From Microthyrium microscopicum (Eukaryota > Ascomycota > Dothideomycetes > Microthyriales > Microthyriaceae), in contig MU004234.1 in the NCBI GenBank assembly GCA_010405405.1, positions 1,135,563 through 1,199,562 on the forward strand: a stretch of 64,000 nt of DNA, in the 5' to 3' direction. How positions within the stretch are numbered: position 1 is the stretch's first letter; each line of letters starts with the position of its first letter. Below the pieces are notes generated by a model that saw only the letters and a list, made by a program, of their open reading frames with translations, did not search any database and was not told the origin of the DNA. Positions 1 to 64,000 of the stretch are shown here, one piece after another. The position numbers and the translations under genes were made by a program.

Positions 1-1335
1 TGCGTATTTACTAAGTAAGTCATTAAAGTAGTATTTATGCTTTAGTACTTCCTTTAAGTGCTATAGGAAACCCTTTAGAACTTAATTATAGTATAGTCCT
101 CTCGTAAAAGCTTTTGCTAGGTCTTAGAATAATATTTGTTAATAAGCTTAAAAGGTCGTTAATAGAGGCTATAAGCTCGTTAGGGATTTAACTAGGTATT
201 AGTATAGCAATTAGAGTTAATAAGCTTATAAGAATATTGCCACAAGCTATTTATTATTTTGTCTTATGAATACTAGGGGCAGTCTTTATTAGTTATATTA
301 TTTTAATATTAGAACTAAGGACTTATAGGTATCCTAAGGATATCTCTATACCTTAATCTACTTATAGGTATTATAAATAGTATTACGTTCTGGACGCTAT
401 AATTTAAAGACTTTGTCTACGTATAAAGCACTTACTACGTTATAATATTATTAGCTATAGTTTTAAGAATAGCTACGCTAAAAGGGTTAGCGTCTAAAAA
501 CTAATTCTATAATAGATTATAGAACTTCTTCTTGTAAACTAATAATAATAAATGTATCTTTAATTATTATTAGTAAGTTAAGGAATACGCCATAGTATAT
601 ATGCTTTACTTTGCTATATCTAGGATTATTAAGGGAAAAAGAATAAGTATACTATTAGCTATTGCTTAGTTTATAGTATATAAGATTAAATAGGGCTTAG
701 ATAGGCATACTATAGTAATTAAATTTAACTATAAAGATCTTATCTTTAGCTATTATAAGTAGTACTAGTTTAGTATAGAGACTTAATATTTCTAATTCTC
801 TAGATTATAATAGCGTTAGTATATAGAAAAACTACGTTTAATATATTAGAAGGATAATACTTACTTTAAACTCTAAACTTTAAATATTATAATATTAATA
901 TCTATTCCTAGAGAATTAGGGCTTGCTAGTTTATAAAATAGTATTATAATCTTGCGTTAAAGAATACTTAAATAAGAAGATATAGCTTTTAAGAAGTTTT
1001 ATACTATAGTTTAATATAAAGAAAAGATAGAAATAGATTTAGTATATAAGTATTTAACTACGTAAGTAATTTAGAATATAAGTTTTTAAAATAGAAAGAA
1101 ATATAGCTAACGAAAGAGCTAGTAAATAGTAATATAATTAATTATATAATCTACTATTATAACTCTAGGGAATAAGGATATTTAGGAAGAAATAAATAAT
1201 ACGCGCTACTAGGCTACTTATTATATTACTTAGACTTTAATAAAGATATACCTTTAAATATAGCGCTAAAGAAAAAAGGAGTCTTATTATCGTTAGATAC
1301 TTTACTATATTTCTTAAAGGACTATAATAAGGAAG

Positions 1336-1835
1336 TATTTAGTAGTAATACTATAAAAAATAAGCGTAAGTAAAGATAAGTAGTATACTATATCTCTTAA
1401 TAGTCTATAATAAAAAAGTATTTAGTAGTAGTACTAAGAAAAATAAGCGTAAGTAAGGGTAGATAGTATACTATATCTCTTAATAGTCTATAATAAAGAA
1501 ATATTTAGTAGTAGTACTAAGAAAAATAAGCGTAAATAAAGATAAATAATATACTATGTCTCTTAATATTTAAGAATAGAAAGATATTTAGTAGCGATCT
1601 AAAGGAAAAATAAGTACAAGTTATAGTATATAATATATAGTATCTCTTAATATTTAAGAGTAAGAAGATATTTAGTAGCAGTTTAAAGGAAAAATAAGTA
1701 TAAGTTATAGTATATAATATATAGTATTTCTTAATATTTAAGAGTAAGAAGATATTTAGTAGCGATCTAAAGGAAAAATAAGTATAAGTTATAGTATATA
1801 ATATATAGTGTTTCTTAATAGTTAATAAGTTAGTA
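1336..1835. repeat. Tandem array, 83-84 bp units, about 6 copies
   Basis: The word tatttagtag and its variants recur at about 1336, 1419, 1502, 1585, 1669 and 1753, giving spacings of 83, 83, 83, 84 and 84. Units share a core ending in ctcttaata. The first three units and the last three form two subfamilies, with differences mostly C/T and G/A, as expected from RIP acting on a minisatellite. Confidence 0.85.
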
Positions 1836-2011
1836 ATAACTTATAGTAAGTACTAAGAAATAGGAAATATACGTATTATTAGCTACTAAAATACTAGTTA
1901 ATAGCTTATAATAAGAGCTTTATTTAAGGTAATCTTTACTACGCTAGGGAGTATATATTTATAGTTAATATATTAGTTTACTATTAGGCATTAAGGAGGT
2001 TTTAGTAGTAG

Positions 2012-3140
2012 TATTTAGAAGGAAGATATAGTCTTATATTGTGTAAATAATACTATTAGAAGAATACTAGCAAGTAGACTTTTAGTAGCAATCTTTAAAG
2101 AGTAAGATATATTCTTATATTATATAAATAATACTATTAGAAGAAGGCTAGTAAGTAGACTTTTAGTAATAGTCTTTAGGGAGTAAGATATAGTCTTATA
2201 TTATATAAATAATACTATTAGAAGAATGCTAGTAAGTAGACTTTTAGTAGTAATCTTTAGGGAGTAAGATATATTCTTATATTATATAAATAATACTATT
2301 AGAAGAAAGCTAGCAAGTAGACTTTTGGCAGTAGTCTTTAGGAAGTAAGATATAGTCTTATATTATATAAATAATACTATTAGAAGAACGCTAATAAGTA
2401 AACTTTTGGCAGCAATCTTTAGGAAGTAAGATATATTCTTATATTATGTAAATAATACTATTAGAAGAAGGCTAGTAAGTAGACTTTTAGTAGTAGTTTT
2501 TAAGGAGCAAGATATAGTCTTATATTATATAAATAATACTATTAGAAGAAGGCTAGTAAGTAGATATTTAGTAATAGTCTTTAGAGAGGGATATAATAGT
2601 GTTTAGCGTAGCGAATCATATTCTTAGAATAAAGCTAGTAAGCGAATTTTGGTAATAGTCTTTAGGGAGAGATATAATAGTATTTAGCGTAGCAAATTAT
2701 ATTCTTAGAATGAAGCTAGCAAGCGGATTTTGGCGATAGTCTTTAGGGAGGGATATAATAGTATTTAGCGTAGTGAATCATATTCTTAGAATAAAGCTAG
2801 TAAGTAGATTTTGGTAACAGTCTTTAGGGAGGGATATAATAGTATTTAGCGTAGCGAATTATATTCTTGGAATGAAGCTAGCGAGCGGATTTTTGACGAT
2901 AGTCTTTAGGGAGGGATATATAGTATTTAGCGCGCGAATCGTGTTCTTGGAATGAAGCTAGCAAGCGGATTTTTGGCAGTAGTCTTTAGGGAGGGATGTA
3001 TGGTATTTAGCGCGTGAATTGTGTTTTTAGAATAAAGTTAGTAAGTGGATTTTTGGTGGTAGTCTTTAGGAAGGAATGTATAGTATTTAGTATGTAAATT
3101 ATACTCTTGGAATAAAGCTAGTAAGTAAACTTTAAGAAAG
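2012..3140. repeat. Tandem array, 81 bp units, about 13-14 copies
   Basis: The word ctttaggga(g) and its variants start at about 2093, 2174, 2255, 2336, 2417, 2498, 2579, 2660, 2741, 2822, 2904, 2984 and 3064. Spacing is 81, with 82, 80 and 80 at the end; a weaker copy begins near 2012. A left subfamily (units with tcttatatta) switches at about 2579 to a right subfamily (units with gtatttagcg). Differences between units are mostly transitions. The rightmost units (2,880-3,060) keep more GC and CpG. The period is a multiple of three, so a coding origin is possible. Confidence 0.9.
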
Positions 3141-6100
3141 AGAATGCTTATATTAAGTTAAGGATGCTACTTAATAGCTAATATTATAATAAGACTTTTA
3201 AGTACGTATAAGGCTTTAGAAAAGATTATACTATATACTTAAATCTAGTGTACTAATATATAATAAAATTAGCTTTATAACTTTGCCTTTAGCTTTTAAG
3301 GAAATATTAGTACTATCTTGTAATAAGTAGGAATATATATTATAATATAAATTAGTTGTTGCTTTAGACGTAGAAGATATTAACATTAGCTAGCTTTATA
3401 AGATAAAGAATATAGGGATGCTAATAGCTAGAAAGATTATAATATAGATAATAAGGAAGTTATATATAAGCCATAGGTATAAGTAACGCTAATTATACTT
3501 AGTCTTAAACTATAGTTATTAAAGTGAATTGTATTGTAATAGAAAGTATAAATATTAAAGTTAGGTGTATTAGTATAAAGTTAAAAAGACTTTAAAGTTA
3601 CAATGCAATATTAGGTATTATACGCTAATAATTAAGTCTTACTAAGAGCTATTTAATTAGACTAATATCTTTATATAACTTAAAATATTATTTAAGAATG
3701 TCTTATATTATCTAAAAGTAGTTAAGTGTATCTTAGTTTACTTGTTTAGAGTAGAACCTTAAATCTAGCTTTGCTTAAATACTACTAGCTTTATAACTTA
3801 TTGCTATACCTTTTATCTTTATAATCTAGTTTTATTCTATAGATAATATATAGGTACTTAGAATTATCTTCTCTTTTATTATAAATATAATAATTATAAG
3901 GTAAAGTTAATAATAAGCTCTAGAGTATATCTTTAAATATTAGGTTACCTATTAAGCTAAAGCAAGCTATTAATATACTAATAAGAGTAATAGTACTACT
4001 AGTTTCTAGTATAGAGCTCTAAGTAATTATAATTAGAGTAGATTTATAAAATAGTTTAACTTATAGACTAATATAGACTAGCTAGTATTTAGATATATAA
4101 CTTACTATTATCTTATTCTAAAGGAAAGAGATTTTAAAAATCTCTTTTTAACTTTATAACGTTAACTTCTAAAAGCATTACTACTTAGTAGTAGTTTAAG
4201 ATATTCTAATAGTAAGTTAGTAAGGGACTTTACTATATTATTAAATAGCTTATATTTATTATATTATTTAAGATATAATCTATAGCTTAGCTCTATTACT
4301 ACTAGATATAGTTAGCTAAAATAAGGAATATTTAACTAGGATATAATTTACTAATATAGCTTATATGCTACTATACTAATTAGGCTCTATAGATTAAGAC
4401 AAGATAAGCTAAAAATAAGAATTACTTAATCTAAATTTATAAGCACAGTATAGTTAGTCATAGATTACCTATCTCATTTATAGTTAAGAAGTATATTATT
4501 ACTTATACTTTAAGAATATAAGTAGAGTTATAGAATTTAGTAATAGCTTATAGGTATATAAGCTTATTAGCAAGTAGCAACGTAGTATTAAAAATAATAG
4601 AAATTCTCTAAGTCTAGTCTTAAAAGATTAAACAAGAATTATTATTTATCTATCTTTAGGTAAATAATATATATCTTATAGGAAATTATTATTATAGTCA
4701 TTAGTTAAACTAAACCTTTTTAAATAGCTATATTTTAAGTTTCTACTTCTTTAATTACTATCTTGTATTATTTAGTCTTTTATAACTTCTATTTTTCTTT
4801 ACTAGCAATAAAGTAAGTAATTTGCTAAGATATAAATTTACTAAAGTCTTCCTTAGCCTTTCTAGTCTTTATAACATTAGGACATAGCTTAGGCGCTAAT
4901 TACTTATTATCTTTATAAAAGGAGCAAGTCTTATAATATCCTTCTATAATATAATTTATATAGGTATTTTTAAATAGAACGCTTTTATTCTTAACTTTTA
5001 TAATTATATAGGTAGTATATACTAATATTAGTTCTTTACTATTCTTTATTTAGAATAGACTAAGACTTTAAATTTTAGAGTAACGCTAATAAGAGTATTT
5101 AACCTAACTTATAGTAAAGCAATATACTATTATAGTATATAATAAAGGTAGTATCTTAAGAATATTTATAAGCTAAGGAGTAGAACGTTTATATTATTAT
5201 AGACCTTATACTAATTAGTATTTAAGGAGTGCTTAAAGCATTATTAGATTAGTATTATTAGGAATTTATTTTTAGAGTAGGTAGAAGAGTAGTTATATAA
5301 CTTAGATATTAGTAGTTTTAGTACAATTATTAAAGATAGATACTTTTATATTATTAAATATATATTACTTCTCTAAGAATTATAGAACTAGGACCTAAAG
5401 GTCTACTTTTAGCGTTAACTTCTTATTCGTAAATAATTTAGAGGATAATAATAGCTTCTTAACTATAACTTAAGTTAGAGAAGTTATTAGACTTTTAAGT
5501 AATACTATAGTCTTTATATTATTTTACGATAAAGTTATAGAGCTTATATTAGTTATATTACCTTAAGTGCTTTAATATACGCATACTTAACTATAAGTAG
5601 TCTCCTCTATAATAGGTTCTAAGTTATTTACTTAGCATTTTTAGCGTGCCTTTTTCTATTATTTTGCTATTTCTACTTCGCTACTAGCTATATAGTACCT
5701 CTTCTACTAAATTTATAAATTTCCTTTATAGGTACTATATAGAAGCATTATATTATTATAGTAGTAACTTATTATAGTTATTAGTAATTCTTTATAATCT
5801 AGGGTTAGCTATACTTCTTCTCCTTTTAGAGGAGGAATAAATCTATATTTAAAATCTCTTTCTATCGTAGTAGTATCCTCTTTATTATAAACTAGTATTA
5901 ATAAATAATTATAATTATAATAGCTCTTATCTTTTTTAATTAATTATTTAATAGAAGTAGAAGCCTAGTTTTTATCGCTTTGTATAGATAACGTAGTAAG
6001 TTAATTTATTATTTTACTAGTAAGAGTAACTATAGCTAGCTAGGCCTAGTTAGGCTTTTAAGGAGTTTATAGTAATTATGCTAATATTTCTTAATGAGGA

Positions 6101-6840
6101 TGTTTTTTATTATGAAATTAGGAATTAGTAAAAGGTAGAGATATCTATAGTAATTAGATTAGAGTAGTTTAATGGCTTACTAAACATACTTAGTTTAGAT
6201 TTATAGACTACTTAATTAAAGTAGCTTATTAAGTAGATTTTAGTAATAAGGATTTATTTAAGTTTAGGGTAATTAAGTCTTTAGTAGAGCTTCTAGGTAT
6301 TTTTAGTATGCTTAAAGTAGTTATAGTATACTTAATATTAAAGCTTATAGATATATGCTTTAGAGCTATTATTATAAGTTTTAGTAGAAGAAATTATATC
6401 TTATAGTTATTTAAAGTATTCTTTAAATATAGGAGTATAAAGAAGAAGAAGAAGTAAAGAAGTTAATAGATTAAGAGATTAAATAAACTATAAACGTAGG
6501 CTCTTACTATTAAGCCTAAAATTGCTCTATTATAAGAAGTTACTACTTTGCTTAATTACTAAAGCTTTAGCCTTTAAGGCTTTAGAGCTTTAAAGCGCTT
6601 AGCTAGTTTAGTCCTCTCTTACTATATATAAATGCATCTTATAATTATTACTATCTTACTTACTTTATTAGTAAATTACTAACTACTATATTATAATAGG
6701 CATATCCTAAAGGAATAAAGACGCCTAACTATATAGTTAATATTTAATAGTATTTTAGGTAGCTAGCACTAATAATGTTTAAGCTCTTCTAGATTACGTA
6801 GTTTTAGTTTTATAAGTACTATAACTATTAGTATAAAGAA

Positions 6841-7180
6841 TACTATTTTATTGTTAGAATAGGTAATAAGGAGAATAATACGCTTATTATAAAGGATAAA
6901 AGGTATAGTAGATATTTTATAGGCGTAAAGAATATTACTTTATTAGTAAGATAAGTAATAAGTAGTATAATGCGTTTCTTTTAGAGAGCAAAATATATAA
7001 TAGATATTTTTATAACGTAAAGAGTATTACTTTATTAGTAGGATAGGTAATAAGAAGCACGATACACTTATTTTAGAGGGTAGGATATCTAATAGATGTT
7101 TTTATAACGTAAAGAGTATTACGTTATTAGCGAAATAGGCAATAAAGAGTATAATGCGCTTATTTTGGAGGGTAGGAGAC
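6841..7180. repeat. Tandem array, 92 bp units, about 4 copies
   Basis: The words tattacttta/tattacgtta recur at about 6841 (variant), 6933, 7025 and 7117, each 92 bp apart, with a shared tail around cttattttagagggtagga. The unit is unrelated by eye to the 81- and 83-bp arrays. The last unit is the least decayed. Confidence 0.8.
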
Positions 7181-8137
7181 GCCTTATAATTCTTCTTAAA
7201 GCTATATAGAGTCTATATTTTTATAATAATATACTATTATAGTTATTAGCTTGCTAGATATACTTATAGTAGTTATTATAAGCTAGTTAGTAGTTCTTAT
7301 TAGCTAAGGAAAAGATAGTATAGAGAGTAGTAGTACTTAGATTAGATAGATATTTTAAAGGCGCAAAGAGAATAGTAGAAGTATTAGTAAGGGTATAGAA
7401 TTTAAATATTAGCGTAAGAAATAAGAAAGGTAGTTTATAAGATAGAGAATAGAAAATGTAGGGGCAAAGACTAGTAAGGATTAGAAGTTAATATAGTATT
7501 AAAAATTAATAAGTTAGGAACTAGATAAGATATAGACTATATAATTAGAACTAAGGTAAATAATTAGCTTAGAAGTAATAATATTATCTAAGATCTTAAA
7601 AGATTATTATATAACTCCGTTTATCTAACTAGATTTAGTAAGATTAATATTAGCGTATAGATCTCTTACTATAACCTTCTAAATTCTAGTAACTACTACT
7701 TCTTAATTCTTATACTAGTATTTATATAATATAAAATATCTATACTTATTTTATATACTATGTCTCTATTAGCTATTATACTATAATAGATAAGCCTACT
7801 AGATGGAACTACTATCTTATAGAAATATCTTTAATTATAAATAACTTTTTATTTAATTTACTATTAGTATAATTATAACGTAGAATATTTTTACTATAAA
7901 AGGATTAGATCGCTTTACTAACTCCTTTTATAGATTAATTAAATAGAAATAAACTGTCTCTTCTCTCTAGCCTACTATATATTCCTTCAACTTACTATAT
8001 ATCTAATTTAGGAATACTTTATACTCTAAAATAAGAGCTTTATTATCTAGATAATTAGTATTACTACGTTATACGTAAGAAGCTTATTATAATATTAATT
8101 TATATATTTCTATTAGCAAAATAATAAATTTATAATA

Positions 8138-8330
8138 GGTGCTGCCCTTAACTACTAGCTGGCTACTAGCTATATATAAGATTAACTATTAAGTTAACTA
8201 TTATCTCTTATATTAATACTAACCACATTTAATTATTAGCTGGCTTATTGCTTCTTTTGGATTGCTTGCTAAATATTTCGTTAATTTCTAGAAGTTAGTA
8301 ACGATTATACAAAATATATATTTAGTAGTA
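8138..8330. other. Less-decayed island inside the AT block
   Basis: This stretch carries more CA and TG dinucleotides than its surroundings, for example gctgcccttaac, agctggct twice, and ggattgcttgc. It may be an element boundary or a more recent insertion. No coding potential or clear terminal repeat was found. Confidence 0.35.
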
Positions 8331-11300
8331 CTTCTATATAAAGTCTTTTTACTAAATATCTTATTAATGTCTTGATACTAGTAGTAATTTTATAAAATAC
8401 GCTACTAGTAATATGTTTATTAAAAGCTTAATCGTTAAATTCTTTATTAGTTACTAAATATTAGAGGTAACAACGTAAAATATAAAAGTAGTAATACCTT
8501 CTATTAGAAGCTATAGTTTATATACTATATTAACCTTTAAATATTAAGGATAATAATATAGAATCTATACTTAGTATTACTTACTATCTAGAACTATTGC
8601 TATAGAGGGTATCTTATCTAACTAATATTAGTAGTAATTGTATAGAATCTCTTTTTAAGTAATACTTCTTAGTAAAAGAGCCATATTAGTTAAAATTACT
8701 TTTAGTAATTGTTTATAATAACTAGATAGTAGAATTAAAGAGTATAATTTATAAGGCTTATTCTCTACTCTAGTTAATATATTATTTATTTTTATTAAGT
8801 TAATAATATCTCTTATAGTTTAGTAGCTATAGATTATAGAAATCTTAGCTTTCTTTAGATAAAGACATCCTATAGTATATTCTTACGTATAAACTATATA
8901 TAGTCTTATTACTATCTACTTTATATTATTATATAAGATATAGCGCTTTATTAAAGTCTAAAACTATATAATTATATTAGACGATAATATAGAGATTTAA
9001 TATATTTAATAATGTTATAATTATAAAGAATAATATTAGAAAAATTTAAGTTTATAAGCTAGTATTATCTTCCTTAGCTATAACTAATAAGTAAGTAAAG
9101 CCTTTAAAGTACTACTATATAGAATCTTATTAGTTATTACCTTCTACTTATATTATCTTTAGTAACTAAACTAAAGCTAAATCTAGAGCTACTAGATATT
9201 AATAGTAGCTAGAGCTAGTAAATATTATTTAACTATAATTATATCTAATAATTATAACTATATACTTCCTTATAGGTTAAGTATAGCTAGAAGATTAGCT
9301 ATATTAAAGAAAGGAGCGTAAAATATTAGTAGTAAGAGGCTAGTATTAATTATTAGAACTAATCTAGGTAGCGCGGTACTATAAACTTATTCTTCGTCTC
9401 CTAAGGCAGGTAGATAAGGAATAACGTCTTTAAAATTATAGTATACGCTATTTTATATATAGTACGTATATTAACTATTTTAATATTTAGGAAAGTTAAC
9501 GTACCTTATTATTACTAGCTAGTTAATTTAGGACTAAGAATAAGGAACTACTACTAGGTAATAGAATAAGTATTAGGTATATTTTTAATTAGCTATATAG
9601 TATTTCTTATAACTATATAAGACTATAGCTTTAATAAAAATATTAGCAATCTTAGTATTAGACTACTAAAAGATTTAAGAAAATAAGTCTATTATTAGGT
9701 ATAAGATACTAGACTTTCTAATTATATATATACGAAATAGGTTATTACTTTCTATAAGAAAACTATTTAAATAGAGAAGAATTACTTAAAGTTACTATAA
9801 GCTTAGGTCTTAACTAAAGGTTAGTAAAATAATTCGTAATTAAAAGAATTTATACTTACGTTTATAATCTAGACTAAGACTTAAAAGATATAATAGGTTA
9901 AAGGATAGTAGAAATTAATTTAAGTATACTAGCTATTATTTAGTCTTTAGTAAACTAACTATTTACTTAGATTTTATACTATTACCTATTACTAAGTAGA
10001 GAGTAAGCTATTATCCTTTAATCTAAGCGTAATATAAATAGCTATTATAGTAGAGAGCTAAAAGGGTAGGCTAATCTAACTAAAAGGACGTTACGTATTA
10101 ACGTTAGCTTAATATTATATACATATAAGTATCTCTTAATGCTTTCTCTCCTAGTCTAATATAAAGATAGCATAATAGTATAATATAAGTACTATAGGAA
10201 TAAAACTACGCTAATTAAAATTAGCTTTAGTCTAAGACTTAGACTATACTACGTAGGGAAAGAAGTTCTACTTATAGAACTACTAAATACTCTAAATAAT
10301 AAGGGGCGCATAGAAGTAAACCTAGAAATAGAGGCTAGGTATAGTACTAATAATAGACGTAGTTTAAATTATAGGTTAGTTATTAGGGGTATAGTACTTA
10401 AAGTTGTTATTATAGTTTAGAGTTATGTTAGAATTTAAAGGTTAAGAGGTTCTTAGTAGGTTCTATGCTATTACCTAGGTAGTATAATTAGATAATAACT
10501 ATAAATTAATAATATTAATAGCTTTTCTTCTAAAATTATAAAGACTAAAGACTAATTTATTAGGTAGTTTAGGTAGCTAAAAAAGTATAAATACGCGTAA
10601 GTATATATTTATAGAGCTAAATAAAAGTGTAAGTTATTAGAACGTAATTATAGGATAGAACTTATAGCTTTCTTATTACTAAATTAATAGATAGCTAAAG
10701 ACTAAAATAGAATTGCTTCTCTTAGCGCAAGTAGTAGAAAGAAGCGCTAGGTAATAGTAAATTATAAAAGATAAGAGATCTTTACTTTAAAGGTTAGTAG
10801 ATAAGAATTTATATTAATAGTACTAGGTAAATAAGGTTAGTTCTTAAATAGATATAGCATAGTAGAACTTATAGTCTTTTAATATAAGGCTAAATATAAG
10901 ATATTATTATAGTATATAGTAGGTAGCATAAGTAATTAAAGTAAATAAAGATAAAGAAGTTCTTACTTTTAAAGGGAGTAAGGAACTCTAATAGAGAGTT
11001 AAAGAGTAGTATAAAGAAGTAATAAAGGTATAGATAAGTAGAAGGGTTTTATAGATAATAACCTAATTAAATAGTTGCCTGCTTAGTAAGGAATAAGTAA
11101 GAGTAATTAACGTAGCTATAGATTATAATATAACTTAAGCTAAAGTAGTGAATAACTATATAACTATCGTTATATAACGTAATAGTCTTTACTAGTATAA
11201 TATTCTAAAGAAACTTTATAATTAATATACTATAAATAGTAATAATGTCTATAAAAATAGTTATCTTTTTGTAGTAATAGTAGTAAGTATAGGTATTAGT

Positions 11301-12221
11301 AATATTAAAAGAGTATATAGAAGCTAGAAACTTATAGTATTAATAGAAGAACATAGACTAGAATAGCTAAAAGTAATAATAGTTAGTAATTATAGCTAGA
11401 GCATTAATATTAGCTATTATAGCAACTAAATATATAGAAAAAGGTAAGAAAATTATAGTTCTAATAGATAGTAATCTTTATAAGAAGAAGTTGCCTTCTA
11501 CTAATATAAAGTAAGGTATAGTAAGAGCAAGGGTTTTAGGGAAGATAAGATAATAAATATAAGTATCTAATATAAGTAATAACTTAATAGGTATTAAGGA
11601 ACTTACTTATCTAATTTTATAATTTAATATTAATATATAGTAAGTGCGTAGAGCCTATCTAGTAGTCTCTTAGTTAATAGTAATAAGTAGCTAGTAATAA
11701 ATAGACTAAATTAGTATTAAAAGTGCTATCTCTATAATAAAAAGACTTAGCTAAAGTCTAGTAAATAAGAATAGTAGTATTAGTATTATAGGGGATGTAT
11801 AGTAGATATAATAGTAGCTCTTCTAAAGCTAAACTATTAAGAGTAGGGGCTATATAATTAAAGCTAAGAATACTAGGTTAATTTTCTTAGAATATATTAA
11901 AAAATATTAATTAATAGAAAAGCGTATATTTAATTAATTAGTATTTATAGCTCCTTTTCCTAACTTTATTTTATTAAATTTATATTAACTTTATTAAATC
12001 TTTATATTAGTACTTTAATCGTATTATATTCTTTAACTTTAAGTATATAATAACTTTCCTAACTATAATAAAGTATAGCTACTTTGCCTCTTAAATTAAT
12101 TTATATATAGTATTAAATACTAATAGTTATAGTTAAATAATTATAATAAGAACAAGAACTAAGTTTATATAATTATAATAGTTTTATTTATTATAATTAT
12201 ATAGGATATAGAGTTTTACGA

Positions 12222-12236
12222 TTAGGGCCGCCCTAA
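12222..12236. repeat. 15-bp perfect palindrome ttagggc-c-gccctaa
   Basis: A GC-rich inverted repeat with 7-bp arms and one central base sits in very AT-rich DNA. Its arms match the telomeric words TTAGGG and CCCTAA, but there is only one copy of each. It may mark an element end. Confidence 0.5.
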
Positions 12237-13340
12237 AACCTATAGCTATTTAGAAGAAGCTAGACTAAGCTCATAGGGCTAGGTTAAACTTTACCTTGTA
12301 AAGATAAAGTATATTAAGACGTATCTTACGATATTAAGCTATACTAGATATCTATAGTTATTTAGTAAAGTTCTATAAACTTATAAAGCTAGATTAAACT
12401 ATTAATTACAAAGAATAAAATATACTTAGGTAGTTACTATTATTATACATAAAGTATATTAAAACGTTATTCTCTACTATACTATATTTATTACTACTTA
12501 AGTTAATATACTAGCTAAACCTCTACTAATAGACAAAATTACTATAAACTCTCTATATTTCTTTAGTAATCTTTCTAACGCCCTCTTTTTCTTAGTTAGT
12601 ATATTTATAAGTTTAACTATATTATAACTACTCTTTAGTAGCTCTACTATATAGCATTATGAATATTAGAACCTAGGTTTTTTAAGAATATTTCTTGCCT
12701 CTAAAATATATACTTAGTATATATAACCTCTAAGCTAGTAATGCTTATAAGCGTTATTACTAGTAAGAGTCTTATTAGCATTTATCTCTTCTATATAACT
12801 AATATAAGTCACCTTACGCTTTTAGTTAGGTAATATAGCCTTCTACTAGTTAATAGTTACTAACTAGAAATAATCTAGTATAAGAGAGCAACTTAAAATA
12901 TTGCTACTTTTGTAAAAATACTAAAGGATTTTCTTAATTAAACTATAAGCCTTAGTAATAGCTATAGCCTTTAAGTTAAAAGATCTAACTAGGCCTAAAG
13001 AAGAGGCCTTTATAATAGTAACTACTATATAAGCTATAAGTAAGGCTTTTGTAGCTTTAACTTCCTTATTAAAGTTTATATAGGTAGTACTATTATAAGT
13101 ACTAGTAGAAGAAATTAGGATAATAGAAGATAGTAAGTTAAGAAGAGATAGTATAATAATATATATAGTAAAGAAGTTTATAGCATAAGAAAAAACTTTA
13201 TTAAAATATAGTATACTAGCTAACTAAAGAGAAGGAAAAAAGAGAGAAGGAGAGCTCTAAGGCGTCTTAATAGAAGAGGTAGTAGAGCTTTCTTAAGAGT
13301 AGAGAAAAGAAGGAGACTAAGAAAGTATAAATAAATTACG

Positions 13341-13370
13341 ATTATTATTATTATTATAATTATTATTATA
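13341..13370. repeat. (ATT)n-like microsatellite
   Basis: A simple run of att/tat triplets inside the decayed block; low complexity only. Confidence 0.6.
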
Positions 13371-13635
13371 GACTAGCGTATTATTTTTATTCCTATTCTA
13401 TATATATAAATTCTTCTTTTCTATAGTAGGAGGAGCCTTTTTAAAGGTAAGTAAATTCTTCTCTTATAAAGTAGGTAAATTGCTATTAAAATTAGTAGGC
13501 AACGCTAAGGACTCTTACCTAGAAGAACGTAAGAAAGTAAGTAAAGTAAGGTATTTACGCTTATTTAAAAGCTTAGGCTTAGACGATAATAGTTATTAAA
13601 TTACGCCTAAAGGTATAACTACGTAAGAAGACTAC

Positions 13636-13680
13636 TATAGTAATAGTAGTAGTAGTAGAGGAGAGGAGAGAGGAGTAGGT
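13636..13680. repeat. AGT/AGG-rich simple repeat
   Basis: A purine-rich low-complexity run of agt triplets followed by gagagg repeats. Lacking CpA, it would be a poor RIP target. Confidence 0.6.
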
Positions 13681-16600
13681 AGATTTAAGAGTAGTAAGCC
13701 TTAGACTATTACTTATTCTTCTTAATTATTATTACTATAATATTATTAATATTATTATTTACGATTTAATAGTAAAGGAATATACTTATTAGCGTTAAAA
13801 AAAGCGCTTAGGAAGTCTACGCGCTTATTATAATATAAACGTATTTCTTATTAACGGATCGTTCTAAATTTTATAATAATCGCTACGTAGGCCTTTAAGC
13901 TATATATCTTTTTTTTATCTTTAAAATTATGTTTAAATAAGTTAGTATAAATATATAGTACATTATAGCGTACTAAATATACTAAAGGCTAGTAATATTA
14001 AGGTATCTTTAAAAGTCTAATAGAAAGCTAATATTTATAAAAGGTATATAAAGCTAATATATATATTATTAAAGAGCTTTAAAATATAGAGCAAGGAGAG
14101 GTTTTATTATAGTAATACTCCTATTTAACCTATACTCTTATAGAAATAAAGCCTAGTTAGTTTAGGCTATTATTCCCTATTAAAGCTATCCTTAAGGATA
14201 ATATCTTATTATTCTTTCCTAAAGTATAAAGTTTTAGTAAATTGTATAAAGTTTTATAAAGATATTAGCTAATTATATGCTAGAATATCTTTATAGAAGC
14301 CTATTTACTATAGGAGCGTTAATAATATAAGATAGTAGATATTATAAGGTAGCCTAATTATAATAGCTTTATAATAAGATAGATCTCTTAAAGATATAGA
14401 AGGTCTATAGGTTTATTTTATAAGTACTAGAAGCGTTATAAAAATCTAGAGTACTTATTATTAATCTTAGAATTAAATATTATAGAATAAGATTAACTTA
14501 CTAAAAGCTATAATAATACTACTATTATAAGGCGTAGGATAAATAGCTACTATATAGTTTACTTCTAGGTCTTAGAATAGAAGAAGTTTAACTTAGTCTA
14601 ATGGTACGTAATATAAATTTTAGAAGATAGTCTTTACTATATAAACTAAAGTTATTTAGATTTAGTAACTAAAATCTTACACTATAAGACTAGGATTAAA
14701 TTTATAAGATTAGTAACTATATTGTTGCTTATTTATAAGTAAGTTAGTAGGATTTATATAGTGTTATCTATTAAATATTAACTACTTATTAGCTACTTAT
14801 AAGCCTATGAAGATAAGCTATAATAGGCTTAGAATAAGTAGTATTTAAGATAATAGTCTACTTAGGGTTCGTTAGGCAAATATAGATTAACCTAAGGAAC
14901 TCTCTTAGTATAAGGCTTAATAAATAAGTAAAAAATATTAGACTAAATACGTATAAATAAGGACTTAATTTCTTAAGCTACTAAGCTACTAAGAAGTAGT
15001 AAATATAATTTTAAATCTAGCGCTATAAACTTAGAAGTAGTAACTAGAGATTTAATATTAGTACTATAAAGATAATAATTAGGCCTAGAGAAGTATAAGA
15101 ATTAGTCTAAGAGTTAAACTTAGAAATAGACTTAAATAGCCTTATATATGTACTAACTAAAGGTTACTAAGTAAGTAAAGTAACTTAAAACTATATATAG
15201 AAAGGCATATAAGCAATATAGCATATAATATTAATATTAATATTAAACTTACTAAATATCTCTATAAGGTAAAGCTTTGTAAAGCTTAGATATAGAGTAA
15301 AGGTATAAAGAAGAGATATAAAGAATCTAGAGTAGTAGATATAGTTAAATACCTATTAAGCTTTAGTCTTAACTAGTTTAAGTAGACACTATAGTAGGCT
15401 ATATTTACTTCTTATCTTTTAGCTTACTAACTCTCTTTCTATAAGTACTAATATTAACAATATTACTATATAGTAGTTAGTTCCTCCTACGTACTATAAG
15501 AATTAAGTTAAGTAAGTAGTAACTACGCTTAGCCTACTATCTTAAGCTATTACCTTATATAAAAATCTAATCTTTACTTAGACGTAGTAAGATATAATAC
15601 TAAGAGTAATATACTATAATAAATAGGAGGCTACTAATATTATAGTAAGACCTTTAAAGAGAGAAGTAAATATATCTTCTTATGTGTTTTAAATACTATA
15701 GGGTAATGGCGTTATACTAAGGGATAGCTATACTAGTAGATAGTATATTAACTAAAAGCTTTAATAAGAGAAGTATATAATAACTTATTCTATAATTATA
15801 CTTTTGCTAAAAATATAGCAAGGGTTATTAATATATATAGCTTCTATTAATAGCATAATAATAAAATATAGTCTTGTTATTAGTAAGCCTATAGCTATAT
15901 ACTACTCTATCTAACTCTACTAGAAATAATATACCTAGATAGTAAAAGTTTAGTATTATTATAATATATTTAAATTTATAAGATAATCTAATTTAATCTT
16001 AGAAGATCTTAATTAATATTAACTAATTAGAGGGTAGCATTTTACTAATATTAGATATAGAGTAGGTAGCTTACTAAGAGCATAGAACTCTACGTACTAG
16101 TATTAAAAGATATATTAAGCTAAAGTAATAATTAGTTAGGAAAGGTAGTATTATGCTTCCCCTTTTTTGTAAGAATTAATAAACGCCTAATACGTATTTT
16201 CTAAATATAGCTTAACCTAATAATTCTTTATTAAGCTCTCTTTTCTACTTATTTAATACTAGCAATACTTAGTAACTAGGTAGCTTTTTTATAACTAGGT
16301 AGTATACTTAAAGTATCTTTTACTTACTTACTAGCTTTAGCCTAGGTTAAGCTAATAGGTAACTCTATAAGAGTACTATAATATATAGTTCTACTAGTAA
16401 ATAGAAATATAGAACTACTTAGCTTAGAATCCTTAAGAATTATAGTATTAACTATAGCTTATAACGTATAGTAATAAGAAGGCTTAGGAGCTAGAGAAGA
16501 GGCTAATAGTCTTAGAGCTAAACTAGATATTAATACAGTACTAGATATGCTTATTACCTAAGATAGTAAGCCGCTTTAACAATGCTATTTTTTGTCTTAT

Positions 16601-19476
16601 TTACACGCTATAGCTTTAAAACAAGCCTTAATGTTAGTATAGTTAGCTTCTTACTACTATCTAATAGTCTTATTAGTGTCCTTAGCTAAGTTAATCTTAA
16701 TTACTTATTAATTAGTAGATTAAGATACGCTCTAGCCTCTTATTACCTCTTTTTATTTCTTACGTTCCTACCTCTATTACTTAAGTTTAGTAAACTTTAT
16801 AGGTACTAGAATAGCTAACGCCTTAAGCTTTTTAAGTAGGTCTATACTATAATTATTATATTTATTCTAATTATAAAGAAGAGTTGCTTAACCCTTTAAC
16901 TAATCTTATTCTATTAGGGATAGTAGGTTACTAAGCTTAGTAGTACTAGAGAAAATATAAGCTAACTACTATTAAGTATAATAGCTTAGTACTATAAAAA
17001 ATAATATACTATACTTAAATATAGTAGAGAGTAGATATAATCTCTATGCTTAGTCTTATACCTAAGCTATAATCTCTTTTAAAGTAAACTAGCTATAACT
17101 ATTAAGAGCTAGAGGTTTTAGTTTAGCTAATTTGTCTTTATAAAGAGCAATCTTTAGAAGTAATAGGGCTAGGTTATATCTATTATAGTAAAGTAGTAGA
17201 TCCTAAGTTAATAAAGATAGTATTTAATCTTTACTAAGAAACTTCTAGATTATAATGCGAATATAATTAGCGTTTACTAAATTATAGAACTCTTAGGGTA
17301 TTTTTACTTATTACTTAGTCTTAGGTTTAGAAAAGAACTCTATCTTCTTTAACTTCTTTTACTTTCCTATTATATTCTAGGTTAAAGGTCTAGCCTAAGA
17401 CGAACTAGCTATAGAAGATTCTAGTTTAGTAGATTCTTATTCTATATTAGTAAGGCTATTTTTGCTAATATCTAATATATTGCCTAGTATCTATACTTAT
17501 AATAGAGAATGCAATAAAGCTTGCTAGGAAAAAGCCTACTAAGACTAATGTTATTATTATATAGCGTAATGTAATAAAAGTATATAACGCGTAGTAGTCT
17601 TCTACTAGCGCGTTATAGCTATACTAGGCTTAGGTATATTTTAAATAGGTCGTTCTTTTATATATTTATTATATAAGTAATATAGGAGCTAAATTTTAAT
17701 TATACTATAGTTACTTTTACTTTGCGCACTATAACTAGCACGCTACTAGAGATTTAGTATATTATAACTAATTAGTATTTTCTAAATAATAATAAGTATA
17801 ATACTAGGAATATAGTAGCTAAGCCTAAGATAAGTTATTACTACTATAATTTAAATCTTAGAGTTAGGTTTATAGAAAGTAGTATAGTAGTAATTTTAAT
17901 TATACTTAGATAATTAAGACGTATACTTCTTAATAATTTTATTAACGTAAAATATTTTAGCCTTTAGATTATATAAGTACTTCTTAGAGTAACTATTAGG
18001 AAGATAAGAAGTAAGTATAATTAGTAAATAATAAAGGTATATAAGCGTAGTTTAGATACTAAAGATACTATTAATAAAGATAATTATCTTTAGTATCTTA
18101 GATAGACTACTAACTTTAATCTTATAGTTAGAGTATTTATATATATGCTTATGCTTAAGTTTAGAATATTAGCTAGAACTATTAATATTAATATCTTCTT
18201 TGCCTAAATGTTTGCTATTAGTATTATTCTTATCCTCTATAGAATAAAGATTAGATTTAGGACTTGCTATATCTATACTAGTACTATACCTATTATTAGA
18301 CTATACGTCTTAGCGTTAAACTTCTTATTAGCTAGTAGTTACTTTATAGTAATTCTTATTTACTAAGGTAGTAGTTTTATATACTTATTAAAATATATAC
18401 TATAGAATATTATAAAGATTATTAAAAGAAGTAAGCTTACCTTTCTTAATAAAGTGTATAATAATAGAAAGATCTAGATGATTTATACTTATTCTTAATA
18501 GAGTAGTTTACCGCTAATATTAACTTAACTATTAAAAGCTACTAAGCTAAAAAACTATTTCTTGCGTTAGTTAACTTAATATACTAGTATATCTAAACTA
18601 GATAACATCCTATAGTAATATTGCTCTAAGCTTGCTAATTATAGTAAACTTTATTTAAAAGTTATGCTACTAATAGATAAGGTAATACTTATTAATAGTA
18701 ATATATCTAATTCTTTACTAAAACTCTACGTCCTTTAAAAGTTTCTAGAAGTCTAGGAATAACACTAGCTCTAGTAATAAGAGAATATAACTAAAGTCTC
18801 TTCTTCTTATCTTACGAGTAAGATATTAAATCTTCTCTTTAGAATCTTTTATTAATAGATAAAGAGTATATTCTTCTACGTTCTTAATACTATTATACTA
18901 GTCTTTCTTAAGTCTATTAAGAAGAATAATTTAGAGTATAATCTTACTAGTTAGAGCACTATAGGTGTATAGGATTAGGCTTTTGCTAAACCTAGTTTTA
19001 GCTATTAAAAGTATATTCCTACTACTATAGATTAATATATAAAGGGCTTAAATCTAGGCTTCTTTTAGCTTAATATTTAGATAGAATTATTTTAAAGCAC
19101 TTCTTAATACGCTAGGCTATTTCTCTAAATAACTTTCACTCTAAGTTAAAATATTAATTATCTTATAGATAGTTTCTAGTTTTATCCTAAGTATTCTCCT
19201 AGTACGTTTATTAAGTTCTTCTAGCTCTATCTCATCTAGGTCGTATAGTAATAAAGGGTACTATATCTCTTAGCTTTTATAATAATTAGGAAAATATTCT
19301 CTATTATTAGTTTACCTATTTATAAGCTTTCTTTTAAAGCCTAGAGGCGCTTTTAGTATTCTTTTTATCTTTATAGATAGCATTACTAACTTAGTTAAAA
19401 AAGTTTTAACCTAGAATATATAATAAGTATAATAGATTAGTAGTAAGGTATAGATAGAATAATTAAATATTACTAT

Positions 19477-19536
19477 AGATCTTCTAATATCTTAATAGAT
19501 CTTCTAACATCTTAATAGATCTTCTAATATTATCTA
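19477..19536. repeat. Three direct copies of a 20-bp word
   Basis: The unit agatcttctaatatcttaat occurs three times head to tail. The second copy has one change (taacat) and the third diverges at its end. Confidence 0.8.
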
Positions 19537-20080
19537 GATCTTATAAGAAGTAGCAACTTTATTAGGCTTATTAAAGATTTTACTAACGTCTTATAGACCT
19601 TAATTAATATATAGTACTAGAAGACTCTTAATATCTATTAAGTACTACTCTTTAATAGTTTATATATATATCCTATAATAAGGAAATAATTAACTAGGTA
19701 GGTAATAATATAGTAATTAGTAGAATAAAAATGGAGTATATACTACTACTAATAATAATAACCTAAAAATAACGTACTAGATTAAAATAGATAATAGTTT
19801 TAAGTATATTTATATATATAAAATTATATATATTGTAGTAGTTATTTAGTAGTTAATAGTTAAAGGTGCGCTTACTAAAATATAAATACGTTAGACGTTT
19901 TTAGGTATATTAAGAGGAATAGTTAAATATTATAGTTTCGTATTAATCCTAAATAAAAATAGATTTATTAGAAAGCTAATTTCTAACTATAGGAATTAAA
20001 TAGTACTGAATTTAAGCTATAGGGCTATAATTATGATAGTGTTAAGTTATTTATAAAAATAGTAAAATTGTAAAGTGAGT

Positions 20081-20542
20081 TGCTATAAAATTTTCCAAGT
20101 TGTCCTTAGACGCGACTATGTCGTAGCTAGCGGAGACTTGGCGCGATCTGATTGGCTGAGATAAGCAACTTCAGCAAGAGCGACCGGGGCGAACATTCTG
20201 GCCAATATCATGTCGGTCTAAACGGCAAGAGCTACCTAGGTAAGGATAGCAGGCACGATATTGAACAAAGGAAGCTACGACCGAGCCTCGAAGAAGGTGC
20301 GACCCACGACCCAACTATTGACCAAGTGACCTCTACCCGGTACTATAACAGTTCGTCTACCCAGCTTTTTTGCATTCCTCCACCTCGAGTTTCCTAGCAA
20401 CAACTACTTTTCACATATTTGCCTCTGTTGTTTAGCTATCGTCGTTTCATCGGCACTGAAATAGCTGGCTTCCCCCTCTTCTGTCAACACTTCCCTCCTC
20501 ATCACCTTTGTGCTCTGGTTCCCTCATCCGCTTTAATTCACC
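20081..20542 (+). promoter_or_regulatory. Upstream region and pyrimidine-rich leader of the sugar transporter
   Basis: Base composition returns to normal within a few tens of bases near 20,080. The last 90 bases before the start codon are rich in C and T (ttccccctcttctg and similar), typical of fungal 5' leaders. An 81-codon open stretch at 20,152-20,397 begins with TTG and resembles no family I know, so it is not called a gene. Confidence 0.5.
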
Positions 20543-22434
20543 ATGGCTACAAATCTCGATGAGAAGCCGTCGGAATACCCGATCACCGACCCACATGCAA
20601 ACGGCGGTCATCTCGCTACAACATCTAATGTCGAAAACATCGAGGCTCCCGTTACCTGGAAGGCCTACCTGATGTGCGCCTTTGCATCCTTCGGTGGTAT
20701 CTTCTTTGGATACGACTCTGGATACATCAACGGTGTCAATGCCTCTGCAGTCTTCATCAACTTGGTTGAGGGTCCTAATGCGTCAGCCTTGACCTCACCC
20801 CATCAATCGCTCATTGTTTCCATTCTCTCAGCTGGTACATTCTTCGGTGCAATTGCCGCCGGCGACATTTCTGACCGCATTGGCCGAAAATGGACCGTCA
20901 TTCTGGGTTGCGCTATCTACTGCTTTGGTGTTGTCATTCAAATGATCACTGGACCTGAAGTAAATGCTCTAGCTTGCATCGTTGCTGGTCGTATTATCGC
21001 TGGTATTGGTGTTGGTTTTGAGTCTGCCATTGTCATTTTGTACATGTAAGCTGCGCCTTGATTCTTCTACAATAACACAGTTACTGACTTGAGCCGCAGG
21101 TCTGAAATCTGCCCTCGCAAAGTTCGTGGAGCTCTGGTCGCAGGTTATCAATTCTGTATCACCATCGGAATTTTGCTCGCATCAGGAGTCGTCTACCGCA
21201 CCGAAACGCGTACTGATACTGGCTCTTATCGCATTCCTATCGGCATCCAATTTGCTTGGGCCATTATCTTAGCCGGAGGATTGATGACATTGCCAGATTC
21301 CCCTCGTTATTTCGTCAAAAGAGGTCGTGTTGCCGACGCTACGCGCGCACTCTCCAGACTTCGTGGCCAGCCATCTGACTCTCAGTACATTCAAGTCGAA
21401 CTCGCCGAAATTATTGCCAACGAAGAGTACGAGCGCAAGATCATCCCTGATACTGGTTTCTTTGGCAGCTGGATGAATTGCTTCACTGGTTCTCTCTGGG
21501 ATGGCAAATCAAATCTTCGCCGAACAATTCTAGGAACATCCCTCCAAATGATGCAGCAATGGTGAGTACAACTATCTTCCGGAAACAACTCCGTAGTACA
21601 ATCATATTAACATATCTCTAGGACTGGTGTGAACTTCATCTTCTACTACTCTACGCCATTCCTACAGTCTACTGGTGCAATTGCCAACCCCTTCCTGATC
21701 TCTCTGATCTTCAATTTGGTCAACGTCTGCTCTACTCCAATCTCCTTCTACACCGTAGAGAAGCTTGGTCGTCGCGCATTGCTTGTTTGGGGTGCCCTTG
21801 GCATGCTTATCTGCCAGTTTCTCGTCGCCATCATTGGTGTAACCGTCGGGTTCAACCATACCCACCCCGGTCCCACAGCTGCTGATGGTACCGCTACCAC
21901 CCGCGCTGACAACGTTTCCGCTGTCAACGCGCAAATCGCATTCATTGCCATTTTCATCTTCTTCTTCGCTTCAACCTGGGGTCCAGGAGCCTGGATCGTC
22001 ATTGGCGAGATCTTCCCTCTCCCAATCCGTTCCCGTGGTGTTGGTCTCTCGACCGCTTCCAACTGGCTTTGGAACACTGTAAGTTACCTCAACTGTTCAT
22101 TTTCGGAATCAATAACTAATTTCATTGCGCTCAGATCATTGCCGTCATCACTCCTTACATGGTTGGTACCACCGAAGGAAACCTTCGATCCAGCGTCTTT
22201 TTCGTCTGGGGTGGTCTCTGCACCGCCGCTTTTGTCTATGCCTACTTCCTCATCCCGGAGACCAAGGGGCTCTCTCTCGAGCAGGTTGACCGCATGATGG
22301 AAGAGTCGACTCCACGTACTTCTGCCAAGTGGCGGCCATCGGAGACATTTGCTACAGTCATGGGTACCACATCTGCCGGAAAGCTTGATCCTAAGCTCGT
22401 CCAGGATGTCGAGCGACGAGGTTCGGCTACCTAA
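20543..22434 (+). CDS. MFS sugar (hexose) transporter
   Basis: Plasma-membrane proton-coupled or facilitative sugar carrier of the major facilitator superfamily, sugar porter family. Four exons: 20543-21045, 21100-21561, 21622-22078, 22135-22434. They join in frame to 573 residues, normal for the family. Signatures are in order: FFGYDSG near residues 54-60 in helix 1, DRIGRK at 111-116 in the loop between helices 2 and 3, PDSPR at about 233-237 after helix 6, QQWTGVNFIFYY near 320 in helix 7, and PETKG near 515 after helix 12. The start follows a caccATGG context and the introns are 54-60 nt. The FGYDSGYINGV version resembles the high-affinity glucose transporter/sensor branch of filamentous fungi, but the substrate is inferred only. 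It lies next to the AT block and is convergent with the coiled-coil gene. Confidence 0.93.
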
Positions 22435-22813
22435 AAGGTTTTGCCTGCAATACTTGATTCAGGCAAACTCCGACCGAGAAACTTGTTGACATGCATTCGT
22501 TTTTGCAATTACACACTGCGTATTGTACATCTGCATAAAGTCTGCATGTTTCTATTAGGAAATAATAATAACTAATTCTTATTCACTCAATATTCTTTCA
22601 CTAATGTATAAAGTCATGAATGTCAATGCTCATATAGCCTCGTTAATGCTAATGGTATGTACTATGTACATTAGACAGTAGGAAAATGCTACACAAATGT
22701 GAAAGAATCCAAACAAATGCGCTCGCTCAGCCTCGCTAAGGCTCAAAATAACAGTCTAGTTCATCCAATCATGTGCAACAATTCTGCTCAATAACAAATG
22801 AAAATATGTCCTC
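22435..22813. other. Convergent intergenic region
   Basis: About 380 bp between two gene 3' ends. It is AT-rich, with TA-rich runs suited to polyadenylation on both strands. No gene or repeat is seen. Confidence 0.5.
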
Positions 22814-25800
22814 TCAGAAGCCGTAACTAGCCACTCTCTTACGCTCCCCATCCCACGTCTTCCCCATATGCATCATCTTATACAAATGCGGATGTTTCTC
22901 TCTCCACCTCAATCTACGCTTGCGCTCTTCCATCCTCTCATTCTCTTCAGGACGTTCCTCTCGCGTCTTCTCTTCTCCTTTAAGTGGTCCAGATTTCCGA
23001 TGATTCAGTAAACCTGCACTAGTCCCAGGACGCGGCAATTCTGGCCGCGCATCCTGCTCTGCGTCTCCGCGTTTCGGGTGGTGCAAGCTGGAATGGCGAA
23101 AGGAGGAGAATTTGATTGGCGTTTTCGGGCGTGCGGCGTGTAGGAATGCTTTCATGCTGTGGCTTGTGCCGACACGGGTTTGGGCTGCGGACATGACGCT
23201 GTCGTGGCCGTGGGAGTGGCGTGACGAGGGGCTGTTGTCAAAGTGGTCGCGCTCTTCGAGATCGATGGAGTTGTCGCTGTTGTGTGTATGTTCGGTGGAG
23301 TGAGCATGCTCGTCAAGTTGTGGTGTTTGCGAGCTGGTGGGCAGGTCTGGTGAGGATAGGAGAGTAGGCGAGGAGTGGAAGGTTGCTGATGAAATGTCCC
23401 GCGTATGATTATGGCTGCGCGTTCTGCGTTGAATAGGGGATGCTGGAGAGTCGAGTGGAGAACCAGGTGGACTGGGAGCCAGGAATAAGCGGGAGGCTGT
23501 TGGAAGTGGTGTTGTTGGGGGACTATCAATGGTGCTGAACGCGTGTGGTGTGGTGGGCCGGGCAGTATATGTACTGCCACTAAGGAAGCGACGTGGACGG
23601 CGGGCTAGCTGTTCGGACTGTTCTGCTAGCTGGCTTTCCAGAGCGCGGATCGACGAAATGTGTTCTTCCGAATGCTGCTTGAGATTTTGGATTTGGTCGT
23701 TCTTCTCCTTCAGACGTTGCTCAAGAGATGAGATCTTCTTTTCCGCGTCGTTGGAACGCTTCTGGAGCGTTCGGAAATGCTGGTGGAATTGGGCATTCGC
23801 AGCGTCACGATCGCGTATCCTTGTTTCCAGAATAACATTGCTTTTGATGAGCGAAGCATTCTTGCCTTCCAACTCGTTAATTTTGGACTCCAGGCCGTTG
23901 GTATTTTGCTCCAATTGTGCAACATTACATTCAAGCTCAGAGATACGAGACACTTGAAGACTACCCTGCCGCCGCAGAGTGTGAAGTTCCCCATTAAGTT
24001 TGCTGATCTGAATAGTCTCCTCAGTGAGTTGCATTCGAAGATCTCTCGACTCAGAGTGCGAGTCCGTCAAAGCATTTGACAGACGCTTGTAGTGATTTTG
24101 ATGTTGATCAGCAGCATCCTTGAGAGTAGCAATCTCCCTCGAGTTGCTAGCATGTGCCTTTTCTAAGTTTGCTAGCTCGTTGACCTTTTCAGATACTGTT
24201 TGCTCCAGGTCTGTCACTTGCTGCGATTTATTCTCAACCATTTGTGCTTTGGCGGCATGCTCCTTTTTCCAACTATCGACAATGTCATTCAGCTCCGCAA
24301 TTTCAGCTTCATGCTTGCTTTGAGCGTGCTCGAGAGATTGATCCTTCTCCTGAATGATAGCAACTTTGTGTTCATGCTCCGATTTCCAGTGAGTTACTTC
24401 CATCTTCAAATCTCGTTGACAGCTTTCATGTTGCTCGCGAAGCTCAGATAGCTGCATTTCTCGAGACTGTAGTAGATCTGCAGTGGCCTCGAGTTTTTGC
24501 TTCCATTCCTTGACCTTCGTATCCAGTTCCTGGCGCCACTTGGAGGACTCAGTATTGAAACGATGTTCGCTGTCCGCTCGGTGCGACTTGAGCCCATCAA
24601 GATCCTTCTCTTTGATTTGAAGCAAGTCGCTCGTGGCCCGATGTTTCCCCTTCCATTCCTTCACCTGGCCATCCAGCTCTCGTTCTCGGGTTTCATGCTC
24701 GGCTCTCAGCTGATGGATTTCCTGATCCTTAGCATGGATTAAATCATCGCCGTTCCGGTGCTTGCCTGACAGCTCTTCGACTTGCTTCTCAAGGTCTTGC
24801 ACTCTCGAGTCGTAATCCAAGGTCAGCTTCCGTATAGTTGCAGTCTTTTCTGAGACAATGTCGTCATATTTCGAGCAGCGGTCTTTTAGCGTGTCTATGC
24901 GTACTGCCATAGCATCTTTTGCGTCTGTAATTTGTGCATATGTCTGCCTGAGTTCTCCCATCTGCTCTTCCAGCCGCCGCTGCTGCTTTTGGCTCATTCG
25001 ATGCTGCTCAGAAGCTTCCCGTCGCGAAATTTTCAAAGATTCGTACTTCGCACGAGTACTTTGCAGCGCAAGCTCGGAGTTCTGTTTCAGCGATTCTTTC
25101 CTGCCCAGTTCTCTCTTGGTCTCCGACAACTGTTGCTGAATCCAAGTCTTGTCGTGAGCTAATTGTCCCAGCTCTTTAGTCATGAGCTGTATCTTGTCCG
25201 TAAGTTCCGCTTGCTCATGAGTTAGATGGTTCATTTGAGTAGTGCGCTCCTCAAGAAGTTGATGTTGCTTTTCAGCATTGGCGTGATGGGAAGAAAGTTT
25301 ACTTTCGTACTCAGTCTGCTTCTCGACAGCCTGCTGTTGGTAACTATCAAAGCTGGATTGCAAGGCATGCTTTTCTGTCATAAGCTTCGACGCTTGCTCT
25401 TCGGCAAGTTGGCGAGACTTTGTCAAAGCTGCAATCTGTTCGCGGGCATCCTTGAGGGACGCCTCAACTGTTTGGTTCGAGCTGACCATTTCGGCAATAT
25501 GCTGCTCATGCGCACTTGTAGCTTGTGCAAGAATCGATTTGGTGTCTTCGAGTTTTGCGGCGAGGGTAGCCTTTTCTTCCATGCTGCTAGATATCTCTGC
25601 GTTTGACGACGATATTTTGTTATCCAATTTCTGAATCCGTTCCTCAAGTTTTGATACAACGTCTTCATAATCAGCAATCTGCGAGTTCAATCGTGTTTTA
25701 CTGTCGAGCAATGTTCTCGTCTCGGCCTTTTGACCTTCAAGCTCCGTGCTGAGTTTGCCAGTAGACTCCACGAATGCAGCATGCATCGCCTGAATATCTG

Positions 25801-27319
25801 CCAGGTCTGATAAAGCTTTAGCTTTTGTCTTCTCAAGATCGTTGCTCGCTTCAATATGGCTATCCAGGTTCTGTTGCAGAAGTTCTTGTGAGGTTTTCAG
25901 GTCGGCGTGGGCTTCTCGTTCCAGTTGCAAACTACGCTCCGCTTCCTCAAGGGCTTCGGATGTTTTCAGTCGATCTGTATGTAGTTCTTCAACGCGAGCA
26001 AGGTGTGATTTGTCTTTGACGTCAGCTTCCTGCACAGCATCCCGCAGTTTCGTTTCCGAGAGTGCTAGCTTCTCTTCGAGCTGAGCTAGAGTGTATTTTT
26101 GGCTTGAAATCTCACTCTCCAGCTTTTCTGACTGCTCTTTAGCTGCGGCGAGTTCAGACTGGGTTTGCCTAAAGGACGAGCTGGCTTCTCGTTCTTTCGA
26201 TTGGTGTGCAGCAACCACCTCGTCCATGGCGACCTTGGATTTATATAGAAGATCATGTTTCGTTTTCGCATCTTGAAGACCCTGATGCGATTGCTTGACT
26301 TCGACTTCAAATGCTTCAATCTTTGATCTAAGCTCTTCTTGCTCAGACGTCATACGCGTTTTCTCGGATTCTTGTCGTATGATGTTGTCTTGAAGTAAGT
26401 TCCGTTCGGCTTGCATCTCCGCTATCCGATCTTGACTAGTCTGAAAGTCCACTGCTGCTTTTGAAAGCTGCTCGGTTAAATTCTTTAGCTCATCGTCTGA
26501 AGTGATCTTGTCTTTTTGCAGATCTTCAATCTCAGACTGCTTGTCAGCCACTTCTTTCTGTAATGATTTCTCCGTCTCCCGAAGCAACACCAGCGTATCG
26601 CGAGACAGCCTACATTCCCGAAGCAATGCCTCCACACGGTAGTGACATATCTCCAAGATCTCCGAGGGCATGAATTGCAAATCGCCGGCATCCGAATTCG
26701 GAGAGTGCGTCCGCGGTGTAAATGGCGGTGAAGATATGGACGACGGATCTGTTCAGAGTACTGCTGTTAGCTATCAGTTGCTTATCAGTATGTCAGATCA
26801 TAACGAACCATCTGATGTGTTCAACGCAATGCCATTCAACATTTTCAACAACCCACTGCCCTGTTTTTCATAGGTCCGTAGTGTATTTTTCAGCCGCTCT
26901 ATCATGTCCTGACTCTGTCTTCCCGAAAGATAGTCCGCCAACAACGTCTGGGCAAACATCTGCTCCTTCTTGCCTAATTGTGCGTCTCTAGAAGCCACTC
27001 GTGCAGCCAAACGGAAGGAAAGTGCGCGATATTTTGAAGACGTAGATTTCTCTGCTGTTAAGTCGCGTTTCAGTGATTCGCGTTGGTGTCTGATGAACCC
27101 AGTATGACCGAGAGCAGTGAAATGGGTCTCCAGATCTTGTGGAAGATCTGGATTGTTCATTGAGGAAGTGTCTGGCTCGTCTTTCTTGTGATCTGGCCGA
27201 CGCGTTGGTAGGCCATGTATAGATGAGGAGGCCTGATCGATATGGATAGCTCGCGTGCGGGCGGGCAATTGGAGGGATTGCGAGAGAGGGTGCGCGTGGT
27301 GGAGGTCATCTAAATCCAT
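22814..27319 (-). CDS. Very long coiled-coil protein
   Basis: Two exons, 27319-26809 and 26748-22814, joined across a 60-nt intron, give about 1481 residues; an ATG at 27343 would add eight. I chose 27319 for its gccATGG context. The intron donor is a weak GTTCGT, but the frame continues exactly (TSD then DPSSSISSPPFTPRTHSP). The N-terminal about 180 residues are mostly polar. A proline/serine-rich stretch follows, then roughly 1000 residues of almost uninterrupted heptad-rich, E/K/Q-rich coiled coil without prolines. Next comes a Ser/Thr-Pro-rich tail with many SP/TP sites, and a short basic end (about 50 residues, RKRRLRWREKH). This architecture suits a myosin-tail-like scaffold or tether at a spindle pole, septum or Golgi, but I recognise no named family. 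Many antisense open frames over it are shadows of the coiled coil. Confidence 0.85.
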
Positions 27320-27343
27320 GGCGGTGTAGGGTTTCCCAAGCAT

Positions 27344-28765
27344 GTACAGCTCAGTTGAAGGATTTTGTGCGGGCAATTGATACGGGCCAGTTCAATTGTA
27401 TTCGTAACAGTTGATATAAAAAGAGTTATGCTAGAAGATTGTGGGTACAAAATAGCAGGGCCGTGACGAGAGATCGTTATGATGGCTATTCATCGTGAGT
27501 GAATAAGTGGGGTGAGACCTGGGCGGAAGGCAGTGAAAGATCACCAGAGAAGCCACCTGGGCATTAGATTTGACTGCAGTAGAGGGCCAGACATGAGCTG
27601 CAGTATGGTAAGTATCGAGTGAAATAGGTATTCTGGGAGACTTGGAGGTGGTGAGGTTGGAAGAGAAGGAGTTATGGTGTAAGTTTCAGATGGTGGACAG
27701 AAGAAGGCAGTCGGCAATTTCAGGTTTAAAGTGGAGGATTTAATGCACGCCAGAGTCGACCATCAGATCACTAATAACCGATTGCCTAACATCTCACAAG
27801 GACAGGACAGAGCCAATCCTTAATAAGAAGTGGAAGAAATATAAGAAACCAAAACAAACATGGCCAATTGATGGGCAGGACGTGTTCAAATACAGCCTAT
27901 AGCAGAAACGGAGAATGACATAGCCAGCGACCCACGATCACCTACTTGTTGGCGCTGTCCTGTCCGAGCGGCACAACTCAATTCCTCTTCTACTTATTTT
28001 TATACCCACTAACTATCAAAGCATTATATATAGAAAATGTCTGTAGATTCAATCTCGCAGATTATGGAAACATTCGATACTTTCATGCACCGCTTCACGG
28101 CAAGGCAGAACAGTATTGCCCATATTCAAGGTTTATGATCTTATTTTGACTTTTGGTGCCTCCAAGAGTCCAAAGGCCCAACAGAGTCAGGTACAAAGGT
28201 TGGAAGTGGATACAAAACATTGGAAACATGCCAGAACAGCGTGATTGAAATCTTAAGCCATCGCGCGTGTTTGTGGGGTTCCTTTATGGTATCAACCGAT
28301 ATAATCGTGTAATTGGACCACTCGTGGCGCCCTCGGATTCGCTCATACATACTCTAGCCAATTACTAAATGACGACACTTCCAATTACCAAGTTTGATGT
28401 TTGTTTTGCTGGCGGTTAACAACAAAGATCATGCTGGGAGAACATGACCTTTGTACTCCTTCTTGACGTGATGATTGTTTGTGTTAGCCTCGGAAGTCGG
28501 ATACATCTTTGAGCAAACGAGAACTATGTAGTTTTGGACCCATCTACCTGATCTCCCCGATTATTCCCTTGGTGTAACGGGTTCTCTTGGGGCGGGCCGA
28601 AGCGATGTGGCGCAGTAGATATAGGACGTGGAGGTGGCGCAGGCTTTTTAGACTGGCACCACAGGCAAGTTTCCAAGATTGTTAACTGCATGTTTAAAGT
28701 AATCTTGTTCATCGATTGAAAGGTCTGTGGAACTCAAATTGGTCGTTTCCTTGGCTTTAAAATGT
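27344..28765. other. Intergenic region, nothing coding recognised
   Basis: About 1.4 kb upstream of the coiled-coil gene and downstream of the HET pseudogene. Short open frames (for example 27946-28149) begin with TTG or lack any family resemblance. No tRNA, repeat or strong motif was seen. Confidence 0.4.
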
Positions 28766-30440
28766 TCAAGATATCCAAAAGGTGGTACACCGGCTGATAT
28801 CAAACATGCTTCCTTGCATTACTCCACCAACGTAGCACTCACCAACCAGTTTGCAAATTGTAACTTGATGTTTTTTCTCGTTCGCCAAGTCCAGCCCTTC
28901 ATAACATTTTCGAAGTAGGAGCGGTGTCTCCCCTCCGTGAAATAGACCAAGCTCGTCTCCCGTCTGCGCCTGGATTGGTATAATGCACATGGTGCCAGAT
29001 GTAGTCGTTGTGACTTTCCAATGCTCACTCCCTAGGAGTTGGAACATCGTTGATATTTCCATTCCTAAATTACCGGGTGGCGTTGTTACGTCCTTCAGAA
29101 CATCGAAAATGAAGCCAGAAGCACTCGAATAATGAGCCAGCTCCAAGTCATAAGTCTCCACCGCATCCCCATCTTCATCGTAAAACTTGACATCGCATTT
29201 AGTCCACTCAGCTGATGCCGAGATGCCATAACGAGAGCCGATGCTAGCGCTTTGGCGCAACCGTTGACTGAGATGGCTGTGCGCCCCCGGGGTACTCCAG
29301 TCTGGGGCCCACGATGGAAGATCAGCAGATTGTCTAGGCCATGCGCAGGCACTTAAAAGAGACAGAGATTCATATTCTGTGAAAATCTCAGCAGCGACCT
29401 TTGCGTACACTTCCCCCATAGTCTTCTTGTAGTCTACTTGTTCCAGCAGATCATAGAAATCAATAACGATAGGAAAAAGAAAACCCGGTGACATTATGCG
29501 CTCGATAAAGCGCTGATGCTCTTCGTACATCGTCGATAGGCCAGCTAGTCCGCGCAAAGCATATATCATATCATGAGGAATGGTCGAAGAGGAATCGTGG
29601 TGCCGGAGTAGTAGTTGCTGCAGACGCTCCATCGTTTTCCAAGGTTCGGCTTTCGTGAGTCTGAGTCGGTAATGGTACTCTTCTCGAGTCTGGGCAATTT
29701 GAAGCATTCTTTCAAAGCCAGGATGAGAGGTGCAAGGCGAATTGATCTTGCAAACCTTCACGAAATCATCCCAATCCACGAAATCATCGCCGCAAAACAT
29801 TATAGCTTTTCGTGCTGCAGCAATTTCTTGAACAATCCAGATTCGAGTAAACCAAGGCTTGCTCAGCAGAGATAGCAGGGCACTAGAAGCTTCTTTCTCC
29901 AGTTGCAGAGCATCAAATTCAGCACTTTAGAAGGCTCGCGCTGGAGAGTCTGATATGTTGGAATCAGAACTTTCCCTACGGCTTCGAAAGCCTTCTGCGT
30001 CCCCTCATCTCCATCACCAAGTCAGACATGCACGTCTTTGGCTTGCTGGTAAATTTCTTTCATCATGCTGACCTGAACGCTCTTTTCCTCCAGATTCTTC
30101 TGATTAGTCGAGATTCCATCTGCCCATACGATCAAAGGACCGTTGCCGAATGGAGCCCGGTTTGCTCTCTGTCGGACCACACTTTGCAGTGCACATTCCA
30201 GACTTTTGGAAATATCCAAACATGATTTCGGGTCATCACAGAATATACTAACTGGGGGGAGGCCGTCACTTGCACCCCAGGCGTATGAAATTGCGGTATA
30301 GAACGGAAAGTCGGCAAGCGGAACGCTGAAGATGCGCCTGACAAGTCCCCGGCCTTCAGCAGGATTTTGAAGCCACAGGAGTCGTATCTCATCCTGGCCA
30401 ACTTTTTGATATTTGTACTGACTTCTCCTGATGGTCTTTT
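28766..30440 (-). pseudogene. HET-domain (heterokaryon incompatibility) pseudogene
   Basis: Two non-contiguous reading frames on the minus strand look like one HET-domain protein. The 5' part (about 30440-30020) has the diagnostic HET motifs: the DEIRLL start, the SYAWG box, and WADGISTNQ followed by QVSMMKEIY. The 3' part (29800-28766, 344 codons) carries the following block with YALRGLAGL, and the LPSWAPDWS motif usual downstream of HET. Between them the frame is interrupted in about two places, and I see no standard intron that restores it or any start ATG in the 5' frame. HET proteins trigger cell death on non-self fusion, and decayed members are common in fungal genomes. The remaining 344-codon frame could still be mis-called as a short hypothetical protein. 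Confidence 0.75.
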
Positions 30441-30898
30441 TGCCTCAGTCGCGCGTTAAAGATGTTAGGTTTGTCTTTATTATTGAATGTATGCTGAGAA
30501 GGAAAGAAGGCTCCTTTGGCAGATTTATTGAGAAGCAGCAATATTATTCAACTTGAGGGTAGAGTAGCGTCGGAATGTTGCTGCAGGCAAATACGTGGCT
30601 GATCTCGTTGCATTTTCTGTCGAATTGAGTTCTGGTTTGAGAGTATTCCTATTATGACTATCAATATGAGTTTATATGCCTAGTAATGAGCGTCAGCGTA
30701 CGAATCACTCTTTCAGTCACGTTCAGAAAATGGAGCTGAGATGATGGAAAAAAGTAATAGAATTAGAGTTACAATTCCAACCAGGATACACCACCAAGAA
30801 ACAATGCTAAAGGACTAGACTATAGTACACTGAGAGTATGAGGATTTGAAAAGAGTTGCTCATGGCTTCTGCTTCCGTGATGACTTTGGACGCCTCCA
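30441..30898. other. Intergenic region
   Basis: Between the HET pseudogene 5' end and the 3' end of the small membrane-protein gene. AT-rich; no coding or repeat structure recognised. Confidence 0.4.
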
Positions 30899-31225
30899 CT
30901 ACTGCGCAACCTTGCCGGTGGAATGTTCATGAAGATATTGTCTCACACGAGCTCCACTGTGTCGCTTGCGTTTCTTCTCGCTTGACTTCTCGTCATGGTA
31001 CATCGCAGATGGTGCATCTGTCGAGCCGTAGGCCGGGAGGTTATCTCCGGCGTACGCCGGGAGGTTATCTCGGTCGTACGCTGGGGTCACTTCGTCCGAG
31101 GCAAGGCCATCGACGGGCCAGACTTCTTCGATCATGCCGCGCTTGATGGCCTTTCTTTTCTTGTGTTTGCGGATTGCTTCGGCGGAGCAGTAGACGATAG
31201 CACCAACGGCTAGAACTAAAGCCAT
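30899..31225 (-). CDS. Small single-pass membrane protein with LPxY motifs
   Basis: A 108-residue single-exon frame starting at an ATG. Residues about 2-16 form a short hydrophobic segment (ALVLAVGAIVYCSAEA), followed at once by a basic stretch (RKHKKRKAIKRG). This predicts an N-out/C-in membrane anchor. The cytosolic part has two tandem NLPAY motifs about ten residues apart, preceded by TPAYD, then a lysine/arginine-rich tail (KSSEKKRKRHSG). LPxY/PPxY motifs bind WW domains of Nedd4/Rsp5 ubiquitin ligases. Small membrane proteins with this plan act as Rsp5 adaptors in yeast (Rcr1/Rcr2 type). That role is inference; no family is recognised with certainty. The frame is short, so the coding call itself is moderate. 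Confidence 0.55.
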   Translation of the reverse strand: MALVLAVGAIVYCSAEAIRKHKKRKAIKRGMIEEVWPVDGLASDEVTPAYDRDNLPAYAGDNLPAYGSTDAPSAMYHDEKSSEKKRKRHSGARVRQYLHEHSTGKVAQ

Positions 31226-32084
31226 TGTTGTGAAGTTGTGAAGTTGAGTGGCGAAAGCTGAGAGGTTGCTGTGAGTCGGAGGGGGTTGATTATTGGATCT
31301 GATAGAGGTTGCTTTGGTGGGTGAAGGTGGCGATTATGAATGAGTAAAGGTGGCGATGATGAGGAGTATGGAGAGTTGAATTGATGCTTGTTGTATGATG
31401 GAGATGGTGATGGAGAGGTCAAAGAATTGGGAGAGCGAAAGTAAACATTTATACAGTATGGTTGGCGACACTATTCGGGAGGAACGGCAGGCGTCATACA
31501 ATTTTGGGGCAGTGTTATTCAGAGATTTTGGCTGTAACTTCCATAGCTTAGAACTAATGCTGTAAAAGTAATTTGAGTTATCTTGAAGCCTTTCATTTCT
31601 AGTTGTTTTGCATTCTTAATTATGGAGGCTATGTCTGAATACGAACAAGATGCGGTGCTTGCCCAAGTACATTTGAAATAATTCGGATATAAACTTTCAA
31701 GAGCCGCAGCAAAACTTCAAGTATTGATCTCCATACGCGTTACGGTTGTCCCTTTCGTCGAATACGCCCCTGGTCAATTTAGCGCTTCTGCGAGAGCCTT
31801 ATGATACCGCATACCGTATGTTTCCCCTATCCACAATCCGTAGCGAGGAACAATACTGTAGAACCAAGTCGGAAGTAATTGTAAATTTGGTTCGCCCAAG
31901 CCCTCGTCTGGCAAAGGCAACTCGAAATCGTAACACAGATATCAACGAATGGTTCAACGGAAATTGCCATCTAGGAAACACAAAGTGTATACTAAAAGGA
32001 AATTAATTTAAAAAGATATCAAACCCGCTCCTTGCCGATCTATACCAGGAACTAATTGAGAATCAAAGCGCTACACTCGCGAAA
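31226..32084. other. Intergenic region with possible promoter of the small membrane protein
   Basis: About 860 bp. On the minus strand a TATAAATG word lies at 31446-31453, about 220 bases upstream of the small membrane-protein start, a candidate TATA element. The 31216-31422 open frame on the minus strand starts with TTG and is proline/serine low complexity, probably leader sequence. The part near 32,000 is the 3' flank of the reductase gene. Confidence 0.35.
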
Positions 32085-33098
32085 TCAAGCAGCGTCTTTG
32101 GAAACTCTCACCAACATAGACCCAATACCTGGCACTTTGCCCCAACTTCGATGCGCTTCCTGAATATCGTCCAGATCAGTAACGCTGCGAACTGGCACCT
32201 TGATCATCCCGTCTCCCAACAACCGGAACAGCTCTTGCAGATTTGTAACAAAGTCCTTATCATCCTTCGTGATATAGTAGAACTTGGTCGTCTTGGCATT
32301 CGGTACCAAATTCCTTGCCAACAACTTCACAGTCGGGAGTATCTGAGATCGAGGCGCTTCACCTTTCAGCGAATCACTGTTTCCCCCGAATGCGACTAGA
32401 GTGCCTGTGCAGTTCAAGATCTTGTAGCTTTCGTCCCAGCTCTCGAATCCCAAGGCGTCAAAGACCGCATCAGCACCACCGAGCTCATTCATGGACTCCA
32501 TCCATTTCTTGTCCGTGTAAACGAAGGGTGTGATGCCATGTTCGCGCAACAACTCGTGGTTTCGTGTTGATGCGGTGCCGTAGACTTGTGCCCCTTGGAG
32601 CCTGCAGAGAGCAGCAGTGGCATATCCAACAGCGCCGCTCACACCGTGGATGAAGACACGTTGGTCCTTCTTAACTTTGGCCGAGTTCTTGACCATGGCA
32701 TATGCCGTGTTCCAGTCCAAGATGAGGGCTGTCGCTTGTTGAAGGTCTAGACCTTTAGGCACGCGGATGAGATACTTCTCGGGTAGGTTGACGAGCTCGG
32801 CATCAGCATCGTAGACTGTAAGACTTGCAACCAGGTCGTCTGGAAGGAATTTTGTTGCACCTTGGCCGTTTTGAGTTACGGTGCCGATGAGGCAGTAGCC
32901 GGGAGTGAGGGGTGCTTTCTTTTGCATTGGGTAGTGTCCTTTGCGCATGTTGACGTCTGCGCCTGTGAAGCCGGCGTAAATAGTCTTGACTTGGACATGA
33001 TTGGGCTCTGGGTCGGAGATCTCTGCTGATACGACTTGGACTTTGGACTCATCGCCGAACTCTGGGATGACGACCTTGCGGATGGTTTGTGGAGACAT
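32085..33098 (-). CDS. Medium-chain dehydrogenase/reductase, quinone-oxidoreductase type
   Basis: A single exon of 337 residues with an ATG in a caacATGTCT context. It belongs to the zinc-independent branch of the MDR superfamily, NADPH-dependent enzymes reducing quinones or activated double bonds. The N-terminal GroES-like domain spans about residues 20-130 and lacks the cysteine/histidine zinc ligands of alcohol dehydrogenases. The Rossmann domain starts near 145 with FIHGVSGAVGYATAA, where GxxGxxA replaces the classical glycine motif, as in quinone oxidoreductases. The length is normal for the family. Trans-acting enoyl reductases of polyketide pathways share the fold, but no synthase gene lies nearby. 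The substrate is unknown. Its upstream region now abuts the inserted element at 33,554. Confidence 0.88.
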   Translation of the reverse strand: MSPQTIRKVVIPEFGDESKVQVVSAEISDPEPNHVQVKTIYAGFTGADVNMRKGHYPMQKKAPLTPGYCLIGTVTQNGQGATKFLPDDLVASLTVYDADAELVNLPEKYLIRVPKGLDLQQATALILDWNTAYAMVKNSAKVKKDQRVFIHGVSGAVGYATAALCRLQGAQVYGTASTRNHELLREHGITPFVYTDKKWMESMNELGGADAVFDALGFESWDESYKILNCTGTLVAFGGNSDSLKGEAPRSQILPTVKLLARNLVPNAKTTKFYYITKDDKDFVTNLQELFRLLGDGMIKVPVRSVTDLDDIQEAHRSWGKVPGIGSMLVRVSKDAA

Positions 33099-33553
33099 GT
33101 TGAGTATGATCTTTCGAGAGCTTTGAGGATGGAAATAACGAGGAGGCTGGAAAGAGTAACCTAAGTAAATGCTGGGACTATGTGTGTCAATATAGCGAAA
33201 ATGATATGATTTGTTGTTGAGATAAGTTGAATTGTTGTGAGCTGATAGAGAATGGAAGTAGATTCAACTCCATCCTCTCAGGTTACCTATATACTAAAAT
33301 ACATTGCTACGATCGACACAATGGTCGGTCCATGATATGGCCGGTCTTAGCGAAATCACGACCGACGGAGAGACTTTCCCAGATGAGTACTTGTCTTGTT
33401 AAGGTTGGAGGAGAGAAGGAGAGTTGAAGAAGAGATGGGAAAGCGCGTCGGAGAAGAGTCACCCCGACGTTCGGTCCATTTTCGCGCGCTATGAACATTC
33501 AATAAGCCGTGCACGCGGGCACTTATTCTCCCGCAATTAATCTAACCACTAAC
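33099..33553. promoter_or_regulatory. Upstream region of the reductase, cut by the mobile element
   Basis: About 455 bp of normal composition between the reductase start and the left inverted repeat. Short open frames here have no family resemblance. Together with 36,406-37,203 it would form a 1.25-kb divergent promoter region if the element were absent. Confidence 0.45.
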
Positions 33554-33628
33554 AGCTATCCGTGGACAACACCCACCGCCGTAGGCGGTGGGGGACGCCT
33601 GAACGCTACGGATAGCTAAACGCTACAT
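33554..33628 (+). repeat. Left terminal inverted repeat
   Basis: Starts agctatccgtggacaacacc and has internal symmetry. Its first ten bases return as the reverse complement acggatagct about 64 bp in. A 9-bp perfect hairpin (cccaccgcc, loop gta, ggcggtggg) lies between. The word acgctac is repeated twice in the inner part, a possible transposase-binding repeat. Confidence 0.9.
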
Positions 33629-36330
33629 GTTATAAATACTATATATTTCAATAATAATTACCTAATAAATAATTCTTAAAATAATAGTGCTATTAGATTT
33701 ATTACTTTTCTATATCTTATAAAATTTTTACGCGCTTTTAATAAGAATTATAATATTAGCTATATAGAACAATACTAATTTAGGATATATCTTAAGATAG
33801 TTTTTTTAGCTAGGTTATAGCTAATTTTACTATAATAGATATTTTTTAAATCTAAAAAAGGAAGCATAAATAGTAAGTAATAAATTATATATAGTATTAG
33901 TTTAATAAATATTTATTATATTTTAAATAATTAATATTAAGTTAAAATTACTTAGGTTAAAAGATATTATTATTATGCTTTACTAAGATTTTACGTTTAT
34001 AGGCTAAATTTATAACTATAATGCGTCCTAGCTCTTTATATTAGAAAGATAAATTACTAAATCTACTACTACTTTTATAATACTAAACTAAAAATAATTT
34101 TATAATAAAGCTTATATATTAGTAAGAAGAGATACTTCTAGAGAGTATAATTTTATACTTATCTACTAATCTAAAGATACTTTACTATACTATAGAAAGA
34201 ATATTTAAACTACTTAAAAAAGATTAAATTTAATACTAATTCCTTAATCTCTAAGGCTCTAAATTAAAGCGTACTATAAATAACTAAAGGCTAAATAATA
34301 TTTAAGATAAAGCACTATATAATTACTTTCTTAAACTCTCTAAAATTAGTATTCCTCTATAATTTAAATACTTTTAAGATACTACTAATAATATTCTTTA
34401 CTATAGTATATTACTAAATACTTTAAATCCTTTTTCTATAGGCTAAAAGTAGCCTAGACGCTTTATAAAACTATACTTATAGTTTAAGATTATAAAGTAA
34501 GAATCTTTTAAGGTTACTTATTAAAAGGCTATAAACTATAGTAATATTAAAGCTTTTATATAGAAATATAAATAGACTATTAATTAATATAAAATATAGC
34601 TTATAGATACTTAGAATATAAATAAAATAGGTATTAAAATAGGTATTAGTAAAGATTAGTAGGTAATAGTTCCTATAGGTAAAGAATATAGTTATTTTAA
34701 CTACTATATTTAGAGCTTTAGAGAGAAGAAGAATATTACTATTATAGAGAGCGTATTTATAGTTAAATATATAATTAGTCTTATAATTATTACTAAAGGC
34801 TAGATAATCTAAGAGTAGTAGTTTTATAAAGTTAAAGATAAAAATCTAGCTATTAGTAAGAAGCTTTTTTATTTATATTAATAACTTACTAATTTTATAC
34901 TATAAAAATATTAAAATTAGGTTATTTAAATAATATTCTTAGATTCTTATAGATATAATATTTTAATTAATTATTAGCTTAAACTTAGTAAGGAGAGTAT
35001 AGATTACTACTCCTTAATAGCTATAAGAGCTATTTAATATATTTCTTTACCCTCTTTTATAACGCGCGTAAGATTATAATTCTTTAACTACTACTATATA
35101 CTATATACTTCTTATAATCTCTAAATATTATAATCTTTTAGTAATAAAAGCATTTTTATACTAAATACCTTAATAAAGCTCTATAAGCTAGATTAAGTAA
35201 ATTTAATAAGTAAACCTTCTTTATTACTATTAAATCTATAAGACGTAAAGTTATAAAGCTAAATTCTATTAAATCTAGCTTTAAGTATTATAGTTTTTAG
35301 CCTTTTAAACTATTAGAGATACTATAATATTTACTTATAGATCTACTAAATCTTTATATTTTATAAGACTAGAATAATATTAAAGAAAGTAAAGATAAAG
35401 AGAAATTATCTACTAAATAGCATACTCTTTTAAATCTATAAAAACTTTATTAGTAATTATCTTAAGTACTTAACTACCTAAGATCCTCTCCTATACTACT
35501 AAATATACTAATATATATATACTAAAGATTAAACTTCTAAGCTCTATAGTAAAGAATCCTTATATAGAATAATCTTTATTTAATCTTCTTAGAGTTTTAT
35601 TATAACTCTTATCTTACCTATATATATTAGAATAGATGTAACTAAGCTTAGGTTAACTTTGTTTAATAGAGAAGTATAGTTTATACTAATAATATTTCTT
35701 CTTTTTATAATATTAATACTTTAGAGCCTATTTTAGTTAAATAATAGGCTTAGAATAATAATCTATATTAAAAAATATAGAGATTACTACTATATTACTT
35801 AGTAATTCTATAGCTACTTTAAATAATACTTAGTAAGTACTTATAACTTACCTATAAAGTAAACTAGCTTTAAAATAAAGCTAAATGTAAAGAAATTAAT
35901 AAGTTAAAGTAGTATAATACTATAATTAAGAACTAGAAGTAAGAAGTTAAAGAGGTTACTTATGCATATATACTTCTATAAGTAGTAGAATATATAAGTC
36001 TATAGTTATAATTTAGAATAGATATAAATATACTTCTTACTAATTTATAAGCTATATTTAATAAGAATATAGATTAAGAGATAATATACTATATACTACT
36101 ATATTTTTATTTTAGACTAGATAATAATAAGTTATAAGAGTAAATTTAAAGAATTACTACCTTAGAATTAATCTTAATCTTAATTTTATTACTATATTAT
36201 AAATTTCTTAAACCTTAATATTTTTCTTTTAAAATAAAATATATAATAGATATAATACGTTTTAAATACCTTCTAAATTTTTATTAAATAATATTACGTA
36301 GTTATTAGATAGCTATAGTGTAGATAAAAT

Positions 36331-36405
36331 ATGTAGCGTTTAGCTATCCGTAGCGTTTAGGCGTCCCCCACCGCCTATGGCGGTGGGTGTTGTCCACGGA
36401 TAGCT
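36331..36405 (-). repeat. Right terminal inverted repeat
   Basis: Reverse complement of the left end with two differences. The same hairpin is present with loop ata instead of gta. Inside this point similarity to the left end continues weakly for about 15 bp, then is lost in AT-rich DNA. Confidence 0.9.
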
Positions 36406-37203
36406 TCAACGGCCATTACCCCGAACTCTCTGAAAATCGATGGCTCATTGGCCGGTTTTGGCCAATAAGGCTGAAAATGATCTGCGCACAGCATTTGATG
36501 ATTCCTCATCACTTCTGATATCGAGACACAAGAGACTTACAGTATTGCTGGGGCTCTGTGGTTGATCTGCCGCTTCGTCAGAAGTATCAAATAGCTCAGC
36601 ATCTACAATACCAGGTATTACCTACAGGCTACAGCACTGTCAAAACTTCAGGGCGCAATATCCTTAGAAATACTCTTTTGAAGAAGATCTCATGAGAATA
36701 GTATGGTACAATACCAGAAACAAATCAAACTTATACGCTTGGAACCGGAATTAAGCAAGCATAAAAAGTTTCACGCGAGTTCAAGTGCGCAAGAAATGTT
36801 AGCCGCACTTGGCTGATCACTTATGTCTTCTTCTTCTATTTTGTGACAGAAGATATCTCAACTTTATGTTCTCGTTTGGCATATTTTTGTCGGCCTATCA
36901 ACAAACAGAAAAATGAGAGAGATTTTAACCAAAGTTACTCTGGTTGAAAGCTGAACTCTGGATGCTGTAATTGATCATCGTGTTAGGTTTCAAATAAGCA
37001 CAGGCCTGGCAATATTGCATATTAAGCTGCTATAGTTCTTCATCATTGGGAACCAGCTATTATACCATTCTATTACTGCGAATGTTATATCTCCTATCAC
37101 GGAATAACATTTCTTGCCAACTTCTACTGGGGGAAAGGCAGAACGATCCTGTTTTACACAGTTGTCTTGTTATTCCCAGCGTCCTAATTTTCCTTGGAAC
37201 GAA
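36406..37203. promoter_or_regulatory. Upstream region of the GH16 gene
   Basis: About 800 bp of normal composition after the element. No gene, repeat or clear regulatory word recognised. Confidence 0.4.
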
Positions 37204-38071
37204 ATGCACAGTCTGTGGCTACTATCAACTTTTCTGCTGACCGTCTGGTCCCAACAAACGCAGACATGGCATACATTACTTGGAGAAGAATCTTTCAGTT
37301 CACAGAACGAGTTTGAAAAATCATGGGCGTATCTGTACCCATGGGGATCAGACCACAATGGCGCCGCTCGCATGGATAAAGCTCATGTCCATCTCGCCAA
37401 CGGAGTAGTCACTATAACTGCGCAAAAGATCTCCGGACAACCAGATGCTAAGCACGGCGGCAAAAACATCAAAATCAACTACTTATCAGGAGCAATTCAT
37501 GCAAAACAACACTTCAAAGTTTCGGCAAGTGGTGGACTAGACTTCATTGGCGAGTTCAAAGCTCCGGTTGCGCGAGGTACTTGGCCTGCTTTTTGGCTAA
37601 CAGCAGACTCCGGATGGCCTCCGGAGGTTGATTTGGCAGAGTGGAAAGGGAGCGGCAAGATCAGCTTCAATACCTTCAACACAAGTAAGATTGTCAGTGC
37701 AAAGGATGTCGGCTATCCTAGTCCTGGAGAATGGCACAAGTTTAAAACTGAACTTCGAGCAATGAACAACAAAAAGGACGTCGAAATCAAGTTCTATATG
37801 GACTCGAAATTGGTTACCACTCAACATGCAAGCGGTTATGTTGGTAAGGGAATGTGGTTGTAAGTATCTCCCGATTTCAGTTCTTTTTCGACGTACTAAC
37901 AAATGTATAAGGATAATAAATCTTCAGATGGAAGGCTCTTCTGGCTCGCCCGGTCCCGGTGGTAGTAAGTGCTATTACTTTGACACGAATGATGAAGCTA
38001 ACGGCCTCGTAAGACACCACCTACTCGGCGCGACATGTTCAGGTTTCAAGTTATGGTCAATAATAACTTAG
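37204..38071 (+). CDS. Secreted GH16 beta-glucanase-like enzyme
   Basis: Glycoside hydrolase family 16, jelly-roll enzymes acting on beta-1,3 or mixed-linked glucans. Two exons, 37204-37859 and 37912-38071, are separated by a 52-nt intron with a perfect TACTAAC branch site and give 271 residues. The chosen ATG opens a signal peptide (MHSLWLLSTFLLTVWS). The catalytic signature is PPEVDLAEW: Glu141 as nucleophile, Asp143 assisting, and Glu146 as acid/base. RGTWPAFWLT just before it is also typical. After the intron, IINLQMEGSSGSPGP matches the usual C-terminal strand. The last about 35 residues, however, lack the expected YARNVYVG-type ending, so the C-terminus is diverged or a further splice is missed. 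It is convergent with the FAD oxidase gene. Confidence 0.85.
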
Positions 38072-38236
38072 GCTGTGACTTCTTTACGAACTTTGCATTG
38101 ACCTGCTGAAGGAGGTTCAAGAACTACTTCAAATGGCAACTTCATGTCTTGGTTGGGACAAGGCTTTTATTCATTAAACTCGGTCCATATATCTGATTGA
38201 AACCATGAACTTAAATAGCATACATTTGTATGCCAA

Positions 38237-40088
38237 TCATGATTGGAGACCAACATATTTTCCAGGGGCGGGAAAGCCGCCAATCAACTCGTTCTTACCA
38301 AATCTCTCAATCAATACACTTACCTGTGCCGGCGTTACATTGTCCGTAATCGGCGCTGTATCAGTGGCTTTGACTGCTGGTGGGGAGCTGACTTTGCAAA
38401 GTCTTCCATTTTGAACTGACATATAGTCAGCCTTAACTCCTGGCGATACCCAGAAAAGATGATCGGGATCATATTTGGTCTTGATGTCTACGAGCTTCTT
38501 GTAGTTTGAGCCCCAAAAGGCCTCCTGCCAGTTTGGCTCAATGTTTGTCGCCTATTTCAGAGATGATCAGCTCTTGAGTTTTTAAAATAGTGGTTCAACG
38601 ACTTACCTCGTTACCATAAGCGCCCATTTCAGGGGCAACAGTTCGGACTGTGCTCGGCAGCCCCATTCCAACATAATGTACAACGGCCTTGCGCCATGAA
38701 GGATTAACTGATGTTTCTTCGATGTCGCCCACACCTGGACGTGGAGCGGCCATGATCATGATCCAGCTGTTTCCTTGCTTCGATAACTGCTCCATGAGTT
38801 TGGGACTCTTGAGATGATCCGCACCAAGAAGATGGGTATCCATTGCGGCCAGTCCATAGTTTTTGGGCATTGATCCAGCAGCTCCAGGTCCATGACGCTT
38901 GAACAAGTCTCGCTTCACCTTCTTCATCATTTCATCTTCCATACCGAAAGTGGTATCATAGAATTCCTTGAAATTCTTAAAGTTATATGGCCGTGTTTGG
39001 AATTTTGTCATTCCTGGGAGGGTTTCCAATTTGTCGAGAACAGGTTTCCAGGCAGCGTTTGCTTTCACAGTACCAGATTCGTTTCCATAATGCATGGTGA
39101 ATCCACGAAGAGCATGACCAGCAACAGCATATGTTGGGCCACCTATACCCTTGTTATGTAGTTCTGGCAGTTGCGAGAGTACGTAGGCCGTAGCAGCCTC
39201 GAATTGCTTTTTGCCCTCTGGAGTAGTTGGTGCTGTGGCATTGATCCACCAGTTGAATCCAGTGATAGGAGCATCAGGGTATACTTTCATGGTGGCTTCA
39301 ACTACAACACCAAATGTGCCGCCTCCACCTCCACGAATGGCCCAAAAGAGATCTGGGTTCACTAATTTATTGGCGATCTTGAGACCTTCGGCAGTCACTA
39401 CTTTGGCTTCGAGCCACTGGTCAACGCCGAGACCGAAGAGATGAGTGAATGCGCCGTGACCACCAAATTGTCCCCATCCTAGCAAGAGTCAGTCAAATAT
39501 CACGAACCAAGCTTAGGAGCAAGACTTACCTCCTGCAACACTGACTTCACCATGACCAGCAGTCATTGGAAAAAGCTTTGAGGGATGAAGAGCATTATAC
39601 AATGTGTCCGCGGTTGTACCAGCGCCGAATGTTACAGCAGCTTGAATGCCATCCTTTGGGACAATAACATTCGCCTTCTGGCCGAGAACACTCGCTTCAC
39701 CTTGAGTGGTTGGAGTAAAAGACTCGTGCACTTTGATTCCCTTCAGAAGAGAAAGATCAATCAGAAGTCCAGAAGCCGCAGTGCTTCTGGCCAAAGCATC
39801 GTGACCTGAGGTAATTATAGACAGCCGAACATTGCTGTCTTTGGCGAACTTGATGGCTTTTTCAACATCGCTGGCACTTTTGACCTGTATTCTATAGTCA
39901 GGTCCGACATTGACTGTATTGTTGTTCTTGATCACGGTTGGGAGGGCGGACTTCCAGGCTTCCGCAGAGGGAAAGTCCTCGTCGGTCGAGAGTCTCAAAC
40001 ATCCTTTGGGCGCTTTGGAAGATTCTAATGGAGAAGCTGCTCCAAGCAGAACCTGAATTGTCAGGACTGAAACGACAAAACACAACAT
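38237..40088 (-). CDS. Secreted FAD-linked oxidase (BBE-like)
   Basis: Berberine-bridge-enzyme-like flavoprotein oxidase (FAD_binding_4 plus C-terminal BBE segment). Such enzymes oxidise sugars or secondary metabolites and release hydrogen peroxide. Exons 40088-39530, 39478-38607 and 38551-38237 join in frame to 581 residues. The chosen start gives a signal peptide (MLCFVVSVLTIQVLLGAA); an upstream in-frame ATG at 40193 would bury it. Seen: SGHDALARS near 95-102, whose His96 is the usual covalent FAD ligand, the GHGEVSVAGGWGQFGGHG nucleotide loop near 180-197, and RGGGGGTFGVV. The WGSNYKKLVDIKTKYDP and LFWVSPGV motifs in exon 3 are the BBE end. A perfect donor (cag/gtaagt) near 38,327 leaves the extreme C-terminus uncertain. 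It is divergent from the next gene and convergent with GH16. Confidence 0.88.
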
Positions 40089-41168
40089 TTCTGCTATGCC
40101 AATATGGTTTAGGTTGAAAGACTTGGAACTTCGCAAGAACTTCTTATAAGTCCTTCTCCTTACTATAGCTAAGAACAGCGCTCCTCTTTCCATTCCCTTC
40201 TAGTCTTCACATGAAATGAGCTCGTTTTGGTGTATGTAAATTAACCAAAGCAAAGTCCATTCTTTACAGTTTCCAGTTATTACCAAACGGTTTCCATCAC
40301 AGTTCGAGAAGGCAGACCGAAGCACATAACATTTAGACGCTGTTTCATGATCCCGTAACAATAAAAATATTTAATCTTCTAGTACGAAATCTTACGGTAA
40401 GTCACCGTAGCTTGGCCTCTCAATCAACAACCTAGCAGGAATTATTCAAGCTCAGGGTGTTAAAGGCTCTTTTCATTGGCACTGTGTAAACTGTCAAGTA
40501 GCTGAACACATAAACATTTGATTGCTTAAAAGTTAACACTAGATGATAATCCGGGGAAGCAAAAGCAACGTATCAGGCGCTTTCTAATATCTGTAGTAGG
40601 GTTCTCAAAGTAGTCGAACTGGTCCTAAGGTATTGCATTTCAGGAACTTAAAGCAGTTTAATATATGAAGACCCATCGAGTGAGCGTTTTACGGTGTCCT
40701 GGAACAAGGCTAAAGTGACTAACCTGCATGGTTTATTTTATACCTCTAGTTCATGCCAATTGCCTCCAGAAAACGAATTTCCAATCCATACACTCTCACG
40801 CTCTCATTCCACGGTGCCTGGTTACCCCACACACCGTTGAAGGGGATCAAGATCTAGGTACCGATGGCAATCCTTGTACGAGCATCCGGGCAATTCCTTG
40901 TACCATCAGCGGATATGGAGGCCATCTGAAGGTCTGAATTTATAGTACTGGAGACTACAGTGTTTCAAGCCTGGGTATTCGTAGCTCTTGAATGATTCTT
41001 GCACGTCCAGAACCAGAAAGAAGGGCGGGCCAGGTATTTTCAATAAGGTAAACTTTCGTATCGCAAACCCAGAACATGATCGTTTCATACAAGACCCTGA
41101 ATTGTTGAAGTATATCAACTTCGTGAGCTGCACTACCACTTGTTGCACCTATCCAAGACTTTGTAAAA
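40089..41168. promoter_or_regulatory. Divergent promoter region between FAD oxidase and His-rich secreted protein genes
   Basis: About 1.08 kb shared by two genes that both encode secreted proteins, so joint regulation is plausible. Open frames at 40728-40937 and 40988-41260 have no family resemblance. No strong binding-site motif is identified by eye. Confidence 0.4.
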
Positions 41169-42512
41169 ATGAAGGTTTCTGTACTCTTAACGATCTCGGC
41201 TTCGGCCAGTGCGGCGAGCGTTGGGGTTCCTCAAAACCGCCAAAAAGCTGTTCTTCGTAAGAAACCCGATCCACTACGAGGAAAGAGTTGCTGAAGTTCA
41301 TTAGATCGTCGACAACAGCTCGATGACCAGCTAGGCTATCTCACGGCCGCTGCTCCACTACTGAAGGAGATGAAGCCCTCCAAGATTGTAAATCTTCAAG
41401 CAAAGTCCGCCTTCCCAGGAGCCAAAAGGATCAAAGTGTACTATGGCCCATTCCATGTCCCTGGACAGAATGTCAGTAATCATGTCGCCTTGCAAATTTA
41501 TGACACTGACTTTGTTAGGCTCCAAAGCTACCAAAGGAAGCAAATCCCATGTCCTTAGACCCCAACAGTTTCGCATGGAATAATTGGATATCTGGATTTC
41601 CCCTTGATGCGACATATCTGGAGCAGTCAACTGGACTTGAACTCGAAAATGGAAGCATTGCGACTCTGGAAACTGGAATCTACAACCATCATTTGGCATA
41701 CGTCAGCAGTAAGAAATTCTCTCCAGATTTTGCTCAGTGTGCTGGGCAACCAGCAAAGAAAACTAGGACTCCATCGACATTTGCTGGCGCAACACAAGAA
41801 AAGGGTGATGCCATATTCTCTACCCCGGATCTGAAGTTCAAGAGCGGATTTTATATGGGGGCAGATGACAAGATTGTCGCCACAGGCGAACTCGTCAATT
41901 ATGCCAACGATACCGTTTCTGTTTTCGCTGTGACTGAGACCGAATATCTTCCAGGAAAGCCAGAAGGATTCAAAGACGTGGTCACCGAGGTCTTTTCGGT
42001 AAACCAGTGCGATGGAGGTAACCTTGCATTACGCCCACCACCAGGTCAATTGAAGTACTCGCTGAAGAGCCAGAACATGACCATTCTTCATGACGGTTAT
42101 GTGCTTGGCCGACGGGCACATCTCCACGATGGTGGCGAGGGTCTCGAGTTTTGGGTCAATGATAAGCTTATCTGCGACAGCAAAGCTATCTATGGAGGTC
42201 CAACCGGTACGCGAAAGAGCGCAGACGGTAAAGTTTGGGAGACTATGAGTGGTGTGAAGGAGTGTGTAGACCCAGTTCAAGTCAAGAAGGGCGACAGCGT
42301 TCGGCTAGAGGCGTTTTATGACTTGATCAAGCACCCTGCGTAAGTTGGCAACGACACCCATAATACCTATTCCTTTATCCACTGACCAACTTGATAGCCG
42401 AACTCATGCAGGAGCAAAAGAAGGAGGAATGAGCCATGGCAAAGAAGGTGGGGGACATGGAGACAATATGGCTGAAGAAATGGCGATTATGAGTTTCAGT
42501 TTTGCCTTTTAG
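41169..42512 (+). CDS. Secreted His-motif protein, SURNod19/copper-monooxygenase-like
   Basis: Best model has four exons: 41169-41256, 41305-41471, 41519-42339, 42398-42512, giving 396 residues. The ATG opens a signal peptide (MKVSVLLTISASASA). Features in order: LTAAAPLLKEMKPSKIVNL, YYGPFHVPG, YNHHLAYV near residue 135, RRAHLHDGGEGLEFWVND near 270, and a glycine/histidine-rich end closing with AEEMAIMSFSFAF. The paired histidines, HLH and terminal methionines recall the copper site of type-II copper monooxygenase-fold proteins and the plant stress-upregulated Nod19 family; that link is from memory and not proven. The first exon junction is doubtful. Read straight through, an in-frame TGA lies at 41292. 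A 48-nt intron (41257-41304, GTAAGA donor, CTGA branch, TAG acceptor) removes it in frame. Divergent from the FAD oxidase gene. Confidence 0.75.
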
Positions 42513-42737
42513 TTTTAAAGCATTCTTCGTAAGATTTGAAGTGTTCAAAGTGAATACCGGTATATCTGCAACTTGAAGCGCGTCTCTACTGCGCGTCGAG
42601 GATCACTTCTTCGTATCAGTGGCGTAGGTGGCTTAAGAAACACGAGCCCCCACCGATAGAGCTTCGTTTGAATCGTTTCAGGCACTTGCAAGATCCAACG
42701 TTAAAGAAACAGTTGACAAGAATTGATTCTATCGGAC

Positions 42738-45377
42738 ATGGAGCGACCACCGTCGTTCGAAGTGCCGCCAGCCTATAATGACGCAACGGCTGCGCTTGAC
42801 ATCCATGAAGATGGTCTGCACGCTCAGTCTCAGGCCACAGGTCTGTCTAACCCAGCCACATGTGTTACAATTCAGAGATGCAATATTGACCATATGTAGA
42901 CGATGGGCGTCTTGATATAACTATCAGCGAGACAGATGCAAAGCTTGCGCAGCAAATACATCAGATTCATCTCGATGCTCAGCCAGAAAGCTTTGAACAT
43001 TTTGCACAGCCATTACGGAGACCAGGCCATAGCATGAATCCACCACCACTCAACATTGTCATTCAGGTTGTTGGATCAAGAGGAGATGTCCAACCATTTG
43101 TAGCCCTTGGACAGGAGCTTAAGAACAAATTCGGCCACCGCATACGACTTGCGACTCACGGTACATTTAAGAAATTTGTGGAAGAGAATGGCCTCGAATT
43201 TTTCGAAATTGGCGGCGATCCGGCAGAGCTTATGGCGTTTATGGTGAAGAATCCAGGTCTCATTCCAGGGATCAAATCTATAAAAGATGGAGATGTAGGT
43301 CAGAGAAGAAAGGGTATTGCAGAGATCCTTCAAGGCTGTTGGAAGTCCTGTGCCGATGCTGGTGAGATCAACGAAGAGGAAGAAGACGTCCATAATCGAT
43401 TAAAACCTTTTGTTGCGCATGCTATCATTGCAAACCCGCCGAGTTTTGCACATATTCACTGCGCCCAGAAACTAGGCATTCCACTACATTTGATGTTCAC
43501 GTAAGTTGATGCTACACGAATCGTTTACATGCAGGTAATGATGGAACTGGCACAATCTCATTAGTGCAACACGGGCCTTTGAACAATCTTAAACTATTAG
43601 TTTATTCGAGGATCCTCGAAATTTGTTGAGCGCTCCTGATGACGAAGAGACTCGTTTTTTTATATCTCGAAGTCCTAGAGGAAGTGCCAGTTATCATCCC
43701 CTGCTTCTGTGCACATGAAGGCGACTATCACGATGGAACTTAATACTAACTACTCATAGAATGCCATGGTCTCCTACACAAAGCTTCCCACACCCTCTTG
43801 CAAACATCAAGTCATCTAAGACGAGTGGAAGTGTAGCCAACGAAATGACCTATTCACTGGTAGAGATGATGACGTGGGAAGGACTCGGTGATATCATCAA
43901 CAAGTTTAGAAAAGAGACTCTTGACCTTGGTGAATTGTCTCAAGCATCTGCAACTAGCATGATTCATCGGCTTCGGATACCGTATACATATTGCTGGTAA
44001 GTTTTCACTATCGTTCCGCCCGAATCCGTCTAAAGTCATAATTCTAGGTCTCCAGCATTGATCCCAAAGCCACAAGATTGGGGCGCACACATCACAATCT
44101 CTGGTTTTTATTTTCTCTCGCTGGCGTCAAACTATCAACCAGATCCCGGTCTTGCCGAGTTTCTCGCAGCTGGTCCCGCCCCATTATATATTGGCTTTGG
44201 CTCCATCGTTGTTGACGATCCGAATGCAATGACAAATATGATATTCGAAGCCGTGAAGAAAACTGGACAACGGGCTTTGGTTTCCAAGGGCTGGGGTGGC
44301 CTTGGTGGTGATGAGCTTGAGAAGCCAGAGGGTGTGTTTATGCTGGGCAACTGTCCTCACGACTGGCTCTTCAAACGAGTTTCCTGCGTTGTTCATCACG
44401 GCGGAGCAGGCACAACTGCGGCAGGTATTGCACTCGGCCGCCCAACAGTTGTGGTTCCATTTTTTGGAGACCAGCCGTTTTGGGGAGCGATGGTAGCACG
44501 TGCAGGAGCTGGTCCTTTGCCTATACCATACAAGCAGCTTACGGCAGATAAGCTTTCTGATGCCATCCTCGAGGCACTCAAGCCAGAATCACTCGAAATG
44601 GCGAAAGAGCTCGGAGATCGGATCCGTGAAGAGAAAGGCTGTGAAGCTGGTGCCATAAGCTTCCATGAGCAGATGAACGTCGAGAGTCTCCGCTGTATGA
44701 TGTCGCCTCACAAACCGGCAGTTTGGCGAGTGAAGACTGTTGGAGACAGGACGGAGGATATCAGACTGAGTGCGTTTGCAGCAACTGCTTTGGGCAATGA
44801 GGGCATGCTAGATATCAACCAGCTCCGATTATACCGGCCCTGCGAATATCCTGTGGAGCATCTTGTGTTAGGCTCAACCTTGGGTGGCGCCAATCCGATA
44901 CTAGGAACCGTAGGCTCTCTGGCGTATGGCATATCGCATTTTCCTGTGGTTATGGCCAAAAAGTTTGGAGGTGTGGTCTACGAGCCATACAAAGGAGCCC
45001 GAAAAGAAGGCTGGAAAGGCTTTGGAAAGGGTCTGGGAAGAGGACTTGGCCACTTCTTTTTCCATCGGCGAGGAATAATTGTGAATGGCAAACATTATGG
45101 AGCGCGGGCTATCTACAATGCTATCAAGAAGCGTCTGGGTGACGATTCCTTGAGTTTCATTCTAGCCACGCACTTTTCGCAAGGATATGAAGAGGTCAAA
45201 AAGTCGACTGATGAGGAATATCAGGAAGTTTTGAATAACTGGCGCAAGATGTCACCGGACCTAAAACCAGGAAAAGGAGATGGATCAAGCTCCCACTCGT
45301 CCGTCAATTTAACACAGCCAGGCCAGTTGAGCGGAATGATTTCTCACGCAAGCAATGCAAGCAACAGCACTGCCTAA
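42738..45377 (+). CDS. Sterol 3-beta-glucosyltransferase-like UDP-glycosyltransferase
   Basis: GT1-family enzyme transferring glucose from UDP-glucose to a sterol or other lipid. Exons 42738-42840, 42900-43500, 43760-43996 and 44048-45377 join in frame to 756 residues. The N-terminal acceptor domain begins VVGSRGDVQPFVALG near residue 122, the GT28 signature of Atg26-type enzymes. The donor domain carries NCPHDWLF, VVHHGGAGTTAAG, RPTVVVPFFGDQPFWG and the AGAGPLPIPYKQLT segment. The preceding WSPALIPKPQDWG is also typical. Unlike Atg26 it has no PH or GRAM region: only about 120 residues precede the GT domain, and these are acidic and polar. The C-terminus is long, basic and Ser-rich. Intron 2 is 259 nt, far longer than all others in the window. 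It is likely cytosolic or membrane-associated. Confidence 0.9.
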
Positions 45378-45828
45378 AGGCACCTAAAACCTTTTGTGGT
45401 AGCTTCAACTAGAGGAAAAACATAAGTTTTCACCGGCAGCTTCAGTTGAAGCCTGTTGTCTCTACTGACATCAGAATTGGTTCTTTTAGAAGAGACCTCC
45501 ACTTCTTACCTCTGTTACCAAAGGCTCAGACAAAGTCGAACAGCTCCAGAATTTAATTGGAACACGACGATCCGTACTGAATGCAAGAACCCTTAGGACC
45601 AAATCTACAAACTGGTGGTCTATTAACACGTAAAGCCCTTACGCCCAAATTCTTAATGCAGTCTAACACCGAGGTGTGTACTCTTTATTAGCAATGGCAT
45701 ATAGACACGATTAATTTCTCCATATTAACGCTCTAATTGGACTACAGTTCTTGCGAACGCGACATCGTCTAGCCACTGCATCAAATGTTGTCCAAAAGCT
45801 CCAAGTTTTTTATTGAGTTTGTGAAAAT
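45378..45828. other. Intergenic region before GH43
   Basis: About 450 bp holding the 3' flank of the glycosyltransferase and the promoter of GH43. No coding or repeat structure seen. Confidence 0.4.
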
Positions 45829-47459
45829 ATGAAGACAGCAGTGGCGTTGTTCCTTGTGGGACAAGCCTTGGGTAATATCAATGCTAATCCAATCCATTCT
45901 CCTGGTAAGCTTAACCCCATCTGATTGTTGCTGGATTATCTCGTGCCTGCAGCAGGAAGTGTAATACAAACTGCAAATCACGTTGTCACTGGTGGTGTGA
46001 GGATACATGGTGCTCAATTTGGCTAATGCGACAAATTGTAGGGAACCCAATATTGGGAGATGGGACTTATTACTCCGCTGATCCAGCACCATTCGTTCAC
46101 AATGGTAGTCTCTATATAGTCGCTGGGAGAGACCAAGCTGCCCCAATGCAGAATGATTTCGTCATGAACGAATGGCAAATCTTCAAGACTGACGACCCAG
46201 CTACGAATGACTGGATTCACTATCCAGCAATTGCCAAGTCAAACACACTTTTCAAGTGGGCAGCACCAGGAAGAGCATACGCGGCTCAATTGGTTCCTGG
46301 AAAAGATGGAAAATTTTACCTGTATGCGCCAGTGTCACAAGCACGATCGAGCAGCAAGGATCCATTCGGAGTTGGTGTTGGTGTATCGAACAGTCCTGTT
46401 GGGCCTTTTACAGATTTACATCCAGCGGGACCCATCGTCTCTCAAACATCGCCGCCACCTGGAAATGATATCCAGAACATTGACCCAACTGTCCTCATCG
46501 ACGATGATGGTCGTGTGTACATGTACTACGGAACCTTTGGACGCCTCAAGGGAGTGGAACTTCAAAAGGATATGATCACACCAATCGGTCGCAGTAAAGA
46601 CTACGGCCTACCTGGTTTCTTTGAGGCGGCTTGGTTAATGAAGCGTAAAGGAACATATTATCTGGTGTACGCTGCAAACAATGCTGGACCCACGTCGCCA
46701 TGTACACCAACTTCTTACCACGCATGCCAGGCATATGCCACAGCGTCTTCTCCTCTTGGGCCCTGGACGTTCCGCGGAGTAATGCTCGATGTCGTTACAA
46801 GCACAACTAGTCATGCTGGCGCTGTAGAGTTCAAAGGCCAGTGGTATTTTGCTTACCATACCGCCGAAGCAGTTGGTAGCACTCACTTTCGACGCAGTGT
46901 CGCGATTGACAAACTGGAGTTTGATGACACCAAGACTCCACCACTCATCAAAAAGGTCCGAACGACACATCGCCCTAAAGCACAGGTGTCAACTCGCAAT
47001 GTGGCACTCAAAGCCAAAGCATCCAGCTCTCGTCCGGTTCCAATCCAGTATTGGGTGAAGGCATTGAATGATGGTCGGATACCCGCCTCTCCTTTACCGC
47101 CGGACTACTGGAGCTCCTACGATGGAGATCGGTCACCAGCAACCAGTACTTTGACATATGAGTGGTCTTCTCCAGTGTCAATCAGTGGTACGAGAATGGC
47201 TTTCTTCGCAGATCAGCGAGCAGGGTCTAGCATTGGGGTCGCACCACCAGCAGAATGGCATCTCGAGTATCAAAGTGGCGGTTCATGGACTAGAATTGCG
47301 GCGACGTATTCAAATGCAGTCTCCGATAATCCGCCCGAAATCAAGTTCCCAGCCGTGAATGCTCAGGCAGTCAGAGCGGTTTTGACTGCCAGTGGACAAG
47401 GCAAACATGCTGGTATTGGAATTAAAGAATGGGAGGTGTTGGCTGCAGGAGCGGCTTAG
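45829..47459 (+). CDS. Secreted GH43 glycosidase with C-terminal beta-sandwich
   Basis: Five-bladed propeller hydrolase of family 43 (arabinofuranosidase/xylosidase type) acting on hemicellulose side chains. Exons 45829-45904, 45953-45994 and 46042-47459 give 511 residues. The 42-nt second exon is tiny and its acceptor has a NAG choice three bases apart. A signal peptide is visible (MKTAVALFLVGQALG). The catalytic triad reads as Asp53 (base, in YYSADPAPF), Asp187 (in NIDPTVLIDDDG) and Glu234 (acid, in GFFEAAWLMK). Residues about 330-511 form a second module (RNVALKAKASSS to IKEWEVL) resembling a galactose-binding or F5/8-type sandwich that may bind carbohydrate. The substrate cannot be read from sequence. 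It follows the glycosyltransferase on the same strand. Confidence 0.87.
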
Positions 47460-48218
47460 ATTTGTCTTTGTTATGGTGTAGAAGCCTTGTTAATGAATAT
47501 ACATTTGATATATGATTTCAAAAGTTGACCACATAAGGATTTAATGAGCATATAAAATGTGTCCCGGATTTGACAAGTAACAACCCCCACGTTTACAGCT
47601 ACTACGAAGCGACAAAGGCCTGTCAGCACTAATCAGTAGTGATCTTTTCGATAGAACCATTGAATGTCGCAAGAAATAGGTGGCAATGATGCGAACGTAT
47701 GTGATAATCAACCTTCTTGTAAACATAGCAACATCTTCTCGTTGTGCCTTCTGGAAGTCAAAATCATGAGATTCTTATACGGCAAATCGAATCTGAGCAT
47801 CCAATGACAATCGCTTGTTTCCTAAATCCCGGTGGTTGGGGATTCCGGGAATTAGATAAATCACCGCACGCATCACCCCCAAAGCCGGATCCAGAACCGG
47901 ATCCAGACCAGACAATCGGATTTGGAAGCAAAGCCTGAACATCCTACTTCAGCTAAAAGGTACGTAAAACCTAAAGCCGGAGAAGGACGCCAATAATAAT
48001 AGAAATTGTAAAGCTAACCCATATCTTGGATCAAGCGGTTCGCGTCATCCATGCAACAATGTTTGGTGATAGACCAATGGGCAGTTCTCATGGGACGCTA
48101 CTCATGCATTACCACCGCCCAAGCAGCACATCATGCACGGATTACATTCTTTATCTTGGCTGCCTCTGCTGCTACGGTACAGGATGAATTTCTTTGAATC
48201 TCAATCTTCGTTTCCATC
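47460..48218. other. Intergenic region before the Atg22-like gene
   Basis: About 760 bp. A short direct repeat ccggatccaga occurs twice near 47,884-47,906. A pyrimidine-rich stretch (ctttatcttggctgcctctg) precedes the start codon. Otherwise nothing recognised. Confidence 0.4.
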
Positions 48219-49962
48219 ATGTCGGTTGCCAATGCTGGTCCGATCGCTGCGAGCGAACCTCCACCCGTTGAGGAGCATACTCCAGGTCAAAACGACCTAG
48301 TAGAAACATTGAGCGAGGACCGGCCTATTGCTCCCGACCAATTCGATCCAAGGTACGAAACGACAAAGTGGGAGATATGGAGCTATTACAGTTACTATGT
48401 TGGCAATAACGGTCTCAGTTTGTTCAACTTTGCGCCTACATCTTTTCAGGATCTTTTATATGAAGCTGCGGGCGATCCTGGAGTCTTAAAATTCCTGGGA
48501 AGAGATCGCACTATCAACTCCATTGTGTTGCTAGCCAATGGCATTTCATTCGCCATTCAGGTAGTTCTGTTTCTCGTCATTGGCAGTTTTGCGGATTATG
48601 GTACCTGGCGACCATATATCTTGGTGTTCTGGTCCGTCGTGGCTTTTGCAATTGGCTTTGGGTGGCTCGGAGTACACACTGCAGACAAATGGCCAGTAGC
48701 TACAGGCCTGTATATGGTCGGATTGATCGCATATCAGATGTGTATTACATTTTGGACTGCGGCGTTCCCAGGTCTGGCCAGAAATACTGTTGAAATGCGA
48801 GAGAAAGCCGAACAATATGAGGCTGGAGCAATCGACAGAGACAAGTACGACTACGCAGATATGATGATGCGAAATCGGTTGCAAAACGTGGCGTTTATCA
48901 TGCAATCACTAGGAGAAATCGTGATTCTGGCGATTCTAGTAGGCATACTTTTCGCTGTAAACGTCAACGCAAGTGCTGCAAACAATCTCTGGGGCTTGTC
49001 AGTACTCATTGCATATGCCTCAGCAGTCTGGCTAGTTCTGGCACTCCCATGGTTCTGGTTCGAAAAGCATCGACCCGGCCAGCCGCTTCCTCCTGGTATG
49101 AACATTGTCAGTGTTGGATTCTGGCAGCTGTATCGAGCATTTACTCAAATATGGCGACTTAAGCAAACGCTGATATACCTCATTGGTTAGTTCAAAAATA
49201 GCTTGTCTCATCTTGCTAAGCTAACATTCTTGACTTTAGGTTATTTTCTTCTTGGCGATTCGCTGAATACCACTGTCACTGTCATTGCAACTTTACAGAA
49301 CACCGTTGTAGCATACAACACCCTTACTTTGACTTATCTTTTCATCGTGGGAATAACCGCACAATTAGCAGGTATATGGGGATTCTGGACTATACAAAAG
49401 CGCTTTCATCTTTCGACCAAAACCATGTTTGACTTCATCATGGTTGGAATCATTCTGCTTGATGGATGGGGTATGATTGGAATTTGGACTAATAAGTTCG
49501 GATTTCATCACGAATGGGAGTTCTGGGTGTACCAAGTATGTCCACTCAACTATGTGAAAGCTCAGTCTAACGATTTCCTAGGTCTGGTACGGTTTATTCG
49601 TGTGCCCTTGGTACTCGTACTCCCAGATCATGATCAGCGAAGTGACTCCTCGAGGGAAAGAGTTTTTGTTCTTTGCTCTGTTCAGCATTATGGGAAAGAC
49701 GAGTGCTTTCATTGGTCCTATCGTTAGCAGCGCCATTATCGACGCCAGTAGCGACGGGAACAACAGTCTTCCGTTCTACTTCTTGTTTGGATTGAGTTTG
49801 CTGAGTTTCTTACTGCTCGCTTTCTTCGTCAATCTAAAGAAGAGTCGCCAAGAACAAGAAGTATTTCTTGCCGAAGAGAGAGCTATCAAGGAGCGAAGAG
49901 CTAGTGTTGTCAGTCAAGGCGAAGTCATTTCTGAGCCAATATCTAAAGGCCCGAAGATATGA
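48219..49962 (+). CDS. Atg22-like major facilitator transporter
   Basis: Vacuolar-type membrane transporter of the Atg22 family. Yeast Atg22 exports amino acids from the vacuole after autophagy; filamentous fungi carry several paralogues. Exons 48219-49185, 49240-49535 and 49582-49962 join in frame to 547 residues. Seen: a polar N-terminus of about 45 residues, then TTKWEIWSYYSYYVGNNG entering helix 1, FADYGTWRPYIL after the third hydrophobic run, about 12 hydrophobic segments in all, and VWYGLFVCPWYSYSQIMISE followed by EVTPRGKEFLFFALFSIMGK, a signature block of the family. The C-terminal tail of about 50 residues is charged and cytosolic. The 54- and 46-nt introns have clear donors. Paralogy means the ATG22 name is not secure. 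Confidence 0.88.
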
Positions 49963-50103
49963 AGGTAGAAGGACTTGTACGCAGTCCTGACCATTACAAT
50001 TAATCATAATAGACTTTCCATTTTCACGGGAGGGGTTTCATTGCTACTGCTTCATACTGACAGAAATAGGGAATATATTGATTCCAGGCACAACCAGAAC
50101 CGC

Positions 50104-51336
50104 TTAGCTCTGCGGTGGAAGAGGGATGCTCATTACTCGATCAACTGCAGCCATCCAGTTAGGCATAGCAGCAGCATAATCTTCTCTTCCATAAGCCTCC
50201 GCCAGCTCATCGTCCGGATCCGGAACATATCTTGCAACGCACATCCTTGTACGCTCATCCATTTGCGCTTGCTCTCGCTCAGAATAGAAATTACCAATTG
50301 CTCGCTGGACGTTGTGATCCCAATCGTTCAGGAATTTCATTTTCGATTCTTCAAAGGCTTCATCTGAGCCCTTCAGAAGGTTGTTGATTTTGCCACCGTA
50401 TTCTGTTCTTATTTCCTTCATGAACTTATCGGTAAGTAGACGTTGAAAGTTCTGTTGTTCCACGTGAAAGTATACGAAGCTATAGGATGAGCTTTCTTCC
50501 TGACCTTGTTCATTCCCAAAGAAAGCACTTCCAAAAGTCTCCATGTGGACTATCTCAGCAGATGTGCGAGACTCAAATTCTTGCCATGGACACAATGGTT
50601 CTGGGTCGCCGTATTCAGCACCTGTGGGATCAAAAGCCCAGACTTCACCGTTGTTGAGCTTGAGTTTGTACAACCAATGGCGACAAATATCTGGCTCGGC
50701 AACATGACCAGGCCCCAAAGTGTATTTAACGACGAATTTCGGCTTTTGAATGGAAACCCAATACTCCTCGATCTCCACACATAGCTCTATGAAGGCACCG
50801 AGATTAGTGATCTTATAACACTGGATGATGACGATTTATTAGGCTCACTTACCGCCTACTGCAGGTAACAAGAGCTCTCTCGCCCATAGAAAGAGATAAA
50901 AAATCGCCTCCATAGATCGCTGATTTACTAATGCTGCCTCCGCTGCCAGTGGATCCGTGTCCGAGGGCATCGAGAAAAGCTGGAAAGTGTCTTTGTCATC
51001 TGTATTCGGCTGCTCTGGTGTACCCCTGGGCTCCTTTCTCAGATGCAAGACTGAGTCTGATATGTGAGCAGATGCATATCTGAATCTAGTCGCATGCCGG
51101 AATATACAATAGACGATATCCTTTAGGATCGAGGTAGCTCTTGCCAGCTGCTTGCGAGACCGAAGGCTTTTACAAATCTGTTTATGTTGATTCCAGTGAG
51201 CTTTCTGGCAGCTCGAGCTGCAATAAAAGGTATCAATATCAACGCCAGCTCCTTCATTGTATCTTGGGGCCCCTAAGCATGCGCTACATCTGGTACTCGC
51301 AGCTTTCCGGCAATTAGCACAGAGTTTCGAAGCCAT
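50104..51336 (-). CDS. MYND-type zinc-finger protein
   Basis: Two exons, 51336-50853 and 50786-50104, are separated by a 66-nt intron (GTAAGT donor, ACTAAT branch) and give 388 residues. The N-terminal MYND finger spans residues about 6-55: CANCRKAASTRCSAC, then YCSSSCQKAHWNQHKQIC, with all expected Cys/His ligands. MYND fingers bind proline-rich partners; many fungal copies are stand-alone. The rest shows no SET domain or other named fold, only a mixed alpha/beta region and an acidic, tryptophan-containing C-terminus ending PLPPQS. The start has a gccATGG context. It is divergent from the proton channel gene and convergent with the Atg22-like gene, 141 bp away. Confidence 0.83.
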
Positions 51337-52329
51337 GGCTCAATCCTCTCATTCGATGTACCCAGACTCGACTATGATTGAATTTACAGATGATTTCAAG
51401 CAATGGAGGAACCAGGAGTTGAGAAAGTATCAGAGGACACCAGCTTTTTGACCACAAAGTGGACACGCTAGGCCTATTTCGGGATAGACGGATCTCTTGA
51501 TATGATCGTTGGGGAACCAGGACTTCTGGAAGACAGGTTGAACTTTGAAAGGTGCTACGGCTTCTTTAGATACAGATGTAATACAGTACTAACGAAGGTT
51601 TTGTGGGTGGAATGCAATCAAAGACGAATACGTTCAGAAAGTCTGGCAATTCTGACATCCATAAAATAGTCGGAATAAGACGAGGTTGAGAACTATCTTT
51701 TACCGATACATGTATGAATGAAACTCGTTCAGCTTTCTTTGTGTTTTTGATTGGTCTTTCTACTTTCATAGCTAATTTTGTTATCGTTCTGTGTTTTGAT
51801 TAATATTGTTGTATTGCATCGCACTGCTCCATTATATTCAATGTCATACAAACAGCGGCTGTAAGGCTGTTCAAAAAATCGGGCCATATGAATGTCAGAG
51901 GCATAACGAACTTGTTTCAAACCCAGGTCTTTTTAAAAGATGAGAAACAAGGTGCTATTTCATGGGTTCCTTCTAACTGTCAACTAAAACCTTTCAATAG
52001 GCATCAGTAAACTATTGTAGGCATTCTAGTTTTGGAGTATTGCTGCAGCCATTTAATTGGAAATATTGTTCACCTCTGCTTAAAGCCGCGACACCTGACC
52101 AGCCCTACGCCTCTCTTTGTATCAAGGCTCCACTATCTCTTATCTTCACATTGTAAAACAAGATATATATTTACTTTTTTTTTGCCAAGACTCAGCCTTC
52201 CCATCTATCAACAAGTGCAACGAGTTCCATCCGATCGAATCTACCTGTAAACGATCGACATCGTGGACCCTGAAAATTAGCACGCGAACCTGTGCATCAA
52301 TAGGTTCAGAAACCTCTCGTCCTCTCAAC
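51337..52329. promoter_or_regulatory. Divergent promoter region, MYND gene and proton channel
   Basis: About 990 bp. The region 51,570-51,960 is AT-rich. A long leader is possible before 52,330, including poly-T at 52,173. No further gene or repeat was recognised; short open frames lack family resemblance. Confidence 0.4.
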
Positions 52330-53147
52330 ATGACGTCCTCTTCGGTGCAATTCCACCCAGACACTGAGAATGCGCCTCTTCTTCGCAAAAAATCATGGGG
52401 CGCGCCGTTCAAGCTCGATTACGCGTCTATCAATCTAGAGCATTGGTACTCCCATCCTTTCCGTGGCGATGGCACCATGGTTTCAACCACGCGAGAGAAG
52501 ACGCGGCGCCTGCTTAGTTCAAAGTTTGGCCATTACTCTGTTTTAACACTCGTTACGCTGGATGTGATGGGTATCATTGCCGGTGAATTTTCCCATAGAC
52601 CGATGTGCTGATAAGGACTGATGAGAATAGATTTTATTCTTAGACTTTTCAAATGTGAAAACGCAAAGAATGGTCAAGATTGGGACACAGCCTTGGATGT
52701 TTTGGGAGTTGTTAGTTTGGTGTTCTCATCACTATTCATGCTGGAATTAATTGCTAGCATTTGGGCGTTTGGGATGCCGTATGTTCTCCATATATTCACG
52801 CTTCAGCAAGATCTAACATATTTAGGTATTTCGACTCCTGGTTCCATTGCTTGGACGCCGCAGTAGTGATGGGAGGTTTCATTCTCGACATCTTGTTACA
52901 TGGGACCATCGAAGAGGCAGCTTCATTGATCGTCATCTTGCGGCTATGGCGCGTGTTCAAGATCATTGAAGAGCTCAGTCTTGGTGCACAAGAGCAATCG
53001 GACAACATGGAGCGAATGATGCAGCAAATCAAAGTAGACAATGAGCTGCTACGGAAGGAATGCGTTCATCTGAAAAGGACAATGGTGAAAGCGGGAGTGA
53101 AAGCTGACGATGGACACAATACACCACCTAATGAGCATGCAGGATGA
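52330..53147 (+). CDS. Voltage-gated proton channel (Hv1 type)
   Basis: Stand-alone voltage-sensor channel conducting protons across the plasma or organelle membrane. Exons 52330-52582, 52631-52778 and 52826-53147 (introns 48 and 47 nt) give 240 residues, a typical size. Aligned by eye to human Hv1 without gaps in S2-S3: Asp78 matches the selectivity Asp112 in S1, Asp85 matches Glu119, Glu123 matches Glu153, and Asp144 and Asp155 match Asp174 and Asp185 in S3. S4 reads ILRLWRVFKIIEE, so the gating charges are Arg173, Arg176 and Lys179 (Lys in place of Arg211). Ser127 replaces Lys157. The two zinc-binding histidines (140 and 193) correspond to Gly110 and Glu163. Residues about 190-223 form a C-terminal coiled coil, as in dimeric Hv1. 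Confidence 0.9.
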
Positions 53148-53501
53148 CCTGTATTGATAGACACTGTACTGATGCGATGCTTGTATTTTCTTGGGCGTTT
53201 GAAGCGATTTGGTACCACCGGAGCGATGCCATCACTCTTTTGCATCCCGCTTCAACTTAACAATCGAACGATATCTAGGAAATCCATTGCATTGATGGGC
53301 ATGACAGGTATAACCATATATCAGTCACCGCGACCTGCCTTGCATATTAGCAAGCACGCTGATTCCCATCAAACTTGTCATTTCCTCACGCGCTCAAAAC
53401 TGTGAGCCTTTGCAACCTATTTCCAGCACCAGAAACCAACCCACCGCCCGAGGCGCATATATCATATAAACACCACAGTAAACCGCCAGCCTTTCATAAT
53501 C
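53148..53501. other. Intergenic region
   Basis: About 350 bp between the proton channel stop and the next small gene. No features recognised. Confidence 0.4.
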
Positions 53502-53780
53502 ATGGGTCTATCTCAATCGCGCGAGGTGCTCGCAGCCCAAAATGCGCGAATTCTCCGCGAAGAGAGGTACAAGTCAGGAGATATTACACCCGACAAACCG
53601 CCTTCGCCAGGCATGGTTCGTCTAGAGTTTTTCGACACTGGGGAGAAGATTGAAGTGGCAGAAGGCACGGAACACAAAGCGATAGGCAATCGGAGCTGCG
53701 CCATAACCTATCCATACACAAAACGTGCCGAGAAGCCGGAAAAGAGAGGATTTTGGAGAAAATTTGGGCGATTGGAGTAG
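53502..53780 (+). CDS. Small probably N-myristoylated protein
   Basis: Single exon of 92 residues beginning MGLSQS, which fits the N-myristoylation consensus (Gly2, Ser at position 6 of the nascent chain). Basic residues follow. The central part has a VRLEFFDTGEKIEVAEGTEHK segment. The C-terminus is strongly basic (KRAEKPEKRGFWRKFGRL) and could help bind acidic membranes. I know no named family; it reads like a small conserved fungal protein. The start has a catATGGG context and the frame is open with normal codon use. It is convergent with HBS1, 141 bp away. Confidence 0.6.
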   Translation: MGLSQSREVLAAQNARILREERYKSGDITPDKPPSPGMVRLEFFDTGEKIEVAEGTEHKAIGNRSCAITYPYTKRAEKPEKRGFWRKFGRLE

Positions 53781-53921
53781 AAGTTATGTATCATAGATGA
53801 ACCTTAGGGGAGACGAGGACAACCTTTGAAAGCGAGATGTAGGAAGGCCGTCATTTTTATTTTATATACCAGCTAGAGATGCATGTCATCCAATCATATT
53901 CATATGCCGTAACTTTCGAAT

Positions 53922-56614
53922 TCACTCCACGATTCCAGTTGCCACTGTTGCTCCACGCTGTCGTAAAACAATCTTCCAGCCTGCCTCAATGGGCATTGGT
54001 CGATCCAAGCTGATCACGACACGACCGACGCTGCCCGGTGATAATCTACGTGGGTTCTTCTTCTCAATTTCGCCCGTAGTCTTGTCCAGCGATGCCACTA
54101 GCTTCTTGACTGTACCAGGTGCTGCGAATCGCCCGCGAAGCACTTCGACGATGCTTGGCATGATGAACTCAAAGGCGAGGATTTTGACTGTGACCTCCGT
54201 CAACATGGGAATGGGGTCCTTGGCCGAACAAACAATATCGCCGCGCTTGATGTCCTCCGCGCTGGCTGTGACCAAGCTTAGCTTGACCATTTGGCCGGCA
54301 ACAGCCCACTCAGCAGGTTCCCAGTCAGCTTCAATGACTTTGATCGTGGCGAGCTCGTTTCCAGGACGTGCAATAATTTGGTCGCCGACTTGCAGAGAGC
54401 CCGAGTCAATCTTGCCGCTGATGGTCATGTCGGAGCCGTGCACACTGTTGCTGACCTCGGAAACCACCATACGAAGTGCCTTTTCGATGGCACGATTCTT
54501 GGAGTCGCCTTTCTCTAGCTCTTCGATGAGCGTTGGGCCAGTATACCACTTGGCTTCAGGCGCGGTAATGCGCATGAGCACATTCTCTCCTGATAGGCCT
54601 GCGCAAGGGATGTACCTCACGGACTTCGCCGAGAAGTTGGCGGTAGTCAAGAAGCCAGCCATGGCAGTCTTTATCTCTTCAAATCGCTCTTGCGACCAGT
54701 CAACTCTATCCATCTTGTTGACAGCGACAATGAGACGCGTTACTCCCATGCTTCTAACCAGAAGCGCGTGTTCCTTGGTCTGCCCTCTCAGCCCAGATTC
54801 AAAGCTGTTTATTCCAGCATCGATGACTAGCACTGCGAAGTCTGCTTGTTGCGCGCCAACGATCATATTTGGTATAAAGTCTTGATGTCCTGGAGCATCG
54901 AGGATGGTGAATCGAGTGGTTTCGGTTTCGAATGACTTTGTTGCCGTGTCCACCGTTATTCCTCGCGCACGTTCATCGGCGGACGTATCCATAACCCAGG
55001 CTAGAGCAAATGAACCCTTGCCAATAGCTTCTGATTCTTTCCGGAACTTTCGCATCGTGTTTTCGTCGACTGCTTTGGAATCGTAGAGTAATCGACCCAT
55101 GAGCGTGCTTTTGCCATGATCAACATGCCCTATGGAGTGTTCAGCATCGAGACAGGAAACTAGAGTTACCTGGGAAGTTAGAACTTACCGACAACGACAA
55201 AAGCCGCCGTCTTCTTCATTTTCGCATGTTGATATTCCTCTTCCACATTGAGATTTTTAGACACCACTCTGGATTTGCCTAACGAAAGCTGAGCCACGCT
55301 GTCCGAAAGTGTGCTCGCACTGTTGGAAGGCGAATGTGAGGGTGATAATTTTTGTGCTTTGCCTGTTGTAGATTGTACAGACCCTGAAACGCTACATTAG
55401 CTATGATCGAAACGTACTCTTGCTCTGTGCATTCAAAACGATGTCATCTGGGCTTGGTTTGGCAAACGGGTCCGCAGACTTGAAAGTCTCGCTTTCCGCG
55501 TATGGGAGATCAAAATTTTGCAATAAACGTTTTCTCTTCGTTGCGGTCGTGCCATCGGACGTAAGTGTGACACCTCCGGGCTCGCGTTTGGAACCGAACA
55601 AGACGTTCGCAAATATAGAGGGTTGACCTTTGACATCTTGATCTGGTTTGGCAGGAGTTGTATTTGGCAGTTCCAACTCGGACGCCGTCTGCTCAGGGGG
55701 CACTTGTATGGGTTTCGAAGGCTCTTTTCGAAAGGTCAGAGACACGGGAGCGGGAATGGGCGACTCCTGCTTATTGTGCAGTGATGACTTTGAGGGCGCG
55801 GTCTTGTTGACTAGTCGATCCAATAGACTGCTCTTTTCGCCAGAATCCATGGAATTTGAGCCACCTGCTTGCTTTGATTCGGCATCTCTCTTCTTTGCAG
55901 CCGCGAGCGCTGCCAATTTTGAGATTTTTGGAGCACCGCCGAGTAGACCACCACGCGGTATCATACTGAGATGCTCGAATGTCGACAGCCTTTCTTTAGG
56001 AATCGAACCCCAAGGAAAATCCCAAAACGGAGTCTGTGATGCGCCGATGCCAGAAAGGGAGGACTCCACGAAAGACAAACCAAAGACGTCTGAACAATCA
56101 GTCTCCAGCTTCACCAGAGGCAGAACCACTTGACAACCAGAGCTCACCAAGTCTAGCAAGAGAGTGATGAAGAAAAGACTTACCACTAATTTGTTCGTTG
56201 GCAGCTTTTGCAGGTGTATCGCCCGTTTGTTTCTTCTTCTTCTTAGATCCAGACTTGTTTGTCTTTCTGAGACCTGCCCCGTGATTAGCCTAGAAAGCAA
56301 AAAACACAAGACTATCGTACTTTTCAGGTGTGCAACCGACTGGTCAATATCATAGAAGAAATTCCAGAGAGCGTCACGAATTTCTCTATCTGTTACTGGA
56401 AAGTCTGAGCCCAGAGCTGCCTTGACTTTGAGTGTGCCTTCATGCATTTGCGCTTCGTCCTCAGGGCTGAGTTCTACATTTGTTAGTGACAAGGGCCGCG
56501 AAACTGTTAGGCTGGCAGAATACCTTCTTCTTGGTCTTCACTATAATACTCTTCGTCATCGAAGGTATCATCAAGATCGTCATACGCGACGTTCTTTGCT
56601 CGTGCGTAAGACAT
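53922..56614 (-). CDS. HBS1: Hbs1 ribosome-rescue GTPase with a Ski7-like segment
   Basis: eRF3/EF-1alpha-like GTPase that works with Dom34 to split stalled ribosomes in no-go and non-stop decay. Six exons: 56614-56524, 56473-56321, 56273-56184, 56089-55418, 55362-55189, 55129-53922. They give 795 residues, the usual fungal size. Exon 1 encodes the acidic start (MSYARAKNVAYDD). Exon 2 holds the Hbs1 N-domain (VTDREIRDALWNFFYDIDQSVAHLK). Exon 4 holds a linker with FWDFPWGSIPKERLS and RGGLLGGAPKISKLAALAA, resembling the exosome-binding Ski7 motif. The GTPase domain starts near residue 393: GHVDHGKST, RARGITVDT, DAPGHQD, NKMDRVD, then two beta-barrels. A large antisense open frame at 53989-54885 is a shadow of this domain. 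Confidence 0.93.
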
Positions 56615-58193
56615 GGTAGCTGTTGCGTAGCGTGGAAATTGAGTAAACCTTCAACACTAGACCAATGAGGCAACTAGAGTAGTGCGCTTAGAATTCGATC
56701 TGATGATCAGCTATTGTTGCGATGAAGTCGTCAGATGGAGTGACGCAGTAAGGTTGTTGAATGGAGAGGGGCGATTTGAAGGAGTGGATGTCAGCTAGGT
56801 GTATTTATACGTTGAAGACATATGACTTAGTCAGAAGGTCGATAGGGAGTATGGAAGAGCTATAGAACCAAGGTTGAGTTTAGTATATTAGAGTCATGGA
56901 GAGCCCAACCAAAGATTCCTCGTCACATTCGGTGCCTGGCAAAGTAGCCTGCCCCGCTGCCTATCGATCGGCACTGATCCAAAACGTCTGTGCGCTGCTG
57001 AATGCATGGACCTCGTTGGCTGAGATGCTCACGCTATGCGGGCCGTCCCGCTTTCTAGCGTCATCTCAATGTCTCAGCCTCATCGCGCCTTGTCATGACG
57101 CCCAACACCACCTCCCTCCAGAATATCGCTCCCGGTCGGCCATTGAGCTTTCCTCGTATATGTAGAGAGGTTCTGTCAATATCTGCCTCAATTGACTAGC
57201 CAGGCTCAATAGAAATAATTTTCATTTCCATAAGACAACCAAACCTTAGTCTAAAATCTTCAAGTTCTACGCACATCGTATACTCCACCACCATGGGAAA
57301 AGTTGCTGATGGAAATTACCCAGAGCGAATTTGAAAACTCATATGGAGGACAATGATACAGTGGATTCATGGCGCCGAGATGATTAGGTAGCGCATTGGC
57401 GCACTTCACCTAAAAAAAATTGGTTGTCGTATTGTTCAATGCTAGCTTCGCACACTGCAACTTTTTGACCCTTACTCGCACGAAATATGACATGAAGTCT
57501 GAGGATCTTGATTTATGAGCAGCTTGTCCTCGAAGGAACGCGGTATTAATTCAAAAATCCCACAAATTTCGGCATTCAATTTCCATGCCTCCTGGGTACA
57601 GTGGTATGCTCCGGCTGCTTCACTTTTATAAAACAAGTCTAAGTATTTATAACAAGCACCAAGCTAACGCTAATCAGGTTCTTCGGGCCACCGCTTGCTG
57701 CTCTTGGGGCGCCTTGAGCACAGCTAAAAAGACTTGCTCTGGTAACGCAACCATCAAGTCAATACACCCAGCTACACAGGCATAATGGGGCCTAACCTCT
57801 CGGTTAAGAGGTTAGGAAATCCCGGGTGAGTACATTGGGACAATTACTACCCCCAATTGTACGCTCAAGAAATAAGCCACCAAATCTACGACCTCACATC
57901 CCGAGGTCGCTTAGAAATGGACCTTTGGTTTTTTCGGCTGGTCCTAGTCGGCTCACCGCGTAAGGCCCTGCGCAAGAGTATAAAGACAAAATGCGTATAC
58001 AGAGACCTACGGCGTTTTAACACACCAGTTTTTTTTGTCTGTTGGATCTATCGAATTCTATTTTGCTTACTCGAACGCGAGGCCTGTAAGGGTGCCCCAC
58101 GATCTAGCTACGCGTAGGCTGCGACCATTATTTTGTTCATCCGTTGACAGTAATCAAGGACGTTATTCAATTTGCCTACCGCTACATGTAATA
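56615..58193. other. Long intergenic region
   Basis: About 1.6 kb upstream of HBS1 and downstream of the next minus-strand gene. An 89-codon ATG frame at 56896-57165 and shorter ones show no family features. A hairpin cluster near 57.8 kb is listed separately. No tRNA recognised. Confidence 0.4.
57787..57909. repeat. Cluster of three inverted repeats (hairpins)
   Basis: Perfect 10-bp stem cctaacctct / agaggttagg at 57791-57816 with a 6-nt loop. A near-perfect stem of about 10 bp follows: gtacattggg (57830-57839) with cccaattgtac (57852-57862). A third, 7-bp stem pairs cgacctc (57889-57895) with gaggtcg (57903-57909). All lie in non-coding DNA. They could be a structured RNA, a small inverted-repeat element, or chance. 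Confidence 0.6.
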
Positions 58194-59471
58194 CTAATAC
58201 GCCCAATGTTGAGCAGCGCGAGTTCGACGCCTTCGAAACCCTGCACGAGCTTTTGTAATTGAGAAGCACCAGTACTTCCTCCACCCTGTTGGCTTGTCGC
58301 TGTCCTCCGAAACCTCATCAGGTTGCCGTTCGCGTAAAGCCGTGCTCCTGTCCTGCTGAGTGACTTGTGCAGCTTGTTGGGCGGAACTCCTACGAATAGC
58401 CTGTCGCTGCTGGCTAGCGAGCACGCGATCAACTGCCCACAGCCGCCTTTCTAGTTGCCGCTGCTGGTTCTCTAGCCCTGTGAAGCGTCCATTGATGTTG
58501 TGGATATTTGCCCATAGTTCTTGCACTATAGCCGAGGGTGGATCATCATCATCGACATACTCTTCCGCCGAGTCTCTCTGCGCTATGGATTCATGTGGCA
58601 CATGTATGTCTCGTAGGCTGCTGTCTGCTTCAGAATGTCGTGGTCGATAGTCGTTATTCGTTCCCGAGTTTCTCAGCGCACGAGCAAGTGGATGTTCAAG
58701 CATATAGTCCTCATGTGGTCCTCTATCATTAGCGGATATCTCCTGATCAATCGGATTTGTATGCAGATTTCCACGACTCGAGTCTCGTCCATGTCCTGAT
58801 TTCCGTATGCCTTCTAGTCCGTCTGTATCTACTCGAGCGACAGGAAATACATCAAACGTCCCCTCAATACACCAAGGAGCCAGCGTTTGACACAAGAGCT
58901 CCAGACCTGTAGCAAGTTGATTCAGCTTGTCCGCCACCTGTAGATATTGCTCCGGATGATTTGTGGCGAATTCTTGATGACTTGGCCAAGCGATTGTAAG
59001 TCGCCGGCACACCTCCACATGAGTGGCTACTATATCTTGAACTTGCGAAGAGAGGGTACCCAGCAGCTCTTCATCTGTATCATATTCTGCACTGATTAAA
59101 GGAGAATCAACTTCATCCTCATCGTGCTCAAGACGTGCCTTTCCCTTGCTCCGTGTAGAGGGACCCGCTTCGTCTTCGATCATAGTACGTCTTGCGCTTT
59201 CGGCGACTGTAGTTAGAACAGATTGTCGTGACATACTGCTGCTGGGCTCTGTCGTGTATCGATTCGAATCATGGGCTGCTTTTGCCTTCTGAACTCTTAA
59301 CATTGCTGGTATCATAGTGAGGTCAATCTCCTCTTCGTCCATTATAACAGACTGGTAGTGTTTATTCGAGCCGAGACGCTCAAATATCGTTTCTTTGATT
59401 CTTGAAGAACCAGCATTCGCTGAATAGTCTCGAAGTGGAAGAAGTTTGTCGAACGCGCTTCGCGATCCCAT
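58194..59471 (-). CDS. Hypothetical, largely disordered protein
   Basis: Single exon of 425 residues from an ATG at the 5' end of the open frame (gggATCC context on the opposite strand). I do not recognise a family. Residues about 60-140 are acidic and Ser/Thr-rich (DEEEIDLTMIPAMLRVQKAKA, then EHDEDEVDSP). Residues 140-215 look helical with conserved-looking tryptophan and cysteine (VCRRLTIAWPSHQEFATNHP, LELLCQTLAPWC). A polar Asp/Arg-rich stretch follows, then a short coiled coil around 330-370 (INGRFTGLENQQRQLERRL), and a basic C-terminus (RRRRTRAAQHW). The helical part recalls Mis12/kinetochore-type helix bundles only vaguely. The frame is long and well composed, so I take it as real. Confidence 0.7.
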   Translation of the reverse strand: MGSRSAFDKLLPLRDYSANAGSSRIKETIFERLGSNKHYQSVIMDEEEIDLTMIPAMLRVQKAKAAHDSNRYTTEPSSSMSRQSVLTTVAESARRTMIEDEAGPSTRSKGKARLEHDEDEVDSPLISAEYDTDEELLGTLSSQVQDIVATHVEVCRRLTIAWPSHQEFATNHPEQYLQVADKLNQLATGLELLCQTLAPWCIEGTFDVFPVARVDTDGLEGIRKSGHGRDSSRGNLHTNPIDQEISANDRGPHEDYMLEHPLARALRNSGTNNDYRPRHSEADSSLRDIHVPHESIAQRDSAEEYVDDDDPPSAIVQELWANIHNINGRFTGLENQQRQLERRLWAVDRVLASQQRQAIRRSSAQQAAQVTQQDRSTALRERQPDEVSEDSDKPTGWRKYWCFSITKARAGFRRRRTRAAQHWAY

Positions 59472-60290
59472 GGATTACGACAAAAGATATGTTCTGTTTA
59501 ATCTATATCTCATCTACTCGCTCTGACGAGCTACATTATATAGCAAATGATGATAGCTCTCTATCGTGTAGGTAATGCCTTTTGGCTGATGACAGTGAGT
59601 CAATCCCATCGGTATCCTCGTTTGCTACAGTATCTGTCTCCATTGCCGGATATGGTGGCTACCAGATCTGAGCAGATGATAGAAATACCATCCTTTAGTT
59701 CCCAGAACAGTACCATTATCAGAAATGGATGATAACAGAGTACGGATGAAGGTCTTAACGCAGAAGAAATGAACCCATCTAGTTGCTTGTGTAACAACCA
59801 GAATCACCTTCAGAATCTACTATCATCAACCGAGTCCGACTGACGAACTCATTTACTGACGTACGCTGACGGAAGCTCATACCTCGGAACGTATTATCTT
59901 GAAAAACTCCTTGACATCGCCCCTTACACGTCGCACAACAACCCAGTCACACACCCCATGCCCACCATCACCACCACAAACAATCAAATGTGCAAATCTC
60001 GTTTTCGTTTGCACTACTACTCTAATATACAAGAGAGAAACATCATCCCCATCGGCATCAGGCATTCTAGCCGGCCGTTCCAATAAGCGCCAATCAAGAA
60101 CCATCAGCAACAAACGACACCACGTGGGTATTCATACAAACATAACATTCCTCTATAATCCAAGGATTCTTTTTCCCACAACTCTAGGGAATTGTCCACA
60201 ATCCGAGGGCTCATCCATCCCATGGCTCTCGCATCAAACCACTGCGATGGGTCACTAAACGCTGCGTTAATGACTGCGATCTAAAATCAT
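59472..60290. other. Intergenic region
   Basis: About 820 bp between the hypothetical gene start and the 3' end of the phytochrome gene. Open frames at 59877-60113 and 59899-60258 are CA-rich shadows of low-complexity sequence (caccatcaccaccacaaaca). Nothing else seen. Confidence 0.4.
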
Positions 60291-63200
60291 TCATTCAATC
60301 GGCGCTGGGCTTTCCACCGGCCCCTTTTCCGTGATAGTTCCTCCAGACCCACTGCTATCGCCCTGCATAGGCGGTCTTAACTGCGGCGCGCTCCGACTCT
60401 TCAACATTTCAAGCTGTGGGCCCTCCGATTCCAGCTGCTGCTTCGGCTTGGCGACATCGAACCAGCCACCGCGCTCCCACTCGCCTGGCGTGTACAGCGC
60501 CGCAGAGCGAGCCTCGGGGTCGATTATACCCTGCAAGAGTTCGCCCAAACGCGCAAAGTTAGTCGGTTTGAGGATCCATGCATCGCAGCCAGCGTCAATA
60601 TATTCCTGGCGCTTGGACTCGACGAGGGTGGCGGAGACAGCGATGATGGGCAGACGACCATTAAGCGAGGCGCGCGGAGACAAATGTGCGGTGCCGGGCT
60701 GCGTGGCTTCAAAGTCGCGGATCATCTTCGCGGATTCGAGACCGCCTACTAGAGGCATCTGAAAAACGGGTTAGTAACAGTGGGACAAAATGAGTCTATT
60801 AGTGCTTACGTTCAAATCCATGAGGACGACATCGTAGCTGGATGGATTGGCGCGGTGAGCGGTCGCGCATTCGGCGCCGTTGAGGGTAATTTTGACTTTG
60901 TGGCCTTGTTTGGTGAGCCGTTTGTCGAGGATCTTGTTATTGATAGGGTCATCCTCTGCTGCGAGAACGCTGAGATTATTCGCTGTGAATTCGGGCTCAA
61001 TTCGAGATGGTCCGCCAACCTCGCCTGTAATTGCGCCTTGGATTGGGGCTTCCATGAGCGGAATACCTTCTGGCTCTGGGATTTTGACCGCTTTTACAGG
61101 CTGACCGGAGAAGCGTACGGGCGATTCACCCGGACGATTACCAGTTTCTGCAGAACCGACGGGCGATTTCAGCGCCGCTGATTCGAAACTAAAGCTGGTT
61201 GATGCAGAGCGCTGACCAGATGGACCGCCATAGGTTTTCCTGGTCTCCAATGGTGGTCGTCTCGACTCGAGACTTTCTTGTGTTACGAGATCTGATCGTC
61301 TTTTATTCTCCACCATGTGCGGCTCTTGTAGTGCTTCAATTAGTCTATCAACATCGCTTCGGTTGCTACCCACGCTGTTCATGCTCTTAAGACTCCTAGT
61401 TAGACTTTCTGAACTATTTTTGCGACTCATACGAGAAGGTGAGTGTGTTGAGCTCCGAGGTAACGAGTCTCTATCAACCAAGAGCACTTCTTTTGCGACG
61501 GTAGTCGAAAGTGGAGTGGGGGACCGCCCCTGTTCTACTGGAGGAGTTGTTGTAGGAGCTTGTTTGGCATCCGGTGGAACTTCAAATGGAAATTGGATCA
61601 CAAATCTTGATCCTTTGCCCTCCTCCGACTTCAGGCGAAGTTGACCATTCATGTTTTTAACAATTCGCGCAACAATTGCAAGACCTAGACCCAGTGCACC
61701 ATCTCTTGAGGTGGGTGAATTCGGGTCTTGACCATGCGGTTGTTCTTCATCTAACATTGAAGGGTCAGAAGAAACCTGTTCCAAGTCTCTAAATAGCGAG
61801 TCAACTTTCTTTTCGCTCATGCCGGATCCAGTGTCTTCAACAACGACGTCAACTGTAATGCACCTCTCATCCACAGATACCAGATATGTTTCCACTGTGA
61901 CGGATCCTTCGTCGGTATGCTTGAATGCGTTGGCGATGAGGTTAGAAATGGCTTGCCGAACTTTGCGATGGTCCCCAAGAACTTCATGAGGTATTCCAGG
62001 ATATGCTTTGACAATATATTCAATCTTTTTGCGTTTTGCATCGCCATTGAAAGAGGCTGTGGTTTCAACAAAGAGCTTTTCGAAATCCATAGAGTCGACG
62101 CTGATCAAGTTGACGCCTTCTTCAGTCTTGGTGAGATCTAGCAAGTCGTTGATTACGTAGATCAAAGACTTTGATGCAGAGTGAGATTGAGAGAGTACGG
62201 ATCTCGTTTCTGTATCGAGCTGACCTTCTAGGGCAATTTCGAGGTAGTTGACGATTGCGTTGAGAGGTGTGCGAACTTCATGGGCCTGATTTGCCAAAAG
62301 TAGCTTCGTGAGATTACTGCTTTGCAGCGCGGCTTCTTTTTGCCTCCAGACTTCGATGAACTTTCCATATACAAGACATAAAACCGCCGCGGTTTCCGTT
62401 TCTTCTTCAGTCCAGTCGCGGCATCTCCCTACAACAGTCTCCGACCAGATTTTGAAACTCTTTCTTGGTTCAAGAAATGCATGCGTGCCTTCTCGGATCG
62501 TTTTTTCATAGGGATTTCCGGCCCACTTCACTTCACTGAGTTGGCCGCGACGAAAAAATGCAATGAAGTCGTCACCGGTGGAGGATAAGGGGACTAGTAG
62601 CATTCCTGCGAGAACGATGAATCCTGGCGGATAGTTCAAGTCCGGAAAGTCTAATTTGATATCTGTGGAAGTCATTACTGTAGTGATTTTGCGCATTTTG
62701 AGATATTCAAGCATTGCAAGCGCTTCCTGTGACCGTTCCAGTTGTCCAAGCATTTTTGTTTCATTGTGAATGCAGAGTAACCCAAAATCCGCATTGAACA
62801 ACTTTAGCAAATCATCTGACGAGGCAATAATGTAACCAGACGGCTTGTATTTTGTCGGTACGGTGTTAATGAGCTTCCTGGCTTGTAATCTTGAGGCATA
62901 AGATAGACGTTCGATATTGCGGGATGCTGTGTCCCCGACCAGCCGACACATTTTTCGGATAGGAAAGGAGACTCGCATGCCACGATTGCCATAAGAATGA
63001 CATGATATGAGGCCCCATAGCTCATCAAAAGCGTTGATTGATATCGACATGGATCCTCGAACGGACATGTTTGCAAGATATTTGATATGTATTGGGGACA
63101 TTGCGCGCAAATAGGAATGTGTCAAGTCTAGCGGCTCCTCTAGGTCCTCCGTAGTACGGCAAACAAGTCGGGCGGTTTCTTGGTCTCTGTCGTATAAAAG

Positions 63201-64000
63201 ACGAACGCGGTTTACCTTGTACAGCTCTCGAGCTTGTACAGGTATGTCAGAGGCTGGAAAATTCAGGCCTTTATAGAGGTCCTTGGTTGCTCGTGGGTCC
63301 AAGAGCTCGGTTGTTACTCGGCCATTCCATGATTTATCGAATTGATAAATCATGACCCGATGAAATCCAGTCAATTCTTTGACCACACCAACTAGAACCC
63401 GGAGGAATAATTCGAGTGAGTCGGCTGAGGCCAATTGTTCTTGAATTTGAGACATGATATTGAAGACTTCCATGGCAGCAGCTTCCCCACGGCGTTTTCG
63501 CGCGCTTCTAAGTACGCGTAAAGGTTTGCTAATGTTGAGGGTACTTTGCTGATATTCTTCTTCGGATGGGTTGCTGTTCAGCGTGTCCTCAGGCATGTCA
63601 GGTGTCATTTCGCTTGGATGAACAGGTGGGTTTATCTTGTCATTTTCGAGTTCTAATTCGCAGATGATCAAGCGAGAATTTCGTTGATTAACGTGCATAG
63701 CGCACCACATTTTGATGGATTTTCCGTCCTTGCCGCGAATGGAGACAGTGAAAAGCTCGGGGCCGTTTTGCATGATATCGTTGTCCTCCTCACGAACAAA
63801 GTCGACATGATCGAGAAAATTGTCGGCTTGCTCGTCACTGAGTATATCCGAGAAAGTATCGAGTGTGAACAATTCACGGGGGCTGTAGCCAATCATGCCA
63901 TGCGAGTTCTCACTCACAATGCGTACTACTAGCTTGCTGTCTTCATCTTGTAAAGCGATCAGTAGACCATAGCTTTGTATGGCGCCAGGCATATGGATTG
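60291..64000 (-). CDS. fphA: Fungal phytochrome hybrid histidine kinase (partial, runs off right edge)
   Basis: Red/far-red light sensor kinase. The gene enters from the right edge; exon 64000-60810 and last exon 60758-60291 are joined over a 51-nt intron between DLN and MPLVGG. The ATG at 63992 is internal: the frame continues upstream as IHMPGAIQSYG, so the N-terminus with the chromophore cysteine is outside. Numbering from that Met: PAS about 1-115; GAF about 190-360 with FPASDIPVQARELY at 245-258 and SPIHIKYLANMSVR at 299-312; PHY tongue with WAGNPYEK and EPRKSF near 490-513; H-box QAHEVRTPLNA with phospho-His571; N-box 683-693; G-boxes DTGSGM 720 and GLGLAIV 768. A Ser/Pro-rich linker of about 200 residues follows. 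The receiver domain starts LAAEDDPINN, its phospho-Asp is in VVLMDLN, and its lysine is in WILKPTN. Confidence 0.95.

Follow-up and report, generated by a model that had tools for sequence, protein, structure and literature searches.

In Neurospora crassa and other Ascomycota, RIP acts on repeated DNA, changes C to T on both strands with a preference for CpA, and leaves the flanks of its targets normal. Experiments with Neurospora repeats may show fewer mutations near the repeat ends. Fot1/pogo-like transposons are characterized by a TA target duplication, inverted terminal repeats, and a transposase of the DDE_1 type. The locus described here, in Microthyrium microscopicum, shares these features of RIP, but mutation declines within the terminal ~100 bp of the repeat, and CpT is hit too. 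It also resembles Fot1/pogo-like transposons in its TA target duplication, its inverted terminal repeats, and a remnant related to DDE_1 transposases; it differs in that its ends carry a nested hairpin and in that no intact copy bearing these ends was found in the genome.

In Zymoseptoria tritici, where RIP was likewise counted by position along transposons and did not leak into the flanks, new RIP mutations in LTR elements were most numerous in the distal windows (average window 71 bp), and class II elements showed no trend, according to passages of PMC10294615; for LTR elements this direction is opposite to the edge sparing found here. Passages of the RIPCAL paper (PMC2621366) describe a slight RIP excess at the ends of one Stagonospora family, and long non-tandem rDNA repeats that were more RIPed in their centre. 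Neurospora repeats as short as ~150 bp are apparently RIPable (passage of PMC10787394), which conflicts with an absolute 100-bp rim. No statement of an un-RIPed rim was found in the passages of open-licence literature covered, including those of PMC12543289, PMC7296669, PMC11969663, PMC10787394, PMC5496416, and PMC4352252. Within this limited literature search, the direction found here is not predicted by the published passages.

The window, that is, the whole stretch of 64,000 nucleotides analysed, corresponds to C5:1135563-1199562, and the genome searched comprises 36,878,185 bases in 20 contigs. Coordinates within the window are given without a contig name. The element and its copies are as follows:

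33557-33558, no strand: left TA target-site duplication, target AGCTAGCT in copy A
33559-36400, + strand: element copy A, 2842 bp, RIP-decayed and apparently pogo/Fot1-like, one of four copies found
33559-33633, + strand: spared 5' end, terminal inverted repeat, CpA/CpG hits at 1/24 sites in copy A
33634-36325, + strand: RIP-saturated interior, CpA odds 0.07
34054-35028, + strand: putative transposase-frame remnant, DDE_1-type (pogo/Fot1-like), 36 in-frame stops in copy A
36326-36400, - strand: spared 3' end, terminal inverted repeat
36401-36402, no strand: right TA target-site duplication
C1:1604806-1607654: copy B, the least mutated copy
C1:2104995-2107804: copy C
C1:2497243-2508872: copy D, split by an 8.8-kb LTR retrotransposon

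Copy A runs exactly from TCCGTGGACAAC to GTTGTCCACGGA, with TA immediately outside each limit. All four copies have TA on both sides, start with TCCGTGGACAAC, and end in the inverted repeat, and TA adjoins TCCGTGG in 4/4. Since TA is present and AGC absent at the other three copies, the AGC/GCT outside copy A is target sequence. The ends of copy A are identical at 73 of 75 positions as inverted repeats, exactly as the preliminary description of the window had stated, and both differences are G/A. Positions 33554-33617 form a nested stem-loop with a hairpin core at 33572-33592, and the single-stranded DNA fold z of the two ends is -5.36 (5' end) and -4.92.

One frame of copy B, judged by eye, resembles a pogo/Fot1 transposase. 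In a tblastn comparison, the PF03184 transposase at C11:414673 of the same genome matched the frame over 92 residues (28%, E 4.5e-8), in the part that corresponds to 34525-34785 in copy A. A direct Pfam scan of 326 residues of copy B's broken frame returned 0 families, and the 5 places listed by a genome-wide PF03184 search did not include the element. From these features, the element appears to be a pogo/Fot1-like (Tc1/mariner superfamily) DNA transposon inactivated by RIP. The locus L065 (C11:414673-415197) is itself pogo-like, with 46-bp inverted ends, near-normal CpA density, and a PF03184 stretch with two in-frame stops; this element may have arrived recently or as a single copy.

Elsewhere in the window, positions 1-20100 form an AT-rich 20-kb block (GC 0.24, CpA odds 0.17) that gives way to normal DNA somewhere between 20001 and 20101; it contains tandem arrays of ~81-84-bp units at 1294-1860 and 2000-3133. 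The following genes were also located:

45915-47459, + strand: family 43 glycosidase gene
48198-49190, + strand: Atg22-like transporter gene
53922-55184, - strand: EF-Tu-type GTPase gene

The base composition of copy A bears out the earlier claim of a RIP-decayed mobile element with spared ends. The inner 2703 bp have a GC content of 0.186, 15 CpA+TpG in total, and CpA odds of 0.07, versus 1.14 and 1.15 in the flanks, while each 75-bp end has a GC content of 0.57-0.60, 7 CpA+TpG, and CpA odds of 0.77 and 0.79. A natively AT-rich interior lacking CpA-specific depletion had been named as one finding that would refute the observation. The interior odds of the other dinucleotides are 2.04 (CpT), 0.92 (CpC), and 0.55 (CpG), so the depletion is specific to CpA and the interior is not merely AT-rich. 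In the 50-bp profile proposed at that time, flanking bins contain 2-11 CpA+TpG each; going inward from the two edges of the element, the first bins contain 6 and 7, the second 3 and 2, and deeper ones 0-2.

The genome search for further copies of the end, also proposed earlier, added three copies, with a graded loss of CpA from the edge. As a query, the end found at least 8 places, corresponding to four copies with two ends each; the interior gave at least 22 matches, five of them long, and these five combined with the 8 ends account for the four copies. All of them have the same junction between end and interior. They differ pairwise by 214-335 transitions and 2-8 transversions, and the first 75 bp outside them on either side contain 12.0-17.3 CpA+TpG per 100 bp. 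CpA-specific C-to-T change on both strands of repeated DNA marks the element as a RIP target. RIP also relies on a RID-type DNA methyltransferase and takes place in the sexual cycle. The genome has six matches above the cut-off to PF00145 (DNA methyltransferase family), a family-level match that does not tell RID and DIM-2 apart, at four loci without stops:

C4:211754, C3:734392, C4:1144994, and C6:1013331: PF00145 loci in open frames, one of them in a 2126-aa frame

At sites kept in copy B, CpT hits private to one copy number 35 in A, 43 in C, and 22 in D, and these many private hits indicate that mutation went on after the copies had separated. Where B keeps the site, hits common to A, C, and D exceed expectation (CpA 87 vs 77.7, CpG 44 vs 27.0, CpT 7 vs 1.6); independence of the hits is thus approximate, and rate heterogeneity or some shared history exists. 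Two structural variants were seen at the 5' ends. In copy C (L031, C1:2103995-2108804), a 19-bp deletion in the terminal repeat takes out the hairpin core, and in copy D (L032) the hairpin loop reads TAC, not GTA, as though flipped. These variants suggest that the hairpin may be able to extrude or slip.

To compare ends and interior, sites known from any other copy were called kept or mutated in each copy (leave-one-out). CpA hits in ends versus interior were 4/18 vs 107/114 in copy A, 2/17 vs 11/29 in B, 4/15 vs 105/113 in C, and 6/18 vs 94/110 in D, which in A, C, and D corresponds to a CpA loss of 85-94% inside and 22-33% in the 75-bp ends. The ends had been called nearly untouched; they do carry far fewer hits than the interior, but the counts just given show that their CpA sites are mutated too. 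For CpA and CpG together, the values are 5/49 vs 208/248 (A), 5/48 vs 25/117 (B), 5/41 vs 189/237 (C), and 8/49 vs 159/236 (D), the share of hit end sites being 10-16% in A, C, and D. Fisher tests on CpA/CpG, in an alignment with one extra column, gave 1.5e-23 for A, 7.5e-17 for C, and 4e-11 for D; the contrast in copy B has the same direction and is not significant (p 0.12). Ends as decayed as interiors, which had been expected in other copies if the observation were spurious, are thus absent from C and D. Sites in CpC and CpT follow the same pattern. In the ends, 0/39, 0/39, 0/33, and 0/40 were hit in A, B, C, and D (together 0/151), and inside 112/570, 54/563, 119/566, and 90/569 (together 375/2268). 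Since CpT is hit at 9-21% of interior sites per copy and these hits also avoid the ends, either RIP is broader than CpA here or a second activity has the same targets. In all 1256 scorable overlapping 76-bp windows of the interior, the CpA rate exceeded that of the ends; for CpA+CpG, 10 of 2474 windows were as low.

The hit rate rises toward the interior. Pooled over copies A, C, and D, CpA was hit at 1/18 sites within 0-15 bp, 2/10 at 15-36, 6/11 at 36-56, 5/12 at 56-75, 13/17 at 75-100, and 10/13 at 100-150 bp; none were scored at 150-200 bp, and the values were 30/32 at 200-300, 64/69 at 300-500, and 189/206 beyond. The rate therefore starts at ~6% within 15 bp of the edge and reaches ~92% past 200 bp, with some noise (after 6/11 at 36-56 bp, CpA dips to 5/12 at 56-75 bp, and the 150-200 bp bin has 0/12 for CpA+CpG). 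The contrast between a decayed interior and clean ends is real, but by hit rate per CpA site its seemingly sharp boundary is not a step; it is a ramp that runs over the GC-rich terminal repeat. Mutations that arose after the copies separated shun the ends. The GC-rich ends did not move onto an already decayed interior, as had been proposed; the junction common to the four copies and the avoidance of the ends after separation rule this out.

An LTR retrotransposon inside copy D (C1:2497868-2506645, L032/L033), with 268-bp LTRs and a GATAC duplication, provided a comparison in an unrelated family. Its members have TGT...ACA ends and 5-bp duplications, namely GATAC in copy D and AAGGC at L049/L052. 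The family comprises 10 to 13 elements with two LTRs, and L043, which has ATAAA on both sides, is apparently a solo LTR. With the LTR as a genome query, 31 places were found; the alignment, 268 columns wide like the LTR itself, includes 30 of them. Twenty-six LTRs form 13 pairs, 10 strict (~8.5 kb apart) and 3 less certain (16-32 kb apart); L037, L042, L043, and L054 were left unpaired. The LTRs of one element are taken as identical at insertion, and the outward-facing parts are the left of the 5' LTR and the right of the 3' LTR, so that each stretch can be compared with its mirror copy facing inward.

Among CpA/CpG sites differing within a pair, C was kept on the outer versus the inner side at 68:9 in the left 75 bp, 59:8 in the right 75 bp, and 19:17 in the middle, and the outer 75 bp retained more CpA/CpG in 13/13 pairs on both sides. 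The 10 strict pairs alone gave 58:4 (left), 47:5 (right), and 16:14 (middle), and for CpC/CpT 36:7 (left) and 28:9 (right). By distance from the edge, the outer:inner ratio was 18:0 at 0-10 bp, 27:2 at 10-25, 30:9 at 25-50, 52:6 at 50-75, 17:8 at 75-100, and 6:5 at 100-134. A permutation over 28 labelled LTRs gave p 0.0005. As this comparison holds sequence, structure, and selection constant, the distance from the repeat edge matters, and the LTR family has an edge effect like that of the transposon.

On average, this effect is weaker than that of the element: over labelled LTRs, the outer 75 bp were hit at 117/219 and 123/210 sites and the inner at 203/253 and 156/182. In the single pair with normal flanks, the 5' LTR was hit at 3/17 sites in its outer 75 bp and the 3' LTR at 17/17 in the same stretch; on the other side, the values were 9/14 (outer) and 14/14 (inner). 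The element ends resemble the cleanest of these edges (3/17) and are hit less than the other edge of that pair. The other 12 pairs, whose outer flanks are AT-rich (GC 0.13-0.32 over 150 bp where measured, L058 excepted), gave 54:9 and 54:8, and the AT-rich, probably repeatedly RIPed surroundings of most LTR elements may blur their edges. Within copy D, where the LTR edge abuts another RIPed repeat, TGTCAGG is kept. On the transposon side of this insertion there is no edge effect (CpA/CpG hits in D to the two sides of it are 4/6 and 6/9 over the nearest 75 bp, then 1/4 and 10/15 over the following 75 bp), and none would be expected if the LTR element inserted after RIP.

A third family, a 1.8-kb pogo-like element whose ends measure 46 bp, is represented by two copies. 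CpA/CpG hits in the terminal 50 bp and farther inside were 5/13 and 112/163 in the more mutated copy, and 1/9 and 20/71 in the other. At CpC/CpT sites, the more mutated copy showed no edge effect (4/36 in the terminal 50 bp, 34/331 farther inside). Two pieces taken from the LTR element and the third family had no BLAST match in the window at 1e-10.

We consider it very probable, from the sequences of this one genome, that a pogo/Fot1-like transposon was killed by RIP and that RIP fades toward repeat ends. The edge effect appears to be general in this genome, reaching ~75-100 bp into the LTRs and 100-200 bp into the element, where the chance of CpA mutation would climb from ~6% over the first 15 bp to a plateau 100-200 bp inside. 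If RIP fades near repeat ends, the tips would stay nearly clean and the flanks would look unmutated. The cause we infer is the end of shared homology: either pairing between copies would be incomplete near that end, or the mutating complex would need paired DNA on both sides. Incomplete pairing at the homology end is favoured because the edge effect persists beside other RIPed DNA. Of the explanations offered in the preliminary description, ends too short or too divergent for homology recognition came nearest in spirit, though distance from the repeat end is what matters; and its view that the locus constrains how RIP picks its targets is supported.

The main mechanistic alternative is that the edge of a chromatin domain, not of homology, sets the limit, with RIP or a heterochromatin-dependent branch of it stopping short of the last half-nucleosome. 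Half a nucleosome is ~75 bp, close to the 75-100 bp reach in LTRs, but the 12 pairs whose outer flanks are AT-rich and presumably heterochromatic show the effect as well, and so does the place where the LTR in copy D meets another RIPed repeat; as this argument depends on the order of events, it is not decisive. We regard the chromatin limit as doubtful, albeit with an appreciable chance; it is a variant of the main explanation that retains the edge effect, and the confidence placed in the two overlaps. Shielding of the ends by a bound protein (transposase or host factor) or by hairpin or cruciform extrusion, alone or on top of the edge effect, is unlikely. A strong nested stem-loop at each end and the lower hit share of the element ends relative to the average outer LTR edge speak for it; against it stand the LTR edges spared in 13/13 pairs at constant sequence, the graded CpA hit rate, and the 5' end of copy C, which lacks the 19-bp core and is still spared (2/17 sites hit, versus 1/17, 2/17, and 1/17 at the matching positions in A, B, and D), an argument whose weight depends on the date of the core loss. 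Because LTR edges and this hairpin-less end are spared, hairpin ends are not required, and hairpin protection as the sole cause was set aside. The protection proposed earlier may at most contribute: the element requires no protection different in kind, and in degree these particular ends may add some effect.

It is also conceivable, but very improbable, that RIP itself is uniform and only copies with intact ends could move. The founder may have been decayed when it spread (32/36 stop positions are common to the four copies), and intact ends would then have been needed for moving, but mutations younger than the common ancestor also avoid the ends (CpC/CpT 0/151 vs 375/2268), and such selection cannot produce the mirror pattern of the LTR test, which compares two ends of one insertion. 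Mobility selection, though not the sole cause, may add to the pattern. Equally remote is an effect of composition, with GC-rich ends (GC ~0.60) a poor substrate for RIP and the AT-rich interior (0.305 in the four-copy union) a good one: whether one and the same LTR sequence is hit depends on the side that faces outward, which for LTRs speaks against composition.

The state of the founder can be judged from the 325-codon frame, in which 36 positions are a stop in at least one copy and 32 in all four (36 stops in A, 36 in C, 35 in D, and 32 in B), and in which copy B still has 40 CpA+TpG. Under independent RIP, the chance that B would have at least 32 of 36 stops is 0.009, 0.028, or 0.063 for an ancestor with 14, 16, or 18 CpA per 100 bp, 14 being taken as the normal density. 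The leave-one-out rates of copy B (CpA 11/29, CpG 14/77) suggest few hits since the split, and its CpT rate (44/471 vs 79/443 in A) suggests about half the RIP dose of A; hot and cold sites bias such dose estimates. On balance, a founder that was already RIPed and then moved in trans seems somewhat favoured, an estimate weakened by site-to-site rate differences. More tentatively, and at slightly below even confidence, RIP may need homology on both sides of the target base over at least 75-100 bp, which would leave an un-RIPed rim; terminal repeats shorter than 80 bp would lie inside it, and RIP would kill the genes of an element that could still be moved in trans. The four-copy family may be an example of such a RIP-dead yet trans-movable element.

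The locus and the LTR family offer a natural, sequence-controlled measure of how near a repeat end RIP acts, and they directly constrain models in which homology is recognized without recombination. The comparison of 5' and 3' LTRs is usable in any RIP-active genome, and it carries a warning that RIP indices averaged over elements conceal a rim. For the elements themselves, terminal repeats may outlive RIP, and dead elements could, as a possible though unproven consequence, move in trans.
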